DNA of 64,000 nucleotides from Zygnema cylindricum. Taxonomy: Eukaryota; Streptophyta; Zygnematophyceae; Zygnematales; Zygnemataceae. The first letter of the stretch is position 1; the number at the start of each line of letters is the position of its first letter. The stretch lies in NCBI GenBank assembly GCA_037447655.1, contig JBBHKE010002948.1:281681-345680 (forward strand), in the 5' to 3' direction. The translations under genes were made by a program, and so were the position numbers. Shown one piece after another: positions 1 to 64,000 of the stretch. The notes beneath the pieces were generated by a model. It saw nothing but the letters and a program-made list of their open reading frames with translations, did no database searches and was not told the origin of the DNA.

Positions 1-602
1 TGAATTAGATTAATAAATAGATGAATAAAATAAATATAGCAAAGAAAAGAACAGGTTATAAACCGCAGGAGAAGGAGGATCACCGGACTGACTCAAGTAG
101 CCTGGCTGTGAGAACAAATTGGTAAAAAAAGCAGAAAAAGAGCAGAAAAACAGGAAAAATGAATGACAGATAAATAAATAAATGAATAGATACACGAATA
201 AATAAGAAACGTAAAAAAGAGGTCATAGACCCGCGGGAGAAGGAGGATATCACCGGACAGAATCGAGTAGTCTGGTTGCGAGAGTAAATTGGTAAAAAAG
301 AGCAAAAAAAACAACCAAAAGAGCGTTGGTCTGATGAGCTAAGACAGGCCACTATAGGAGGAAGAGGGCGCCCAGATACTGGAGAAAAAATGCAAAGAAT
401 AAATAAGCACATAGATAAGTAAATAAATAAATAGACAGTAAGTAAAAAGGACAAAAAGACGAGAAAAAGACGAAAAAAATGGTTAAACAAGAGTGTCGGT
501 CCGATGAACTCAGTCAGGCCACTAGGAGGAAGAGGACGCCAAATATTGGACACGAAAAGAAACGATATAAATAAAATAAGTAGATAAATAATTAGATTAA
601 GT
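1..602. repeat. Mirror repeat: 283-base arms, reversed but not complemented
   Basis: Bases 1-283 read backwards give bases 602-320 on the same strand (position i matches 603-i). I checked 61-120 against 542-483, 121-182 against 482-421 and 181-270 against 422-333: all agree base for base. The only mismatch found is position 50 (a) against 553 (c). The 36-base centre (284-319) is not mirrored. This is neither a direct nor an inverted repeat. The arms contain mixed sequence, for example CCGCAGGAGAAGGAGG in the left arm and its backward spelling in the right, so low complexity does not explain it. The mirror may continue left of the window. Confidence 0.97.
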
Positions 603-626
603 ACAAAAAAAAAAAAAAAACAAAAA

Positions 627-686
<60 letters not shown>

Positions 687-1160
687 CCAAGAAAAACGAG
701 AAAAAAAATGGTTATATGATTGTGTCGGTCCGATGAATAGTTCAGACAGGCCACTAGGAGGAGGAAAGAGAGATCCCAGATACTGAAGAGAAAATGGAAC
801 AAATAAATAAGTGAATAAATAGGTAAATAAGTAAGTAAAAAAAGACACACAGACAAAAAAACGCAAAAAAACGAGAAAAAACGGTTAAAACAGGGTTGTC
901 ACTTTGATGTCGATCAGGCCACTAGCAGGAAAAAGTGAGTTCCCAGATACCAGACACAAAATTAAACAAATAAAAAAGTAAAAAAATAAAAAACAAGAAA
1001 TAAATAAGTAAATAGACAAACAAGTAAATAAATAAGTAAAATAAAAACAAAAACAGAAACAAAAAAAACGGAAACAAGTGGTTAAATGAGAGTGTCAATA
1101 TAATATAGCTCAGACAAGGCCACAAATAGGAGGAATAGCTCAAAATGAACAACAAGTCAA
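320..1160. repeat. Degenerate tandem array, about 170-230-bp units
   Basis: A core containing GGTCCGATGAACTCAG followed by CAGGCCACTAGGAGGAAGAG recurs in diverged form near 324, 493, 722, 897 and 1095. The cores are separated by A-rich AATAAATAAGTAAATA spacers and by a poly-A run at 605-686. Copies differ by substitutions and spacer length. The first two units are the ones found mirrored in 1-283. The minus-strand open frames here are poly-F/L noise. From 1161 to 1443 there is only A-rich sequence and no gene. Confidence 0.85.
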
Positions 1161-1443
1161 AAAATACATAAAAAGACAAAAAAAAACAAAAAAAAAACAA
1201 ACAAACAAACAACAACGACAACACACAACAACACAACAAAACACAACAGAAAAGGACATAGAGGAATCTCTTTTAATGATATGGAAACAAGTTGCTAGGG
1301 AAAAAACCGTACATAGATCGCTTGTAGAGTTAATAACATAAATTAATTATGTCGCGACTTTTTTGGCCGGAAATCATATTCTATAAAAAAATAGTAACAA
1401 CACTATTTAGACTACAATACGCCAACTCTCCCACACTAAAGTA

Positions 1444-1775
1444 CACAATGAATTGTTATTAAAGTAAAGAAATTATTACCGTGGGATTTATATTATCTGG
1501 ATTGGCAAGAATGATTCGAACTGTTCAAAAAATTAGCGTTAAGAAACAAAAAATAGTGTTATTCATACTATTTCAGGTTCTAGGAGTAAAATGTAGAGGC
1601 ACCGGTGTAGTGTCATTGACGCCAAAAACAAAACAAGGTCTAATATTAACATTCCTCGTTTTCATTTTTTTTATATTCATTCTATTTTATTTATTTATTT
1701 TTCTTTTTTGTTTCTTGAGCACTTTACACCAATAATTCCTTTACTCTAATAGGATAGGCAGGGCAGTAAAAAATA
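1444..1775. mobile_element. Nonautonomous TIR element (variant ends)
   Basis: The left end (ACACAATGAATTGTTATTAA, then AGTAAAGAAATTATT) is matched in reverse complement by the right end (AATAATTCCTTTACTCTAAT, then AGGATAGGCAGGGCAG). The shared core is ATTARAGTAAAGRAATTATT. It belongs to the same loose family as the other TACACCG-ended elements in this window. It has no convincing coding capacity. Boundaries are approximate. Confidence 0.5.
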
Positions 1776-2173
1776 GCTCCAAGATACAAAGAAACAATTT
1801 TTTTTATTTTTATTGTTTTCTACTCTCATGAAAGCTTTACTTATGAATCGCCACCCTGTACAAAATTTGCAAAAAAATCCAAGCTTTTTCTATCTGTTAT
1901 TTTTTTTTTTTTTGTAAGTAGAAATCCATGCTTTTTTTCTTTTGTATCATTTTCTTTACCAAAAGTTAGGCTCAAGATAGAAGACAGAAATGACCAAAAT
2001 GTGAATACAAATAAGGAACATTTCCTAAAAATGAGAAACTCCAAAAGAGGTTTTATTGCCACAGTTATTTCACCAAAATGAGTGCAAATAAAATAGGACC
2101 TTAAAACAGTTTCAGATAAATAATTTCTCAGATAGAGAAGAGAAACGGAGTCAACCACATTTTTTAAAGTACA

Positions 2174-2285
2174 TCAACAGAAGTCTTTTTGAAAAAAAAA
2201 TTGACCTTTTGAAAAAAAAATGACCTTTTGAATAAAACAATGACCTTTTAAAAAAAAATGACCTTTTGAAAAAAAAAAAAACCAC
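2174..2285. repeat. Short tandem repeat, CCTTTTGAAAAAAAAATGA unit
   Basis: About five copies of a roughly 20-22-bp unit (CCTTTTGAAAAAAAAATGA with small variations) lie just downstream, on the minus strand, of the transporter exon. They would sit in its intron. No coding signal is seen from 1776 to 2173. Confidence 0.75.
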
Positions 2286-2301
2286 GGTAGTAGAAACTTA
2301 C

Positions 2302-2371
2302 CCATCCTCCAGATGTCAATACTGAAGGTAAAGCCAACGCCCCTGTTCCAACTACCAGATTGAAGACATAT
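2302..2371 (-). CDS. Single exon of a TMEM104-like amino-acid transporter
   Basis: On the minus strand a pyrimidine tract and TTTCAG precede a 70-nt open segment that ends at GGATGG followed by the donor GTAAGTTTC. After one leading base it encodes YVFNLVVGTGALALP followed by SVLTSGGW. This matches the first transmembrane helix of the TMEM104 family (amino acid/auxin permease superfamily), whose hallmark is Y-[VM]-F-N-L-[IV]-V-G-T-G-A-L. The phase fits a Val, Leu, Gly or Ile codon split by the upstream intron. I could not find the preceding N-terminal exon or the next membrane helices with confidence. The rest of the gene may lie to the left of the window or be interrupted by the repeats. It may be intact, or an isolated relic. 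Confidence 0.65.
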
Positions 2372-2387
2372 CTGAAACAGAGAAAGA

Positions 2388-2424
<37 letters not shown>

Positions 2425-2600
2425 GAATTGAAGAAATGGGGAGTAATCTCAAAGAAGGGAAAGAAGAAGGAGAGGGAAGGGAGGGAGGGGAGGGAGGGAG
2501 GGTGGAGGGGGAGGGAGGAGAGGGAGGGAGGAGAGGGAGGAGGAGGAAAAAGGGGAGGGAGGGGAGGAGGGAGTGGAGAGAGAGAGAAAGGGAGAAGCCC
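2388..2600. repeat. Purine (GA/GGGA) microsatellite
   Basis: The plus strand is almost only G and A, starting with (GA)n and passing into GGGAGG repeats. On the minus strand it forms the long pyrimidine tract upstream of the transporter exon. The proline/serine/leucine-rich open frames over it are artefacts of the repeat. From 2601 to 3420 I see no gene. Confidence 0.85.
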
Positions 2601-3419
2601 AGGAATACAAAACATGGACAGGAAATAACGTGGATTCAGATGAAGTCGAAGCAATAATCTTATGTAAATCAATGGAGACTCTACGGACAAAAGCGAGGGA
2701 GATAAACGTTTGGACCATGAGGCAAAAAGGATCGAAAGAAAGGCAAATATAGAAGAAATTTCTTAAGAAAAGAGGAGGTACATTTAAACTTGTTCATCAT
2801 AGATCCATCCAAACAAGAGACATCCCACTTGCCAGTAACTATTAAACAAAGACATAAAATTTCCAAAAGAGCTTACATGTCATTCTCACTAAATTTAGTC
2901 AATAATGGTCCAATAATAAGTCAATATAATCTTAAAGAGGCAAATAGATGAATCACACCATAAGCAAACTACCCTTTTGACTGACCAGATCAACAGTAGG
3001 CTGTCCAATGGATTAATCACATATATATTAAATTGTCAAAGAAATAATTGACAGTCACCACTTAAAGTAACAACCCACGACGTATACCTTTACTCATGGA
3101 TTCTAAAAACCAATGTTTGTAGAGTTCCCTAAGATGGGTCTTCCATATGAACTCATGACCTTGTTCGCCTTTAACACCACTAAATAAGATTTTGTTCATA
3201 AGTAGCGTGGACCATTGTAATGGTGGTGAACGCAATATTGAACTGCAATGTTTTTGTTTGTCCATTCATTGAAAAACAGAAATCTTCATGGATAAAAGGA
3301 TCACACTAAATGGCTCATACCATAAAAGCAAACGCATCTAAACGCATCCAACGCCAGTAAAAGCAATTCAGTTTTGTCTACATCATAAAAAATAATTGAC
3401 TGCACACACATTACTCATA

Positions 3420-4473
3420 ACTGTACAGCTTCTAGTGCTGCCTTTTGCTCTCCAGTTTTTTGCCTTTTGTTTTGACCGCCTTGTGTTCGTATATTTTCTG
3501 AAGCATCTTCCTGGAAAGGGAGCACCTTGTCCCCGGATCACCCTTCAGCTTGTAAGGTTGTTGATTCGCTGGTAGGCCGATTGACCCACAAATAGTTTAC
3601 AACCTCCCCACAAATAGCTTTGGCTCTGCCATGTAATCATCAATGATTAAATCCTTCAATTTGGTTGCCAGTGAGGAGAGTACATATCTCATCTGTTTCT
3701 TGAGCCACATAAACGTTTTGTAGGCCTGAATCCCAGTCAATTGGAATAATCGGACCTTTTCTGAGCTCAAATAAAGTGGCTCCGAAGAAAGCGCGAAGAA
3801 CAAGTTTCGGTCGGTCTATAAAACTCATTGCATAGTAGTGTATGCCCAAATCATGCCGGGAAAAATGGTCTCCAAAACAAGTTAAGTTCAGAATGTCAAC
3901 CCTTCCTTTGTACCGGAATCTAAGTTAGTGCTTCACATTTTGAAAGTAGGGCTCATTTCATGAGCTAAGGATTCATAAGCTGTATATAAGTCCTCTGTAT
4001 TGCAATTAAACAATATTGCCGCTGCTTCTGTTTTTCCCACATTGAAAGTATCATCATCTGATGGATCCAATTTTGGAAATAGTATGCACTTTTCAACATT
4101 TCCTACATGGCTGGAGCAAATCCTTGGATTATTGCTGCCAAAATTACAGGCAACTTTTGGCTGCCTATGCGGAGGTCTTCCGTCATATATTGTTACACAA
4201 AGGAAGGAAATAATTGTTTGAAGATTTTCGAGCATGTTGATATGACGCTTCTACCACATATGTGACTAAAACTCGAGCAGCCCCATTTGCACAATTTTCA
4301 AGGTTTTCATGCTCGATGTATTCAAGCTGAGTCATTCTAAAAGATATTGACGGGGATAGCATCTCTACAACTTTGTCAAACAAGATGTTAGTGCAAATAG
4401 TGACACAAACCACTCTCCCAAATGGCTTGCCCACCTGTGGTTGAAATCTACGATCATAACCATGCTGTTGCAA
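3420..4473 (-). pseudogene. Decayed coding region of unknown family
   Basis: Several minus-strand frames look protein-coding but are broken by stops and frame changes. The pieces are 4473-4183 (contains GKPFGRVVCVTICTNILFDK), 4235-3933 (contains DPSDDDTFNVGKTEAAAILF), 3849-3640 (contains GPIIPIDWDSGLQNVYVAQE) and about 3640-3420 in another frame (ends with a lysine/glutamine-rich QGGQNKRQKTGEQKAALEA, then VQL and a stop). Composition is balanced and unlike the surrounding repeats. I do not recognise the family. A domesticated or retroelement-derived protein is possible. Some breaks could be introns, but no convincing GT..AG pairs join all the pieces. Confidence 0.4.
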
Positions 4474-4890
4474 TATATGATCATAATGGTCCTGTCAGCT
4501 GTGGTAACAAATGCATTCCCGGAAACACGTTGTATCAACTGCAGCTTCTAGATAGGTGTAATCTCTCACTCTCTGTTCATTGCTGTTCTTACATAAATAT
4601 AATCTTATCTTAAAATATATTTTCTGTTCTTACTTTGTCTACTTCCGCAGCTATTTTTTTCCAGGATTCATTTTGCTGTTTCTTCTGCTTTTGCTGCTGA
4701 TGTTCTTGTATTCCAGCTGCTGTCTCTGCTGTTTTCATCACTATTCATTTTTTTCTGTCCTGTTGAATTTTGCAGATACTTCTAACGAGTGGGTACTGTT
4801 TTTCCACTGCTTTTTTTTATCACTATTAAATCATCTGCCACGGTTCTTGCTGCTGTTCCTTCTGGTGATAGTCTTGGTCATTCATAACAT
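4474..4890. other. Intergenic, T/CTG-rich, no gene seen
   Basis: T-rich sequence with CTGCTG and TTCTGCT runs. The 139-codon plus-strand frame over it is leucine/phenylalanine-rich low complexity and is not a credible gene. Confidence 0.6.
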
Positions 4891-6072
4891 TACAACACCC
4901 ATCACTACCAGAGTTAGTGAATTATTAGCGTTAACACTTTATTGGATTAACTACAATGAATTATTTTTTCCTACGTGGCTCATTATGGGCCACTTTTAAA
5001 AGTCGTATTATTAACACTAATTTGTGATTTGGCTGAGAAAAACACTCACTCAAATTAAAGTGATTAAATCAAATAGCGATGGCAGTGTACTCTCCTCAGT
5101 CTGCCGCTAATTCTGCTGCAAGTTTGCTACACCCGAGTAGCACTTCTGCTACACTCCCACAGCTATTAGTGTTACTGACTCATTACATCGCGGCTTTTTT
5201 TCCCAAAAGTCACAAAGCGGTATTAATTCCAGTTTGAGGGAGAAAACTAAAGTCGCCACGTCTCCCTGCATTAAATTAATATTACATGTTCGAATTCCAT
5301 ATTTTACATTATTAATTCCTTTACACTAACAGCGATGGACAGTGTACTACTGTTGCTTCTACTGCTATGCCTGTGCTGATTGCTTTTGCTTGATATTCAT
5401 ATTTCTGCTTCCGCTTAAATTGCTGCAAATTCTGTTGTTTTTATTCTATTCCGACTGTAGCCTCTACTGCTGTACCTACTGTTCTTGTTTACTCCATCGT
5501 GTATGGCTATTAGCGTAGATGTTGTTTTCGCCATTTCAACCAAATTTTCTCCATGCACACTTGTAGATTTTATTTGGAAACCACCAATCAAAAGGTAACA
5601 ATCCTATCTTTCCATCGCAACTGTCAAATCAATAACCTGACAAGTGTGCACGGGAAAAAATGAGTTTAAAGGCCAGAAAAAAAAAAAAAAAATCCGGAAA
5701 AAAAATTCGTTCATAATTATTCTTAGTGCACCTTGTTTGAGCTGATTCTGCTGAATAAAGTGGCATTCTGCTGAATCTACTGCTAGCGTTGCTGAAGTTT
5801 CTGGCATTGCCAGAATTTTTTATCAAAAACATTGCACTTACTTCTTCGCTTGTTGCTGTTCATTCTGATGCTACACTGCCCATCTGTGTAAGAGTCGATC
5901 ACTCTTATTCGAGTGATTGTTTTTCTGACCCAAAAACATTTACTAATGCTAACAATACTATTTAGTTAAGTGGCCCATAATGGCCCCAAGGCGAGACATA
6001 ACTTCGTGTAGTTAATTCTATTGAAGTGTTAACGCTAACAATTCACTAACTCTAATAGGGATGGCCGGTGTA
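4891..6072. mobile_element. TIR element with long (about 130 bp) imperfect inverted ends
   Basis: The left end at 4891 runs through AGAGTTAGTGAATTATTAGC, GTTAACACTTTATTGGATTA and TGGCTCATTATGGGCCACTT. The right end, read in reverse complement from 6072, runs ACACCGGCCATCCCTATTAG, AGTTAGTGAATTGTTAGC, GTTAACACTTCAATAGAATTA and TGGGGCCATTATGGGCCACTT. The arms are clearly homologous over more than 100 bp. The interior contains further TACAC/GGTGTAC-type ends near 5090 and 5345, which suggests nested insertions. There is no transposase frame, so it is nonautonomous. Confidence 0.7.
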
Positions 6073-6564
6073 CTTTCAACAGTTCAGCAAAATATCTTCC
6101 TGATTTTGCAAATGATTCTGCTATGGCTTCTTCGACGATTAACGGTACATCTGGTACGATCGGTACACTACGCCATAAATCACTATTAGCATTAATAAGA
6201 GGGGGAAAGCGGAACAGCGGGGAGAGGGGGGAGAGGTAGGGGGAAGAAAAGGAAATTGTTGTCGGAGAATTTTACGGTGTTGAGGGCGAAGTCAGATGTG
6301 AGACAATGTCTTTTGCAATCATAGGCTGACTAAAGAACTTGGCACTATTTTAAAAACAATGCTGCAACTGTTATCAGATTGCCAGTAATGAAAACTCTAA
6401 ATTGCGGCTAACTCACAGGCGAGATTTCTGGGTAATGAATTTCCCCTCATGCAGTTTATTTGTTGATTCTTTGGAAGATGATTTGGCTTGTTTCTGTAGG
6501 CTGTTAGATTTTGTACCTAGAAAATGAAGCCATTCTGAAATATGAGTTTACTTTTGGTTTTCCA
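6073..6564. other. Intergenic; contains a direct repeat shared with 7318-7380
   Basis: TGGTACGATCGGTACACTAC near 6150-6175, followed by GCCATAAATCACTATTAGCA and a GGGGGAAAG stretch, is repeated with few changes at 7318-7380. The two copies flank a 1.17-kb segment. No gene is recognised. Confidence 0.55.
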
Positions 6565-7068
6565 GATGTTGGTTGCCAGACGCGAAAAGTTTCACCAGGA
6601 TTTGAACGATGTCCTGGAGCTTGCAAAAACATTGCAAAAAAGCCTCTCAGGATTGCGAAAAAACATATTGATGGCGGTGAACTCAAAGAATTTGCAAATG
6701 CCTACACATCTAGGGTTTAAGATGACAAGTCTCCCCCAGGCTTTTTCTGCGGATGGAGTAGTAACAACACTGTACCTGCAGTCATAACTGGAGGAGGTGG
6801 AAGTTCACATAAAAGTAAAGGACACATGACTATTCTTATTGATGAATCAGATGCAGAAGATGGAGAGTTGGCCATGGCTCGTTGTGAGAGGCTTGGAATG
6901 GAGGCTGTGGATCGAGAAGAGGCGAGAACTAATGGCGGGATTGAAGGGAGGACAAGGTGCCATTGTTGCAACAACAGAATTGTTGTGAAGGTCCGCAGGT
7001 CAAGAGATACACTGTTAGTGACTGTTATGATTATATGTATAATATTTTTCGCCTTTATCAAGTTCTGA
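6565..7068 (+). CDS. Possible exon(s) of an unidentified gene
   Basis: After a possible acceptor (TTGGTTTTCCAG), one frame reads MLVARREKFHQDLNDVLELA, then KTLQKSLSGLRKN, a short helical, heptad-like stretch ending at 6787. A second frame at 6826-7068 reads MTILIDESDAEDGELAMARC and later RTRCHCCNNRIVVKVRRS, then a hydrophobic tail. Codon use looks more coding than the surroundings, but no family is recognised and the two frames are not joined by a clear intron. They may be relic exons or chance. Confidence 0.25.
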
Positions 7069-7189
7069 TAATTGAAATTCGTTGGAGTAGTACACCGTGT
7101 AAAATTTTTAGAGTAAAAAACTATTAGCGTGGGGTTGTTATTAGAGTTGTTATTAGATTTTATTATTTATATTTCCCCTCTCCTTCCAC

Positions 7190-7575
7190 CCCCCATGTCA
7201 CTCTCCCCCTCCCTCATTGTCTCCCCCTCTCTCTCTCTCTCTCCCTCTCTCACTTCACTCTCTCTCTCCTCTCTCTCTCCTCTCTCTCTCCCTCTCTCCC
7301 TCTCCCCCTCTCTCCCTCTGGTACGATCGGTACACTACGCAATAAATCACTATAAGCATTAATATGAGGGGGAAAGGGGAAGGGGAGAGGGGGGAGGGGA
7401 AGAGGGGGGAGGGGGAGAGGGGGGAGGGAGAGAGCGAGGAGAGGGGGGAGGGGGAGAGGGAGGAGGGAGAGAGCGAGGAGAGGGGGGAGAGGGAGGGGGA
7501 GAGGACGAGAGGGAGAAGGCGGAGAGGAAAAGAGGAAAAGAGGGGGAGATGGGGGAACAGAGGGAGAGAGGGGAT
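7190..7575. repeat. CT tract followed by GGGGA/GA tract
   Basis: 7190-7318 is nearly all C and T on the plus strand; 7366-7575 is nearly all G and A. The two are separated by the 7318-7365 direct repeat, so opposite strand biases face each other. The open frames here are repeat artefacts. Confidence 0.8.
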
Positions 7576-7868
7576 TAAGCTGTTACTGCTACTGGTAATT
7601 CCGGCAATTCAACTGCTATTTAGATACCTAAAACTACACGTGTGTAAAAAGGAATTGCTTTTGGCTACCGAAAGAGAGAGGAAAGGGGAAAGGTTGAAGG
7701 TGCACAAAAAAGGGAGACCAATGAAACCAGGAGAGGGCATAAAATTTGAAAGAGATAACACTCACATGAACGCCACAGAAGGACTGTACGAAGACCCTGG
7801 ATCAGGAGCTCCTCCAGCCATAGTAGCTTTATGAGAAGCTAGCAGTTTCAAGTAGAGTAATAAACTAT
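7576..7868 (+). other. Short coding-like tail, unidentified
   Basis: An open frame running out of the purine tract continues as KVHKKGRPMKPGEGIKFERD and NTHMNATEGLYEDPGSGAPP to a stop at 7834. The composition after the tract is balanced and could be the end of a degraded gene, but there is no recognisable domain and no supported start. Confidence 0.2.
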
Positions 7869-8312
7869 TAACAGAGGCAAAGGTCAGTACAAGCTAGAAA
7901 TCTACAAGTTCATGGTACTTAACTATTTGTTGAAGGACTGGAAAGGAAGTTTGAAGAAAAGGAAGCAACAGAGGCAAAGGTGAATACAAGTTAAAAGACT
8001 ACAAGTTTATGGTATTTGACTGTCAAGGACTGGCCAAGGAAGTTTGAACAGAAACAAAGTGAAAAAGGCAAAGGTCGGTGATAGTTAGAAAGCTGCAAAA
8101 AAACGTTATTTTACTGTTTTTTCGAGGACTGGCAACAGAGGTTGAACCAAAGAAAGTTTGAACAAAAAGAAAGTGAAAAAAAAGAGAAAAAAAAGAAAGA
8201 AAGTGAAAAAGGCAAAGGTCGGTGATAGTTAGAAAGCTACAAATAAACGTTATGTGACTGTTTTTTAAGGACTGGCAACGGCGGCTTGAACCAAGGGAAG
8301 TTTGAACAAACG
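7869..8312. repeat. Minisatellite, about 110-120-bp unit, four diverged copies
   Basis: Each unit contains GGCAAAGGTC, a GATAGTTAGAAAGCTACAA-like segment, ACTG-TTTT-GAGGACTGGCAA and AAGTTTGAAC. Copies begin near 7872, 7972, 8068 and 8208. The third and fourth are the most alike. The minus-strand open frame through it is a by-product. Confidence 0.75.
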
Positions 8313-8452
8313 GTCGGTTAGATTTTGAGGTCACATTGTTACGGAAATCTTGCGAACGCGAACAAATTTTATGGGTTACACGGTATTCCATACCGTGCGT
8401 AACTTTTTAGATATAGTACGATTTTTTTGTGCGGGTCAGTTTTTAAGATTAC

Positions 8453-8996
8453 TACACCGCGAATCGTTATTAGTGTCAAATTTTAAATAGTGTTGAAGAA
8501 AATGTGCCGTACTTGATGCTAATTAAGAATTTGAATTTTTTCAAAAAAAAGGTGTATTCTAATTTCGGAGTTAATGCTAATTTGGGAACAGCAAAAATGG
8601 AATAGTTGCCGTACGATTATATACATTAATATATGTATTCGTACATTATGTAATAAATCATACGCCGTCGCGAATTTAAAATATCCGTACATGCCATGCT
8701 AGTTTACGTGTCGGACTAATCCCGTGTTTTGAGCGCACGTTCTTATGCGTGCTCGTCTGATTTAAATCATTTTTTTGTAAAATTTCACTTAAAAAGGTAC
8801 ATTTATGTACGGTCTGACATCGACCGTACACCACACTATCTAGATTTTATTGTACTTTTGGGCTTTACGCTATTTTGTATGGTACCTTAATTAACGTCAA
8901 GGAAAAATTTAAATCATGTATCCTATTTGAAAAAAAAAATCAAAATTTCAAGAACCCAAATTATAGTTATTGACACTAATAACGATTCGCGGTATA
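8453..8996. mobile_element. TIR element, 544 bp, near-perfect 27-bp ends
   Basis: The left end is TACACCGCGAATCGTTATTA, then GTGTCAA. The right end is its reverse complement with one change (TATACC for TACACC). The termini are TA dinucleotides, consistent with Tc1/mariner-type TA target duplication, though family assignment is inference. The interior is AT-rich without an open frame. Confidence 0.8.
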
Positions 8997-9733
8997 GTAA
9001 ATCAACGCTCGTTACACGGGCATGGACTGTGTCCTGTTTTATCATGCCAGTCAGTAGAGAGCGCGCAGGTTCATAATTGTCTTTCGTTAGCTGCAATAAG
9101 TTGCGCCCTCAGTCGATTTATTGTCATCTGTCGAAATCGATTTGCCATTGTAACGGAGGTTAACCGTCTTTACAATATTTCGCCAGTCAAAGTTGTTCGA
9201 CGGATTGACCGTCAAATCTTAACTCAAAGGTATGTAGCTTGTACGAAACTGTACTTGAAACGTACAATTTTTTACAACAACCTGCGCGCAGCAAAAATCG
9301 TCTCTGCGATTAGCAATTCCCTTTATCAATTATCATGTTCGTTACACGCGCATGGACCGTTTACTGTTTATCAAATGGTGTTAGTACAATAACGCCAATC
9401 ACATAGGCTTTTTTTAGCGTATAGAATAATTACCGTGGTTTCATAATTAAGAATTTGAAAATTATGAAAACAATATTATTCTCAATTGGTTTAATAATTT
9501 AATTTAAAGTAAATGTCGGTCGCAAACATGCTTAATTATATAGGTATTTTACAAAATCTACAAACATAGAATCATATACGTTCACAGTCAAAACGTGGTT
9601 GTGGAACTAATATGTGCGAACGCGATATTTGAGAACCCGATTTGATCCTCTTTAGAACCATACCGCGCCCCGGCTACAAACATAACAATGACTTTTTTTC
9701 ACTTTGGGTAACGCATTTTGTAAAGACTAACCA
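8997..9733. other. Intergenic with a dispersed motif; no credible gene
   Basis: Contains two copies (near 9009 and 9338) of a motif close to TTACACGCGCATGGACCG, which also occurs near 10240 and 10384. The 140-codon plus frame at 8970-9392 starts inside the transposon end and looks accidental. Confidence 0.5.
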
Positions 9734-9892
9734 TACACCACACTATTTAAACGGCGACATATTTCCGCTTTGTAACGGCACTTGAATATAACCCTAAATG
9801 GCGTAAAAAAAGAATAAGCTACTTATGGAGAATAATAAAAAAAAAGCGGGACAACATTAGCATAAACTACGCTAATATAGATTGGTGGTGTA
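9734..9892. mobile_element. Short TIR element (MITE), 159 bp
   Basis: The left end TACACCACACTATTTAAACG and the right end, ending ATTGGTGGTGTA, pair over the terminal bases (TACACCA..TGGTGTA). TA lies at both edges. It looks like a shortened relative of the 8453-8996 element. Confidence 0.5.
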
Positions 9893-10261
9893 CTATTATA
9901 CTATTGAAGATGTTCGTGGGTACATTTGTAGACGCGACCCAAAATTACACAGCGATTGACGGTAAATGGAGCAAAGAATTTACGGCACGGAATCGTACTT
10001 CTTCAAAAAGGATGGCTGTTTTCTGAGTTGTAAGCATATTCTATGATCGGACGGCCACGAACAAATGATAGATGGTTGAAGACTCATTACACGTGGCGGG
10101 CTTATCTCCATTCATTGACAAGATCGAGCATCCACAATCTGACGGTCAAAAACGATTGCCGAGGGGGTACTTTGAAAGTTACTTGATCGGTGAGGCCGAC
10201 CGAGGGACAAAGTTAACCCTTTGCTGAAGCCAAATCAATGCCCATTACACAGGCATGAACA
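9893..10261. other. Intergenic, no gene seen
   Basis: Moderately GC-balanced sequence with one more copy of the TTACACG motif near 10085. No open frame or known motif. Confidence 0.5.
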
Positions 10262-10392
10262 GTATCCTATTTATCGTGCCCGTTGATCGTGCCCGTTGAT
10301 CATACCCGTTGATCGTGCCCGTTGATCGTACCCGTTGATTGTACCCGTTGAATGTGCCCGTTTATCATGTCCGTTGATCGTGCCCATTACAC
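10262..10392. repeat. 13-bp tandem repeat (CGTGCCCGTTGAT), about nine copies
   Basis: CGTGCCCGTTGAT repeats with variants such as CATACCCGTTGAT, TGTACCCGTTGAA and CATGTCCGTTGAT. It is immediately followed by a TTACACGCGCATGGACCG motif, and another copy of that motif precedes it. Confidence 0.85.
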
Positions 10393-11594
10393 GCGCATGG
10401 ACCGCCTCCTTTTTATCGAATTAGTTGAGTACTATTGTACTATTATAGACGTTCGTACGGATATTTGTAGACGGGGCCCTAAACAACACAACGATCAACG
10501 GAAAGTCTGACTGATTTGTTGACGTCGTCCGGAGGACACGCCGTTTACGGGTGCGGACGGACGGAAAGTGGGCCTATTTATAGGTTTTCAAATGGACCAC
10601 CAAAGTGGTATAATTTGTATAAAGATATGATATTTTTGTCTAAGGGTGAAGTTCCATCAAACGTTTCTATAATCGTATGGCCAACTTTACAGACCGAGTC
10701 GATTGAGTTGATGTTCCATCACGTAGAGTAAGTAAACCACGTGTTCTACATTGTATGTCGCCACGCAAGCTACGATCCGATAATGAACATCTTTTAGATT
10801 TTTAACAACGACAAACTTAACTTCAAATCTTCACTTGCGTACCATGTACCTGTGTACGAAGTAATTATACGCTAAAACGTGTAAACTATTTACAAACGCT
10901 AGTCTGTAAGCCAGCTCATTTTTTAGGGTTTCTGTTTTCGAACGTAACAAAAGTCTTTTGAGGGAAATAATGTGACGAACAAAGTCACCGATAATAGCGT
11001 GGCAAATGAATGTTAAGAAATTTCGTTTTTATTTTCGGTTGTATTTTGGAAAGTGCGTGTCATGTGCAAATCCTAAGATTTTTCGTTGGTTTTCCACCAT
11101 GACACATAGCTTAATCGTCTAGGGTGTCACGATTCTTTTTTTCTGTATGTGCCAACCCACCTCCTCAAGGTGGGTTGACGGTTACACAAAAAAATGAAAC
11201 AACATGAAGCGAACTCATCACAGATGAACATCTGACTGGTATTATCACCTCCAAAACCTTCGGAGAGTATCGGTAAGATTCTTTGTAATGTTGTTTTTCG
11301 TATAAAAATAGAATAGGCGGTACGATTTGGTAGGGAGAGTCGCAAATTTATGTAAACTTCGCCACTTTTCGCCTGATATAATGTCACCCTAAATCCACGT
11401 TTTTTTTTTTTAAGTAATAACGAGTTGTAATTGAGGTAAAATTCATTATTATTTGAAACGAATAGGAAAAAAACGTAGATTAAGGCTGACGTTCCATCAA
11501 ACAAAAAGTGGGGTAGTTTATAGAAATCGGCGCAAATCCGTACCAATCGGTACCACTTATTTTGTTTTTATACAAGAACAACATTATACAGAAT
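10393..11594. other. Intergenic, CGTAC-rich; no identified gene
   Basis: Contains a 71-codon plus frame (10516-10731) and a 139-codon minus frame (11546-11127). Neither shows a recognisable domain, and the latter overlaps a hairpin. I do not call a gene. Confidence 0.5.
11153..11177. repeat. Perfect 10-bp hairpin, class A
   Basis: Stem CAACCCACCT, loop CCTCA, stem AGGTGGGTTG. It shares the CAA-nn-CACCT / AGGTG-nn-TTG layout with the hairpin at 13767-13790, but with compensated differences. Confidence 0.75.
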
Positions 11595-11879
11595 CCTGCG
11601 AAAGTAGGTGAAAGTATGCCTATACAATATGCCTATTGTATGCAAAGCATACAATATGACCTTAAGACCCATATTGTATTCAGACCTATTCGAACTAATT
11701 AAAACATTCAGACAAAAAATTAGACCAATTAAAACATTCGAATCAAACAAATTTATTTACACCGTCAGATTTGGACGATCAGACAGTCGCTTAACAAGAT
11801 CACATGAAAAGCCCAGAACACAACTTACAATAAAGGCGCCGACCAAAGGCCTACCACAAAAACGCCTACTCTTGAACAA
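11595..11879. mobile_element. Diverged copy of the GTTCAAAAGTAGG TIR element
   Basis: Aligns with 14920-15571. Shared blocks are the start (AAAGTAGGTGA, then ATATGCCTATTGTATGC), ACCGTCAGATTTGGACGATC, GATCACATGAAAAGCCCAGA, and the end AAGGCCTACCACAAAAACGC, then CTACTCTTGAAC. It is internally deleted relative to the longer copy, and its TIRs are eroded. No coding capacity. Confidence 0.7.
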
Positions 11880-12724
11880 CGCTCCAAGGGTCTGGGAGGT
11901 AACAATGACCGTTGGATTTGTTTTCGCGAAGCATTCGGTTTGAAAGATTTTGTAAATGGTGATGTACCTCATAAGAGAAATTTGAGCCGCGACACACTGG
12001 ATAATGGGCATACGTGTCACGATAACAACCAACAGAAATCAAATTTTTTTTGCACATGAGACATCCATTAAAAAATCCTACCCGAAATCACAAAAGTAAT
12101 CTCGTAAGGAAATTGGTCATGTATTTTTGTTAGCGCCCATTTGTCAAACTATTTGTGGCAGCGCTCATTCGTCACGCGAAAAAAACAAAAAGTCAGAAAC
12201 CCTTAAAAAAATGAGTTGGTATTTGACAAGGCGTCTGCAAAGAGTACAAAAACTATGTCGTACAAAGTACGCACGTACATTGTATGCAAATGAATATTTC
12301 AAGCATAGATGTCTCATTCGTACAAATTTTGACATTTTTACGAAATTTCGTTATTTTTTCTACATTTTTAATCTTTCATTAAATGCATGTACTTTTCGTA
12401 CGGATAAAACGTATGAATATTATATACGGAATTTTCAAAAAAAAAACGTTTTATTTCCGTGCACGAAGTTTGAAAGAGATTTGTACGGTACGGATACAAT
12501 TTACGGAAAGTTTTGAAAAGTGATGTTTCATTTCCGTGTGCGAAGTTTGAAAGAAATTTGTACGACTCATCATTACAACGAAGCCGCCATTAAATCCGCC
12601 ATTGAAGGCTCGATTGAAGCCATACTTGAAGCTTCCACGAGCCTCTTCACATGCAGCCATGTCTAGGCCTCGAGGAGCAGAGTGGGAGCATGTTAAGGCT
12701 CCAAAGGGATATGATGGATTTTTT
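11880..12724. other. Intergenic, CGTAC/CGAAATT-rich, no gene seen
   Basis: TTTGAAAGAGATTTGTACGG and TTTGAAAGAAATTTGTACGA (about 12466 and 12546) are a local duplication with flanking TTTCCGTG-CGAAG. Open frames are short and lack recognisable domains. Confidence 0.5.
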
Positions 12725-12905
12725 TTTTCAATTATGATTATGTTATTATCCAATTTGAAATACAAAAATGGTTATTTTTGCTTCAATTTTGATTTTATCA
12801 TTATTAAGTGTTGACATACAAAAATGGATACTTTTTTTTCAATTGTGATTTCGTCATTATTACATTTTGACATTAAAAAAATGGTTATTTTTTGCTTCAA
12901 GAATG
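12725..12905. repeat. Tandem repeat, about 60-bp unit, three copies
   Basis: Unit: TTTTTTTTCAATTNTGATT, TNNTNATTAT, TTGACAT/ACAAAAATGG. Diverged copies begin near 12720, 12778 and 12832. Confidence 0.65.
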
Positions 12906-13050
12906 GTGACATGTTGTAATAAGGGCAAGCGCTGGCATGGCGCTGACAGGGCGTCGGCGCTGCCTCGGCGTTGAGGACTAGTCTAGCGCAGAGGCAGTCT
13001 GGTCGCTGGCGACGTGGCAGCCTGATTCCTGGTTGCAGGTTCAACATCCA
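12906..13050. other. Small GC-rich island
   Basis: About 110 bp of GGCGCTGACAGGGCGTCGGC-type sequence, in strong contrast with the AT-rich tandem repeats on both sides. No gene is recognised. A transposon fragment is possible. Confidence 0.4.
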
Positions 13051-13240
13051 GCGAATCGTCGTTTGTTTTCGTTTATAACTTTTGAAATTTTGATTAAGTT
13101 GTCATCGTATTTTATCGTCGTTAGTTCTCGTTTATAATTTTGAAATTTTGATTAAGTAGTGAACGTATTTTATCGTCGTTGGTTTTCGTTTATAACTTTT
13201 GAAATTTTGATTAAGTTGTCATCGTATTGTTCGTTATCGA
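13050..13240. repeat. Tandem repeat, about 70-bp unit, three copies
   Basis: TCGTCGTTNGTTTTCGTTTA, TAACTTTTGAAATTTTGATT and AAGTTGTCATCGTATTTTA recur at about 13060, 13120 and 13176. Confidence 0.8.
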
Positions 13241-13454
13241 TTAAAATGTTAATATTTTTTGATTTTTATTTTTAGTATGGAGTCAAAGTCGGTCTACACA
13301 TTTTAAAATTTTTGAACTTTGTTTCATGCGCATATTCGTTTTTTTTTAGGCGTTTCATGCGTGCGTTTTATGCGCATGAGACATCTATGGTTTCTCATCG
13401 CCTCTTCGTGGTGGATACGTTTTTTAACTTTTTACGTGTACCAATGATACGAGA

Positions 13455-13502
13455 CCAGTCTGAAGAAACTCTCCTCGCCGAGGGAGAGTCTCTTCACACT
13501 GG
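13455..13502. repeat. 48-bp imperfect hairpin
   Basis: The left arm CCAGTCTGAAGAAACTCTCC pairs with GGGAGAGTCTCTTCACACTGG in reverse complement with two mismatches around the loop TCGCCGA. Confidence 0.7.
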
Positions 13503-13766
13503 ACGATCTGTGCGATTGCTTAGCCAATTAAAGGGTACTTTCGCATGTGTTAAAGTTGTAGTTATTTCGTGTCGTTTTCCTTCATAACTTAGAAAAAAAC
13601 GAGAAAATCCGCAACCGTACCAAAAAACTGAAATTATCACTGTACAAGTTGCATTACCGTGAAACTTTATACGTACAGTAGTATGTCATCTAGCGCGATG
13701 CAATTTGTCGTTTAACACATTTCGACCCATTTTCGCGTCCTTCCATCACATGTTCAAACTTTACAT

Positions 13767-13790
13767 CAAATCACCTTGCGAGGTGATTTG
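13767..13790. repeat. Perfect 10-bp hairpin, class A
   Basis: Stem CAAATCACCT, loop TGCG, stem AGGTGATTTG. See the related hairpin at 11153-11177. Confidence 0.75.
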
Positions 13791-14710
13791 AAATAAAGTC
13801 CAATAAGGTAAGCGAATAGGCAGACGCTGTCGCACGTGTCTGAAGTTGTTTACATTTTTTGTGCGCGGAGTACAATGAATTAGCCGTACGGATGTTGTTT
13901 TGGCTGCGTCAGCTCTTCGACGAAATACGCGACTTCAACCCGACTTCAATATCCGGCAATATTTCGAGGAAGCTCTTTTGTACGGCTTTCATATAAAGGA
14001 GTACATTATTCCAACGTCCGTCTGTTGTGGAAGTTATTTTTTTTCCGGTGGGAATAGGTCATTTATGAAAGGGTCCCCGTTCGACAAATATAAAGAAAGT
14101 TTCTTACGTACAAAGGAGTTTAAATGTTCCATGTTATAATCAAAAATCGGAAAATCATCGGAATGGGAAATGCTCCGGTGGGAATAGGCTATGAGGAGTA
14201 TTTAAAACGCTGACACGTGGATTTGTCGGTGAATTTTTTGGTATTTGGTTCCCTAATATTAATGTGCGAAAGGTGATGAACAGGCTATATCCAGCTGCGG
14301 CTTTACGCGTATTATAGTGTTTCCAAGCATTTTCGTACTTTTTATTCCGCGTATGCATTGGACTGTTACTGTAGAGCAGTTAGACATCGACGATACCGTG
14401 ACGGGTTCTTCATTAAGCAATCAACGGTACAATACTGTACTGTAAAGTACAGTAACAGTACAGCGTACAGGCGCCATCGCTACAGTACAGCACAGCATGG
14501 ATGTCCTATGCTCATAAAACGCGCGGAGCAAACTAACGAATTCTGCTTAGAGTGCGCATAAAACAATTTTCAAACTTTTAAATTTCGTAGGTGAAATTCG
14601 TACTTTTTTTGGACTTTCAAATTTCAAAAAATTTCAATATTCAATACCCTAAAAAATTGAAAAGTGCAACGAATTGGCGACAAGCGCCGGAATTTACAGA
14701 GTCTCCAACG
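13791..14710. other. Intergenic; GTACAG-rich cluster at 14424-14510
   Basis: Contains closely packed TACAGTAC/GTACTGTA words (for example ACTGTACTGTAAAGTACAGT). No identified gene. The plus frame 13900-14139 is coding-like in places but has no known domain. Confidence 0.45.
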
Positions 14711-14930
14711 ACGGCTTCCTTCTAAAGACGGATTGGAGAGATGAAAATACGCGCGCGCAAATGACGCAAAACGGCTCAAGGAACCGTTGGAGATGCCATA
14801 AATTCTATAGTTCAAAAGAGACGGCTTCCTTCTAAAGACGGATTGGAGAGATGAAAATACGCGCGCGCAAATGACGCAAAACGGCTCAAGGAACCGTTGG
14901 AGATGCCAGAAATTTTATAGTTCAAAAGTA
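14711..14930. repeat. Direct tandem duplication, 110-bp unit
   Basis: 14711-14820 and 14821-14930 are nearly identical (ACGGCTTCCTTCTAAAGACG ... TATAGTTCAAAAG). Only a few bases near the end differ (CCATAAATTCTA against CCAGAAATTTTA). The second copy runs into the left end of the next TIR element. Confidence 0.9.
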
Positions 14931-15571
14931 GGTGACTGTACGCCCATATAATATGCCTATTGTACGCAAAACATACAATATGCCCTTAAGACCCATATTG
15001 TATTGGCCGCAAAATGAAATAAAATAGGGACAGGGTTGAGTTGCACATCGATCGATAGAGAATTAAACGACATGTCTAAATTTTGAAAAAAAATCGGACA
15101 AAAAAAAATATTTATGTGAGTTTTGAGGGACTTTTTATATATACCGTCAGATCTGGACAATCGGACGGTCGCTGATCAAAGTAGGCGATTTTAAAAAGAT
15201 CACATGAAAAGCCCATAACACAACTTACGAAAGGACAATCTGTCATATTAACGTCTTCAATTTTGAGGGCCACACTAAATAAAGCCTCAAATTGTCCAAC
15301 CAGGCAGTATGGGACGAAAAAAAAAAATTCCAAAACCTACGGACCAACCCCGTTGGTGCCTTTTCCCCCGGAATGTCATCCTACGCCGTGTCAGTTCGCT
15401 AAAAAATTTCGTCCGACGGCGTGCGTTGTACTTTGATCTTACGTCAGATTCGAACGTTCGTACAGGAGTGTGCACGACGCACACACATACAGTATGCCTA
15501 AGTTGCGCTAGTTTTGTGCAAAGTTTTGTGCGCCTACCAAAGGCCTACCATAAAAAAGCCTACTTTTGAAC
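14920..15571. mobile_element. TIR element, GTTCAAAAGTAGG ends, 652 bp
   Basis: The left end GTTCAAAAGTAGG (after TA) is the exact reverse complement of the right end CCTACTTTTGAAC (before TA). TA flanks both sides, as for Tc1/mariner-type insertion. Internal blocks are shared with 11595-11879. No transposase frame. The same GTTCAAAAG sequence also ends the 110-bp tandem unit immediately to the left. Confidence 0.8.
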
Positions 15572-17442
15572 TATGAGTGGAGGACACAAAACATACGCGT
15601 GCGCAAATGAAGCAATTTTATTTTGTAGTTCCCGTACAATTTTTCGTATAGTGTGAAACGTACGAAATTTGCGAAAGCTACGAAACAAACTATTGCTACA
15701 TAGTTTTCGTAAAAAAGTCAAAATCCGTACGAATTGGACATCTATGCAGCACAGCGCTATCGGTACTGTAGTCACTCAGGTTCAAGTGCGTGCATTTCTG
15801 ATCCAAAATCAATAAATTATAAATTACTGTAGCTTTATAGCAACATTCAATTTACATGGCCAAAAACAGGCGTAATGATTTGCTGTACTTGATTTAGTGT
15901 ACTTAACCCTAATAAAGCCTTGACGCTAATAATTCGCTATCATTAACGGCGGATCTACTTTGCCATCTGTACGGACAAAAACACTCCGTTTTCATCATAG
16001 ATGTCCCGTGCGCATAATACGCACGAAACGAACGCGCGAATACTACGCACGATACGCATTTAACGATGATGAAAATATAATAAAATGCGTAACAGACTAC
16101 GTACCCGTACTTTTTCGTACATTTGTGTACTGTCTTTGTACATTTCAGTACTTTTAGGGTATTTTAAGGGGGGGTTCGAGGAATTTTAGGGTACATTCTC
16201 GTGCACTCTAATATATTTCTGTTAAACAGCCAACCTTTATTCATACATTTTCGTACAATGTCCGTATATTTTCGTACTTTTGACGGTTATTATTTTGAGA
16301 TTTTTAGGGTATATTTCGTACGTTTCCGTATACTTCAGTTATATGCACTTACATCTTTCGTACATCTACGTACAGCGTCCGTATGTTTCAGTACTTTTAG
16401 GGTTATTGAAGGGGGGATTTTAGGGTGTTTAGGGTACTTTCCCGTGCATTTCGTACATTCTGGTAAATTACAGTACAACTGCCTTACATTATACGTACTC
16501 TTAGGTTTTTTAGGGTGCACCTTTCGTACAATGACGTACATTTCCGTATGTTTATCGTACGTTCTAGGATTTTTAAGGATTTTTAGGGTTAAGGGATGAC
16601 TTTCGTACGTTTTCGTACATCGTACAGCGAAAATTAACGAACGGTATGAAAGTAACGAATGCTATATGTAATAATCGTAAAAAAGTTGAAATTCGTACAA
16701 ATTGGACAACGAGGGTTTTTCGTTAAGCTTTTGCTAATAGTTACAGCGAAGCAGATCGCGATATGTTCGTTACTCCCTAACAGCGACGGGCATTCTGCAT
16801 TGATTCGGGCTGTGTACTTTTTATGGCATAGAGTTGCTCACGTCCGTACGAATCTAGACGAGAAGACGAGAACCTAGAAGGGACCAACGGCCGAAGCCTG
16901 TAAAAGTGTAAAAGTATAAAGTATTAAGTATAAAGTATAAAGTATTAAAGTGTATACCCTATCCATACGAAATCGATAATTTGCCAAAAAATATTGTACT
17001 TTTGTTTCAACGCGTACCAACATCCTAATTTCCGTACACTTTCACAAGATTCGCGTCCGTGCAAAAATAACGGAAATCTAAACAGGAACGGAAACTGAAA
17101 AGTGTAGACAACAACAACAAAAAAAAAAAAAAAAAAAAAGTAAATAAAAAATCAAAGAAAACAGGAGAAAGCAGCGATCCTGAGGAAAAAAATAAAAAAT
17201 CTCAAGCCCTAGCCCTAGCGACTTTTTAACTTCATAAAACAAATATAAAAAAAATAGCAATAATAATAAGAATAATAATCGAATCGAGAGAGTGAAAAAA
17301 AAAAGGCATCTTGAAAAAGAATACTGCATTGGCCTTTTCTCCTCCTCCCTCTTCTCCCCCCTCCCAGCCCTTTTTTTTTTTTCTGGGGAAGGGGGGGGGG
17401 GGAAGAGAAGGGAGGGAGAGGGGGGTGGAGAGATAGAAATTA
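15572..17442. other. CGTAC-word-rich intergenic region upstream of ARP2
   Basis: 16130-16660 is a loose array of CGTACATTTTCGTAC, TTTCCGTATGTTT and TTTTAGGGT words, with GGGGGG runs near 16167 and 16410. A short TATTAAAGTATAAAG repeat lies near 16905-16955, a poly-A near 17120 and a pyrimidine tract near 17340-17380. No TATA box or promoter can be fixed for ARP2. No other gene is recognised. Confidence 0.6.
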
Positions 17443-17487
17443 ATGGCGGAGCGGAACAACGTGGTGGTGTGTGACAATGGGACCGGC
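17443..17487 (+). CDS. ARP2: ARP2 exon 1
   Basis: Starts at the ATG in AATTAATGGCGGAGCGG and encodes [15 protein letters not shown], the phosphate-1 loop of the actin fold. It ends in phase 0 before the donor GTAAGTTTT. The start is supported by the short N-terminus typical of ARP2. Confidence 0.93.
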
Positions 17488-20400
17488 GTAAGTTTTTTTT
17501 TTTCCGGGGGAGGAGGGAGAGGGAGAGGGAGAGGGAGAGGGAGAGGGAGAGGGAGAGGGAGAGGGAGAAGGAGAGGGAGAGGGAGAGGGAGAGAGAGAGT
17601 GAGGGAGTGAAAGGGAGAGGGAGAGAGAGAGGGAGTGGGAGAGGAGGGCCCTAGTCAAGTATATAATAACATGAATGTTCTAAAAAAATTTCAAACCAGA
17701 TAAATTTATTTTTTTAGCCGCAGGAAAAACCTGTGTGTTTAGATTTCGCATGGGGTTTATCGAAAACTACACCGCCCATTTTTTTTAGGGTTAATCACTC
17801 TCATTTCAAGTATTGTGTTTTTTTTCCTCAAAATCATAAATTAGTGTTAACAACAACACTACACCGCTCATCGTTATTAGTCTTACTTACACTCATTCGG
17901 TCGCGACTTTTTTTGGCCAAAAATCACAAAATAGAGTTAACAACATTATTTAAGGACGTGGACTACAATCTGCCACGTCTCCTTGCACTAAATTAGTATT
18001 CTTAATTCTAAATTCGCATTAACACTAATAAATTTTTAACTCTAATAACGATTTGCGGTGTACTTAGTTAAGTTGCCCGAGATTAGCCATGTTGCAAAAC
18101 GTAATTTAGTGTGGTTTATTTTAATAAAACGTTTTTTTTTTTTTTTTTTTCTATAAAACGTCTAGTTTTTAGTTACAATAGTAACTCCTTAAAACTACAC
18201 CGCCCGTCGCTATGAGAGTAAAGAAATTATTAGTGTGAATTCGAGATTAGTATGTATAATACTAGTTATATTATTGTGCAATAATTTTTAGTGTATGCAA
18301 AATTAGAATGTATAATACTAATTTACTATTGTGAAGGAATTATTAGTGTAAATGCAAACTAGAATGTATAATTCTATTATATTATTGCGCAGGAATTATA
18401 AATGTAAATGTGGAATTAGAATGTAAAATACTAATTCGTTACGGTAAAAAAAATATCGGTTGAAAGCGGAAATTAAAATGTACAACACTAATTTAATTTA
18501 TCATTGTATAGAAATTATTACTGTACATGTGAAATTAGAACATACACTATTAATTCATTATTGTTAAGGAATTGTTAGTCTAAATTTAAAATTAATCTAT
18601 GTATAATACTAATTTAGTGTAGATTAAAATGGAGATTCTAGTCCACTCCCTTAAATAGAGTTAAATAAATTTAAATAAATTAACTTTAAATAAATTAATT
18701 TTAAATAAATAGAGTTGTTAATGCTATTTTACGATTTATAGTTTCCGGCAAAAAAAAGTCACGATCGAATTAGTGTTACTACCTCTAATATCAATGGGCG
18801 GTGTACCATTGTTATATTATATGATGAAAAAAGAAAATGACTGTGGAGATGAAAAGGGTTGTGAGTATCATTTGGAGTTGAGTTTGGTCTTTGAGGTAGT
18901 TTTACGGTTCTAGGGTTTTCCAGTTCTTTAGAATTTTTTAGGGTTTTCCAGGGAGTTTTTAGGGTTTTTGGGGTGTTTATAGGGTTTTTCGGGTGTTTTT
19001 TAGGGTTGTCCAGGGAGTTTTCAGGTGAATCCATGAGAGACAAAAGTGGGAGAGAGGGAGAGAGGGGGGGAGAGAGGGAGAGAGAGTGAGAGAGAGGTCA
19101 TGAGTAATAATGTAATTGACTTCAATTATTTTACAAAAGTTCAAATTTGATCCTTTATACTAAAAAAAAAATCACAAAATTATCTCAAATTTTGAAAAAA
19201 ATAACGTTTCAAAGAGAACAATTTGAGTCTCATCTGGACTTTTGTTTTCACAAAACTGATCGATCTAATGACGAGATCTGCAAGTTCGCCTTGAAGTTAT
19301 AGCCCAAAATCTGATGATTCGAGTTCGATGAAGATCCGATTTTCTGGATTCGCCACGTCACTGCGCGCGATTTGTCGCTCCCTCCTCCCTCTCTCTTCTC
19401 TTCCTCCCCTCTTCTCCCTCCCTCCTCCCCAGTTTGTCATCGGATTTGCCGGCAGCAACTTCCCCCGTGATCGCCTGGAGGGATGCTCCCAACCATAGGG
19501 AGAATGAGAGGAGAATCAAGGGAAGAGGAGAAGAGAGGAGAGGAAGAGAGAGGGAGAGAGGAGGAAGAGAGAGGAGATGAGAGGGAGGGAGAGGAGGAGT
19601 GAGGAGAGGGAGAGAGAGGGAGAGAGAGAGGGGAGAGAGGAGAGGGAGAGAGGAGAGGGAGAGAGGAAGAGATGGGAGGGGAGGAGGGAGATAGGAGGAA
19701 GAGAGGGGAGAGGAGATAGGAAGAGAGAGGAATAGAGTGAGAGAGATGATGGGAGATAGGATGGAGGAAAGGAGGGATTAAAGGGAGAGAGAGAGGTAGG
19801 AGAAAAGAGGGAGAGGGAATCGAGCAATGAATAACAGATGGAAGAGATGGAGAGATGGAAGGGAGAGGATGAAGAGAAATTGAGGAATGATGAGGATAGA
19901 GAAGATGAGGAGAGAGAGAAAGTGGGACATACATAGAGTGAGATGGAGGAGGGAAAGGAGATGACTCTTTTTGTTTCATGATGCATCTAAACTTCAGTTT
20001 GGGCTTTATTGTAGTTGTGACATTTTTTATTGGCTGAGGGATTTCTTCTCCTTTTTTTTGTGAAGCTTGTAGATTGTTGCATTTTCAGGTGTAAGTTTTA
20101 AGGTTTATGTGTAAAAATATCACCACATTTTCTTTTTTATGTTTTTAAGGTTCCATGGGCTCTCAAGCACTGGCTTTTGGTGCACGTTGGTATTTGATAT
20201 TGCTTATTTGTCAATGGAATTTTTTAATATTGATTTTTTTAGAAGTTCGATGCTTTTTGTCGAACAGTGGACAATTGGCAGAGAACATTGGCCAGGACAT
20301 TGAACATCTTTTCATTTCTTTCTTGGGAAATATAGTAGTGGACATTGAGGTTTAGTCATTGAATAATAGTTTTGAAGTAAGACTTAACATTGAATGGTAG

Positions 20401-23400
20401 GTTTTGGACATTGAAATCTGGACATTGTTACACGTTGGACTTTAGATATATCAATATTACGTTGAACATCAAACATTTTGGAGATTAACATTGAATGTTG
20501 GGCATTGCTTTTTAAAGATTTGACATTAAGGGTGCACATTGAACCATAGATTTGGACATGGGACATTAGACATTCAGCATTTGAACCGGGGCATTAATCA
20601 TTTGACGTTGAACATAGACATTTAATATTTGACAAGAGACATTAGACACGAGGCATGAGACATCTGATATTGGACATTGGACATTGGACATTGGACATTT
20701 GACATTTGAAATTTGAAATTTGACATTAGACATTAATAACAGACATTAGACATTAGTCATTAAACATTAGACAATACACAGTAGAAATTAAACATGACAC
20801 ATGAGACATGAGACATTAGACACTAAAGATTCAACATTAAACATTAGACCCTAGACATTAGTAGACATCAGATATTAGACATGAGACATGAGACATTTAG
20901 ACATACGACATTAGGCATTAGACTTAGACATTAAGACAATAAGACATTAAGACTCCGACATTTGTTGTAGGAATTTGGGCATTGGACATCTGCCATTGAA
21001 TTTTGGCTTTGGACATTAGACATTGTGCGCTTGCCATTTTTTTATATCATTGGACATAAGATATTCGAAATGTAATGTAACAATAGAAAATTGACGTTGC
21101 AACAACTTCTATGAGGATTGATGTTTACTATGTCATCATGCAATTCTTTCATCTTGGTAGGACATCGAAATGGTCTTATCTCTACAATACAGGGTATTAA
21201 ACATTCTAAGAAAAAAAAAGCTAACAAGCTTTGGGCATTTTTCGTCTTTTTAGGACATAATGGTGGGAGATGCATGTGCGACAAATCGTCACCAATTGGA
21301 AGTCCGATATCCAATCTCCAACGGAATAGTACAAAACTGGGATGACATGGGACTAATATGGGACCACACATTCCGTGAAGTGCTCAAGGTAAGACTATTG
21401 CATACATATAAAGTGAATCTTTTGCTCTCCCTTCTTCTATATTAATTTTTTGCTTTATTTGTCTCTTTTCTCGGTAAGAATCATCTCTTTCAAAATTTAA
21501 ACATTTTTCGTTTTATGCGAGTACCTTTTGAAATTTCTACACAATAACTCGTTTTTGGAGACGAAAAGTTCCAAAATCAAAAGAAAAGACGAAAAAAAGG
21601 GATAGGTATTGTCAAAACATTGAATTCTAGGCCTCTCATCAGTTGAAGCGTTCCAAAGTTTGAGAGCATATTCGAGTTGTTTTTGCTTTTTCAAAATTAA
21701 AAGTTTTTTTGTTAGAATCCATCATTACATGTTACCGAATCCAATTTTTGATTTACCCCTCTCTCTGACTGATTCCCCCTCCCTTTCCCTTCTCTCCCTC
21801 CCTCTCTCCCTCCTCTCCCACGCCCAGGGCACCACATTCGAACCTTGTACGCCTACCTTCTCTCTCCTTCCCCTCCCTCTCTCCTCCGCTCTCTCCCTCT
21901 CTCTTCAATTTTTGGATGTAAACTTGATTTTTTTTATTTATTTTTTTCAGAGGGGATGGTTTTGGAAAATGGAGGGTTCAGGTTGACCCAAAAGAATGCA
22001 AAATTCTTTTGACTGATCCCCCTTTGAACCCCATTAAGAATCGCGAAAAAATGGTAATTCGATGTCTCCTTTATTTCTTGAACCTTAAATTCCTCAATTT
22101 TTTTTATTTTTTTTCACTTAGCTTATCTGTTTATTTTTCTTATTGAAATTTTTTGAAACAGAGGAAAACAAAAGAAAAGAAAGGGAAAAGTAAAGTCTCG
22201 AAGCTCGAATGCACTAAAAACACCCTGAAAAAAGCGCAAAAAAAAAACGATTGTGTAAAATAACCAATGTTTATTTAAAACTAGTTTCTGTGCGTTTGTA
22301 CTTTTCTTTTGTCTGTTTGTGCAGATGGAAACAATGTTTGAGAAGTACTGTTTCGATGGAGCATTTATTCAGATTCAGGCGGTTCTCACACTTTATGCCC
22401 AAGGTTTGTTTTTTCTGAAAATCAATCAGAGACTGCCACATGGCGAGTTTTAGAGAGGGAAAGAGAGGGAGAGAGAGAGGGAGAGGGAGGGGGAGAGGGG
22501 GGGAGAGGGAGAGAGGGAGAGAGGGAGAGGGAGAGAGAGAGAGGGAGAGGGAGAGGGAGAGGGAGAGGGAGAGAGATAGGTGAGAGAGAGATGTTACGTT
22601 TAAGATTTTGCAGGTGTCACATTCCCGGTGTGACATTCTAGGCGTGACAGATGTCATGCTCTTGAATGTATCTCTTCTCTTCTCTCTCTCTCCCCCCCTC
22701 TTTGTCTTTTTGTGCACTGGGAATCTGTGTTTTTCCTCTCTCCCTCTCCCTCTCCCTCTCCGCCCCCCCTCCCCCTCCCGCTCCCTCCCTCCCTTGCTCC
22801 CTCTCCGCCTCTCTCTATCTCTCTCACTTTGTTACAGCACTTCACAACGCTTTACAACCGTCTGCCTTAACAGCTTCGTGTAAATGGATCAGTTTCAGTT
22901 TCAATTTCAGTTTCAGTTTCCCTTTCAGTTTCCGTTCCTGTTTCCATTTCAGCTTCACTTTCAGTTTTCGTTCTGCTCCGTTTCAGTTTCCGTTTCAGTT
23001 TCAGCTTCTGTTTCAATTTCCGTTTTGAGTTGGTGGCATGTTTTGTGGAACAGGGCTTCTGAGTGGTCTCGTTGTGGATTCGGGTGACGGCGTCACACAT
23101 GTGGTAGGGGAGAGAGAGGGAGGGAGAGGAGGTGGATGGGGAACAGGGGAGGAAGAGGGAGGGAGAGGGGGAGAGGAGGGAGGGGGGGGGGGAGAAGGAG
23201 AGGTCTTTTAAAACGACTTTCTTTTTAATAAATACGGCTTCCGGATTCCACATTAGTTTTCATTATGAAATGAGTTATTTTGAACAAGGTCTGTGTGGAA
23301 ATGAATTGTGATTTGTGCGAACAATTTATTTTATTTTTTTTCTTTTTCATTTTTTTTTTAACCAATTTTCATTCAGACATAAATTTCTGACTAAGTGAAA

Positions 23401-26400
23401 CACATTTGTCTCTGACGAGTTCCATTTAGAAATAAGCCTGACAGTTGTGGAGAGTAATTTTTTTTTTTCGGTGTCAACGAGAAACAACTTAATCTCATAA
23501 ATAGTGTTTTTGACAATATGAACAGGTATACTTTTTTGCATGTTTTCGTCAAAAAGTGATAATGTCGATTGTGTGAAAAGGCATAAAAAGTAATATTTTT
23601 TCATAAATAAAGTTTTCACACTGTGAATACGGGAAATTTCCTCGCAGGTTCCTGTTGTGGACGGCTTCTCTTTCCCTCACATCACCAAAAGAATGAATGT
23701 CGCGGGTCGTCACGTCACATCCTATCTCGTGGACCTCTTGTTGAGAAGAGGGTTAGTTTTTACAAAATTCCTCCGGAAAATGAAAAATAGTAACCATCGG
23801 AACAATAATTATCGTAACAGTGGTAAAAGTTGTAATAGTTGTCATAATTGTAGTAATTGTCATATTGTAATGATTCCAGCGGTTGTAAGGAATATAGAAA
23901 ACGAATGCAATGTCTTTTTTTTTTTTTTGCAATTCCATGCTTTTTTTTGTTTAAAAACGATTACAAAAAAGTGGCAAGTCAATCTGTTCTGTGAAAAATG
24001 GTAGTTTTACATTTTCTCTGTGCAAAAAGGGAAAAGACGTATGTTCGCAGTACTATGTTGTTATGAAAATATGGAATTTTCTTTCAGAAAGGAGTCAAAA
24101 TCCACACTAATTTTGGTTCCACTGCAAACAGATATGCGTTCAATCGGACGGCCGATTTTGAAACGGTCCGAGAGATTAAGGAACAACTTTGCTATGTCAG
24201 GTGTGCCTTTTTTTTCTAATTCAGTTATTATTGTTATAAATAATAATCTTGCGGTTTTTTGTAGTAGAAGATGTGTGACAGATTTTTTATTTGGGTGATT
24301 TTTTAAAGACCTTTAAAAAAGAAGTTTGGTGTTCTACAGTTTCTTCAGAAGCTTTTCAGGGATAATGTGAACTTTCTCAGAAGAAGTAACCCTAAAAATT
24401 AACCCTAGGCTACTCTCGACCAACCACGGCTGTTGGCTTTTCTCCTCTCCGGTTTCTCCTTTAACTCTCTCTCTCTCTCTATATCTCTGTCCCCGAAACG
24501 ACTTATTTCAAACAAATCACCAAACTTCATCGGTGTAGGACCATCGATACAGATTGTTCATCGATTGGACCCCGAAAGTAGTTAAATTTGATCATTAATT
24601 GGGTTGGTTTTGAATTTGAATTTGAACTTGTTGATTCCTCATTCATTATCCCATTCTCGGATTCAAAGTCCACAGCATAGTAGATGCCCTTTTTTTAACT
24701 TAAGATGAGTCATAGTTTAAATACTTGGTCCAAATCTGAGAGATACTTCGCCCACCAAAAAAAAAAAAAAAACCAAAAATTTGCGACCTATTCTTGGATT
24801 GATCCGGTTTCTCGAAAGGTGTGCAACTTGCCACGTGAGTGAGTTTGGTGGGCTTGATGAGGCCTAAATGGGTCTCTTAATGGGTCTCTTAGTCCTTAGC
24901 CAAAATATCCTTCTTCGTATTCAAAGTGTCGTGACGATAAACCTACTATAGAATCTCCCTATGCTAAAAGAACCCTAAACCATGTCAATGCCACCATTTC
25001 TTAAATATGAAATTAAGCCTATGGGACCCATTTATGCCTATCTGAATATCTGGTTGTAGATCCCTGAATACTGGTGATTTTGAAAAAAAAGTTAACTTAA
25101 AAAAGTGAACTTTTCCAGTCTCTACTTTTACGTTTTTTGTAACGGTAATAAAGTACAAAAAAACTGACCACAATGTTGGTGAGGCCATACAAGAAAGCTT
25201 TAATGGAAATTTGGAGTTTGGATTTCTATTTTACTTTTACCCTGTTTACGCAACCAGGTAAATATTGAACAAGTGCAAAATACTTTGTATTCTTACTACT
25301 AAAAAACCCGAAAAAACTCTGAAAACCCTAAAAACCCTAAGAATCTTAGAAAACCTTAGAGACCCTAAAAATTCGTAAAAAACCCGAAAAATCCCTAAAA
25401 AACCCTAAAAGCCCCTCTGTCGTGCAGAGTAGCATCTACAGTAGAACCTCAAACAATACTCTGGGGAGCGAGGGTTGGTATTGAATTAGACAGATTATTT
25501 GAATTAAGCAGTAATGGTCATAATTTGACAAAGGACAATGGAAGTTATTGAATTAGGCAGTATGGTTTTAGAGAGGTTCTACTGTATCGTCAAGAAAAAA
25601 AAATAAAAATAAAAATAAAAAATTAATAGAATTTCGATACGCTGTTGTCATGAGATGCGATACACCTTTTACAGTCCTGTAGTGTATCGAAAATATCGTT
25701 CGGATTTTTGGTGCGATGTGCAACTCTGTATTGTATTGTATCGTATATTGTATTGTATTGTATTCTTTTGTATTGTATCGTATCGTATCGTATCGTATTG
25801 TATTGTATTGTATTGTATGGTATTGTATGGTATGGTATTGTATTGTATCTTACAGTATTGTATTGTATTTGTATCGTTCTGTATAGCATCGTTTCGTCTC
25901 GTATCCGATTGTATTGTATCGTATCGTATTGCATGGCATTGCATGGTATTGTATCTACTGTTTGTATTGTATTGTATTTTATTGTAATCGTATCGTATCA
26001 ATATCATATCGTATTGTATTTTTATTGTAATTGTATCGTATCGTTATCGTATGGTGTGGTATCTCATCCAATAGTATTGTAGTGTATTGTTCTGGAAATG
26101 TATTTTCTTATATCGTGTCGTCCCCGTGTCGGGTCGTAGTATCGTATTGTATCGTATCATAACATATCGTATCGTATTGTATCGTAATCGTAATCGTATC
26201 GTAATCGCAGTTGTATCGTATCGCTTATTAATTATTTTTCTATTTATTTATGTATTTTTGTGCTTTTTTTGGAGTTTGGAAAACAGTGTGGATTACAAGA
26301 GAGAGATGCAGCTGGCCGAGGAGACCACCATTTTGATGAAACAATATACGGTGAGGGAAGGGGGGGAGGAGGGATGGAGAGGGAGAGAGGAGGGGATGGA

Positions 26401-29400
26401 GAGGGAGGGAGNNNNNNNNNNNNNNNNNNNNNNNNNNNNNNNNNNNNNNNNNNNNNNNNNNNNNNNNNNNNNNNNNNNNNNNNNNNNNNNNNNNNNNNNN
26501 NNNNNNNNNNNNNNNNNNNNNNNNNNNNNNNNNNNNNNNNNNNNNNNNNNNNNNNNNNNNNNNNNNNNNNNNNNNNNNNNNNNNNNNNNNNNNNNNNNNN
26601 NNNNNNNNNNNNNNNNNNNNNNNNNNNNNNNNNNNNNNNNNNNNNNNNNNNNNNNNNNNNNNNNNNNNNNNNNNNNNNNNNNNNNNNNNNNNNNNNNNNN
26701 NNNNNNNNNNNNNNNNNNNNNNNNNNNNNNNNNNNNNNNNNNNNNNNNNNNNNNNNNNNNNNNNNNNNNNNNNNNNNNNNNNNNNNNNNNNNNNNNNNNN
26801 NNNNNNNNNNNNNNNNNNNNNNNNNNNNNNNNNNNNNNNNNNNNNNNNNNNNNNNNNNNNNNNNNNNNNNNNNNNNNNNNNNNNNNNNNNNNNNNNNNNN
26901 NNNNNNNNNNNNNNNNNNNNNNNNNNNNNNNNNNNNNNNNNNNNNNNNNNNNNNNNNNNNNNNNNNNNNNNNNNNNNNNNNNNNNNNNNNNNNNNNNNNN
27001 NNNNNNNNNNNNNNNNNNNNNNNNNNNNNNNNNNNNNNNNNNNNNNNNNNNNNNNNNNNNNNNNNNNNNNNNNNNNNNNNNNNNNNNNNNNNNNNNNNNN
27101 NNNNNNNNNNNNNNNNNNNNNNNNNNNNNNNNNNNNNNNNNNNNNNNNNNNNNNNNNNNNNNNNNNNNNNNNNNNNNNNNNNNNNNNNNNNNNNNNNNNN
27201 NNNNNNNNNNNNNNNNNNNNNNNNNNNNNNNNNNNNNNNNNNNNNNNNNNNNNNNNNNNNNNNNNNNNNNNNNNNNNNNNNNNNNNNNNNNNNNNNNNNN
27301 NNNNNNNNNNNNNNNNNNNNNNNNNNNNNNNNNNNNNNNNNNNNNNNNNNNNNNNNNNNNNNNNNNNNNNNNNNNNNNNNNNTCTTTTGTCATTTTACCT
27401 GATCAAGTCGTATCTAGTTGTCGAACTCCCTCTCCCTTTCCCTATCCCCTCTCCCTCTCCTTCTCCTTCTTGTTCTCCCTATCCCTTTCCCTCTCCCTCA
27501 AGCTGTTGATCTATGCTGAACTAGTCCATTTTACTGTTTTCTGTTTTGCATTTTTTTGAATTTTCTGCCCAATTTTTCCTCATTTTCCATTTTTCTAAAT
27601 TAATTAGCGGGGGAACAGTTTAACGGAATCCGTTTAATTATTCCGTTAAGTTGTTCTCCGGTTTTTCTTTGTGGGCTGTTCTCGTTACGGATTGCGGTGA
27701 ACTATTTCGTTAGACTGAACTGAATTCATGTACTCTTCAGTTTTCCGTTTATTCCATTTTTTTTTCGTATATTGAGCTTAGTTCGTGTATTTTTATAGTT
27801 TTCCGTTTAATTATATTTTCAGGAGCTGAAAAATTGAAATCATGTATATTTTCAATTTTTTTTCTTTTTCTTTTTCTCCTCCGTTTAATTGAACGGAATT
27901 TTCTGTTGTTTCCGTTCTATTGCGTTAAACTGAAGTGAATTTATGATTTTTGTCTGTTTTTCCGTTTATCCGTTTTCAGCAGCCGGTAACTGAAGTCATG
28001 TGTTTCCAGTTTTACGTTTTATTTCTTTTCTATTCTATTGAACGGAACGGAACTCGTGTATTAATTCAGTTTTCTGTTTTGTTCTTTTCCAGGAGTTAAT
28101 AGATGTGGAGGGAGGAGGCATCGCTGACCTCATCTTCGGCTCTATTCAGGAAATGGATATTGACAACAGGATGGTGGTGAGCGAGAGGGAGCGGGAGGGA
28201 GGGGAGAGGGAGGGAGGGGAGGGAAGAGAAGCGGAAGGCAGAAGGAAGGCGATCTAAAATAAAAATCAGATAGGATCTTTTCCATTCGAATGATCGGGCC
28301 AGATCGTCAGATCAAAATCGAAAAGATCAGGGATAAATCACGACATAAGAGGGCGCTATAGAGAAGAGAGGGAAAAGGATTGGTCCTTTATGGAGACAAC
28401 AGATCTTTGCGCTGCGACGTTCAAAGAGATCGAGAGATCGGAGAGTGGTAGGACGAGAGAGTGAGAAACATAAGACTGACGGATGAGGTAAACAACGATG
28501 GTCAATAGATAATGTTAAAATAAGATGTAAAAAAAAAACAATCAAAGATGATGATAAAAATATGGAGATAATGTTAAATAGTTAATTTTTGCAAGATAAC
28601 GTTTGAAAGATAATGTTTAAAAGTTAATGTTTAAAAGGTGATGGTTAGAGATAATGTTTAAAAGATGATGTTGAAATGTTGATGTTTTCTTTCTTATATT
28701 TGTTTGAGGATTTTTTTTCTTTCCTTTTTTTTTGGATGCAGTTGTACCAACATATAGTGTTGAGTGGAGGGTCCACAATGTACCCAGGACTACCTAGTAG
28801 GTGAGATCCTTTTCTATTTCTATTTTCATTCATCGACAATATTATTTACTTACTTTGTAATCGTATCTTTTATGACTTTTATTTTGCATTTCGGTTTGTA
28901 GCATCATTCTTTTTTCTTATAAACTTGTTTTGTTTTTCCCGATTATTTCTTCTTTGGGCTAATATTTATTTTTATTTTTTTATTTCTTTTTTTTCTATAG
29001 ACATGACACCCATCAACATATGGGGCATAAACAGACATCTTATTTGTTATGTAATTCTTTTTTCTCATAAACATATATTTTTTTTGTAAATTTCCTTAAC
29101 CTAAAGATATATGATTGTACTTTCATTTTTCCGATATATTTCATTTTCTTTTTTGTCCTCAAACTCAAATTACAGGATCCAAAGGTTTTGTCTTTTTTCC
29201 ATATTCTTGCCCAACATTCTCCAAAAATATATTCAAAAAATATTTTAGAAATATATTTTCTAACAAATTCGGCGATAAAAAGGGATATTGTTTTTTTTGC
29301 CAAAAAAATGGTTGATAAAAGTTGATAAATTTTGAAATGTTTTGTCGGTTTCTGTTGTAAAACCGTATTTAGTCCTACAAAGCTTTGAAAAGTTAATATT

Positions 29401-32203
29401 TTACACTGGTTTGTATCCTTTTTAATGTGAAATCGTTACTTTAGTATACATATCGTCGAAATTGAACCGAAGGTGGGATCTAGGTTGAATTTTTGTCAAA
29501 AACGCGAAGCAAAAATGGATGTTTTGCAAGTAAATGATGTGATCTGAATGCAATTTTTGTTTCATTTGTTTTTTCTTTTTTGTGGGAGGAAACAGATTGG
29601 AAAGGGAGTTGAAAGAGAGATATTTGCGAAAAGTTTTGAAAGGAAATCGCGACGGTCTTAAGGTTAGACGGTGGTCGAAAATTCAATTTAAAATAAAACC
29701 TTAAAATAAACCTAACAAATCTTAAAAAAGTTCTCAAAGAATTCTAAAGAAAAAACTCGAAAGAACACCTTAAATGACCCGTTTTATTTGGCTTCACCTG
29801 GTATATAAGTTCTGGGTTTCTCTGAGATTTCTTGAGTCTTTTTGTGCTCCTGTGTTTTTGTTTATGCTCTTGAAAAATTAACAATTGTTTTTTTTTTTTG
29901 GGTTCAGAAATTTCGACTACGAATCGAGGATCCTCCTCGTCGAAAACATATGGTTTATCTCGGAGCTGCGGTTTTGGCCGATATTATGAAGGTAAAAAAA
30001 ATATAATTAGCTTTTTTCTTTCTTTTTGTTTTAACAATACTCTTTTGCACGAAGGTATTTTGTTACTTTTTCTAGTTCTAATAAGTTTATCTAGTATGGT
30101 ATGACGCTATTAGACTTGCCAAACTTTACTTTTGTTTATTCCACTTTCCAGTGAATTAATAATATTAATTAAATTAATGTTGAATATCATTAGAGTTTAT
30201 GACAGTAATGTTATTAGAGTTAATAATATTAATTTGATGCCTCTTTTTTTCTGGCCATTGACCATAAATTGCCATATGAAAACATAATTACTTTCTACAA
30301 TACTATTTGTATAAGTGGTCCGAAATTGTCCACGTAATTAATAGTAAGTTCCCAAATAATAATTGGTAATACGGAAATGGTCATACTAATAATTTCTTTA
30401 CTCTAATAGGGATATACGGTGTACAATACGGCTTTAATCGTTGTTAGAGATAAAGCATGATGAGTATTAATGCGGATTTAGTGTCGATGATATTATTTTA
30501 GGTTTGGATGACACTTTACTTCTTTCACCACTCCTTAAGCTAGTGTTAATAACATATTTTATATTTTTTTGGTTAAAAAGAACTCACAACAATGGTGCTT
30601 TAAATGTTGCGACCAAAACACATAAACTTTTGTTCTACACGGTCCTTTGAAGTTATAACCAAAACTTATAAACTAATGTTAATAACACAAGCGAAAGGAG
30701 TCGCCAAACATTTGATGTACAACAATTGATTGAAAACAATTTTTAGTGCAGTTTAAAGGAGTCACATTCATGTTTTGTTAAAGCAAAAGGAAAAGTTTAT
30801 CATAACTTTGGATTCAGATGCTAATTTCTATGCAAGTTAATATCGACGTTATTGAGTTTAGACCGTTTTTTGTTTTGACTGGAAACAAGAGTAGTCAAAG
30901 AAGAATCGGAGAGGAGAAATTGTGTCGCAGAATTGTTTAAAGTGGTTGTCTTCAAATAAAAGCAAAGGTTGACTAAAGACAATTCAGCTACAGTAAGAGT
31001 TCCTCCCGAAAACTAAAGACTGAAAAAAAAAAAAAGGACAAAAGTGGCTCTGCAATGAGTCAAGGGCCTAGCTAGGGGCTACACTAGAGGACAACCTAGG
31101 TCATTAGTCGAAGATAGGGGACAAAATAAGACACAAAGGGACAGCTAGGGGACAGTCTAGGACACTAAGGGCTACACCAGGGGACAGCCGACATGTAAGA
31201 GAATCATAGAACAGAATCCGTTGAAGATTTCTGATCGTACAGATGAGAAAATCGTACAGATGAGGTGAACAGAAAAACAATAGCTTGTAGCCCAATACTG
31301 GAACCCTAGGTTCTAGGCTACACGTGAGAGGAAAACTTCCTACATAGAGCCTAGGAGCCAGAAACCTCTAGCAATAACTATTTTAAACAGAAGTCCTTCT
31401 TCTATTTTATCCATGTAAGGTACACCGTGAATTGCTATTAGAGTTAGTAACCTTTATTCCGTCTTTGGTTTTTTTTGCCCGCTGAATACAAAATAATGTC
31501 ATCATTAATACTAATTGGTTTTTTTTAACGCTAATTTTTTTTGTAGTTCAAAATCGCTCACGTCTTTTGGACCGGAAATATAATTATTAACACTAAAAAA
31601 GTCCTGATACTTATTATTTCTTTATGCTAATAACGATTCACGGTGTACTACAAGCTTTTCTCTCCTCAATTTCATCCTTGTTAAAGCAATGTAGATATAA
31701 GCACCTCTTTTTTTTTCTCTTTTTTTCTCATCTGTTGAAGGTAACATATACTCCTCTCTTTAATTTTCTTAGCTAGAATGTCTCTCGTTTCCATCTACGT
31801 CCGTACGGAATATTCATTTTTTTGTGATGTCATAAATAGATTTAGTGGAAGTGCTTTTTTGTTTTTAAATAATAATGTTTTGTATTAATTATGGAATATA
31901 AAGCTCGTAAGGGGTTTTGAAGCATTGAATTTGGAGTCCGTTTGATGGAAATTCAATCAAAACGTTTTTTGTCACAAGACATTTTTCGATCTTGACATGT
32001 ACAACAATCATACTTGATAAAATAATAACAGAAAATTGATTGTGTACAGATATTTAAAATACGGTACTCAAACGGTTGAAAAATAATATGACATTTATTT
32101 TTAACGTTTTTTGTGGAAACAGGATAAACCGGATTTTTGGGTGAGTCGAAAAGAATGGATGGAAGAAGGTGTCCGATCGTTGCGAAAATGTGGTCATGCT
32201 TAG
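17443..32203 (+). CDS. ARP2: Actin-related protein 2 (Arp2/3 complex subunit), 15 or more exons
   Basis: Arp2 is one of the two actin-like subunits of the Arp2/3 complex, which nucleates branched actin filaments in the cytoplasm. Visible exons: 17443-17487, 19433-19466 (uncertain end), 21254-21388, 21982-22053, 22325-22403, 23054-23103, 23648-23751, 24132-24200, 26287-26350, 28093-28176, 28742-28800, 29596-29662, 29908-29991, 32123-32203. Phases join correctly from 21254 onward, except across the N gap. Diagnostic peptides: [95 protein letters not shown], with C-terminus SLRKCGHA. These resemble plant ARP2 more than animal ARP2. About 342 residues are visible against roughly 390 expected. About 23 should lie in the N gap, and about 24 (the VGRP region) are missing or garbled around exon 2. 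Introns are loaded with microsatellites and TIR elements. Confidence 0.95.
17500..17650. repeat. (GGGAGA)n in ARP2 intron 1
   Basis: About 130 bp of GGGAGA hexamers follow the exon 1 donor almost at once, after a poly-T and CCGGGGG stretch. Confidence 0.9.
17860..18062. mobile_element. TIR element (MITE) in ARP2 intron 1, 203 bp
   Basis: The left end TACACCGCTCATCGTTATTA pairs with the right end TAATAACGATTTGCGGTGTA. TA at both edges. The interior has the family phrase GTCGCGACTTTTTTTGGCC. Confidence 0.75.
18196..18805. mobile_element. TIR element in ARP2 intron 1 with internal about 60-bp repeats
   Basis: Left end TACACCGCCCGTCGCTATGA; right end ATATCAATGGGCGGTGTA. Between 18225 and 18640 a 55-62-bp unit (TTAGTGTAAATG, AATTAGAATGTATAATACTA, ATTTA-TATTGT) repeats about seven times, so the element has an internal minisatellite. 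Confidence 0.7.
18885..19030. repeat. Degenerate TTTAGGG-like repeats
   Basis: TTTTTAGGGTTTTCCAGGGA-type units repeat across ARP2 intron 1, mixing a plant telomere-like TTTAGGG word with TCCAGGG. Imperfect, so an interstitial simple repeat rather than a telomere. Confidence 0.6.
19433..19466 (+). CDS. ARP2: ARP2 exon 2 (disturbed)
   Basis: After a 50-base pyrimidine tract and CCCCAG it reads [11 protein letters not shown], where FVKCGFAGxNFP is expected, so one residue is missing. Further on, the frame reads [10 protein letters not shown] and meets a TAG at 19496. A +1-shifted frame gives MLPTIGRMR, faintly like the expected VFPxxVGRPxLR. The 3' end is therefore uncertain: a weak donor (CCGTGATC) may follow NFP, or the exon carries a frameshift. 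Confidence 0.6.
19497..19965. repeat. Purine (GAGAGG) tract in ARP2 intron 2
   Basis: About 470 bp of nearly pure G/A on the plus strand. The 150-180-codon serine/leucine/proline frames on the minus strand are artefacts of it. Confidence 0.9.
20380..21045. repeat. Degenerate GACATT-unit array in ARP2 intron 2
   Basis: GACATTGGACATT, GACATTAGACATT and ACATGAGACATGAGACATT words fill about 650 bp. The unit varies between 6 and 9 bases. No coding role. Confidence 0.85.
21254..21388 (+). CDS. ARP2: ARP2 exon 3
   Basis: 135 nt, phase 0 to 0, encoding [20 protein letters not shown], then [20 protein letters not shown] and REVLK. Acceptor TCTTTTTAG, donor GTAAGAC. The block preceding DIMVGD in other ARP2s (VGRPxLRxEES...) is not found upstream. 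Confidence 0.95.
21982..22053 (+). CDS. ARP2: ARP2 exon 4
   Basis: Encodes [20 protein letters not shown] and REKM. The acceptor GGTTCAG is poor. A stronger pyrimidine tract plus CAG lies 33 bases upstream, but using it would bring in an in-frame TGA. Donor GTAATTC. Confidence 0.93.
22325..22403 (+). CDS. ARP2: ARP2 exon 5
   Basis: Encodes [20 protein letters not shown] and LTLYAQ plus the first base of the next Gly. Acceptor TTGTGCAG, donor GTTTGT. Confidence 0.94.
22450..22580. repeat. (GGGAGA)n in ARP2 intron 5
   Basis: GA-rich repeat beginning 50 bases after exon 5. A matching CT-rich tract follows at 22680-22830. Confidence 0.85.
22884..23028. repeat. (TCAGTTTC)n hexamer-like array
   Basis: TTTCAGTTTCAATTTCAGTT-type repeats, 145 bp, directly before exon 6. 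It may act as a long pyrimidine-rich tract for that splice acceptor. Confidence 0.8.
23054..23103 (+). CDS. ARP2: ARP2 exon 6
   Basis: Completes [17 protein letters not shown], the phosphate-2 nucleotide-binding segment (DSGDG). Acceptor GGAACAG, donor GTAGGGG. Confidence 0.95.
23648..23751 (+). CDS. ARP2: ARP2 exon 7
   Basis: Encodes [20 protein letters not shown], then [14 protein letters not shown] and two bases of Gly. [15 protein letters not shown] is the plant-like form. Acceptor CCTCGCAG, donor GTTAGT. Confidence 0.95.
24132..24200 (+). CDS. ARP2: ARP2 exon 8
   Basis: Encodes [20 protein letters not shown], then YV and two bases of Ser. Acceptor GCAAACAG, donor GTGTGC. Phases match exons 7 and 9. 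Confidence 0.95.
25305..25412. repeat. Degenerate AACCCTAAA repeats
   Basis: AAAACCCTAAAAACCCTAAG-type words inside ARP2 intron 8, the reverse-complement orientation of the telomere-like sequence at 18.9 kb. Confidence 0.6.
25439..25584. mobile_element. MITE with CAGTAGAACCTC ends, 146 bp
   Basis: CAGTAGAACCTC at the left and GAGGTTCTACTG at the right are exact inverted repeats flanked by TA. The ends and the internal TGAATTAGACAGATTATTTGA pattern (seen as two overlapping words) resemble pogo/Tigger-type Tc1/mariner elements. Nonautonomous. Confidence 0.8.
25690..26230. repeat. Pentanucleotide satellite (TATTG/TATCG)n in ARP2 intron 8
   Basis: About 540 bp built from TATTG, TATCG and TATGG pentamers on the plus strand. 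Both strands stay open because no stop fits the 5-bp repeat. The tyrosine/isoleucine-rich frames are artefacts. Confidence 0.9.
26287..26350 (+). CDS. ARP2: ARP2 exon 9
   Basis: Encodes [20 protein letters not shown] and YT. Acceptor GAAAACAG, donor GTGAGG. It lies 62 bases before the assembly gap. Confidence 0.94.
26412..27382. other. Assembly gap (971 N)
   Basis: A run of N inside ARP2, starting within a GGGAGG repeat and resuming near a CT repeat. It very probably contains one ARP2 exon of about 69 nt (LPDGR...APEALF block). The long X-filled frames across it are not genes. Confidence 0.95.
28093..28176 (+). CDS. ARP2: ARP2 exon after the gap
   Basis: Encodes [20 protein letters not shown] and MDIDNRMV. 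Acceptor CTTTTCCAG, donor GTGAGC. Between this and exon 9 the LPDGR..VGxERFxAPEALF block is missing and should lie in the N gap. Confidence 0.94.
28742..28800 (+). CDS. ARP2: ARP2 exon [10 protein letters not shown]
   Basis: Encodes [19 protein letters not shown] and two bases of Arg. SGGSTMYPG is the adenosine-loop motif of actins. Acceptor GGATGCAG, donor GTGAGA. Confidence 0.95.
29596..29662 (+). CDS. ARP2: ARP2 exon [10 protein letters not shown]
   Basis: Completes R, then [20 protein letters not shown] and LK. Acceptor GGAAACAG, donor GTTAGA. Confidence 0.94.
29908..29991 (+). CDS. ARP2: ARP2 exon [10 protein letters not shown]
   Basis: Encodes [20 protein letters not shown] and AVLADIMK. 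Acceptor GGGTTCAG, donor GTAAAA. Confidence 0.95.
30090..30423. mobile_element. Degenerate TACACCG-family element in ARP2 intron 14
   Basis: The right end is recognisable (TTTACTCTAATAGGGATATA, then CGGTGTA). Family phrases TCTTTTTTTCTGGCCATTGA and ATTAGAGTTAATAATATTAA lie inside. The left end is eroded and its position approximate. Confidence 0.4.
31421..31647. mobile_element. TIR element (MITE) in ARP2 intron 14, 227 bp
   Basis: Left TACACCGTGAATTGCTATTA, then GAGTTAGTAA; right TTATGCTAATAACGATTCAC, then GGTGTA. TA edges. Clear member of the TACACCG family. Confidence 0.8.
32123..32203 (+). CDS. ARP2: ARP2 last exon
   Basis: Encodes [26 protein letters not shown] and TAG. Acceptor TGGAAACAG. 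It is separated from the previous exon by a 2.1-kb intron holding TIR elements. No clear AATAAA signal is assigned. Confidence 0.95.
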   Translation, partial: DKPDFWVSRKEWMEEGVRSLRKCGHA

Positions 32204-33494
32204 TTTTTAAAATTTGAGTTTTAGAGTAGGGTTTTTAGGGTTTCTAAAGTTTTCTAGGTTTTTTAGGTTTTTATCTTTATCTTCACTTTATGTTGTTTTT
32301 TTTAGGTTCGCTCTATTTTCAAGAAGGCGAGAAAAAGATGTGAACTTTGTTGATATTGTGAGTGGCTAGCAATTGTTAGAAGGCGATAGGATTCAAATGT
32401 ACATTATTTTCCGATTTTCATTATTTTTCTTTTGTTTGTGATCAGAGGGTAGTGCGTTTTTAATTGAGTTCCTGAAACTCTTTCTAGCAAAATTATTTGA
32501 GGACTAATAATATTTTTTTCCGGAATGACATTTTGAGATGGATTAATTTTCCTGTTTATGATCCTTTCCGTTCTCCTCCTCCCCCTCCACTCCTCCTTCC
32601 TCTTCCTCCTTCCTTTCCTTCCTTCCTTTTGTTCTCCTTCCTTCCTTTCCTCATCCTTCATAAACAGCGTGTGAAATCCAGTTTCCATCCAGTGCATAAG
32701 TTAGTAGTGTTAACAATTTTTATTAACTGGCTAAAATTACATTTTCCGCGGGCTTTTTTGGGCACTCGCTTAAAATGGTATTAATTATTAAAATGACGAC
32801 ATGTCAGCTCAGCTGGGTTACATATGGGCTGCGATTTGGCTAAGTGCGAAAATAGTATAAATGTTTTCGATTATTTGGATACTTTTATAAAAATTAGAGT
32901 TATTAGCACTAATCTACACGGTGTAACGCTATTTGTGTTAATTTTCTATGTCCACACTTTTCAGGTTGTTAATCTAACGGTTACGATTGAATGGTAACAT
33001 CCTTACCTTCAGATGTCTCCAATCGAAATTCGTAAAAGACAACGTGTCCACGAATAAAATCAAATAAAAATCAACAGTAATAGCTAACGTGAGGCGAATA
33101 CGGCTATTTTTTTTTTAGCGTTAGTAACGATGGGCAGGGCAATCCTTACATACTCGGGCGACAAAAATCGTCATTAAAAGTCGTGACATCTGTAGACGCT
33201 AATGTTTATTGTGACATTGTAGACGTCATATGTTTTTTTGTGACGTTTCCGACCACTGCCATTTTTAGTCATCACCAATTTTGTAACTTTCCGCCATTGC
33301 TTCCTCACTCTGGTCTGTTCTCTCTCCACCAGTCGCCATTTTTCGCGAGAAGATAGTGAAAAAAAAATATTTTGGATTCTTTTCATCTTGTAACAAGATT
33401 ATCTTGTTTCATCTGTGGAAGAGGGAGGGGGGAGAGGGAGGAGCAATAGCAACCATGACCGTGAGACCATGACCATAAATATGGATAGAATTTA
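32204..33494. other. Region downstream of ARP2; no second gene seen
   Basis: Includes TTTTTAGGGTTT words at 32220-32270, a CT tract at 32565-32660 and, at about 32915-33145, a possible TACAC-ended element (left TACACGGTGTAACGCTATTT; right AGCGTTAGTAACGATGGGCA, then GGGCA). Open frames are low complexity. Confidence 0.5.
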
Positions 33495-33985
33495 TTGTAT
33501 ATATTTAACATGTACATATATATAACTTGTACATACATATATACAGATATACAGATATACATATATACATATATCAGATATACATATATAAATCCATATA
33601 TACATATATACATATATACATATATACAGATATACATATATAAATCCATATATATACATATATACATATACAGATATACATATTTATACATATATACATA
33701 TATACATGTATACATATATACAGATATACAGATATACATATATACATATATACTGGATATATATATATATATATACTCTTTCTTTTTTCTCTCTTTCTCC
33801 CTAGATATATATTATACATATATACATATACATGTATACATATATATGAATATACAGATATAAATATATACAGATATACAGATATACATATATACATATA
33901 TACAGATACACATATATACATTATACATATATACAGATATACATATATACATATATACAGATATACATATATTCATATATATTAT
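33495..33985. repeat. ATATAC/CATATA microsatellite
   Basis: ATATACATATATACAGATAT repeats over about 490 bp, broken once by a TCTTTCTTTTTTCTCTC segment near 33780. The tyrosine/isoleucine/cysteine frames on both strands are artefacts. Confidence 0.92.
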
Positions 33986-34069
33986 ATGTACATATAGACC
34001 GTATGTATGAGATATGATGCATTCAATAATGGAAGCTAAGCAGAAACTTACAGGTGCTGGATCTGGTAC

Positions 34070-34200
34070 TGACAGAGGGAGGGGGCGGGGGCAGGGTTGG
34101 AGGGGGGGGGAGGGAGAGGAGGAGAGGGAGAGGGTGGGATGAGGAAGGGAGGGAGGCTTAGCGAGAGAGGAGAGTGAAGGAGGAGGAGGCTTAGGCAAAA
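34070..34200. repeat. GGGAGG purine tract
   Basis: G/A-rich stretch. On the minus strand it makes a pyrimidine tract leading to CAG. See the rejected micro-exon. Confidence 0.75.
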
Positions 34201-34385
34201 ACAAAACATTATGTTTAGTTCAAAGCTTAAAGTCTTTTAATTGGAATGCACTTGATCTAAACACTCACCTAAAATTTTTGTGCACTTTTACTTTTATATG
34301 GAGCAAATAAACTTGCCAAGGAAATCCATAAATATTAGTGTAAACAGTGTTGTATGTGCCTTTAGGTCATTGTTTCAATATGCTC

Positions 34386-34500
34386 TTCCTCTCCCTTCCC
34401 CTTTCTCTCTCTCCCTCTCTCTCTCTCCCTCTCCCTCTCCCTCTCTCCCTCTCTCTCTCTCTCCCTCTCTATCTCTCTCTCCCTCTCCCTCCCTCACCTC
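34386..34500. repeat. (CTCTCC)n pyrimidine tract
   Basis: Simple CT-rich repeat just before a GTTTTGCAG sequence. No exon is supported after it. Confidence 0.85.
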
Positions 34501-34539
34501 TCTCTTTGCCCTCTTTCGTTTTGCAGGCAGAACTAGATT

Positions 34540-34803
34540 TTTTTTTTTTATTTGATGGTATTCCGTTCGCTCAATAGTGTGGACATCACATTGACACAAA
34601 GGATTGTTGTTCGGAGAAGTTAGAATATTGTCAAAGTATTGACAAAATGCCCAAATAATAGCTATTTTTTCTTGTGAATCATGACTGTGATTTGGAGGCT
34701 GTAAATTATATGTGCGAGAACTATCAATTCTACAGCCCTTAGTGCTCAAAACATGGGCGCCCAAGGGGAAGGAACCATTGTTTTTATCGGTCAAAGGCTT
34801 CAA
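34540..34803 (-). pseudogene. Retroelement RNase H fragment (Ty3/gypsy-like)
   Basis: The minus-strand frame contains GAHVLSTKGCRIDSSRTYNL and HDSQEKIAIIWAFCQYFDNI. This resembles the RNase H domain that follows reverse transcriptase in Ty3/gypsy polyproteins (G-A-V-L...[IY]-x-[SY]-S-R-T, then E-x-x-x-[LI]-A-I-[IV]-W-A). Only about 70 residues remain, the frame is broken on both sides, and no other pol domain is nearby. Confidence 0.45.
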
Positions 34804-36799
34804 CTTTCCAGGTGACTACGTTTTTCTAAAGAAGATTATGATATTCTAATTGAAAATAACAATTTTCTTACACTCCTTTTGCTTATATAACTTAGATGCT
34901 AATGTACAATCATTACAATCAACGTCCGGTTTCTTTTTATGGATAGGACTTCTTGTAAATGCTTCAGTTCCTATACCATAAATCACAATTCGAGTTAGTA
35001 ACACTTTTTTGACGCCGCTTTTTTTGTCTCTAACCATAAAAAAATATTCATTTCAGTAACTTTTACGCTCATAACCCTACATAAGTGATCATTCATTGTC
35101 CACGCCTTCTAACTAAACTCGAATTATTAACACCAAAACAGTCCTCCCACTACCTGTGTAATTATTGACATGGAAAAACTGATAACAAGATTGAATGTTT
35201 GGAGTGTTTCCAAATAAGAAGGTGATAGATTACAAACTGGTCATCCAGACGATCTTGACCTCTTTAGAGTAGTATTTTCATTTGACCCGATCGGCTCAAT
35301 ATCATCTGCAAATCTTAGAATACACATTTTCCTGAATCTCATAATGGTCTCATGAAATTTGAGTTCATGAAACTCATAATGCTTGAAATTTTGAGTTTGA
35401 TTTTTCGTCAAGCTCATATCGTTTATCTTACAGTGAAGGTATGTTGTTTATTTTTCATCTGCAAAAACATAAATTATTGTTGGACAAGATTTATAATAGC
35501 TAGCAGAACAAAGTATATTCATTTGCCAGTCAATGAGGTCCTTGAGTACACTTTCTCCTGAGAGAGTTTGTCTATTATCCTTGCGCGATTTGTAGTTAGG
35601 TTCTGTAGCCCTTTTCCGTACAAATACAAAATAATTGTAATAAGTGACTTGTATATCAATGAAAAGTTACTGAGTGCACTAATGTCAATTCATAGGTCAG
35701 GTCAGGCTACTGGTAACTTGTATTATGTAATTTTATTCATATTTGTCATTCCTAAGTCATACGCAGTCAACAACAGTGTGGTTAACATTTGAGATTTTTT
35801 GAGATGTTTAGGAAACTCCAGATGGGTTGGACTTCATTGTAGTCTAGATTATGATGCTGGCCTTAAGTCGACTTCTACGTTCAACTTCTACATATTACAT
35901 TAATTAATTCCTCAATCTTTCCATTGTACAGTAAGTAACTACTCAACTTTTACATTTGTTAGAGTAATTAGTATTGATCACATTATATTTAAGTTCAGAT
36001 CATTCGAACTGTCCACATAATTTTTTTTGCGTCATATTTTTTTTTTCATTGAAAAGATCTCCTTACAAACTCTAGATATGCCTTGTTTTTCATGTATTTC
36101 ACTGTTTTTCGTTTGTACCACACTATTTTCCCATCCACACACTTAGTTCATCCATACTAATTTGGGGAAGTTGGTACCTTGCCTTTTGGGTCAGTATTTG
36201 GTGGATGTTTGAGCTTCACTTGGACAATGAAAAATACGATGCCAAAAGGAAACCGAAGAAGGGAAAACTGAAGAAGGTGTAATTGTGGAAGATGGAATTG
36301 TTGTACTGACGGTTCTGATATTTTAAGAGGGAAAGAGAGGCAAAAAAGGCAAGAAACGCAATTGGCTCATGGACTGGAAAGTGAGTAAAACTAAGGAAAC
36401 AGGTCAAGGAAGACACATATGAAGGAAAATTCTTGTTTAATTTAACATCAGGTGAGTAATACTGAGGAAACACTAATAGAGTTGAATATCAGCTGAGTAA
36501 TACTAAGAAAAACACTTGTTAAGGAAAACACTTATTGAGGTGTACATCACATAGAGGACCTTTTCTTGAGCTGCTTTTTTGCCAACTAATCACATTGGTG
36601 TTTGTCATTTTGGAAGTTGTTTGCGTATGTAGCTTTTCTCTTCCAATTGTTATTTTCTTTTTCTTTTCCTCTCCATTAATGTTTTGAGTGCTGATGAGAT
36701 TTCCTTATTCACATCTGTGCGCTTTTACCTTTTACCTTTTTTTCTATGCAGTTTAATATGAAGTCTTTGAAAGAAAGGCATGACATACTGGGGTTTCAT
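34804..36799. other. Intergenic AT-rich; no gene seen
   Basis: Contains eroded family words (CACAATTCGAGTTAGTAACA, then TTTTTTGACGCCGCTTTTTT near 34985). Several 60-85-codon frames have no recognisable features. Confidence 0.55.
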
Positions 36800-36921
36800 A
36801 AGGACATTGGGAGAGAGCATCCTAGCAGTCAGCCAGTTTCTTAAGGACATTGGGAGAGAGCATCCTAGCAGTCAGCCAGTTTCTTAAGGACATTGGGAGA
36901 GAGCATCCTAGCAGTCAGCCA
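36800..36921. repeat. 43-bp tandem repeat, three copies
   Basis: AAGGACATTGGGAGAGAGCA, then TCCTAGCAGTCAGCCAGTTTCTT, begins at 36800, 36843 and 36886. The first two copies are identical and the third is cut after CAGTCAGCCA. The unit is not a multiple of three, so an expressed frame would change with each copy. Confidence 0.95.
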
Positions 36922-38379
36922 GAATCTTGTGGAAACAGGCCTTCACAAGGTATATCCGTCAATGAAATATTTTGTTTTTACCATAGCGAGTCAAAAATAT
37001 GACGAGTTTGGTACCTAAGCAACTTGCTTTTTTTAAAGGGATAAACCTATGCAACTGATCCACATTATCATTATGTCTTTTTTTCTCCTTGCCTAATGCC
37101 GTTCTCCCATGCTCAACCTGTCTCTCTCTCACTCCCACTTTTGCCCTTTCCTTTCCCTCTCGCCCTCTTTTGTCCCTCTCTCCCCTTTTTGTCCCTCTCT
37201 CATTTTTTTGCAAACATTACGTGGCAGTGATGGACGCCTAAATTGATAGCATCAATTTTCAAGGATTCAAGTGTAGCAGGGCATTCGGAAATTTTTGAAG
37301 TTGTAAAAAGGTGAAACCTTTTTTCTTGAACTATTGCCTAAACTTCAGTTTTGGTTTATACTCTACTATACTTGGATATGCGGGAGGTGTTTGCTAACAT
37401 GTATGACTGAATGTGATCACTTTCAAACGGAAGTGGAGTATATATTCACTACAAGGATTGATAGAGATGTAGTATTTAGGATTTCTTTGGCAAGCTTGCA
37501 TTGGAAACATAAACCATTCTTCAAGGTTAGTAGATGACACAATTAAGAGTCGATAAGCTTGAGCGAAAAATATAATTTTATTATTGCATGTATTATTACT
37601 AGTATTGCATGATTATTATTATAATCACTTTCAACGAGAATCGACATTTGTTATAGATAGACCGGGGGGTTTTTTATATATTTTCGTCACCCGCTTTTCT
37701 ATTTAGCGAGAAAAAGATTGAAAAAAAACGGAAATGGTTTTTCACCTAAAATCCTTAAAATCTACAATCCACAATTTTTTTCTTGTCAAAGTTCAATTAC
37801 TTTCGCTTTTGGTTGAAATAAGTACCGCCTCGTTCAGTTTATGACAATGTGTCTTGGTGAATGAAATGATCAGTAGTGTTGATCATCTTTATCCGAGGGT
37901 TTATTCCTCAAGTTTATGATTATGCGGACAAAGATACACTGTTAATTGCTATAACAATCAAGAAACCTTCAATATTTGACCAGAACTTGATGCTAGCCAC
38001 TCTAATTTCGATATAGGTGATAGGGATAATTCTGGTTCCATGGTGACAAAAATGATACGAGAAGTCGAATTACTATTGTTTACGCTAATAGTATTTATTG
38101 TAATATTTTAGGGTTTTTTTGCTTAACTCAAGTATTTAGCTATACAACTCCATATTTTAGAAGCCCCAATAAATAACTTTGTTCATAAATGATCGCATTA
38201 ATTTCTATATCATACTGATAAAATTATTGGGAAATTTTTGAAAAATGTGCACAGGGTAGCATGTCTTAATAAGAGCTCCAAAACTCCTCAATTTAGGGGA
38301 GGTACCCAAGATATCGAGCAGTTACAACCTCGCGGAAATAAAACTGCTTGTTTTGTGTGCATGAAAAGTGTGTGTGTGT
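36922..38379. other. Intergenic, no gene seen
   Basis: CT-rich at 37110-37205, otherwise AT-rich unique-looking DNA with short frames only. Confidence 0.55.
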
Positions 38380-40085
<1,706 letters not shown>

Positions 40086-43000
40086 AGTTGGGGGAGGGGT
40101 GATATAACTTTACTAACTATTGTCTCAACCCAGACAGTTTCTAAATGGAGAGATTAAAAATAAAATAAAACGAGTGGAGCTAAAAAAATCGTGATAGGAA
40201 AAAGGTAGAAATGAAATTACAAAAGGGTTTTTTAGAGTTTGGGAAAAGACAAGGCTACACAAAAAAACAAGAAAAAAGCCAAAATAAATATGGCGATAGT
40301 AGTAATTGGCAATTACAATACAAAGAGCATTGAAAAGAAATAATAATGAGAGAGAGAAAAAAAAGAGCATATAACAAGAAAAAAAAAAAAAACAAAATGG
40401 TCAAAAGAGGTTGAAAAAGAGAGTGAAATGAAAACTAAAAAATAGAGAGAGTAAGAAAAAGAAATATTCTTGTAAAAAAGTAACGGGAAATTAAAAAGAG
40501 GGGAAAGCGAGATGGGAAACGGATAAGTGAGTGGCAAATAACGAATACAAGATATAAAAATTGAAAAAAAATAGAAGTAAAGGCAAATCGAAGTCCGTAC
40601 ATTCTTCAATATTATGCGGGTGTAAGTGGCTCTCAACGTTTGCGATGTGACTTTTGGTGCGCCAAGTATTCTTTTGAATCAGGTAGGCTTGCCAATTTGA
40701 AGTGATGCTTTGAGGTTCATGATTTGTTTAGGTTTTGTTGTCGGTTTTATGTTTAGTCAACCGTGTTTTTTTTAGTTTATTCTTTTTGGTGTCAATTTCT
40801 ATGTGGCAAAATTGTATCATTACATGTTTTTTGTACATCTCTATGTTTTTGGTAGGTGAAACTTTTTTACTCTATAGTTAGATCTTTTGAAATTTTCTCT
40901 CTTGAAAAAATCAAGGCTTGTAGACCCATAGACATCTTGCATTTGAACATAATTTGACGACGATGTAGATGAGCTTCATTGTGTTGCTTTACAAATAAAT
41001 ACAAAAACCATTTGTGGTTTCTACTTGTTTTGGCATTCTCTACTTTTTACAAACACAAATCTAACAAAAGGTTTTTTGGTTAAGTTTGGTAGTTGTGCGA
41101 GGTTCAATGGTTAGATTTGATGGTTGTGGCCAAAGACAAAAACCATTGGGTCGTTAAGTTTTTATAATAAGTTCAAATGCTCCGGTTAGTTTTAATGGTT
41201 GTGGTATTTTTGTAGAGGGTCTTCCACTTGTGGAAATTCTAATGCATTGGATTAACTCTATCAAAAAAGTAACGAAGAGTTTTAGAGATTTTGTTAGGAC
41301 ATTTTAAGCCATGTGTCATAATGTTTGATGTATTATTTTGCTCGCGGCTTAGACAATAAAAGTACATTTGCCTTATACACGGGATAGTGATGAGAACTAC
41401 GCTTGTTGTAAAAACATACTGAATCTAAGTTTTAAAAATTTTGGTATAAATTTGTGGTATATTGACATTCCCTTTGTCCCTATGAAACGTATGTTTTGAT
41501 TTTCTCTTTGTAATTTTTTTGCTAAAGTTTGTCAAGTTTCATTTTGTTAACCATATTGTTTTATTTCCGTCCACTATTTTTAGGTTTCATGTAACACGTC
41601 GGTCCACATTAGAGAATTATTTCGTAGAGTTGAACTCTATTTGTTGGAGTGGGTTGTACGCGTCATCTGTTGGCCAACATCTATGCAAGGTTTCAATACG
41701 GTGGTAAAAACATCAATAGAATTTCAACTTGGAGGTTAGTTTTATCTTCTTTTTCTCTTCTCTTTTCCTCTCTTTCGCTTTCACCATTCAAAAAGACCTC
41801 CGCTATATCCTAGGCAACAACCGTAAATTTTTAGAAGTTTAGGCACATATTGAACCGCAATCGCTCTAGAGACCGGTCGAGAGGTTTACCCCAATTTTTG
41901 TAATTTGTTTTTTGTTGATTTATAAAATAGTAAAATGATTCCGTAATTGTGTTTCTAAAGATACGCCATTCTTATGAGAGAGAAAAAACTGACCTTGTCA
42001 AAAAAAATAGAGCTGGAGCGACAACTCTAGATGGAAAAAAAAAGATGAACACCTAAGACATTTAACCAAAAAAAAAAAAAACTTTATCAAATTATGTATA
42101 AAAAAAAAGATGGAGACGTCAATGAGAAGGAGAGGGTACGTGTATGTTTTTCCAGTACGTTGTTATATCGAATTAAGATGCAACCGAAACTTTCGATACC
42201 GTAATTGAAAATCGAGATAGAAAAAAGCAAAAACTCAAATTGTCTCCACCGAGGTAACTCGATATAGAGTCATAAAATCGATGGTAGTTGTTGCATATAT
42301 AAAGTGTGAAAATAAGACTCTTGGGAGAACAGTGATAAATTTTCCAAAACATTTTTATTTGATTATATGTGACTTCCGACATGAAAGCAAACCGTTGGTA
42401 GACTAATAAAAACAAAAATTCTAACGGGAATCATATAAAGGCAAAAAACCATGTGCACGTGTGTGTACAGTCGTAAAATGGTGGTAGTTTTAAAATCAGT
42501 CAAGTAAAAAAAGAAAATGGGTTGTTTAGGTAACGCATGTACACATTAACTTACGTAGTGATTTCTTACGCCATAAAAAAGTTTGCATAAAAATAATTAC
42601 TAGTGTTTTGGGTGCTATGGCTATTCATCCTCATCAAAATTTATTCATGACTTCGTTGACAAATATGGACAACGAAAATTGTTGAATATTACCTAATGGA
42701 AAAAAACATAGCCGCTTCAAGTTGTTGGGAAAAATTTGAATATGTCTATAAACCCAAAACATCAAACAAATACATGTAAAAAAAAAAGGTTTTACGACTT
42801 GTAATATATGTTTCGTAGTTTATCAATACAAGTCATTAAATGATCCTACAACAAATAACAGTCACGCATGTTCAGCTTTTGCCTACTCGAATAATTCAAA
42901 AAAACTTTTTCATAAGTTTTTTTTTTAAACGAATGCGAGGGTGGATGATCGAAAAGAAATTGCAAAAAATGGTGGTTTTGATGTGTTGTGAAGACCTTCG

Positions 43001-43270
43001 GCTATTTTCAATAGTTGACAGTTCTAGTATGATTTATTTCAAATTTTATTTGCGGTGGCTTTATTGTATATATCATCATAATTTGTTTTATTAGTAAATT
43101 TATATATCAACATTGCGTGATATACGTTTCTATTTTGTTATTTTTTTTTCCATAAATCGGGTTTCCTTATAGCAATGTGTAAAGCATTTAAGTTTTTACG
43201 GAAAATGTAGTGTACAATTTTAGAGATTAAACAAAAAAATATTGAAAATATGGCTCAAACATAGTATATT
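40086..43270. other. Long AT-rich region without an identified gene
   Basis: A-rich continuation to about 40600, then mixed AT-rich sequence. Frames at 41519-41707 and 42840-43094 are short. The latter (KKLQKMVVLMCCEDLRLFSI) has a faint hAT-transposase flavour that I do not rely on. It may be the upstream part of the decayed recombinase-like copy that follows. Confidence 0.5.
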
Positions 43271-43790
43271 TTGAAAAAAATGATTTGGCATACTGGTATG
43301 AGGTGTAAACGCGAGTACTCCGATCTTCAATCTAAAGCTATCAGCGATCGATACAATCGAAAACAGCTAAAACACAAGAGTAGGAAATGGTTTATAGCAT
43401 GTAACACCATAGAAAATGCCCATGAAAACATGCTAGCTCGTAGTATTACGCTTTTAACTCATTCTGTAGTCGAAAAGGGAAATAATGCTAGAGTTTTAAA
43501 CCTTTGCCATTTGTTTTTCATGGAAAATAAATAGTGTGCGACCCATGTTTTGTCACATGCTCAGATTTTTGGTCATAAACGACAAAACTAATAAGTAAAT
43601 AACTTTATTTTTTCTAAATATACAAATGAATTATACAACGTCACTTTTTAATGTCTACATCAACTAACTATGCATTGTTACTTGTATTGTAAAACGGTCG
43701 AAAAAAACTTTTTGGTGCTATACGAAATAAAAAATTCAAATTTGAAAAACAATTAAGTATATAAGTACAATTATTAAGGCGTACCATTTT
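43271..43790 (+). pseudogene. Ndc10-domain-II / Crypton-type recombinase-like fragment, plus copy
   Basis: The frame 43271-43534 ends with HENMLARSITLLTHSVVEKG and NNARVLNLCHLF. After a frame change the same protein continues at about 43542-43602 as VRPMFCHMLRFLVINDKTNK, then an intron-like stretch, then GRKKLFGAIRNK near 43695. The pattern LCxLF...CHxLxF...GKTN..GR..+FG.IRN is that of the Ndc10 domain II family of tyrosine-recombinase-like proteins related to Crypton elements, known from fungi, oomycetes and algae. Here it is broken by a frameshift. It is homologous, including the intron, to the minus-strand copy at 43805-44205. Confidence 0.6.
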
Positions 43791-43804
43791 TTTCTCGATG
43801 AAAA

Positions 43805-44205
43805 AATTAAGACACCCTTATCCTATGTCCCCTTTCATGTAGAATAAATATAACAATTACATAGCGATCCCTCCAACCTGACAAAACTCTTAATATCTAT
43901 TTCGGATAACATCGAAATACTTCTTGCGATTCTAAAATACGAATAACAACGCACAATTAGTAAATATAAGCATTAAAAAATGACGTTGTGTAATCTATTT
44001 TATATATTTATAAAATAAAAAGTAATTTACCTTGTTAGTCTTGCCGTTCATGTCCAAAAATCCGAGCATGTGACAAGTCGTTGGTTCTACACTCTCCACT
44101 TCTTTCGAAAACAAATCGCATAGGTTCACTGTTTTTGCACTATTTCCTCTTCCGGCTGCAAAATGAGTTAAAAGTGTGATACCACGAGCTTATATATTCT
44201 CATGA
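43805..44205 (-). pseudogene. Ndc10-domain-II / Crypton-type recombinase-like fragment, minus copy
   Basis: The minus strand reads ARGITLLTHFAAGRGNSAKT, VNLCDLFSKEVESVEPTTCH and MLGFLDMNGKTNK from about 44195 to 44036, followed by a GTAAATTAC donor-like site. The next piece (about 43945-43815) carries KKYFDVIRNRY and GGIAM..LLYLFYMKGD with stop codons at two positions. The family pattern continues as +YF.VIRN+...LC.VG.IA.YL.YLF. At least three in-frame stops make it a pseudogene. Confidence 0.6.
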
Positions 44206-44524
44206 ACAAAATCCATCGTCGTACTGGCTTCAACTCATTACTTGCACATTTCCGTAAACTATTTCGCAATATAAACTTGTTAGACAGTTCCCAATTGTCG
44301 TTCCAAACCCTCAAGTTTATACACCATTGATACACGTGAAAAAAAATATATATATCTAAGTTGAATAGGCCATGAAAAGCCAGCACATCGTAGAAGTCAT
44401 GTGCTTTCCGACGTTGGATGTTGGCCCACCAACCAACCCACCAAAAGTACCATCGATGGTAGGGGCACTTTTTGAAAATCACTTTTGTGTTGTAGTGTCC
44501 TAAGATATTCTATATCCTCTTCGG

Positions 44525-44734
44525 TTGCCACGAAGTTTTGCTGAAGTTCGGTTTTCTAGGGCAACACGATCTTTGGTGAGAGAAGTCGATGCAGCAGAGG
44601 AGGAAAAAAAAACAGCCACTTCGGGGTTGGAAGAGGTTTCTAAAAAAAAGCGGTCGGCAAAGGCGACTTCCGTTACTGAAGCATTCGAACCTTCTGTGGA
44701 GATCAAAACTAAGGCAAATATAAACTGGCCATAG
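44525..44734 (+). CDS. Small lysine/glutamate-rich open frame, unidentified
   Basis: 69 codons: MPRSFAEVRFSRATRSLVRE, VDAAEEEKKTATSGLEEVSK, then KKRSAKATSVTEAFEPSVEI. Composition is protein-like and hydrophilic and could be a disordered tail of a neighbouring transposon protein. No domain, no supported upstream exon. Confidence 0.3.
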   Translation: MPRSFAEVRFSRATRSLVREVDAAEEEKKTATSGLEEVSKKKRSAKATSVTEAFEPSVEIKTKANINWP

Positions 44735-45780
44735 TTTGACGTTCTTTTTCTGTATTCAATTTTCTATTTCCAAATGCAAAATTTGTCCTTTTGTATTCAA
44801 AATTTTATTTACAAATTCAAAATTCAAGTTTCATATCAAATATTTCAAAAAATTCAAAATTTAATAACTGCATATAGTGTTACGTTTTCCAACATTAGTG
44901 GCTGTCTACTTTCAAAAAAAATCCAAGATAGAATATATCGATAATTAAACTGGTGGTGCATTTTGATTACAAATTTCAAAATACTTGTTTGTATATTTTT
45001 AATACTATGATGTTTTTCCTAGGTGTTATTTCTAACCCTTTTGCTTTTTATTCGAGATTTTATCTTACATAATAACTACTATGTTTGTAACTATAAGTCC
45101 CTCTGTTTGTACGACAAATGAACGAAAACACGTCATCTTAAAAAAAAAAAAATCAAAAAAAAAAATGGCTGCTGCAGTGAGAATGTTTTAAACATTGAAA
45201 AAAAAGACATCAGCGACAAAGACACTAATGCAACAAGTGTTATTTTTAGGGTTTGTTTTTGTTTGTTTTTGTTTTTTTCCTCATCTCTTCCTCCTCCACC
45301 CCCTCTTTCTCATTTTTTTTCTCTTTCTATTTCGTTTTATTCTTCATTTTCTTTCTTTTTTTTTTTTTTTTTTTTTTTTTTTCTTTTTCTTACGATTCAT
45401 TTTCTTCTTTTCTCTTTGTGTACATTTCTTCTAAGTTTCGTGCACTATCCTTCTAATCTTCTTCGTCTATTTTTCTTCTTTTATTATTCTTTTTGTTTTT
45501 TCTATTATTTTCTACTTCTTTATATATATTTATTTTAGGTTTTTCTTCTCATTTTCATGTATTTTTCGGTTTTTTTTTTATATATATATCATTTTTTTAT
45601 GGAAAACTTAAAGCTCTCACTTGTTTCTAATAACAAACTCAAAATAGATAGGTTGTTAGTAAACTAATAATTGATTGATAAAACTATGAATTCATTCTTA
45701 TCACGTTTCTCTGTCTATTTTATGTCTTTAGAGTTCGATTCATAAATGATTTTTGCTAACACATTTGTTTTTTGCATGAC
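44735..45780. other. AT-rich spacer with T-rich tract
   Basis: TTTCTTTTTCTTTTT low complexity at 45260-45600. No gene. Confidence 0.6.
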
Positions 45781-45784
45781 TCTT

Positions 45785-46298
45785 GTAGGTGGTCTGAAAA
45801 AAAACCATCGGAGAACAAAGGTGTAATTCAAAACACATCTTTATTGCCAAAAAACAAATTTTTGCAATCGGTAGCCAAAAAATGAGGAAAATAGGCAAAA
45901 AAAAATGTGCGCCAATTAAAGGTAACGAACAAAAAAAAAAGGAAAGCTTCGGTAATATTAGTGCAAACCCTCCATCTAATAATAATGGATAGAGGGAGAG
46001 CGAGGCGTTAAAGTTGATTTCCATTAAAGTCGAAGAAATACAATATAAGAAAAAAAAACCTACAGGCCACGCATCGATTTGTAAGGGAAAAGTGGAGACT
46101 CATCAACCTTTAATTGGAACAACAAGGTGTGTTCAAATCCTATTTTCGGCGCTGCCAAAAATAAAAAAAAATCTCATTAAAGATTATTCAAAAATTAAAG
46201 ACCGGCAATCAAAAGTTCATAGTGGAAATAAAGATTATTCGACAATGTCTTTGTCCGAGAGAACCCAGAAAAAAAACCGAGAGATAATTGCCAAGTAG
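45785..46298 (+). pseudogene. Lysine-rich coding-like remnant, unidentified
   Basis: Frames read SEKKPSENKGVIQNTSLLPK, later KKESFGNISANPPSNNNG, ISIKVEEIQYKKKKPTGHAS and LIKDYSKIKDRQSKVHSGNK before a stop at 46298. Several in-frame stops separate them. The end segment recurs at 46880-47020 (see there). No domain is recognised. Confidence 0.3.
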
Positions 46299-46879
46299 TT
46301 TTGGTAAGCGATTTTATTCATCGGGATGATTCTATGATTTTCATTACCGAGGGCAATTTTGCCATTGGCTCCATTACCGAGGCTGGTAACGTGTAGACAC
46401 AAGCTGTGTTATCTTTACGTAACAATCCCTCAACAGCTTTGGCTATCACGAAAAGTTGGTCTATAAAAACGAAGAGTTTAACTTGCCCTAGCATGCACTT
46501 TTTATTGAGGATTGCCTAAATGGTTTATGTTATACCAAAGTGGTTATTGTTATCGACGTTAATATAAACGGTATGCACATTCGCCTATTGTTTTTGACAA
46601 TTTTTCTGTATTTTTTCCTTGATCTATTCTGGATTGGGAACATATACTTGTTGGATACACCGCTCTTTCGAGTGCGTAACAAAATAAAAAATGTTTACTG
46701 CTGTAGCTAGTCAAAAAAGTAATGGCCCAAATAAGCTCACAAGCCGAATTTACGGCATTCAAGGGTTTGGGAGAAATTCCTCTTAATATGTTTTATCATT
46801 TTATTGGCGAAAAAATCCGCCTCGAACTTATAGCTTTGCAAAAAGACGCCCACATTCAACTCGTGGCTTTTGACATGGG
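46299..46879. other. AT-rich spacer with coding-like pieces
   Basis: A plus frame reads FITEGNFAIGSITEAGN and TQAVLSLRNNPSTALAITKS near 46335-46460, separated by a stop. It is not identified. Confidence 0.35.
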
Positions 46880-47022
46880 AGTCTCATTAAGGATTGTGAA
46901 AAATTTAAAGATTGGCAATCAAAAATTCTTAGTAAGAACAAAGATTACTAGGCAATGCCAATGTCTAAGCGGACTTAGAAAAAGATCGGGAAGAATTGCC
47001 TAGCAGTTTCAATGAGCTATCT
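46880..47022. repeat. Second copy of the 46160-46310 segment (direct repeat)
   Basis: CTCATTAAGGATTGTGAAAA, TTTAAAGATTGGCAATCAAA and AAGATTACTAGGCAATG align with CTCATTAAAGATTATTCAAA, ATTAAAGACCGGCAATCAAA and AAGATTATTCGACAATG at 46174-46250. Same orientation, about 700 bp apart. The second copy directly abuts the archaeal-like block. Confidence 0.7.
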
Positions 47023-47024
47023 GT

Positions 47025-47195
47025 TTAAAACTAGGTCAAAAACCTATTAGATCCAGATTAGAAAATAGGGTAATAGACTTAATACTTAATAAGTTAGATA
47101 TAGATTGTAGAGACTATGTTAATAAACTTAATAAACTAGCTAAACATACAGGTAGACTAACTAATAAAGATAAAAGACTTAGAATTATTAAATAA
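47025..47195 (+). pseudogene. Unidentified short frame at the left edge of the archaeal-like block
   Basis: 57 codons: LKLGQKPIRSRLENRVIDLI, LNKLDIDCRDYVNKLNKLAK and HTGRLTNKDKRLRIIK. Very AT-rich codons (AAT, AAA, TTA), like the genes that follow. It looks like the C-terminus of a helical, lysine-rich protein. Family unknown. Confidence 0.4.
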
Positions 47196-47204
47196 ATTAT
47201 CTTT

Positions 47205-47351
47205 GTGAAAATAAATCTTACATTTAGCTTAAGTGTTTTAATAATAAGCTTTACAGTATTTAGTGTTATTACATTTTCATTAAACTTAATACAATTCCAA
47301 GAATTGGAAAATAAAGTCCAATACATACTAGAGATATTAAATCTAAGTTAG
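47205..47351 (+). pseudogene. Small one-helix membrane protein, archaeal-like block
   Basis: From a GTG, 48 codons: VKINLTFSLSVLIISFTVFS, then VITFSLNLIQFQELENKVQY. One clear membrane helix near the N-terminus. No family is assigned. It may be genuine, given the prokaryotic character of the next genes, or simply AT-rich chance. Confidence 0.3.
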
Positions 47352-47531
47352 ATCTTAATAATATTGAAATAAAACTAAAATCTTAAATTTCCTAAACAAA
47401 TCAAAATAACCTAATTACTTAGACTCTAAAAAACAATTAACTATTAAAAACATTTTTTTTATGTATTTCATAAAATATAAAATAAACTAAATCTTAAATA
47501 AACCTAAATATAAAACTTTAAAATATAGATA

Positions 47532-48161
47532 ATGAATTTAGTAAAAGCATGAATTACTATTTTTGCATTTAAACTTGACAAAGGTATTTTTTAAACATGT
47601 GATACACAAGCTCGTCAATTATCTAGTGAAAGATAGGATATAGAAACCAAAATCACGAAAATCAATGAAACTATGGCAATAGCATTTGCTGGGAATGCAA
47701 CCCGTGCTAAAGTTTTATCAAATGCAACCCAAGCTAAAGTTTTATCAAATTTAATACAGTACTATGCTAATCAGTTTAGTTATAATTGTCACACTAAACC
47801 TAACTGTACTTTGATAGCAATATTTTATCTAATATTTTATTTAATTGGGGAAATCACGCTTTCTAAATAGGAGTATTATGTGGTTTTGATAATCATATAC
47901 CTAGAATATATAGATTTGATGATGTAGGATTTTATTGTGAACATGAGATCGCAAGATATGGTTATGGTAGCAGATATGCAAAAGGTTATACAATACAAAC
48001 CTAATTTAACAGAAACTCAAGCTATAGACTTAGCAACTAAAAGTATGCAAGCTTCTAAAAACTTAGATTTGTATTCAGGATTTCATACATAATTGCAATT
48101 AAAAAACCTAATGGCGTTACACATTTAGATTCAATTACATAGGCCAATAAATTTATGTTAA
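47532..48161 (+). pseudogene. psmB: Archaeal-type 20S proteasome beta subunit, copy 1 (decayed)
   Basis: The proteasome beta subunit carries the N-terminal-threonine peptidase of the 20S particle. Colinear beta-subunit segments are visible across stops and frame changes: ITIFAFKLDKGIF, then TCDTQA (family T-T-V-G-I-x-x-K-D-G-V-V-L-A-x-D-x-R-A), NETMAIAFAGNATRAKVLSN, GFDNHIPRIYRFDDVG (G-x-D-x-x-P-x-[IVL]-[YF]-x-x-D-x-x-G), RYGYGSRYAKG (GSGS-type loop), YKPNLTETQAIDLATKS, then AIKKPNGVTHLDSI. In-frame stops fall where Leu or another residue is expected (for example GIF-TAA-TCD). The active-site Thr region is replaced (KA-TGA-ITIF). A 27-bp direct duplication (GCAACC..GCTAAAGTTTTATCAAAT) is present here but not in copy 2. 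The end overlaps the aCPSF1 start. Confidence 0.8.
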
Positions 48162-49927
48162 GTTTTAAACAAGAAAATATATTAAAAGATTTTTTTTCAG
48201 ATTTTGTAAACGCTTATAACGAATATTATAGACTTGTAGTACAGATAAAGGATTTAAAAAAAACAATAAATAAAACAGTTATAGACTTAGTAAAGCAGCT
48301 TGGTAATTACATAGATTTAAGACCTGATTTAAATTGTTTAAAACCCCCATATCAGAAGTAAAAACTTATTTTCAAAATTTAAATTTGGAAAACAATATTA
48401 ATCAGTATACGGGTGTGATTTCGGTTTACCAAAATATGGATGATGTGTTGAAATTTTGTAATTTTTAAAAACTTAGGTTATATTGTTAAAATTAAGCTTG
48501 GGCTTTTATCAAAGACTTGTAAACAATTAGAAAACATATTTTAAAAATTTAGACCAAATTTTTAAATTTAGAAAACTATTAGTAAAAAATATTAATACTC
48601 ATAGAAATTATAATCCCCATATTTTTACATTCACAAGTTTTTATTCTGCATCTGAGATTGGAACATCTTGTTATATTGTAAAAAGTTATCATTCTACAAT
48701 TATGTTACAGTCTGAGATTTTTCCAAAAGATGAAGGTTATCAATGCCTTTTATTAATTTTTTCACAATTAGATTTAACTAAATTAGATGCTTTAGTTATT
48801 ATATATGCACATGTAGATCATCGTGGATTTTTACCGACAGTTTATAAAGCTGGTTATAAATGGCCTTTGTAAATGACTAAACCTACTCAAGCTTTGTTGT
48901 TAGCACAATATTTGGATATTTTTAAATTGAATACTGGGTATGTTAAAATTTATGATTTCAAAGATATGCAATCTTGGATATAAAAAACAATAGTTTTGCC
49001 TTGCAAAAGATGTGTGAAACTAACATGGATATAAATATAATTTTACAGCTTTCAATCTATTTATTTGGGTCTAGTATGGTTTATCTAAGATGCTCTAAAA
49101 AACAAATTTTATTTACCGGGGATTATAAATACCAAAATTATGGGCTTTTACCTAAGACTTATCCTAGAAAAATAAAAATACATAGTTTAATTTTAGAAGC
49201 TACATATGCAAATACAGAAAGAAGAAATTTAACATACTTAGTAAAAGACAAATTTCAGAATTTAGCATATGAAACTTATAAAAATCAAAGTCATTTACTG
49301 ATACCTTGCTTTGCAATAGGTAGAAGTCGAGAATTATTAATTTTTCTAAAAAAACTTTATTTAGAAAAAAAATTACCTGACTTAAATGTATATATGGATG
49401 ATAATATAACGGAAACCACATTCAAAGCGCATGATTTCTGACAATACTTTGAAAATTAAAAATTATATTTTATAGATTTGCCAAGTAATTTTAAATTTAT
49501 AAAAAACAATGATCAGCCTTATAAACATACTAATATTAGTTTAACAACTTCTGGTGTGTTTAAAGGTGGGCCTACACTTAATTATTTAGCAAATTTAGCA
49601 AACAAATCCAGTGCTACAATTTTAATAAATAATTCCTTACAAACCAAACTAGGTAAAAAGATTTTACAAAAACAAAGCCCAATTAGTTTTAGAGTAAATA
49701 ATGTAGAATTAAATATAGCCTTAAATGCAAAAAATGATTTTATTAGTCATTTCTCTGGACATTCAGATCAAAAATCATAGTATACTTTTATAAAACGAAT
49801 AAAACCAGATAATTTAATTATAGTACACACGATTAATAATAATGCTAAGGTTTTTTCTAGGCTTTTAAATTTTTTACCAGAAGTTTATATTCAAAAAAAC
49901 TTAGAAACTATTAGACTAAATATATGA
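48155..49927 (+). pseudogene. aCPSF1: Archaeal KH-MBL-beta-CASP ribonuclease aCPSF1 (decayed)
   Basis: aCPSF1 is the archaeal transcription-termination/mRNA 3'-end ribonuclease. Order of recognisable segments: an N-terminal KH-type region ending LRPDLNCLKPP (family VRPDPSVLLPP), 48155-48360; SASEIGTSCYIVKSYHSTIM near 48640; LDALVIIYAHVDHRGFLPTV (metallo-beta-lactamase motif HxHxDH with the first His replaced by Tyr) near 48787; FGSSMVYL and ILFTGDYKYQN (TGD motif), EATYANTERR, and IPCFAIGRSRELL (family PVFAxGRxQE), all within 48974-49441; TTSGVFKGGPTLNYLANLA, HFSGHSDQ and NLIIVH within 49478-49830. Five or more stops/frameshifts interrupt it. Stops replace different residues (for example WPL-TAA-MTKP where Tyr is expected), so this is decay rather than a variant code. 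It is colinear with the whole family, about 590 codons. Confidence 0.85.
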
Positions 49928-50013
49928 ATTTTATAGTCGGTTTATTAGGTAATGTAGACCAAAGTAAAACTAGTTTTATACAGTCTTTATATAAAGTAAT
50001 TCATAAAATATAA
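49924..50013 (+). pseudogene. Start of a translation-factor-type GTPase, truncated
   Basis: The ATG overlaps the aCPSF1 stop as ATGA. It reads MNFIVGLLGNVDQSKTSFIQ and SLYKVIHKI before a stop at the duplication junction. GNVDQSKTS corresponds to the P-loop GHVDxGKTS of IF2/EF-Tu/aIF2-gamma-class GTPases, with the P-loop Gly changed to Ser. Only the first 29 codons are present. The tandem-copy boundary follows at once. Confidence 0.6.
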
Positions 50014-50065
50014 AAATAAACCAAATTATAAATAAACCTAAATGTAAAACCTTAAAATATCGATA

Positions 50066-50675
50066 ATGAATTTAGTAAAAACTTGAACTAGTATTTTTGC
50101 ATTTAAATTTGACAAAAGTAATTTTTTAACATGATACACAATCTAGTCAATTATATAGTGAAAGATAAGATATAAAAACCAAAATCACGACAATCAACGA
50201 AACTATAACAATAGCATTTGCTAGGACAACAACCCATGCTAAAGTTTTATCAAATTTAATATAGTACTATGCTAATCAGTTTAGTTATAATAGTCACACT
50301 AAACCTAACTGTACTTTGATAACAATATTTTATCTAATATTTTATTTAATTTGGAAAATCACTTTTTTGAAATTGCTAGAGTTATATATGGTTTTGATAA
50401 TCATATACTTAGAATAAATGGATTTGATGCTGTAAGATTTTATTATAAATATGAGATTATATGATAGCAGATATGCAAAAAGTTTAAAAAGTTCATTAGA
50501 TATACAGTATAAACCAAATTTAACAAAAACTCACGGTGTACACTTAGCATCTAAAAGTATGCAAGCTTCTAAAAACTTAGATTTGTATTTAAAATTTAAT
50601 ACAATAATTGCAATTATAAAACCTAATGGCGTTAGACATTTAGATTCAATTATAAAAGCTATAAATTTATGTTAA
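50066..50675 (+). pseudogene. psmB: Archaeal-type proteasome beta subunit, copy 2 (decayed)
   Basis: Aligns base for base with 47532-48161 (by eye more than 80% identical), and upstream similarity begins near 49999. Segments include SRYAKSLKSS, YKPNLTKTHGVHLASKSMQA and NTIIAIIKPNGVRHLDSIIK. It ends TGT TAA, with the next ATG (50669) overlapping by 7 nt. It differs in stops and indels from copy 1, so the two copies decayed independently. Confidence 0.8.
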
Positions 50676-50865
50676 ATTTTAAACAAAAAAATGTATTAAA
50701 AGAAAAATTTCTTGATTTTGTAAAAGCTTATTACGAAGATTATAGACTTGTACTACATGTAAAAGATCGTAATAAAAAAAAAAAAAAAACTCAGTAAAGA
50801 AATTTGGTAATTACCTAAAATTAAAATTTGATTTAAATTGTTTACAAACACACCCAAAAGTAATA
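50669..50865 (+). pseudogene. aCPSF1: N-terminus of aCPSF1, copy 2 (truncated)
   Basis: MLNFKQKNVLKEKFLDFVKA parallels MLSFKQENILKDFFSDFVNA of copy 1. After a poly-A expansion (50770-50785) the frame is lost, though KFGNYLKLKFDLNCLQT still mirrors QLGNYIDLRPDLNCLKP. Similarity stops near 50865, the right edge of the insertion. Confidence 0.7.
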
Positions 50866-51021
50866 TTTTAAATGATACACCTACTAACTCATCAACATCG
50901 GAAAACATTTACAACAATAGTAAAGGGAAACGTAAGAAAAATAGAAATGACGCAAACAGAGTACAATCATTGGTTCATACTGGGTTTCTAACAATAGCAC
51001 TATCATGTCGCATCGTGTCGG
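50866..51021. other. Junction region right of the archaeal-like block
   Basis: AT composition falls here. A short frame, LNDTPTNSSTSENIYNNSKG then KRKKNRNDANRV, is hydrophilic and unidentified. Confidence 0.4.
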
Positions 51022-51185
51022 TTGCCCGCGCGCACGATATCATGCCCGCACGCGCGATATTTGTCGTGCGCACACGATATAATGCACGCACGCGCTGTGT
51101 TTTGGATGCACGCGTGATATTTCGCACGCAGGCGCGGTATTCTACATGCACGCACGATTTTATGCATGGACGATTGTATGTATGC
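51022..51185. repeat. About 21-bp tandem repeat rich in GCACGCGCGATAT
   Basis: GCACGCGCGATATTTGTCGT, GCGCACACGATATAATGCAC and similar units, about seven copies with strong purine/pyrimidine alternation (CGCACGCGCG). Related TTTCGTGCGATAT words continue loosely to 51500. Confidence 0.7.
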
Positions 51186-51716
51186 AACACGTTTTCATGT
51201 TGTTTCGTCGCACGTGCGATTTCACGTCCATTAATTTATTTCACGTTTGGCTGTATAGTACTAATTTCGTGCGATACCTTTCATTTCGTGCGTAGGTACA
51301 CGATTTTCAAAGTATAGACGCGATATATCAATTGGGCGACGCATTGCGATTTCCGGGAATATTTCGTGCGATATGTTTCGTTTCGTGCGGTATTTATTGT
51401 TTCGTGCGTATGCACGTGATTTCGGGAGTATCGTCGCAAAATATCGTTTAGAGACGTATCGCGATTTTCGAGTGACGCTTCGATACATCTATTTATTTAA
51501 GTCGCAAACCTATGTAGGTTCGCGCATACATGTAGTTAGGGAGGGTTTTTACCTTCGGACAGTGGATTTTGTCAAGCGTACGGGAGACGATGTTGGCCGC
51601 CTATTGACCAAATCTTAAGTAGTTTTATGCATGTAAAGTAGACTAGACGTAGGCCAATTTTGCTTAGGCATAGCGTAACTCTTACTTAGCCTAATTCTCA
51701 GACTTAGAGAATTTAG
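51186..51716. other. Spacer, no gene seen
   Basis: CGTGCG/ATATCG-rich to about 51500, then ordinary sequence. Open frames are shadows of the repeat. Confidence 0.5.
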
Positions 51717-52188
51717 CTTTTGGACAAGAATTTTCCCTTGACAGCGGAGCTTTTCTCTTGCTCTCTCTCACCGATTTCCCATGCTTTCTCTTTTCTTATT
51801 GCTAGCTAGCTATAGTGGCTAGATAGGTTAGGCATATTTGCCTTTGTTTCTGCCTCGTTTTTAATCCACACGGCTTCGGCCAAGTCGGAAGGTTTCCCTC
51901 CAAATTTGTCTTTTTGGCAATTGTTAGAGTGGAAGCTTGAGGGGTGGCATCTTCTGTCAAGCTGCGCCGTTCTTCGGACAGCTGAACGGTTTGTTTGCGT
52001 GTATTTATGTGTGTGCATTTTGGTTTTCTTGGGAAAATGTTATTTTTGGTTAATTCCGATTTTCTTGGTTTTGGTTGAAAATGATTATTTTGCTTCGTTG
52101 CTTTCCTTTGAGATAACTCTTATAGAGAATACGTGGAAGACCCAAGAGCCTAGTGGCTACCACGTGGCTTAGTATTCTTGTCCAAAAG
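51717..52188. mobile_element. Element with perfect 15-bp TIRs (CTTTTGGACAAGAAT), 472 bp
   Basis: CTTTTGGACAAGAAT at the left and ATTCTTGTCCAAAAG at the right are exact inverted repeats. The termini can also be read as TGGACAAGAAT..ATTCTTGTCCA, so a solo LTR with long inverted ends is an alternative. No clear target duplication and no transposase. Confidence 0.65.
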
Positions 52189-53836
52189 GTCTAACTTTTC
52201 AAAAGCATATATTTTAAAAAGTTTATTTCTTTAAAAAAAATTAAAAATATAAAAAAAACAAATTTCCTTTCATATTCAGTTTTTATTCTGTGTTTGTTTT
52301 TCCATTTTTCTTCCACTTTATCTTTCGTTTTCAGTTTTGCTTCTCAGCTTAGTGTGAGAACAAAAATCTCAAAGAAAAAAATATATATAAATACATTATT
52401 TTCAATATAAAATCCATCTTTTTATTTATATATTTTCTTCCACCTATTTTTGATTTGGTTTTTTTCCCCTTGTTTTTTCTTTCTACAAGTTTCATTCTAC
52501 TTTCTCTCTATTTTTGATTTCGCTTTCAATTTTGCCTTGGGAAATTATATTTTATAAATAATTATATTTATAAATTTTTCATTTTATAAAAAAAAAAAAA
52601 AAAACACAGTTTCTTTTTGTTTTTTGTTTTATTCTTTCTAGCTTACAATCCTTGTCCTTATATCTTGTTGCCACTCTATTTCTAGTTAGCAGATTTAGGT
52701 CTGATTTTTTGTCAGACTTTTAGGGTTAATCTGCGGAATAAGGGTTTGGCCACAGATTTAGGGTTTTGGTCGCAGATTTAGGGTTTGGGCGGATTAAGGG
52801 TTTATTTTTTGGAATTCTTAACCCTAGGTCAGCATATTACCATCCCTTGGTCGTAAATTTTTGATTTTTGCAGCCAAGTATTAGAGTTTGGGAAACCTTT
52901 TTGCCCAATTTTACCGTAGTTTGTGTTTTATTTTGAACTTTTTTCAATATTTCTTATCTTTCTTTCCTTTAGTGTAACTTCCTTTGCTGTCTAGTTGATG
53001 TTTGGTTTGAGGTGGATTTGATATTTCACTTTTTTTATCCTTTGCCAAATTTAATCATTCATAAAACCTAGTAAAGTGAAAATACATATTCATATATATT
53101 AGATTTGCACAAATTATAACATATAAGTATCATTGCTTTATACTTAGGTATAGCGTGGCATAGCGTTGATACGCATACCGTAGCAGGATACTAATTGCTT
53201 CGGTGTTTAGTGGTGGTCTCAGGTACGATTATTCGGAACCGAGGCGGATCACGTTCTTGAGAACTTTGCAAAATCCGACTTGCTTCAACCAAGTCCGGTT
53301 CACTTTTAGTACTCACTAGAGTATTAAAAGCGTTTGTAAGTATCCCGATGCCTTACGGGTATAGGAGCGTCACGATATAGTGTGCACACTCGTGTAGAGC
53401 GATCGGTGTGTATTGGTTCTATTACGAACTTTTCTTGTTGAGCATTTGCAATTTCCTTACTTTTTTTGCATGCTATCTGGCCGTGAGTGGCCTTGAGTTT
53501 CCCTGTGACTTTCTGGATTAGATTTTGTTTCATAGATCTCGCCGTGATTGGCACTGTTTAGACAATTTTTCTGTCTGTTCCGTTGTAGATCTGCACCGAA
53601 AGGTGCTTGGATAGTTCTTTGTTTGTTTTTATAGAGCTGGCCATTCGGCCTTTGCCCCATTGTTTGCAGCGTAGAGGTTTTGGTATTCCGGCTTCTAGCT
53701 AGATCTGACCACCATATCTTGATAGAGACTTCGTGTGTTAGCTTGTCTTGTGTGGTTTGGCCTTTCATTTGAAGCATCTCGATTAGGCCGTTCCGTTCTT
53801 TCATAGTCGTAATCAAAGGTTTTTTCTTCGTTTATG
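52189..53836. other. AT-rich spacer; includes TTTAGGG-like cluster 52715-52830
   Basis: GATTTAGGGTTTTGGTCGCA and GATTTAGGGTTTGGGCGGAT repeat in a short cluster resembling interstitial telomere-like DNA. The 53200-53820 part may be leader/LTR of the Gag remnant that follows. No primer-binding site could be fixed. Confidence 0.45.
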
Positions 53837-55080
53837 CCCACGAATTGGGATAACTTACGTTATCAATCCGGATATACCCGCGGCAGGAATATTTTCCGTC
53901 CACCGCAGTTAGATTTTTTTAGTTTTTCCGAGTCTACGAATGCACCAGTTTTCTGTTGCGACCTCTAAATCTCTTTCAGTTCGCTCAGTATTGATTACAG
54001 TCTCACCATTATCCTCGGTTTCCTCTAGGTCATACTTAGATAAAACCGAAGAAGACTTTTCAGAAAGAAATCTTTTCTCATCCTCTTACATTTCAGTTTT
54101 CGGTTCGTCCAAATTTGGAACAACTGGTGTATCCTCCTTTTGACGACATGGCTTCCTCCTCAGAGGGATCTATGGGCAAGATGTCATTATGTTTCTCCAG
54201 ATTGAAGGATACCATGTGTTTATCTCATTTCCGCATGTTTTATGACACAGATATAAGAGACTTAGCCTTCCGATATCAAGACCGGTTCGACCTTGTAGTC
54301 GCTTTCTCTCTCTTCGGTCGATACCTTCGCGGTTCGACTCTTACTTTATACACACGGAAGTATGAGAGTATCTGTCAAATGACAAATCACTCTCCACCCT
54401 TGCAAGAGTTTTAGCGTTTTCCGGCCAGGTCGAAATTCCCTACCACGCATGTGTTCCAAGAGTATTGGACGTTAATGGGGATGAGCTATATCCAACCATC
54501 CCCGAGATTCCTCAGCAGTATGGTGTGGCTGCCCAAGTGGCAGTTACAGCTAGACCGAAAGATTAATTCTTTTACATGACCTGTTGTTTGTCATATTCGA
54601 TCTTCTCCAAGAAGAATACTGGATGCAAAATATAGATCAAGTTAAAGAGTTTATGAATTTCAAACGTAGGCCAGGTGAGACGGCCCGTGCCATACGAGCT
54701 AGAATAGAAACCCTTCGAGAAGCATTACCAGACTTTATGTCTGATGCAGAGGCTGTCCAAATATTCGTGGAACAGTTTCCTCCTCAATCGAAAATATTCA
54801 TTCATACTTATGTTAGTCAAACAAACAGGCTGAAATTTACTTTGAGCAAGCGATTGAATAAGCAGTTAGGTTTGAGATGCAATCGTCGTGGTGGGATGCT
54901 CATGACAATCTTGAATCTTAAGGAAACCAATTTGACGAATCCCCACTACCTCTGAGGAACCCGTGGCCTTCTTATAGGCCTCCTAAGACGCCGACCATGG
55001 GAAACCCGCCATTTAATTTGGGAGACCAATTGTGTTTTCGATGTGGAAACACGGGGCATGATGCCCGCATGTGCCTATAT
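53837..55080 (+). pseudogene. LTR-retrotransposon gag with CCHC knuckle (broken)
   Basis: A start MPTNWDNLRYQSGYTRGRNI at 53837 is followed by frame-shifted pieces: 54115-54414 (MFYDTDIRDLAFRYQDRFDL), 54584-54955 (FMNFKRRPGETARAIRARIE, TLREALPDFMSD, EQFPPQSKIFIHT: capsid-like helices typical of retrotransposon Gag) and CFRCGNTGHDARMC at 55032-55076, a complete CX2CX4HX4C zinc knuckle for RNA packaging. At least three frame changes and one TAG interrupt it. No intact LTR is recognised next to it. Confidence 0.7.
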
Positions 55081-55289
55081 AAATCGGCCACATGCAGCTA
55101 TTGCTAGCAAAAAAGACATTACGTCCACCGCTGCCATGTTAATAACCCTAATTTTTTGTATCATATCAGATTTAAAACAGTGGCATTCTTGCCCGTTCTG
55201 CCAAGCCGGTCACTCCTACGGAGATCGAGAAAGAGGCGACTCCGCCTAAGATATTTCAACGAGAGAGGGAAAAGGCCGAGTTAAAAGTC

Positions 55290-56482
55290 ATGATGGCCGC
55301 CATGATAAAAGAGCAATTTGTTGCCTTCATGGCCGAAATGAAACCCCAATTGACGAGGATAGCAAGAGCAGTCGTCCATATGCCATCGTTGGCCGGCCGA
55401 ATCTTCCAAGATTCTACTGTCCAACAACAAATAGCTACTTTTGATAAAGGCTCGCCTGATCACAATCGGGACGGTAAATTCTTGAATTCCCGTCTTCCAC
55501 TTTGTTTCGAGAAAGAATCTCTCTCACCTCTACTAGACACAACTTCTTCCATTGTGGCTGAAGCTCTCACCATTCTGGATATTACCATATATGATGCACA
55601 TCGAGTCAAAGAACGGATATGTATCATTTCTATCATGTTTGAGGAAGCCCCAGGGCCTCTCCCTTTACTAATGAGGTTTCAAAAGCCTCTCCCATTGTTT
55701 ATGAGTTCGCTGCAGCCGCCGCTTTGAGGGCGTTGCAGTCGAACCGTAGTCTTTCAGTTATTCAGCCGGTTACCGCGGATGAGTGCCGTGACCTTGATCC
55801 TCACATCAATTTCCTGGACAATTCTCAAAAATCCTTCTCCGTTAATGGTGTTGCTCCTTCTCTCCCTCTCATAGACACCGAAGCCAAACTCGTGATCCTT
55901 GGATCCGGATTTGCGCTCAAGTTTGGTCTGACAACAAACAAGCTCCAAGCCACGTCTACGCGGCTTCTCCCTTCAGCCGGAACCACGGAGCCGGTGCTTA
56001 AAATTACGAAGTACTCGCTTGTCTTTAGTTTTAACAACAAAACGGAGAGTGAGTCGGTGGAGGTCTATGTCCGAGCATTGGTCACCAAATTCAACAACTA
56101 CGAATGCTTAGTGGGGCAAGATGTTATCTTTCGAATCGGTGGGGGAGTAGATATGCATGATAAGACCTTCGCCTACCGTCCCTCTAATTTTCCGGGACGC
56201 AAAATCTGCCTCCCTCTTATCTTGGCTCGCAAACCGTTGCCCACCATGGCACATTTGGATTCCGCTCTCGCTGCAATTTCTAGTATCGACCTTAGGGATG
56301 ACAATTGCGACTCTCTTTTCCCAGGAAAGATCCTTCTATCCACCCTACCTTTGCGAGATAGTTTCAGTGAGCCCGGTTTTCTCATCGACTCGCGTCATCT
56401 CTTGGATACCATCCACACAACGGTCTGTCCACACATTCTCCATGTGGTGGAGACTAATACTAATTCGATGTTGAGTTTGTAG
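55290..56482 (+). pseudogene. Retrotransposon linker and aspartic protease (mutated DTG)
   Basis: 55290-55727 is a linker (MMAAMIKEQFVAFMAEMKPQ). 55724-56482 in another frame contains PLIDTEAKLVILGSGFALKF, where retropepsins have L-[IV]-D-T-G-A. The catalytic-loop Gly is Glu. Downstream YECLVGQDVIFRIGGGVDMH resembles the second half of the protease lobe (Y-x-x-[IL]-[IL]-G-x-D). No reverse transcriptase follows before the next element, so this is a truncated copy. Confidence 0.6.
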
Positions 56483-57845
56483 AAGGTTGTTAAGCTCGTG
56501 TGCATTGTCGGCACATTTGCACTCCCAGGAGTTCCTGGGCCTATTCCACTTTGTACGGACTGTAGCGCACGGAGAAGGAAGAGGACAACTAGCCGGATCA
56601 AATCTTTATATTTTCACTCTGGAGCCCTATGCAATTTTGTTTACCTGAAACGGAGGCCGAACGTCGGAGTTAGTCCGGTGCAAAGATTCTGCTCCATTAT
56701 ATTGTGTGTTCTATGTAGCTCTAGTAGAGGGATACATTACAGAACGACACGTAACCTTTGTGATTATCCCGTAGATCCTACTGTTAGCTGTCAGTAAGAT
56801 GTTAATTTAGGCCCAACAGCCGGGCCAAGCATTAATGACTTTGGGTCAAAGTTAGGCGGTTTCACGTCGAGTCAGAACTTTGTTTCAATTTTGTGTATTA
56901 TAGGAGGACCCTCGGCCGCTAATCCAGCCGGGACCAGTTGTCTAACTTTTAGCCGTGAGTGTAGTATAGTCTGGTTGGTCTTATGTCCGTACGATAACAA
57001 TGGTTGGCTGCTGATTGGCTTGTCACATTGCTTTGACTTTGGAACTTGCACTAGGACAAACTCTGGTTGTATAAGACACTTGGGGCCGAAGGAGACAGGT
57101 TGTTTTTTCAGTATTGTCTCCTGAGAAAATCCTCAGAGAATTAAATCAATCTTTTTGTTGGAGAACGGTTCCATTATGTCGTTGACTCTATTGCCATCTT
57201 TGTTTTGGATTGTCTTTTGTGGAGACCGTAGCACGGGTGGGTAGTTGGCACTATCTCCTCTTTGGGCGGTTTGGACTTTTGATGTTTGAAACTAAGAAGA
57301 GTCTTGTCGGATCCTTGCGGTGGAACCGGGAAGGTTGAGGGAGACTCATACCTGACTTCGGGGCCATTGGGAGAGGTTTTCTTCTGTTGAGTTTGGTCAT
57401 CGTTGCACTCCGGGGTATGTGAATTCGCTTCACCATTATCATTCATTTCTATCTTTAATTCCATTCTCTAGGGCAAAGTGATATTGTTTAATCTGAAAAG
57501 CCGATATTTGTTATTTCTATATTTGTGCGTGGGAGTTATTTGCACACTCTTGTGGTCATCTTTGGGTTTGTCCGGAGTTTTGCGGAAAGGATCGGACGAC
57601 TCTCATTTCCTTCCTATCCTTTGGAGAGTAGGTGGGAGTGTGGCATTTGGTGGGCTTCCAGCGGAGTAGCACAGTACTGAAAAAGCAACTTGTCTCTTAA
57701 GGTTAAAGAGGATAGGTGCTCAGATCGGAGTACTTTTATATAAAGGGATTTAGATCTTCTTCTCCAGTCAGCTATAGGGGGAGGAGAAGTTCAGGATAAC
57801 GATCTTCCGGGTGTCAGATCGGAAGAGCAAGAGAGGCAGAAAGCG
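56483..57845. other. Junction between two retroelement remnants
   Basis: Short frames only (for example PGVPGPIPLCTDCSARRRKR at about 56520). It may contain the LTR/leader of the following Gag, but no duplicated LTR lies within the window and I could not place a primer-binding site. A hydrophilic minus frame (57464-57174) is not identified. Confidence 0.4.
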
Positions 57846-60431
57846 ATGGCCCAAGAGGAAGAGTCTCAGATGCTTGAGGAAACACCCCTCTTTGGCTCCC
57901 CTTTACACGTAGAGCGGTTTCTTGGGGGAGAGATGCCTCCGGAGGTTGCAGTCGAAACTCCTCTAACGCAGCCAGAGAGGCGACCCTCTCCTCCACCTCC
58001 ACCTGTCTTTTCCCCCGAAATCTTTCCAACTCTGTCCGAGTCAGCCCGAGCTTGGGCACTGGAGAGGGCGGAGAGGCCACCCCTTTCTCCTAAAAGCCGT
58101 AGAAAAGGGTTGGCACACAAGGAAGCGATCCCTGGTCCGCTTCCCGAAATCGGTCGCTTTACCAAGTCCAAGGCACCGATAACAGAGATATATATAGATC
58201 TAGAGATTCTGTCTGACCCTAACCGGCCAGGTCGCAAGGAAATCTTAGCCCTTCATAATCTCCATGAATTGAAGGTTAAGAAGGAGTTGGTGCAGCGAGT
58301 GGCCAGGTCAGACCGAGCCAAGGTGGTACACCCAGTGGGAGGTGTAGTAGAGTTACTGAGTAGTTCGTCGGAGAGCGGCTCCCCAACCTCAGCACCGGAT
58401 CAACAGGGAGGACCATCAACTTACTACCCGCAGCCCACCATATCTCAGGAAACTGCTACCAGTAGACCTTCTAGGGGCAGAGCAACTTCTCGGGGCCGAA
58501 CCAGGGAAGGGAGTAGCAAGCGGAAGTTACCTGAGCCCAAGAGAGATTTCCGGTTCAACCATCGGGACAGCAAAGGTCGATTTGCTCCCCTAGTCAAAGA
58601 AGAGCCGTTCTTTCCTTCTGCCTCAATTTCCCTAAGTTCTATGTCTCCTTCCGCACCAGTTGTCCGACCATCCGAAGGACTATGGCGTTTGAGGCCTACG
58701 GATCTCGAGGTACCGGGTTTGGGGATTGCGGATCTCTCAGGGGTGGTGAGCAGTACACAAAAACTGGTTGACATCTTGCTATCCCAGAGTCAGGCGACGG
58801 AGGGGGCTGGACCCGTCACCATTGATTGGGAAGCTCTTGAAGAAGAGAGGAAGAGGGCCCTCGAACACGAACTGCTCCTCATAAGGGAGGCTAGACGAAT
58901 ATCAGGAGGGATCCTTAGGGGACAGGTAGCTCATCCCAAAGAGACAGGTCCCTCTGCTGAGAGACAACCTACCGAGCAGATTGCCCCTACTTGGACTCCA
59001 TCTCCCAAGACTTCTTCGGAACATAGACCAGAGTCCCCTCTTCAGCGGGAAGGGGGGGAAACAATAGAATCTAACAAAAAGGGGTTGGGTGCAGATTTGT
59101 TGAGTAATCCGATAGCCGCGGCTACAGATCTCCCTACCATTGTCTTGGTCAAGGGATCTTCTACCGTGGAGGCCGTGGTGCTGCTACAACCAGACCGAAG
59201 ACTACACATTTCCCTTGGACTTACTCCTCCTCTATCGCCACCTCAGGCATCCTCTCCATCGCCTTCTGTTTCTCCGGCCGGTGCAGTCCGTGGGTCACCG
59301 GGACCACCCGTCTTACCCTACAAGTACGACGTTCCTGCCTACTCTCCTCCTCACGGACGTTCTCCCGATTCCAGCGAAGGAACTCCTCCACCAGAAACCT
59401 CAAAAAGGCGTACACGGAGACAGTCACCTTTCCCTCGTAGTCCTCAGTCATCTCCATCCCCTTCCCCACCAATCCCTCAAGTACCACCGATGACTAAACC
59501 TATTCTCCACATTCCCTCAGTGGAAACCCTTCACGGGGAGGAACGGGCCTCTCCTGGGTATAGAGGAGCAGGACTTCGGGCAGCTTTTCTCAAGGTGATA
59601 AGCTCCTCGTTTCCCAAGGGCCAACTCTAGGAAGATACTGGTCATCTCACTATCCCACCAGTAACCGGAACTTCCTCAGTGGGGGGGAGTGCCATCTCTC
59701 GTTAGACCGCTCCCTCTACCGGAGAAGGAGGCGAGCCCGAGCCAGATGACGCAGATCCAAAGGTAATTTCACTGGTGCAGTTTGTTAGCCCAACCGGACC
59801 ATCCTCTTCACAGTTCACCAACCTTGGAAAAGAGGGAAAAGAAATGGGGGACGTAAGGATCTTTACAAGAGATAGCTCGAGAATCGCTTTCTCTGATTTC
59901 GAACTGCTGTGGAAGTCGTTCACCCAATCTGAAATCAACAAATACAGGGGAGGGGCCATTCCAGCAGATTTTGAAACAACCCTGTTTGCGATGATGGTAA
60001 ATTATCTAGCCGGAGGAGCTTTGGCCGATTACAAAGAGCGTCAACCTTTGTTGATGGCCCCCAGTATCAAAATATCGGACCCGGCTCTGGACGTCGAGGC
60101 TCTTCAGGCAGCAGCCGACCTGGCTGCCGCAGCCGCAGCTCCTCTCACCCCCACTTTCACCATGGATATGAAACATCATGCCCAAGGCAGGGCCTATGTC
60201 AACCACCTTCAGGCTGTACAGGTAGCCGAAGCGACCACCAGGATGGTTGCCAATCCTAATCCCTGTACCACCTTTGTGGACGCTTGGAGACTCTTTTACA
60301 CAGAAAGGAACGAAACTGCCATCAAGGAGTTCACAGACTTCCGCTGTTTGAAGAATGAAACTCCCCAGACGCTGTGGAACTCTGAGACCTCCATAAGTCC
60401 TCAGAGTAGACAGCTTCTAAGAAGCCTCTAG
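57846..60431 (+). CDS. LTR-retrotransposon Gag polyprotein with two in-frame TAG codons
   Basis: The frame from 57846 (MAQEEESQMLEETPLFGSPL) runs 594 codons to TAG at 59628-59630. It continues in the same frame through a second TAG (59703-59705) to 60431, 862 codons in all. The first part is proline/serine-rich and basic (GRATSRGRTREGSSKRKLPE; SPSPSPPIPQVPP), suggesting a disordered RNA-binding/matrix region. The last part (FSDFELLWKSFTQSEINKYR; WRLFYTERNETAIKEFTDFR) is helical and resembles the capsid domain of the neighbouring Gag (EEYWMQNIDQVKEFMNFKRR). No CCHC knuckle or protease follows in frame, so the element is truncated at about 60.43 kb. The TAGs may be decay or readthrough sites. 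The GC-richer codon use contrasts with the AT-rich surroundings, suggesting a young insertion. Confidence 0.65.
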
Positions 60432-61046
60432 GATAATCCTGACCCCTTTGTGTTCAAGCAAAAATAAGTGCCACCCTCGCAGACAAAAACCCTGACCACC
60501 TCCACCCGTGTAAAGGCAAGACTCCCCTGAGTCGGTAGCAAAAAGAATCTCTGAATTTGCTCCCTTGAGCAGTAAGTTATGGAGGGTCAAAGTTGACCTT
60601 TTGTACAGAAGCTCTCTGGGAGAGGGGGTCCTATCTTCTAATTTTTCTAAGTCCTATCTCTCTCACAGACTCTATCTACTGATGTACGGAACCAATCAGA
60701 ATTGAGTTCCGTACGCAAAAGTACAGCTGCCGGTGTACTTTATGTACGGACATTGTACGACATGGCCAAAATGTCGACACATGTCAAATCCGGATTCGGT
60801 GCCATAATCTCCGGAGATTCCACAATCCAACGGAATTTCGCCACGCGTCATCCGATGTGGCGATGGCCACAAACCGCCGAAATCTTCCTGCGCGATCTCG
60901 GCGCTAATTCCGGCCGTCCGATTAAATTCGGCTTTAATCGTAGCCGTAATAAATACATGCGCGGTATTTGTTTCATTTACGAAACAAATGCGCGGTACTG
61001 ATTTGTGTCCGTACCGTAAGTCGTACATTATATATTACTGGATCTA
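60432..61046. other. Spacer with possible TIR remnant (GTACGGA words)
   Basis: Between 60682 and 61028, GTACGGA/TCCGTAC words lie at both sides of a CG-rich core. A hairpin (ATTTGTTTC-ATTTAC-GAAACAAAT) lies near 60967-60990. No coding region is recognised. Confidence 0.4.
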
Positions 61047-61422
61047 TGTATCCCGTAATTCATTTCAGTTAAATGGTTTATCGCACGTATACATATTTAA
61101 ATAAATATCAAACTATATGCTACGTAACACTACCGCTAGACTTAACGGCTAAGGCTACCGGCTATTTCCTGTCTGCCGGCCGGTAGGTACAAGGATCAAA
61201 TCATGCCGCCGGCACATACCTTTTATTTAAACAAATAAACCCTAATATAAAATTCCCGTAAACCTCAGGATAGCCAAGGTAGCATGGCTCTAGCTTCCTC
61301 TCCAATTTCTCAATGATTGCGACGAGTTTGAGAGTTGGAGAGAGAAGTTAGAGATAGACTGCCTCGACTTCTATATTTCTTTTCAGACCTAGAAAATACT
61401 AATAAAACCATTAGTTTCTACA
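61047..61422 (-). repeat. Probable 3' LTR of the copia element
   Basis: On the minus strand the LTR starts TGTAGAAACTAATGG directly after a polypurine tract and probably ends GGGATACA at 61047, giving TG..CA ends and about 376 bp. It contains a TATA-like TTTTATATTAGGG. The right boundary is well supported. The left one rests only on the TG/CA rule because the 5' LTR is outside the window. Confidence 0.55.
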
Positions 61423-61435
61423 CTCCCCTTATTTT
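61423..61435 (-). promoter_or_regulatory. Polypurine tract (plus-strand primer site)
   Basis: AAAATAAGGGGAG on the minus strand lies between the pol stop codon and the TGTAGAAAC start of the LTR, the expected place for the reverse-transcription primer tract. Confidence 0.7.
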
Positions 61436-64000
61436 CTAGTCAATCTTTAATTTCAGACCACAATTCTCCCTGCAAAAAAATAGCTTAGGGGAAGGCACAG
61501 GTTTGGTCATCATATCTGCTACCATCTCACTATCTGGTCTGTACTCTAAACTGATTATTTTGTTTTCTACTTTCTCTCTAACAAAGCTGAGTCTGATGTC
61601 CATGTGTTTGGCTTTAAAATGGTGTTTAGGATTGGCAGAAATAGCGATTGCTGCCTGATTATCACAAAATATTTTCTGCACACCACTCTTAAGGTGACCA
61701 AGCTCACCAAGCAAAGACTTGACCCACATCAATTCTTTTACAGCAGAGCAAGAGGCAATATACTCAGCCTCCATGGTGGACTGAGCAATAACCTTTTGCT
61801 GTTTGCTACTCCAACAGCAAGCCCCATCACACACATATAATACATATCCAGAAGTACATCTCCTCATCGGAGCATCACCATAACTGGCATCACTCCAAGT
61901 AGTGATGTCAGTATTCTCCCCACCCAAATGCAACCATAGATCTCTAGTTCCTACCAAGTATCTAAGGACTCTCTTAGCTGCCTCCAAATCCTTCTTAGTG
62001 GGAGCATTTAGACTTCTACTCAGCACTCCTACAGCTGCAGCTAAATCCGGCCGGGTACAATTCATAAAATAGATTAGACTTCCCACTACTTGCCTGTAAG
62101 GAATAGTCTGCATGAACTTCTGTTCATCAGGAGATAATTCCTCGTCTAAGACTATGACTCCTTCTTCCTCACTCCCCTCACTTCCCTTCTTCAACTCCAT
62201 TGGAGTTGTACAACTATTTGCTTTATCCATTTGAAATTTTTCAAGCATGTTACCTATTGCTTCCTTTTGAGTCAATCTTATAATTTTCCTTTTTCGGTCT
62301 CTCTCTACTTGAATTCCCAAATTATATTTTGCTTCCCCCATATCCTTCATTTCAAATCTCCCCTTAAGATCGGTTTTCAGTTTATTAATTTTTTCCATTG
62401 ATTTACTTAAAACAAGCAAATCATCAACATAAATTGCAATAAATATAAAACCTTTCTCATCTTCGAAAACATAGATTGAGTGATCTGAGCTGATCCGAAT
62501 ATATCCTAGACCGGTAAGAAACTCATCAAGCTTCTTATTCCACTGTCGAGGCGCCTGTTTCAAACCATAAAGAGATTTAATCAGCCGGCATACCTTACTC
62601 TCCTCTCCTTCTTCCACAAATCCTTCGGGTTGTCGCATGAAGATCTCCTCTTCCAATTCTCCATGCAAAAAGGCTGTTTTGATGTCCATCTGGTGCACTT
62701 CCATGTCTTCCGCCGCTGCTAAACTGAGAAGTATGCGGACGGAGGGAAATCTGACCACCGGGGCAAAGGTTTCCTCGTAGTCAATTCCTTCCTTTTGTGT
62801 AAATCCCTTTGCCACTAATCTGGCCTTGTAGCGCTCGATTGTGTTATCTGGGTTCAGTTTTAGTTTGAAAACCCACTTACAACCGATTGGTTTTCGGTTA
62901 GGTGGACAGTCCACCAGCTCCCAAGTATCGGCTGCCATGATTGAGGCCATCTCCTCATTGATGGCTGTCTTCCACCGGTTTCTTTCTGGACAAGTCATCA
63001 CCTCTCGATAAGTTTGAGGTTCATCTTGATGAGATAGTTTAGTTACCTTGTTATTAACCAATTTTTCTTGCAGTCTTTTGCTACTTCTCCTTCCCCCCTC
63101 AAAATCTGAGGCCGGAATAGATGGTTCTCGTGGATTCTTTCGAACAAACTCGGCTTCTCCCCTATCCCTTGATTCCGAATCAATTTCCACCACGTCTTTT
63201 GCTTCGAGTAGAGTTGTCACTGGAGTTTCCACAGCCGAGTCCTTTTCGGTCTGATTTGTTCCTGCAAGAATGTCATCTTCTCTAAAACCTGGATAGTTAG
63301 GAAGCTCAAAGTCATCGGAATTTTCTGACTCAAATCTGATTTTTACTGACTTCGTATATTTGAAGGGATCCACAGACTTTCCTTCATCCATAACTACTAG
63401 ATGCTTTACTAAGATTATATCTTCCCTTTTTAGATCATAAACTCTATATCCTTTAACATCTTCATCATATCCTAATAAGTATCCTGGTTTTCCTTTAGGA
63501 TCTAGCTTCCAATCGGACCGATCAGTATCTAGACTGAACACTTGACTGCCGAAAACCTTTAAGTGAGATATGTCTGGTTTCCGGCCTGTCCATCTCTCAT
63601 AAGGTGTTTGATCTCTTATAGCCGAAGTAAGAACTCTATTCTTGAGGTAATTAACATAGTTCATTGCTTCTGCCCAAAACCTTTTCCCTATCTTTTTATC
63701 TGACAACATACTTCTAGCACTATCACTTAGTGTTCTATTTAACCTTTCAGCTACCCTATTTTGTTCCGGGTTTTTTGGAACTGTCTTTTGCTGTTGGACC
63801 CCATCTTCCCTCAGAAAATCCTCAAATTGGTTAGAAGTATACTCTCCACCATTGTCACTCCTTACTCTCTTGATTGGAGTTTCATGGAGTTTTTCGCTCC
63901 ATGCTTTATATTGTCTAAAACAATCCTCACCTTCGGACTTGTTTTTCAAAAAATATACCCGGGAAGACCGAGACCAATCATCAGTTATAGTCATCATAAA
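61436..64000 (-). CDS. Ty1/copia Pol polyprotein, 3' part (integrase-RT-RNase H)
   Basis: Open to the window edge; 853 codons visible from the first Met at 63997, with TTT before it, so the frame continues outside. Domains in order: integrase core with TITDDWSR (first catalytic Asp), SDNGGEYTSNQF (second, about residue 47) and NRVAERLNRTL (Glu, about residue 81). Then a variable linker, and reverse transcriptase from about residue 357 (WELVDCPPNRKPIGCKWVFK; MDIKTAFLHGELEEEIFMRQ near 436; IAIYVDDLLVL near 522). Then RNase H near 695-830 (TTWSDASYGDAP; STMEAEYIASC; CDNQAAIAISANP; KHMDIRLSFVREKV; ADMMTKPVP). All key residues are present and no stop interrupts it, so it may be recently active. 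Orientation is opposite to the two Gag remnants at its left. Confidence 0.95.
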   Translation of the reverse strand, partial: FMMTITDDWSRSSRVYFLKNKSEGEDCFRQYKAWSEKLHETPIKRVRSDNGGEYTSNQFEDFLREDGVQQQKTVPKNPEQNRVAERLNRTLSDSARSMLSDKKIGKRFWAEAMNYVNYLKNRVLTSAIRDQTPYERWTGRKPDISHLKVFGSQVFSLDTDRSDWKLDPKGKPGYLLGYDEDVKGYRVYDLKREDIILVKHLVVMDEGKSVDPFKYTKSVKIRFESENSDDFELPNYPGFREDDILAGTNQTEKDSAVETPVTTLLEAKDVVEIDSESRDRGEAEFVRKNPREPSIPASDFEGGRRSSKRLQEKLVNNKVTKLSHQDEPQTYREVMTCPERNRWKTAINEEMASIMAADTWELVDCPPNRKPIGCKWVFKLKLNPDNTIERYKARLVAKGFTQKEGIDYEETFAPVVRFPSVRILLSLAAAEDMEVHQMDIKTAFLHGELEEEIFMRQPEGFVEEGEESKVCRLIKSLYGLKQAPRQWNKKLDEFLTGLGYIRISSDHSIYVFEDEKGFIFIAIYVDDLLVLSKSMEKINKLKTDLKGRFEMKDMGEAKYNLGIQVERDRKRKIIRLTQKEAIGNMLEKFQMDKANSCTTPMELKKGSEGSEEEGVIVLDEELSPDEQKFMQTIPYRQVVGSLIYFMNCTRPDLAAAVGVLSRSLNAPTKKDLEAAKRVLRYLVGTRDLWLHLGGENTDITTWSDASYGDAPMRRCTSGYVLYVCDGACCWSSKQQKVIAQSTMEAEYIASCSAVKELMWVKSLLGELGHLKSGVQKIFCDNQAAIAISANPKHHFKAKHMDIRLSFVREKVENKIISLEYRPDSEMVADMMTKPVPSPKLFFCRENCGLKLKID

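Follow-up and report, generated by a model that had tools for sequence, protein, structure and literature searches.

Decayed archaeal-type proteasome and ribonuclease genes in a Zygnema cylindricum contig: a likely nuclear insertion

Introduction

Organelles and bacterial endosymbionts leave DNA in the nuclei of their hosts, as seen in NUMTs and NUPTs and in Wolbachia integrants. The locus described here would resemble those insertions in being a non-functional, partial and decaying fragment of a cell-associated genome that was rearranged later, and it would differ from them in its donor, which is archaeal-type. In the literature searched, no comparable archaeal insertion in a nuclear genome stood out.

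The locus is a block of about 3.9 kb within the window (the whole stretch of 64,000 nucleotides that was analysed), and it forms one tract in which remains of psmB, the gene for the 20S proteasome beta subunit, are followed by remains of an aCPSF1-type ribonuclease gene. The best explanation, with a probability of roughly 0.83, is that the block is decayed, partly duplicated archaeal-type DNA, likely inserted into the nucleus from an archaeon that was AT-rich, evolved fast and lived in or on the host.

The closest described counterpart of the second gene is the archaeal transcription-termination nuclease aCPSF1, or FttA (TIGR03675, arCOG00543). The two are alike in their KH-containing N-terminus, MBL and beta-CASP, in the full-length fold match of the metagenome protein P0001, a relative of the fossil, and in the position beside psmB, as in the Pacearchaeota locus L009. 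They are unlike in that the proteins of the fossil’s clade are strongly diverged and score below the curated threshold, and the copy in the window is dead. The proposed donor may be compared with Candidatus Sukunaarchaeum, which is described as a 238-kb archaeon found with a dinoflagellate (PMC12736012). It would be alike in kind, as a tiny-genome archaeon tied to a eukaryotic cell, and any kinship between the two is a guess.

Results

Limits and setting of the block

The block extends from 47024 to about 50900 and has a GC content of 0.238 compared to 0.378 in the rest of the window, with 100-base GC steps placing its borders at about 47.0 kb and 50.9–51.0 kb. It is thus AT-richer than its flanks and gap-free, as the original prediction had it; the single N run of the window lies far off, at 26412–27382. 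The block sits on a 669-kb contig within a 353-Mb eukaryotic genome, and a DNA search of that genome matched it once, with no further copy. The left flank (46100–47009) contains a dispersed host repeat, of which 46100–46329 and about 46870–46983 recur elsewhere in the genome (18 matches at 66–75% identity, spread over 17 other contigs). Internal copies of the repeat lie at 46172–46301 and 46882–47009, and host repeat copies adjoin the left edge of the block.

The start of the block (47024–47460, plus strand) holds two coding-like stretches with no significant family match in Pfam, NCBIfam or a further search. The right edge zone (50848–50990) is where GC climbs from 0.33 to 0.58 at 51001, and a weak similarity to the start of aCPSF1 may run on in it to about 50925. 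Low-GC stretches were surveyed over 274 kb of the contig; none is longer than the block, and genes were found in no other. A stretch at C2216:251.9–254.2 kb was rejected as gene-bearing, as it reads as an AT-rich tandem repeat. A further low-GC stretch near 256.4–258 kb is known from its GC alone.

The genes and their tandem copy

The first copy of the fossil psmB lies at 47532–48161 on the plus strand. Taken singly, two of three psmB pieces gave weak PF00227 matches, both below the cut-off (E 7.8e-4 and 0.017), and the third gave none. A read stitched from both copies matches PF00227 above the cut-off (E 1.9e-23), and its best NCBIfam model is the archaeal beta subunit, TIGR03634 (E 2.6e-17, compared to 8.2e-10 for archaeal alpha), at 63 bits, under the curated cut-off of 224 bits. 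A genome-wide PF00227 search also matched 47556–48083 above the cut-off (E 3.8e-5). The expectation that archaeal rather than eukaryotic genes would match best is therefore divided for psmB alone: it agrees with the NCBIfam result and fails in the PDB, where eukaryotic beta5 chains outrank the archaeal-type chains. No psmB homologue at E<=1e-3 was found among 122 candidates.

The aCPSF1-type KH/MBL/beta-CASP ribonuclease fossil (48155–49927, plus strand) is near full length. TIGR03675 is the best NCBIfam family for two of its pieces (E 1.4e-42 and 2.2e-21), and a tblastn search of the block with P0001 gave E 6e-80 and 3e-51. Because the two pieces reach 145.8 and 75.8 bits and the curated TIGR03675 cut-off is 580.2 bits, the fossil is, by its sequence, aCPSF1-type and no curated member of the family. 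The start of aCPSF1 overlaps the end of psmB, and the next ATG overlaps the stop of aCPSF1. The proposal of colinear archaeal psmB and aCPSF1 remains is upheld by the TIGR03675, PF00227 and TIGR03634 matches and by the Pacearchaeota MAG locus L009, where psmB and then aCPSF1 stand intact in the same order.

A GTPase had been put forward as the third gene of the cluster, and this part is not supported. The ATG in question and the aCPSF1 stop share an ATGA (49924–49927), and from this ATG runs a stretch of just 29 codons (49924–50013, plus strand) that is ended by the second psmB copy and gave nothing above the cut-off in Pfam, NCBIfam or PDB. It has a P-loop-like motif and may resemble translation GTPases (GxVDxxKT).

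The tandem duplication was absent from the original prediction. The region from psmB to the start of aCPSF1 is present twice, the second copy (49996–50847, plus strand) being a duplicate of 47463–48343. The copies share 80.5% identity across 903 columns and differ by substitution at 110 of 834 sites (13%; K2P 0.146) and by 9 indels. G-to-A changes are in excess among these differences, for which deamination may account.

Decay

Copy 1 of psmB has in-frame stops at 47550–47552 and 47634–47636, among others, as well as a 27-nt internal repeat not in copy 2, and it is 17 nt short compared to copy 2. In both copies a TGA stands at or beside the codon of the catalytic N-terminal threonine (47550 and 50084), in a register judged by eye. 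Since two psmB stops are common to both copies and the other defects are private to one, decay probably began before the duplication.

The nuclease fossil has four frame breaks and five counted internal stops over 583 codons, a count that leaves out two more stops beside the frame breaks. Neutral decay simulated at d=0.065 would yield 5.5 stops (2–11), compared to the five counted. The description of the block as riddled with stops suits psmB and is too strong for aCPSF1. Of 47 residues invariant across 20 aCPSF1-type proteins, 16 are changed in the fossil. For example, the HxHxDH metal site, intact in P0001 and P0121, is lost (YAHVDH in the window, H216Y), and H300Y is changed as well. Reassignment of the genetic code was considered and rejected, as the in-frame stops of the fossil align with differing residues in P0001. 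The decay of the genes is real. Its total would lie somewhere between about 0.07 and 0.18 substitutions for each site, and the measures disagree on a single value.

Relatives

The nuclease fossil forms a clade with two JGI metagenome proteins of 585 and 587 aa, P0001 and P0121, with support of 100/100 in both trees. The contig of P0001 has 143,196 bases and that of P0121 has 16,334. The fossil shares 42–45% identity with these two and about 27% with the next matches; for P0001 the identity is 42%, with 97% of the query covered (E 2.4e-133). Among 120 listed of 1047 matches to P0001, P0121 alone exceeds 34% identity. The host’s own CPSF73 (C1414) groups with eukaryotes, also at 100/100, so a eukaryotic CPSF73 as the best match is contradicted for the nuclease. 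The share of F, Y, M, I, N and K is 0.403–0.419 in the three clade members, compared to at most 0.378 in the 118 other listed homologues.

Both metagenome proteins match TIGR03675 short of the 580.2-bit cut-off (P0001, E 6.7e-112, 374.8 bits; P0121, E 1.2e-110, 370.7 bits). Pfam matched PF00753, PF10996 and PF07521 in P0001, and its KH models gave no match there. When the fold predicted for P0001 was compared with known structures, the top eight matches were archaeal KH-CPSF/FttA structures aligned along the full length of the protein (TMq 0.84–0.89; 631 columns aligned with 2ycb), compared to 0.63 for the first eukaryotic structure and 0.67 for the highest eukaryotic value among 50 listed. 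On this predicted model, P0001 has an N-terminal KH region, MBL and beta-CASP.

The stem of the clade is long (2.12, with long-branch warnings) and attaches outside the named archaea sampled, so it is not nesting that justifies the term “archaeal” but the aCPSF1 architecture with its KH region, together with the match in NCBIfam and the presence of psmB next door. The suggested link to methanogens finds no support, since the nearest relatives are this long-branched, AT-rich clade. A search of GTDB contigs for relatives of P0001 gave just two proteins, one bacterial and the other an aCPSF1 from Pacearchaeota.

Origin of the block

Transfer from an AT-rich archaeon followed by decay, as originally suggested, agrees with the 100/100 clade, the stops and frame breaks, and the host repeat on the left flank. 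The donor would have had a strongly reduced, symbiont-like genome. A fragment of its DNA would have been captured, probably when a broken chromosome was repaired by end joining, like organelle and bacterial-symbiont DNA, and the captured genes would never, or only briefly, have been under selection in the host. The first mutations would have made the stops now common to both psmB copies; tandem duplication would have come next, and continued decay would have added the private indels and stops. Both the lifestyle of the donor and the mechanism of capture are what we infer.

More tentatively, and with rather less than even odds, the block could be the fossil of undescribed, deeply diverged, strongly reduced non-methanogenic archaea that lived inside the cells of a photosynthetic eukaryote, so near the nucleus that their DNA could pass into it, with P0001 and P0121 from their living kin. 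A decaying gene block of archaeal type in a eukaryotic chromosome would be physical evidence of lasting contact between archaea and eukaryotes outside the methanogens. The AT-rich clade was otherwise met in these searches solely as two metagenome protein clusters, and P0001 and P0121 are two proteins with which a living partner could be sought.

The strongest rival, itself improbable, is an assembly chimera, in which the assembler wrongly placed part of the genome of an archaeal symbiont or contaminant in the host contig and the decay took place within the symbiont. Gene decay is indeed common in reduced symbionts, as is well established, but the sequence is gap-free, and the block takes up a mere 3.9 kb of a contig of 669 kb, on which host repeats lie to its left. 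A tandem copy diverged by 13% inside the block also argues against a misjoin, as do stops and altered catalytic residues in two housekeeping-type genes. A single-query search found no second archaeal-type aCPSF1 in the 353 Mb of the host genome, and PolD DP2 was not found in the assembly, though the clade may lack it.

It is very improbable that the transfer was functional, with the host formerly using the archaeal proteasome and nuclease pair and losing it later. Long frames do persist, such as that of 161 codons at 48956–49438, but the genes keep their prokaryotic packing, with overlaps at both ends of aCPSF1, and the number of stops is as expected if no long period of protection preceded the decay. 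The 120 listed homologues of the fossil and the 120 listed of P0001 include no eukaryotic clade member, and frames for a CPSF73 and a proteasome of the host's own are present in its genome. Least probable of all is delivery by a virus, plasmid or other mobile element rather than directly from an archaeal cell, for although the tandem copy could stem from a concatemer and 47024–47460 has no family match, the tested pieces matched no mobile-element family and two scans of IMG/VR found no relative of P0001.

In the genome as a whole PF00227 has 17 matches, one of them in the block. The host’s alpha1 proteasome gene is a single open frame of 303 codons, with its best PDB match in 7qve, from spinach. 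Taken by themselves, these features would hint, with low confidence, at an intron-poor archaeplastid. The host CPSF73 and other host proteasome genes appear to be split into exons.

Place and Composition of the Block

The AT-rich block at about 47.0–50.9 kb holds the remains of a 20S proteasome beta gene (psmB) followed by one for an aCPSF1-type nuclease (archaeal KH/MBL/beta-CASP ribonuclease, also called FttA). In the reading to which we give a probability of roughly 0.8, the nucleus would have captured a fragment of archaeal DNA, probably through end joining; the fragment would then have been duplicated in tandem and have decayed under no selection. The host genome comprises 353 Mb in 2689 contigs, and the window covers 281681–345680 of the 669-kb contig C2216. 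As originally predicted, the block is richer in AT than its flanks and free of gaps: the GC content is 0.238 from 47024 to about 50900 versus 0.378 in the remaining window, and the only run of Ns in the window (26412–27382) is far away. The observed/expected ratio of CpG is likewise 0.48 versus 0.87.

The main rival, a misjoin in the assembly that would have set the block beside host DNA, is improbable. In a DNA search of the host genome that skipped simple repeats and very common words, 47020–50900 matched only itself. The left flank (46100–47024), besides matching itself, resembles DNA on 17 other contigs at 66–75% identity; of these 18 additional matches, 16 fall within 46100–46329 and two within 46870–46983. 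A dispersed host repeat is present there in two internal copies (46172–46301 and 46882–47009, 74.6% alike), the second of which ends about 15 bases before the block. Neither flank recurs beyond the repeats inside it in a local search of 274 kb of the contig.

Origin of the Nuclease Gene

The nuclease had been called archaeal-type aCPSF1 and not eukaryotic CPSF73, and this is borne out both by the NCBIfam aCPSF1 model (TIGR03675), with E-values of 1.4e-42 and 2.2e-21 for two parts of the block, and by the tree, where the fossil stands apart from the eukaryotic rows. In the PDB, archaeal CPSF structures are the top matches of the C-terminal piece (2ycb, E 2.3e-23; 2xr1, 1.4e-22), followed later by Integrator 11 (3.1e-18), FttA (3.9e-17), and CPSF73 (3.2e-15). 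Among the best 120 of 278 matches to the fossil read-through, the JGI metagenome protein P0001 (587 aa; longest contig 143,196 bases) aligns across 97% of the query at 42% identity (E 2.4e-133), and the next are about 27% identical. A two-sequence profile of the read-through and P0001, with 1047 matches at E<=1e-20, found a second JGI protein, P0121 (585 aa; 16,334-base contig), which is 63% identical to P0001; none of the other 118 among the matches listed exceeds 34% identity to P0001.

In a tree of 43 rows (the fossil and 42 chosen out of 239 proteins), the fossil, P0001, and P0121 are united at 100/100, apart from 4 eukaryotic, 4 bacterial, and 32 archaeal or unnamed rows. The clade's stem is 2.12, with program warnings of long branches and unlike composition, and the clade is not nested within named archaea among these rows. 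The clade returns at 100/100 in another tree, built on 18 C-terminal rows, in which the CPSF73 of the host itself joins the eukaryotes, also at 100/100. The structure predicted for P0001 (pLDDT 86, 20-row alignment) matches archaeal KH-CPSF/FttA over its full length (TMq 0.84–0.89 for the top 8), compared to 0.63 for the first eukaryotic match and 0.67 for the highest eukaryotic one among the 50 listed; judged by this predicted fold, the clade shares the KH+MBL+beta-CASP layout of archaea. Pfam KH models miss the clade's KH region, and P0001 and P0121 score 375 and 371 bits against the 580-bit cut-off of TIGR03675.

Neither of two queries, P0121 and PolD DP2, points to a live archaeal genome in the assembly. 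P0121 has six matches in the host genome: three in the block, one in the host CPSF73 (C1414), and two weak ones in other contigs. The PolD DP2 family has no match in the host assembly and was found in 3 of 14 control genomes; the clade may lack it.

The share of F, Y, M, I, N, and K is 40–42% in the three clade members versus at most 37.8% (median about 29.4%) in the 118 other homologues listed, which together with the long branches suggests that the donor may have been an AT-rich, reduced, symbiont-like archaeon. Methanogenic endosymbionts are named as the only known intracellular archaea (PMC12662959), and Sukunaarchaeum is a 238-kb archaeon found with a dinoflagellate (PMC12736012). Among the titles and abstract openings listed by searches of the open-licence literature, none reported an insertion of archaeal DNA in eukaryotes.

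Proteasome Gene and Gene Order

Single psmB pieces give weak matches. Stitched from both tandem copies, psmB matches PF00227 (E 1.9e-23) and, below the curated cut-off, TIGR03634 (2.6e-17). By sequence score, psmB by itself leaves the domain of life unsettled, because eukaryotic beta5 chains are its best PDB matches (5.4e-10), with 1j2q, which we take to be an archaeal-type beta subunit, at 4.9e-6. Gene order helps: in a Pacearchaeota MAG locus (L009), psmB (8895–9566) lies directly ahead of aCPSF1 (9605 onward). In the block, the end of psmB is overlapped by the start of aCPSF1, whose stop is overlapped by the ATG of the next, putative frame (ATGA, 49924–49927), a packing that appears prokaryote-like. 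Of the psmB–aCPSF1–GTPase cluster originally predicted, the first two genes stand in the order of L009, and the GTPase, a 29-codon GTPase-like piece, is unproved.

Further proteasome-family matches with internal stops occur in the host genome at C771:143481–143819, C406:401623–401799, and C133:152837–152980; these are candidate host pseudogenes or exon read-through.

Decay and Duplication

That the sequence is decayed and not live, as had been proposed, is confirmed by four frame breaks and five internal stops per 583 codons counted in the aCPSF1 fossil (omitting two stops directly beside frame breaks) and by changes in 16 of 47 columns invariant over 20 aCPSF1-type proteins. The changed columns include H216 (of HxHxDH) and H300; one has become a stop, and a few changes are conservative. 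In simulations of neutral decay, 0.065 substitutions per site leave 5.5 stops on average (2–11) and 0.13 leave 10.4 (5–17); half of the copy divergence is 0.073, and by a rough count the 16 columns would need about 0.18. These figures agree on what would be an old, dead sequence, with no single date.

The tandem copies, from psmB to the aCPSF1 start (47463–48343 and 49996–50847), are 80.5% identical over 903 gapped columns, with nine indel events and 110 of 834 ungapped sites differing (K2P 0.146). Copy 2 runs from within the final codons of the GTPase-like piece to close by the right edge of the block. Both copies have a TGA (47550, 50084) and a second stop (47634 TAG, 50166 TAA), and private indels of 27, 17, and 11 bases separate them; from these shared stops and private indels, we infer that decay started before the duplication and continued afterwards. 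The same pattern could also arise through parallel mutation or gene conversion. From copy 1 to copy 2, G-to-A changes outnumber A-to-G (28 versus 6) and C-to-T outnumber T-to-C (16 versus 7), and A and T are commoner in copy 2. This bias and the low CpG of the block perhaps reflect cytosine deamination in the nucleus.

Surroundings of the Block

Elsewhere in the window, a Ty1/copia-type retroelement polymerase frame (61439–64000, minus strand, 854 codons) carries integrase core, SH3-like, and RVT_2 domains, and near it is an open frame of 628 codons (57744–59627, plus strand) with no Pfam match. Long GA/A-rich microsatellite arrays of extreme skew occupy 38325–39900, and at 251.9–254.2 kb of C2216 there is a satellite-like AT-rich array on TAATTATACA/ACTAATAACTG-like motifs.
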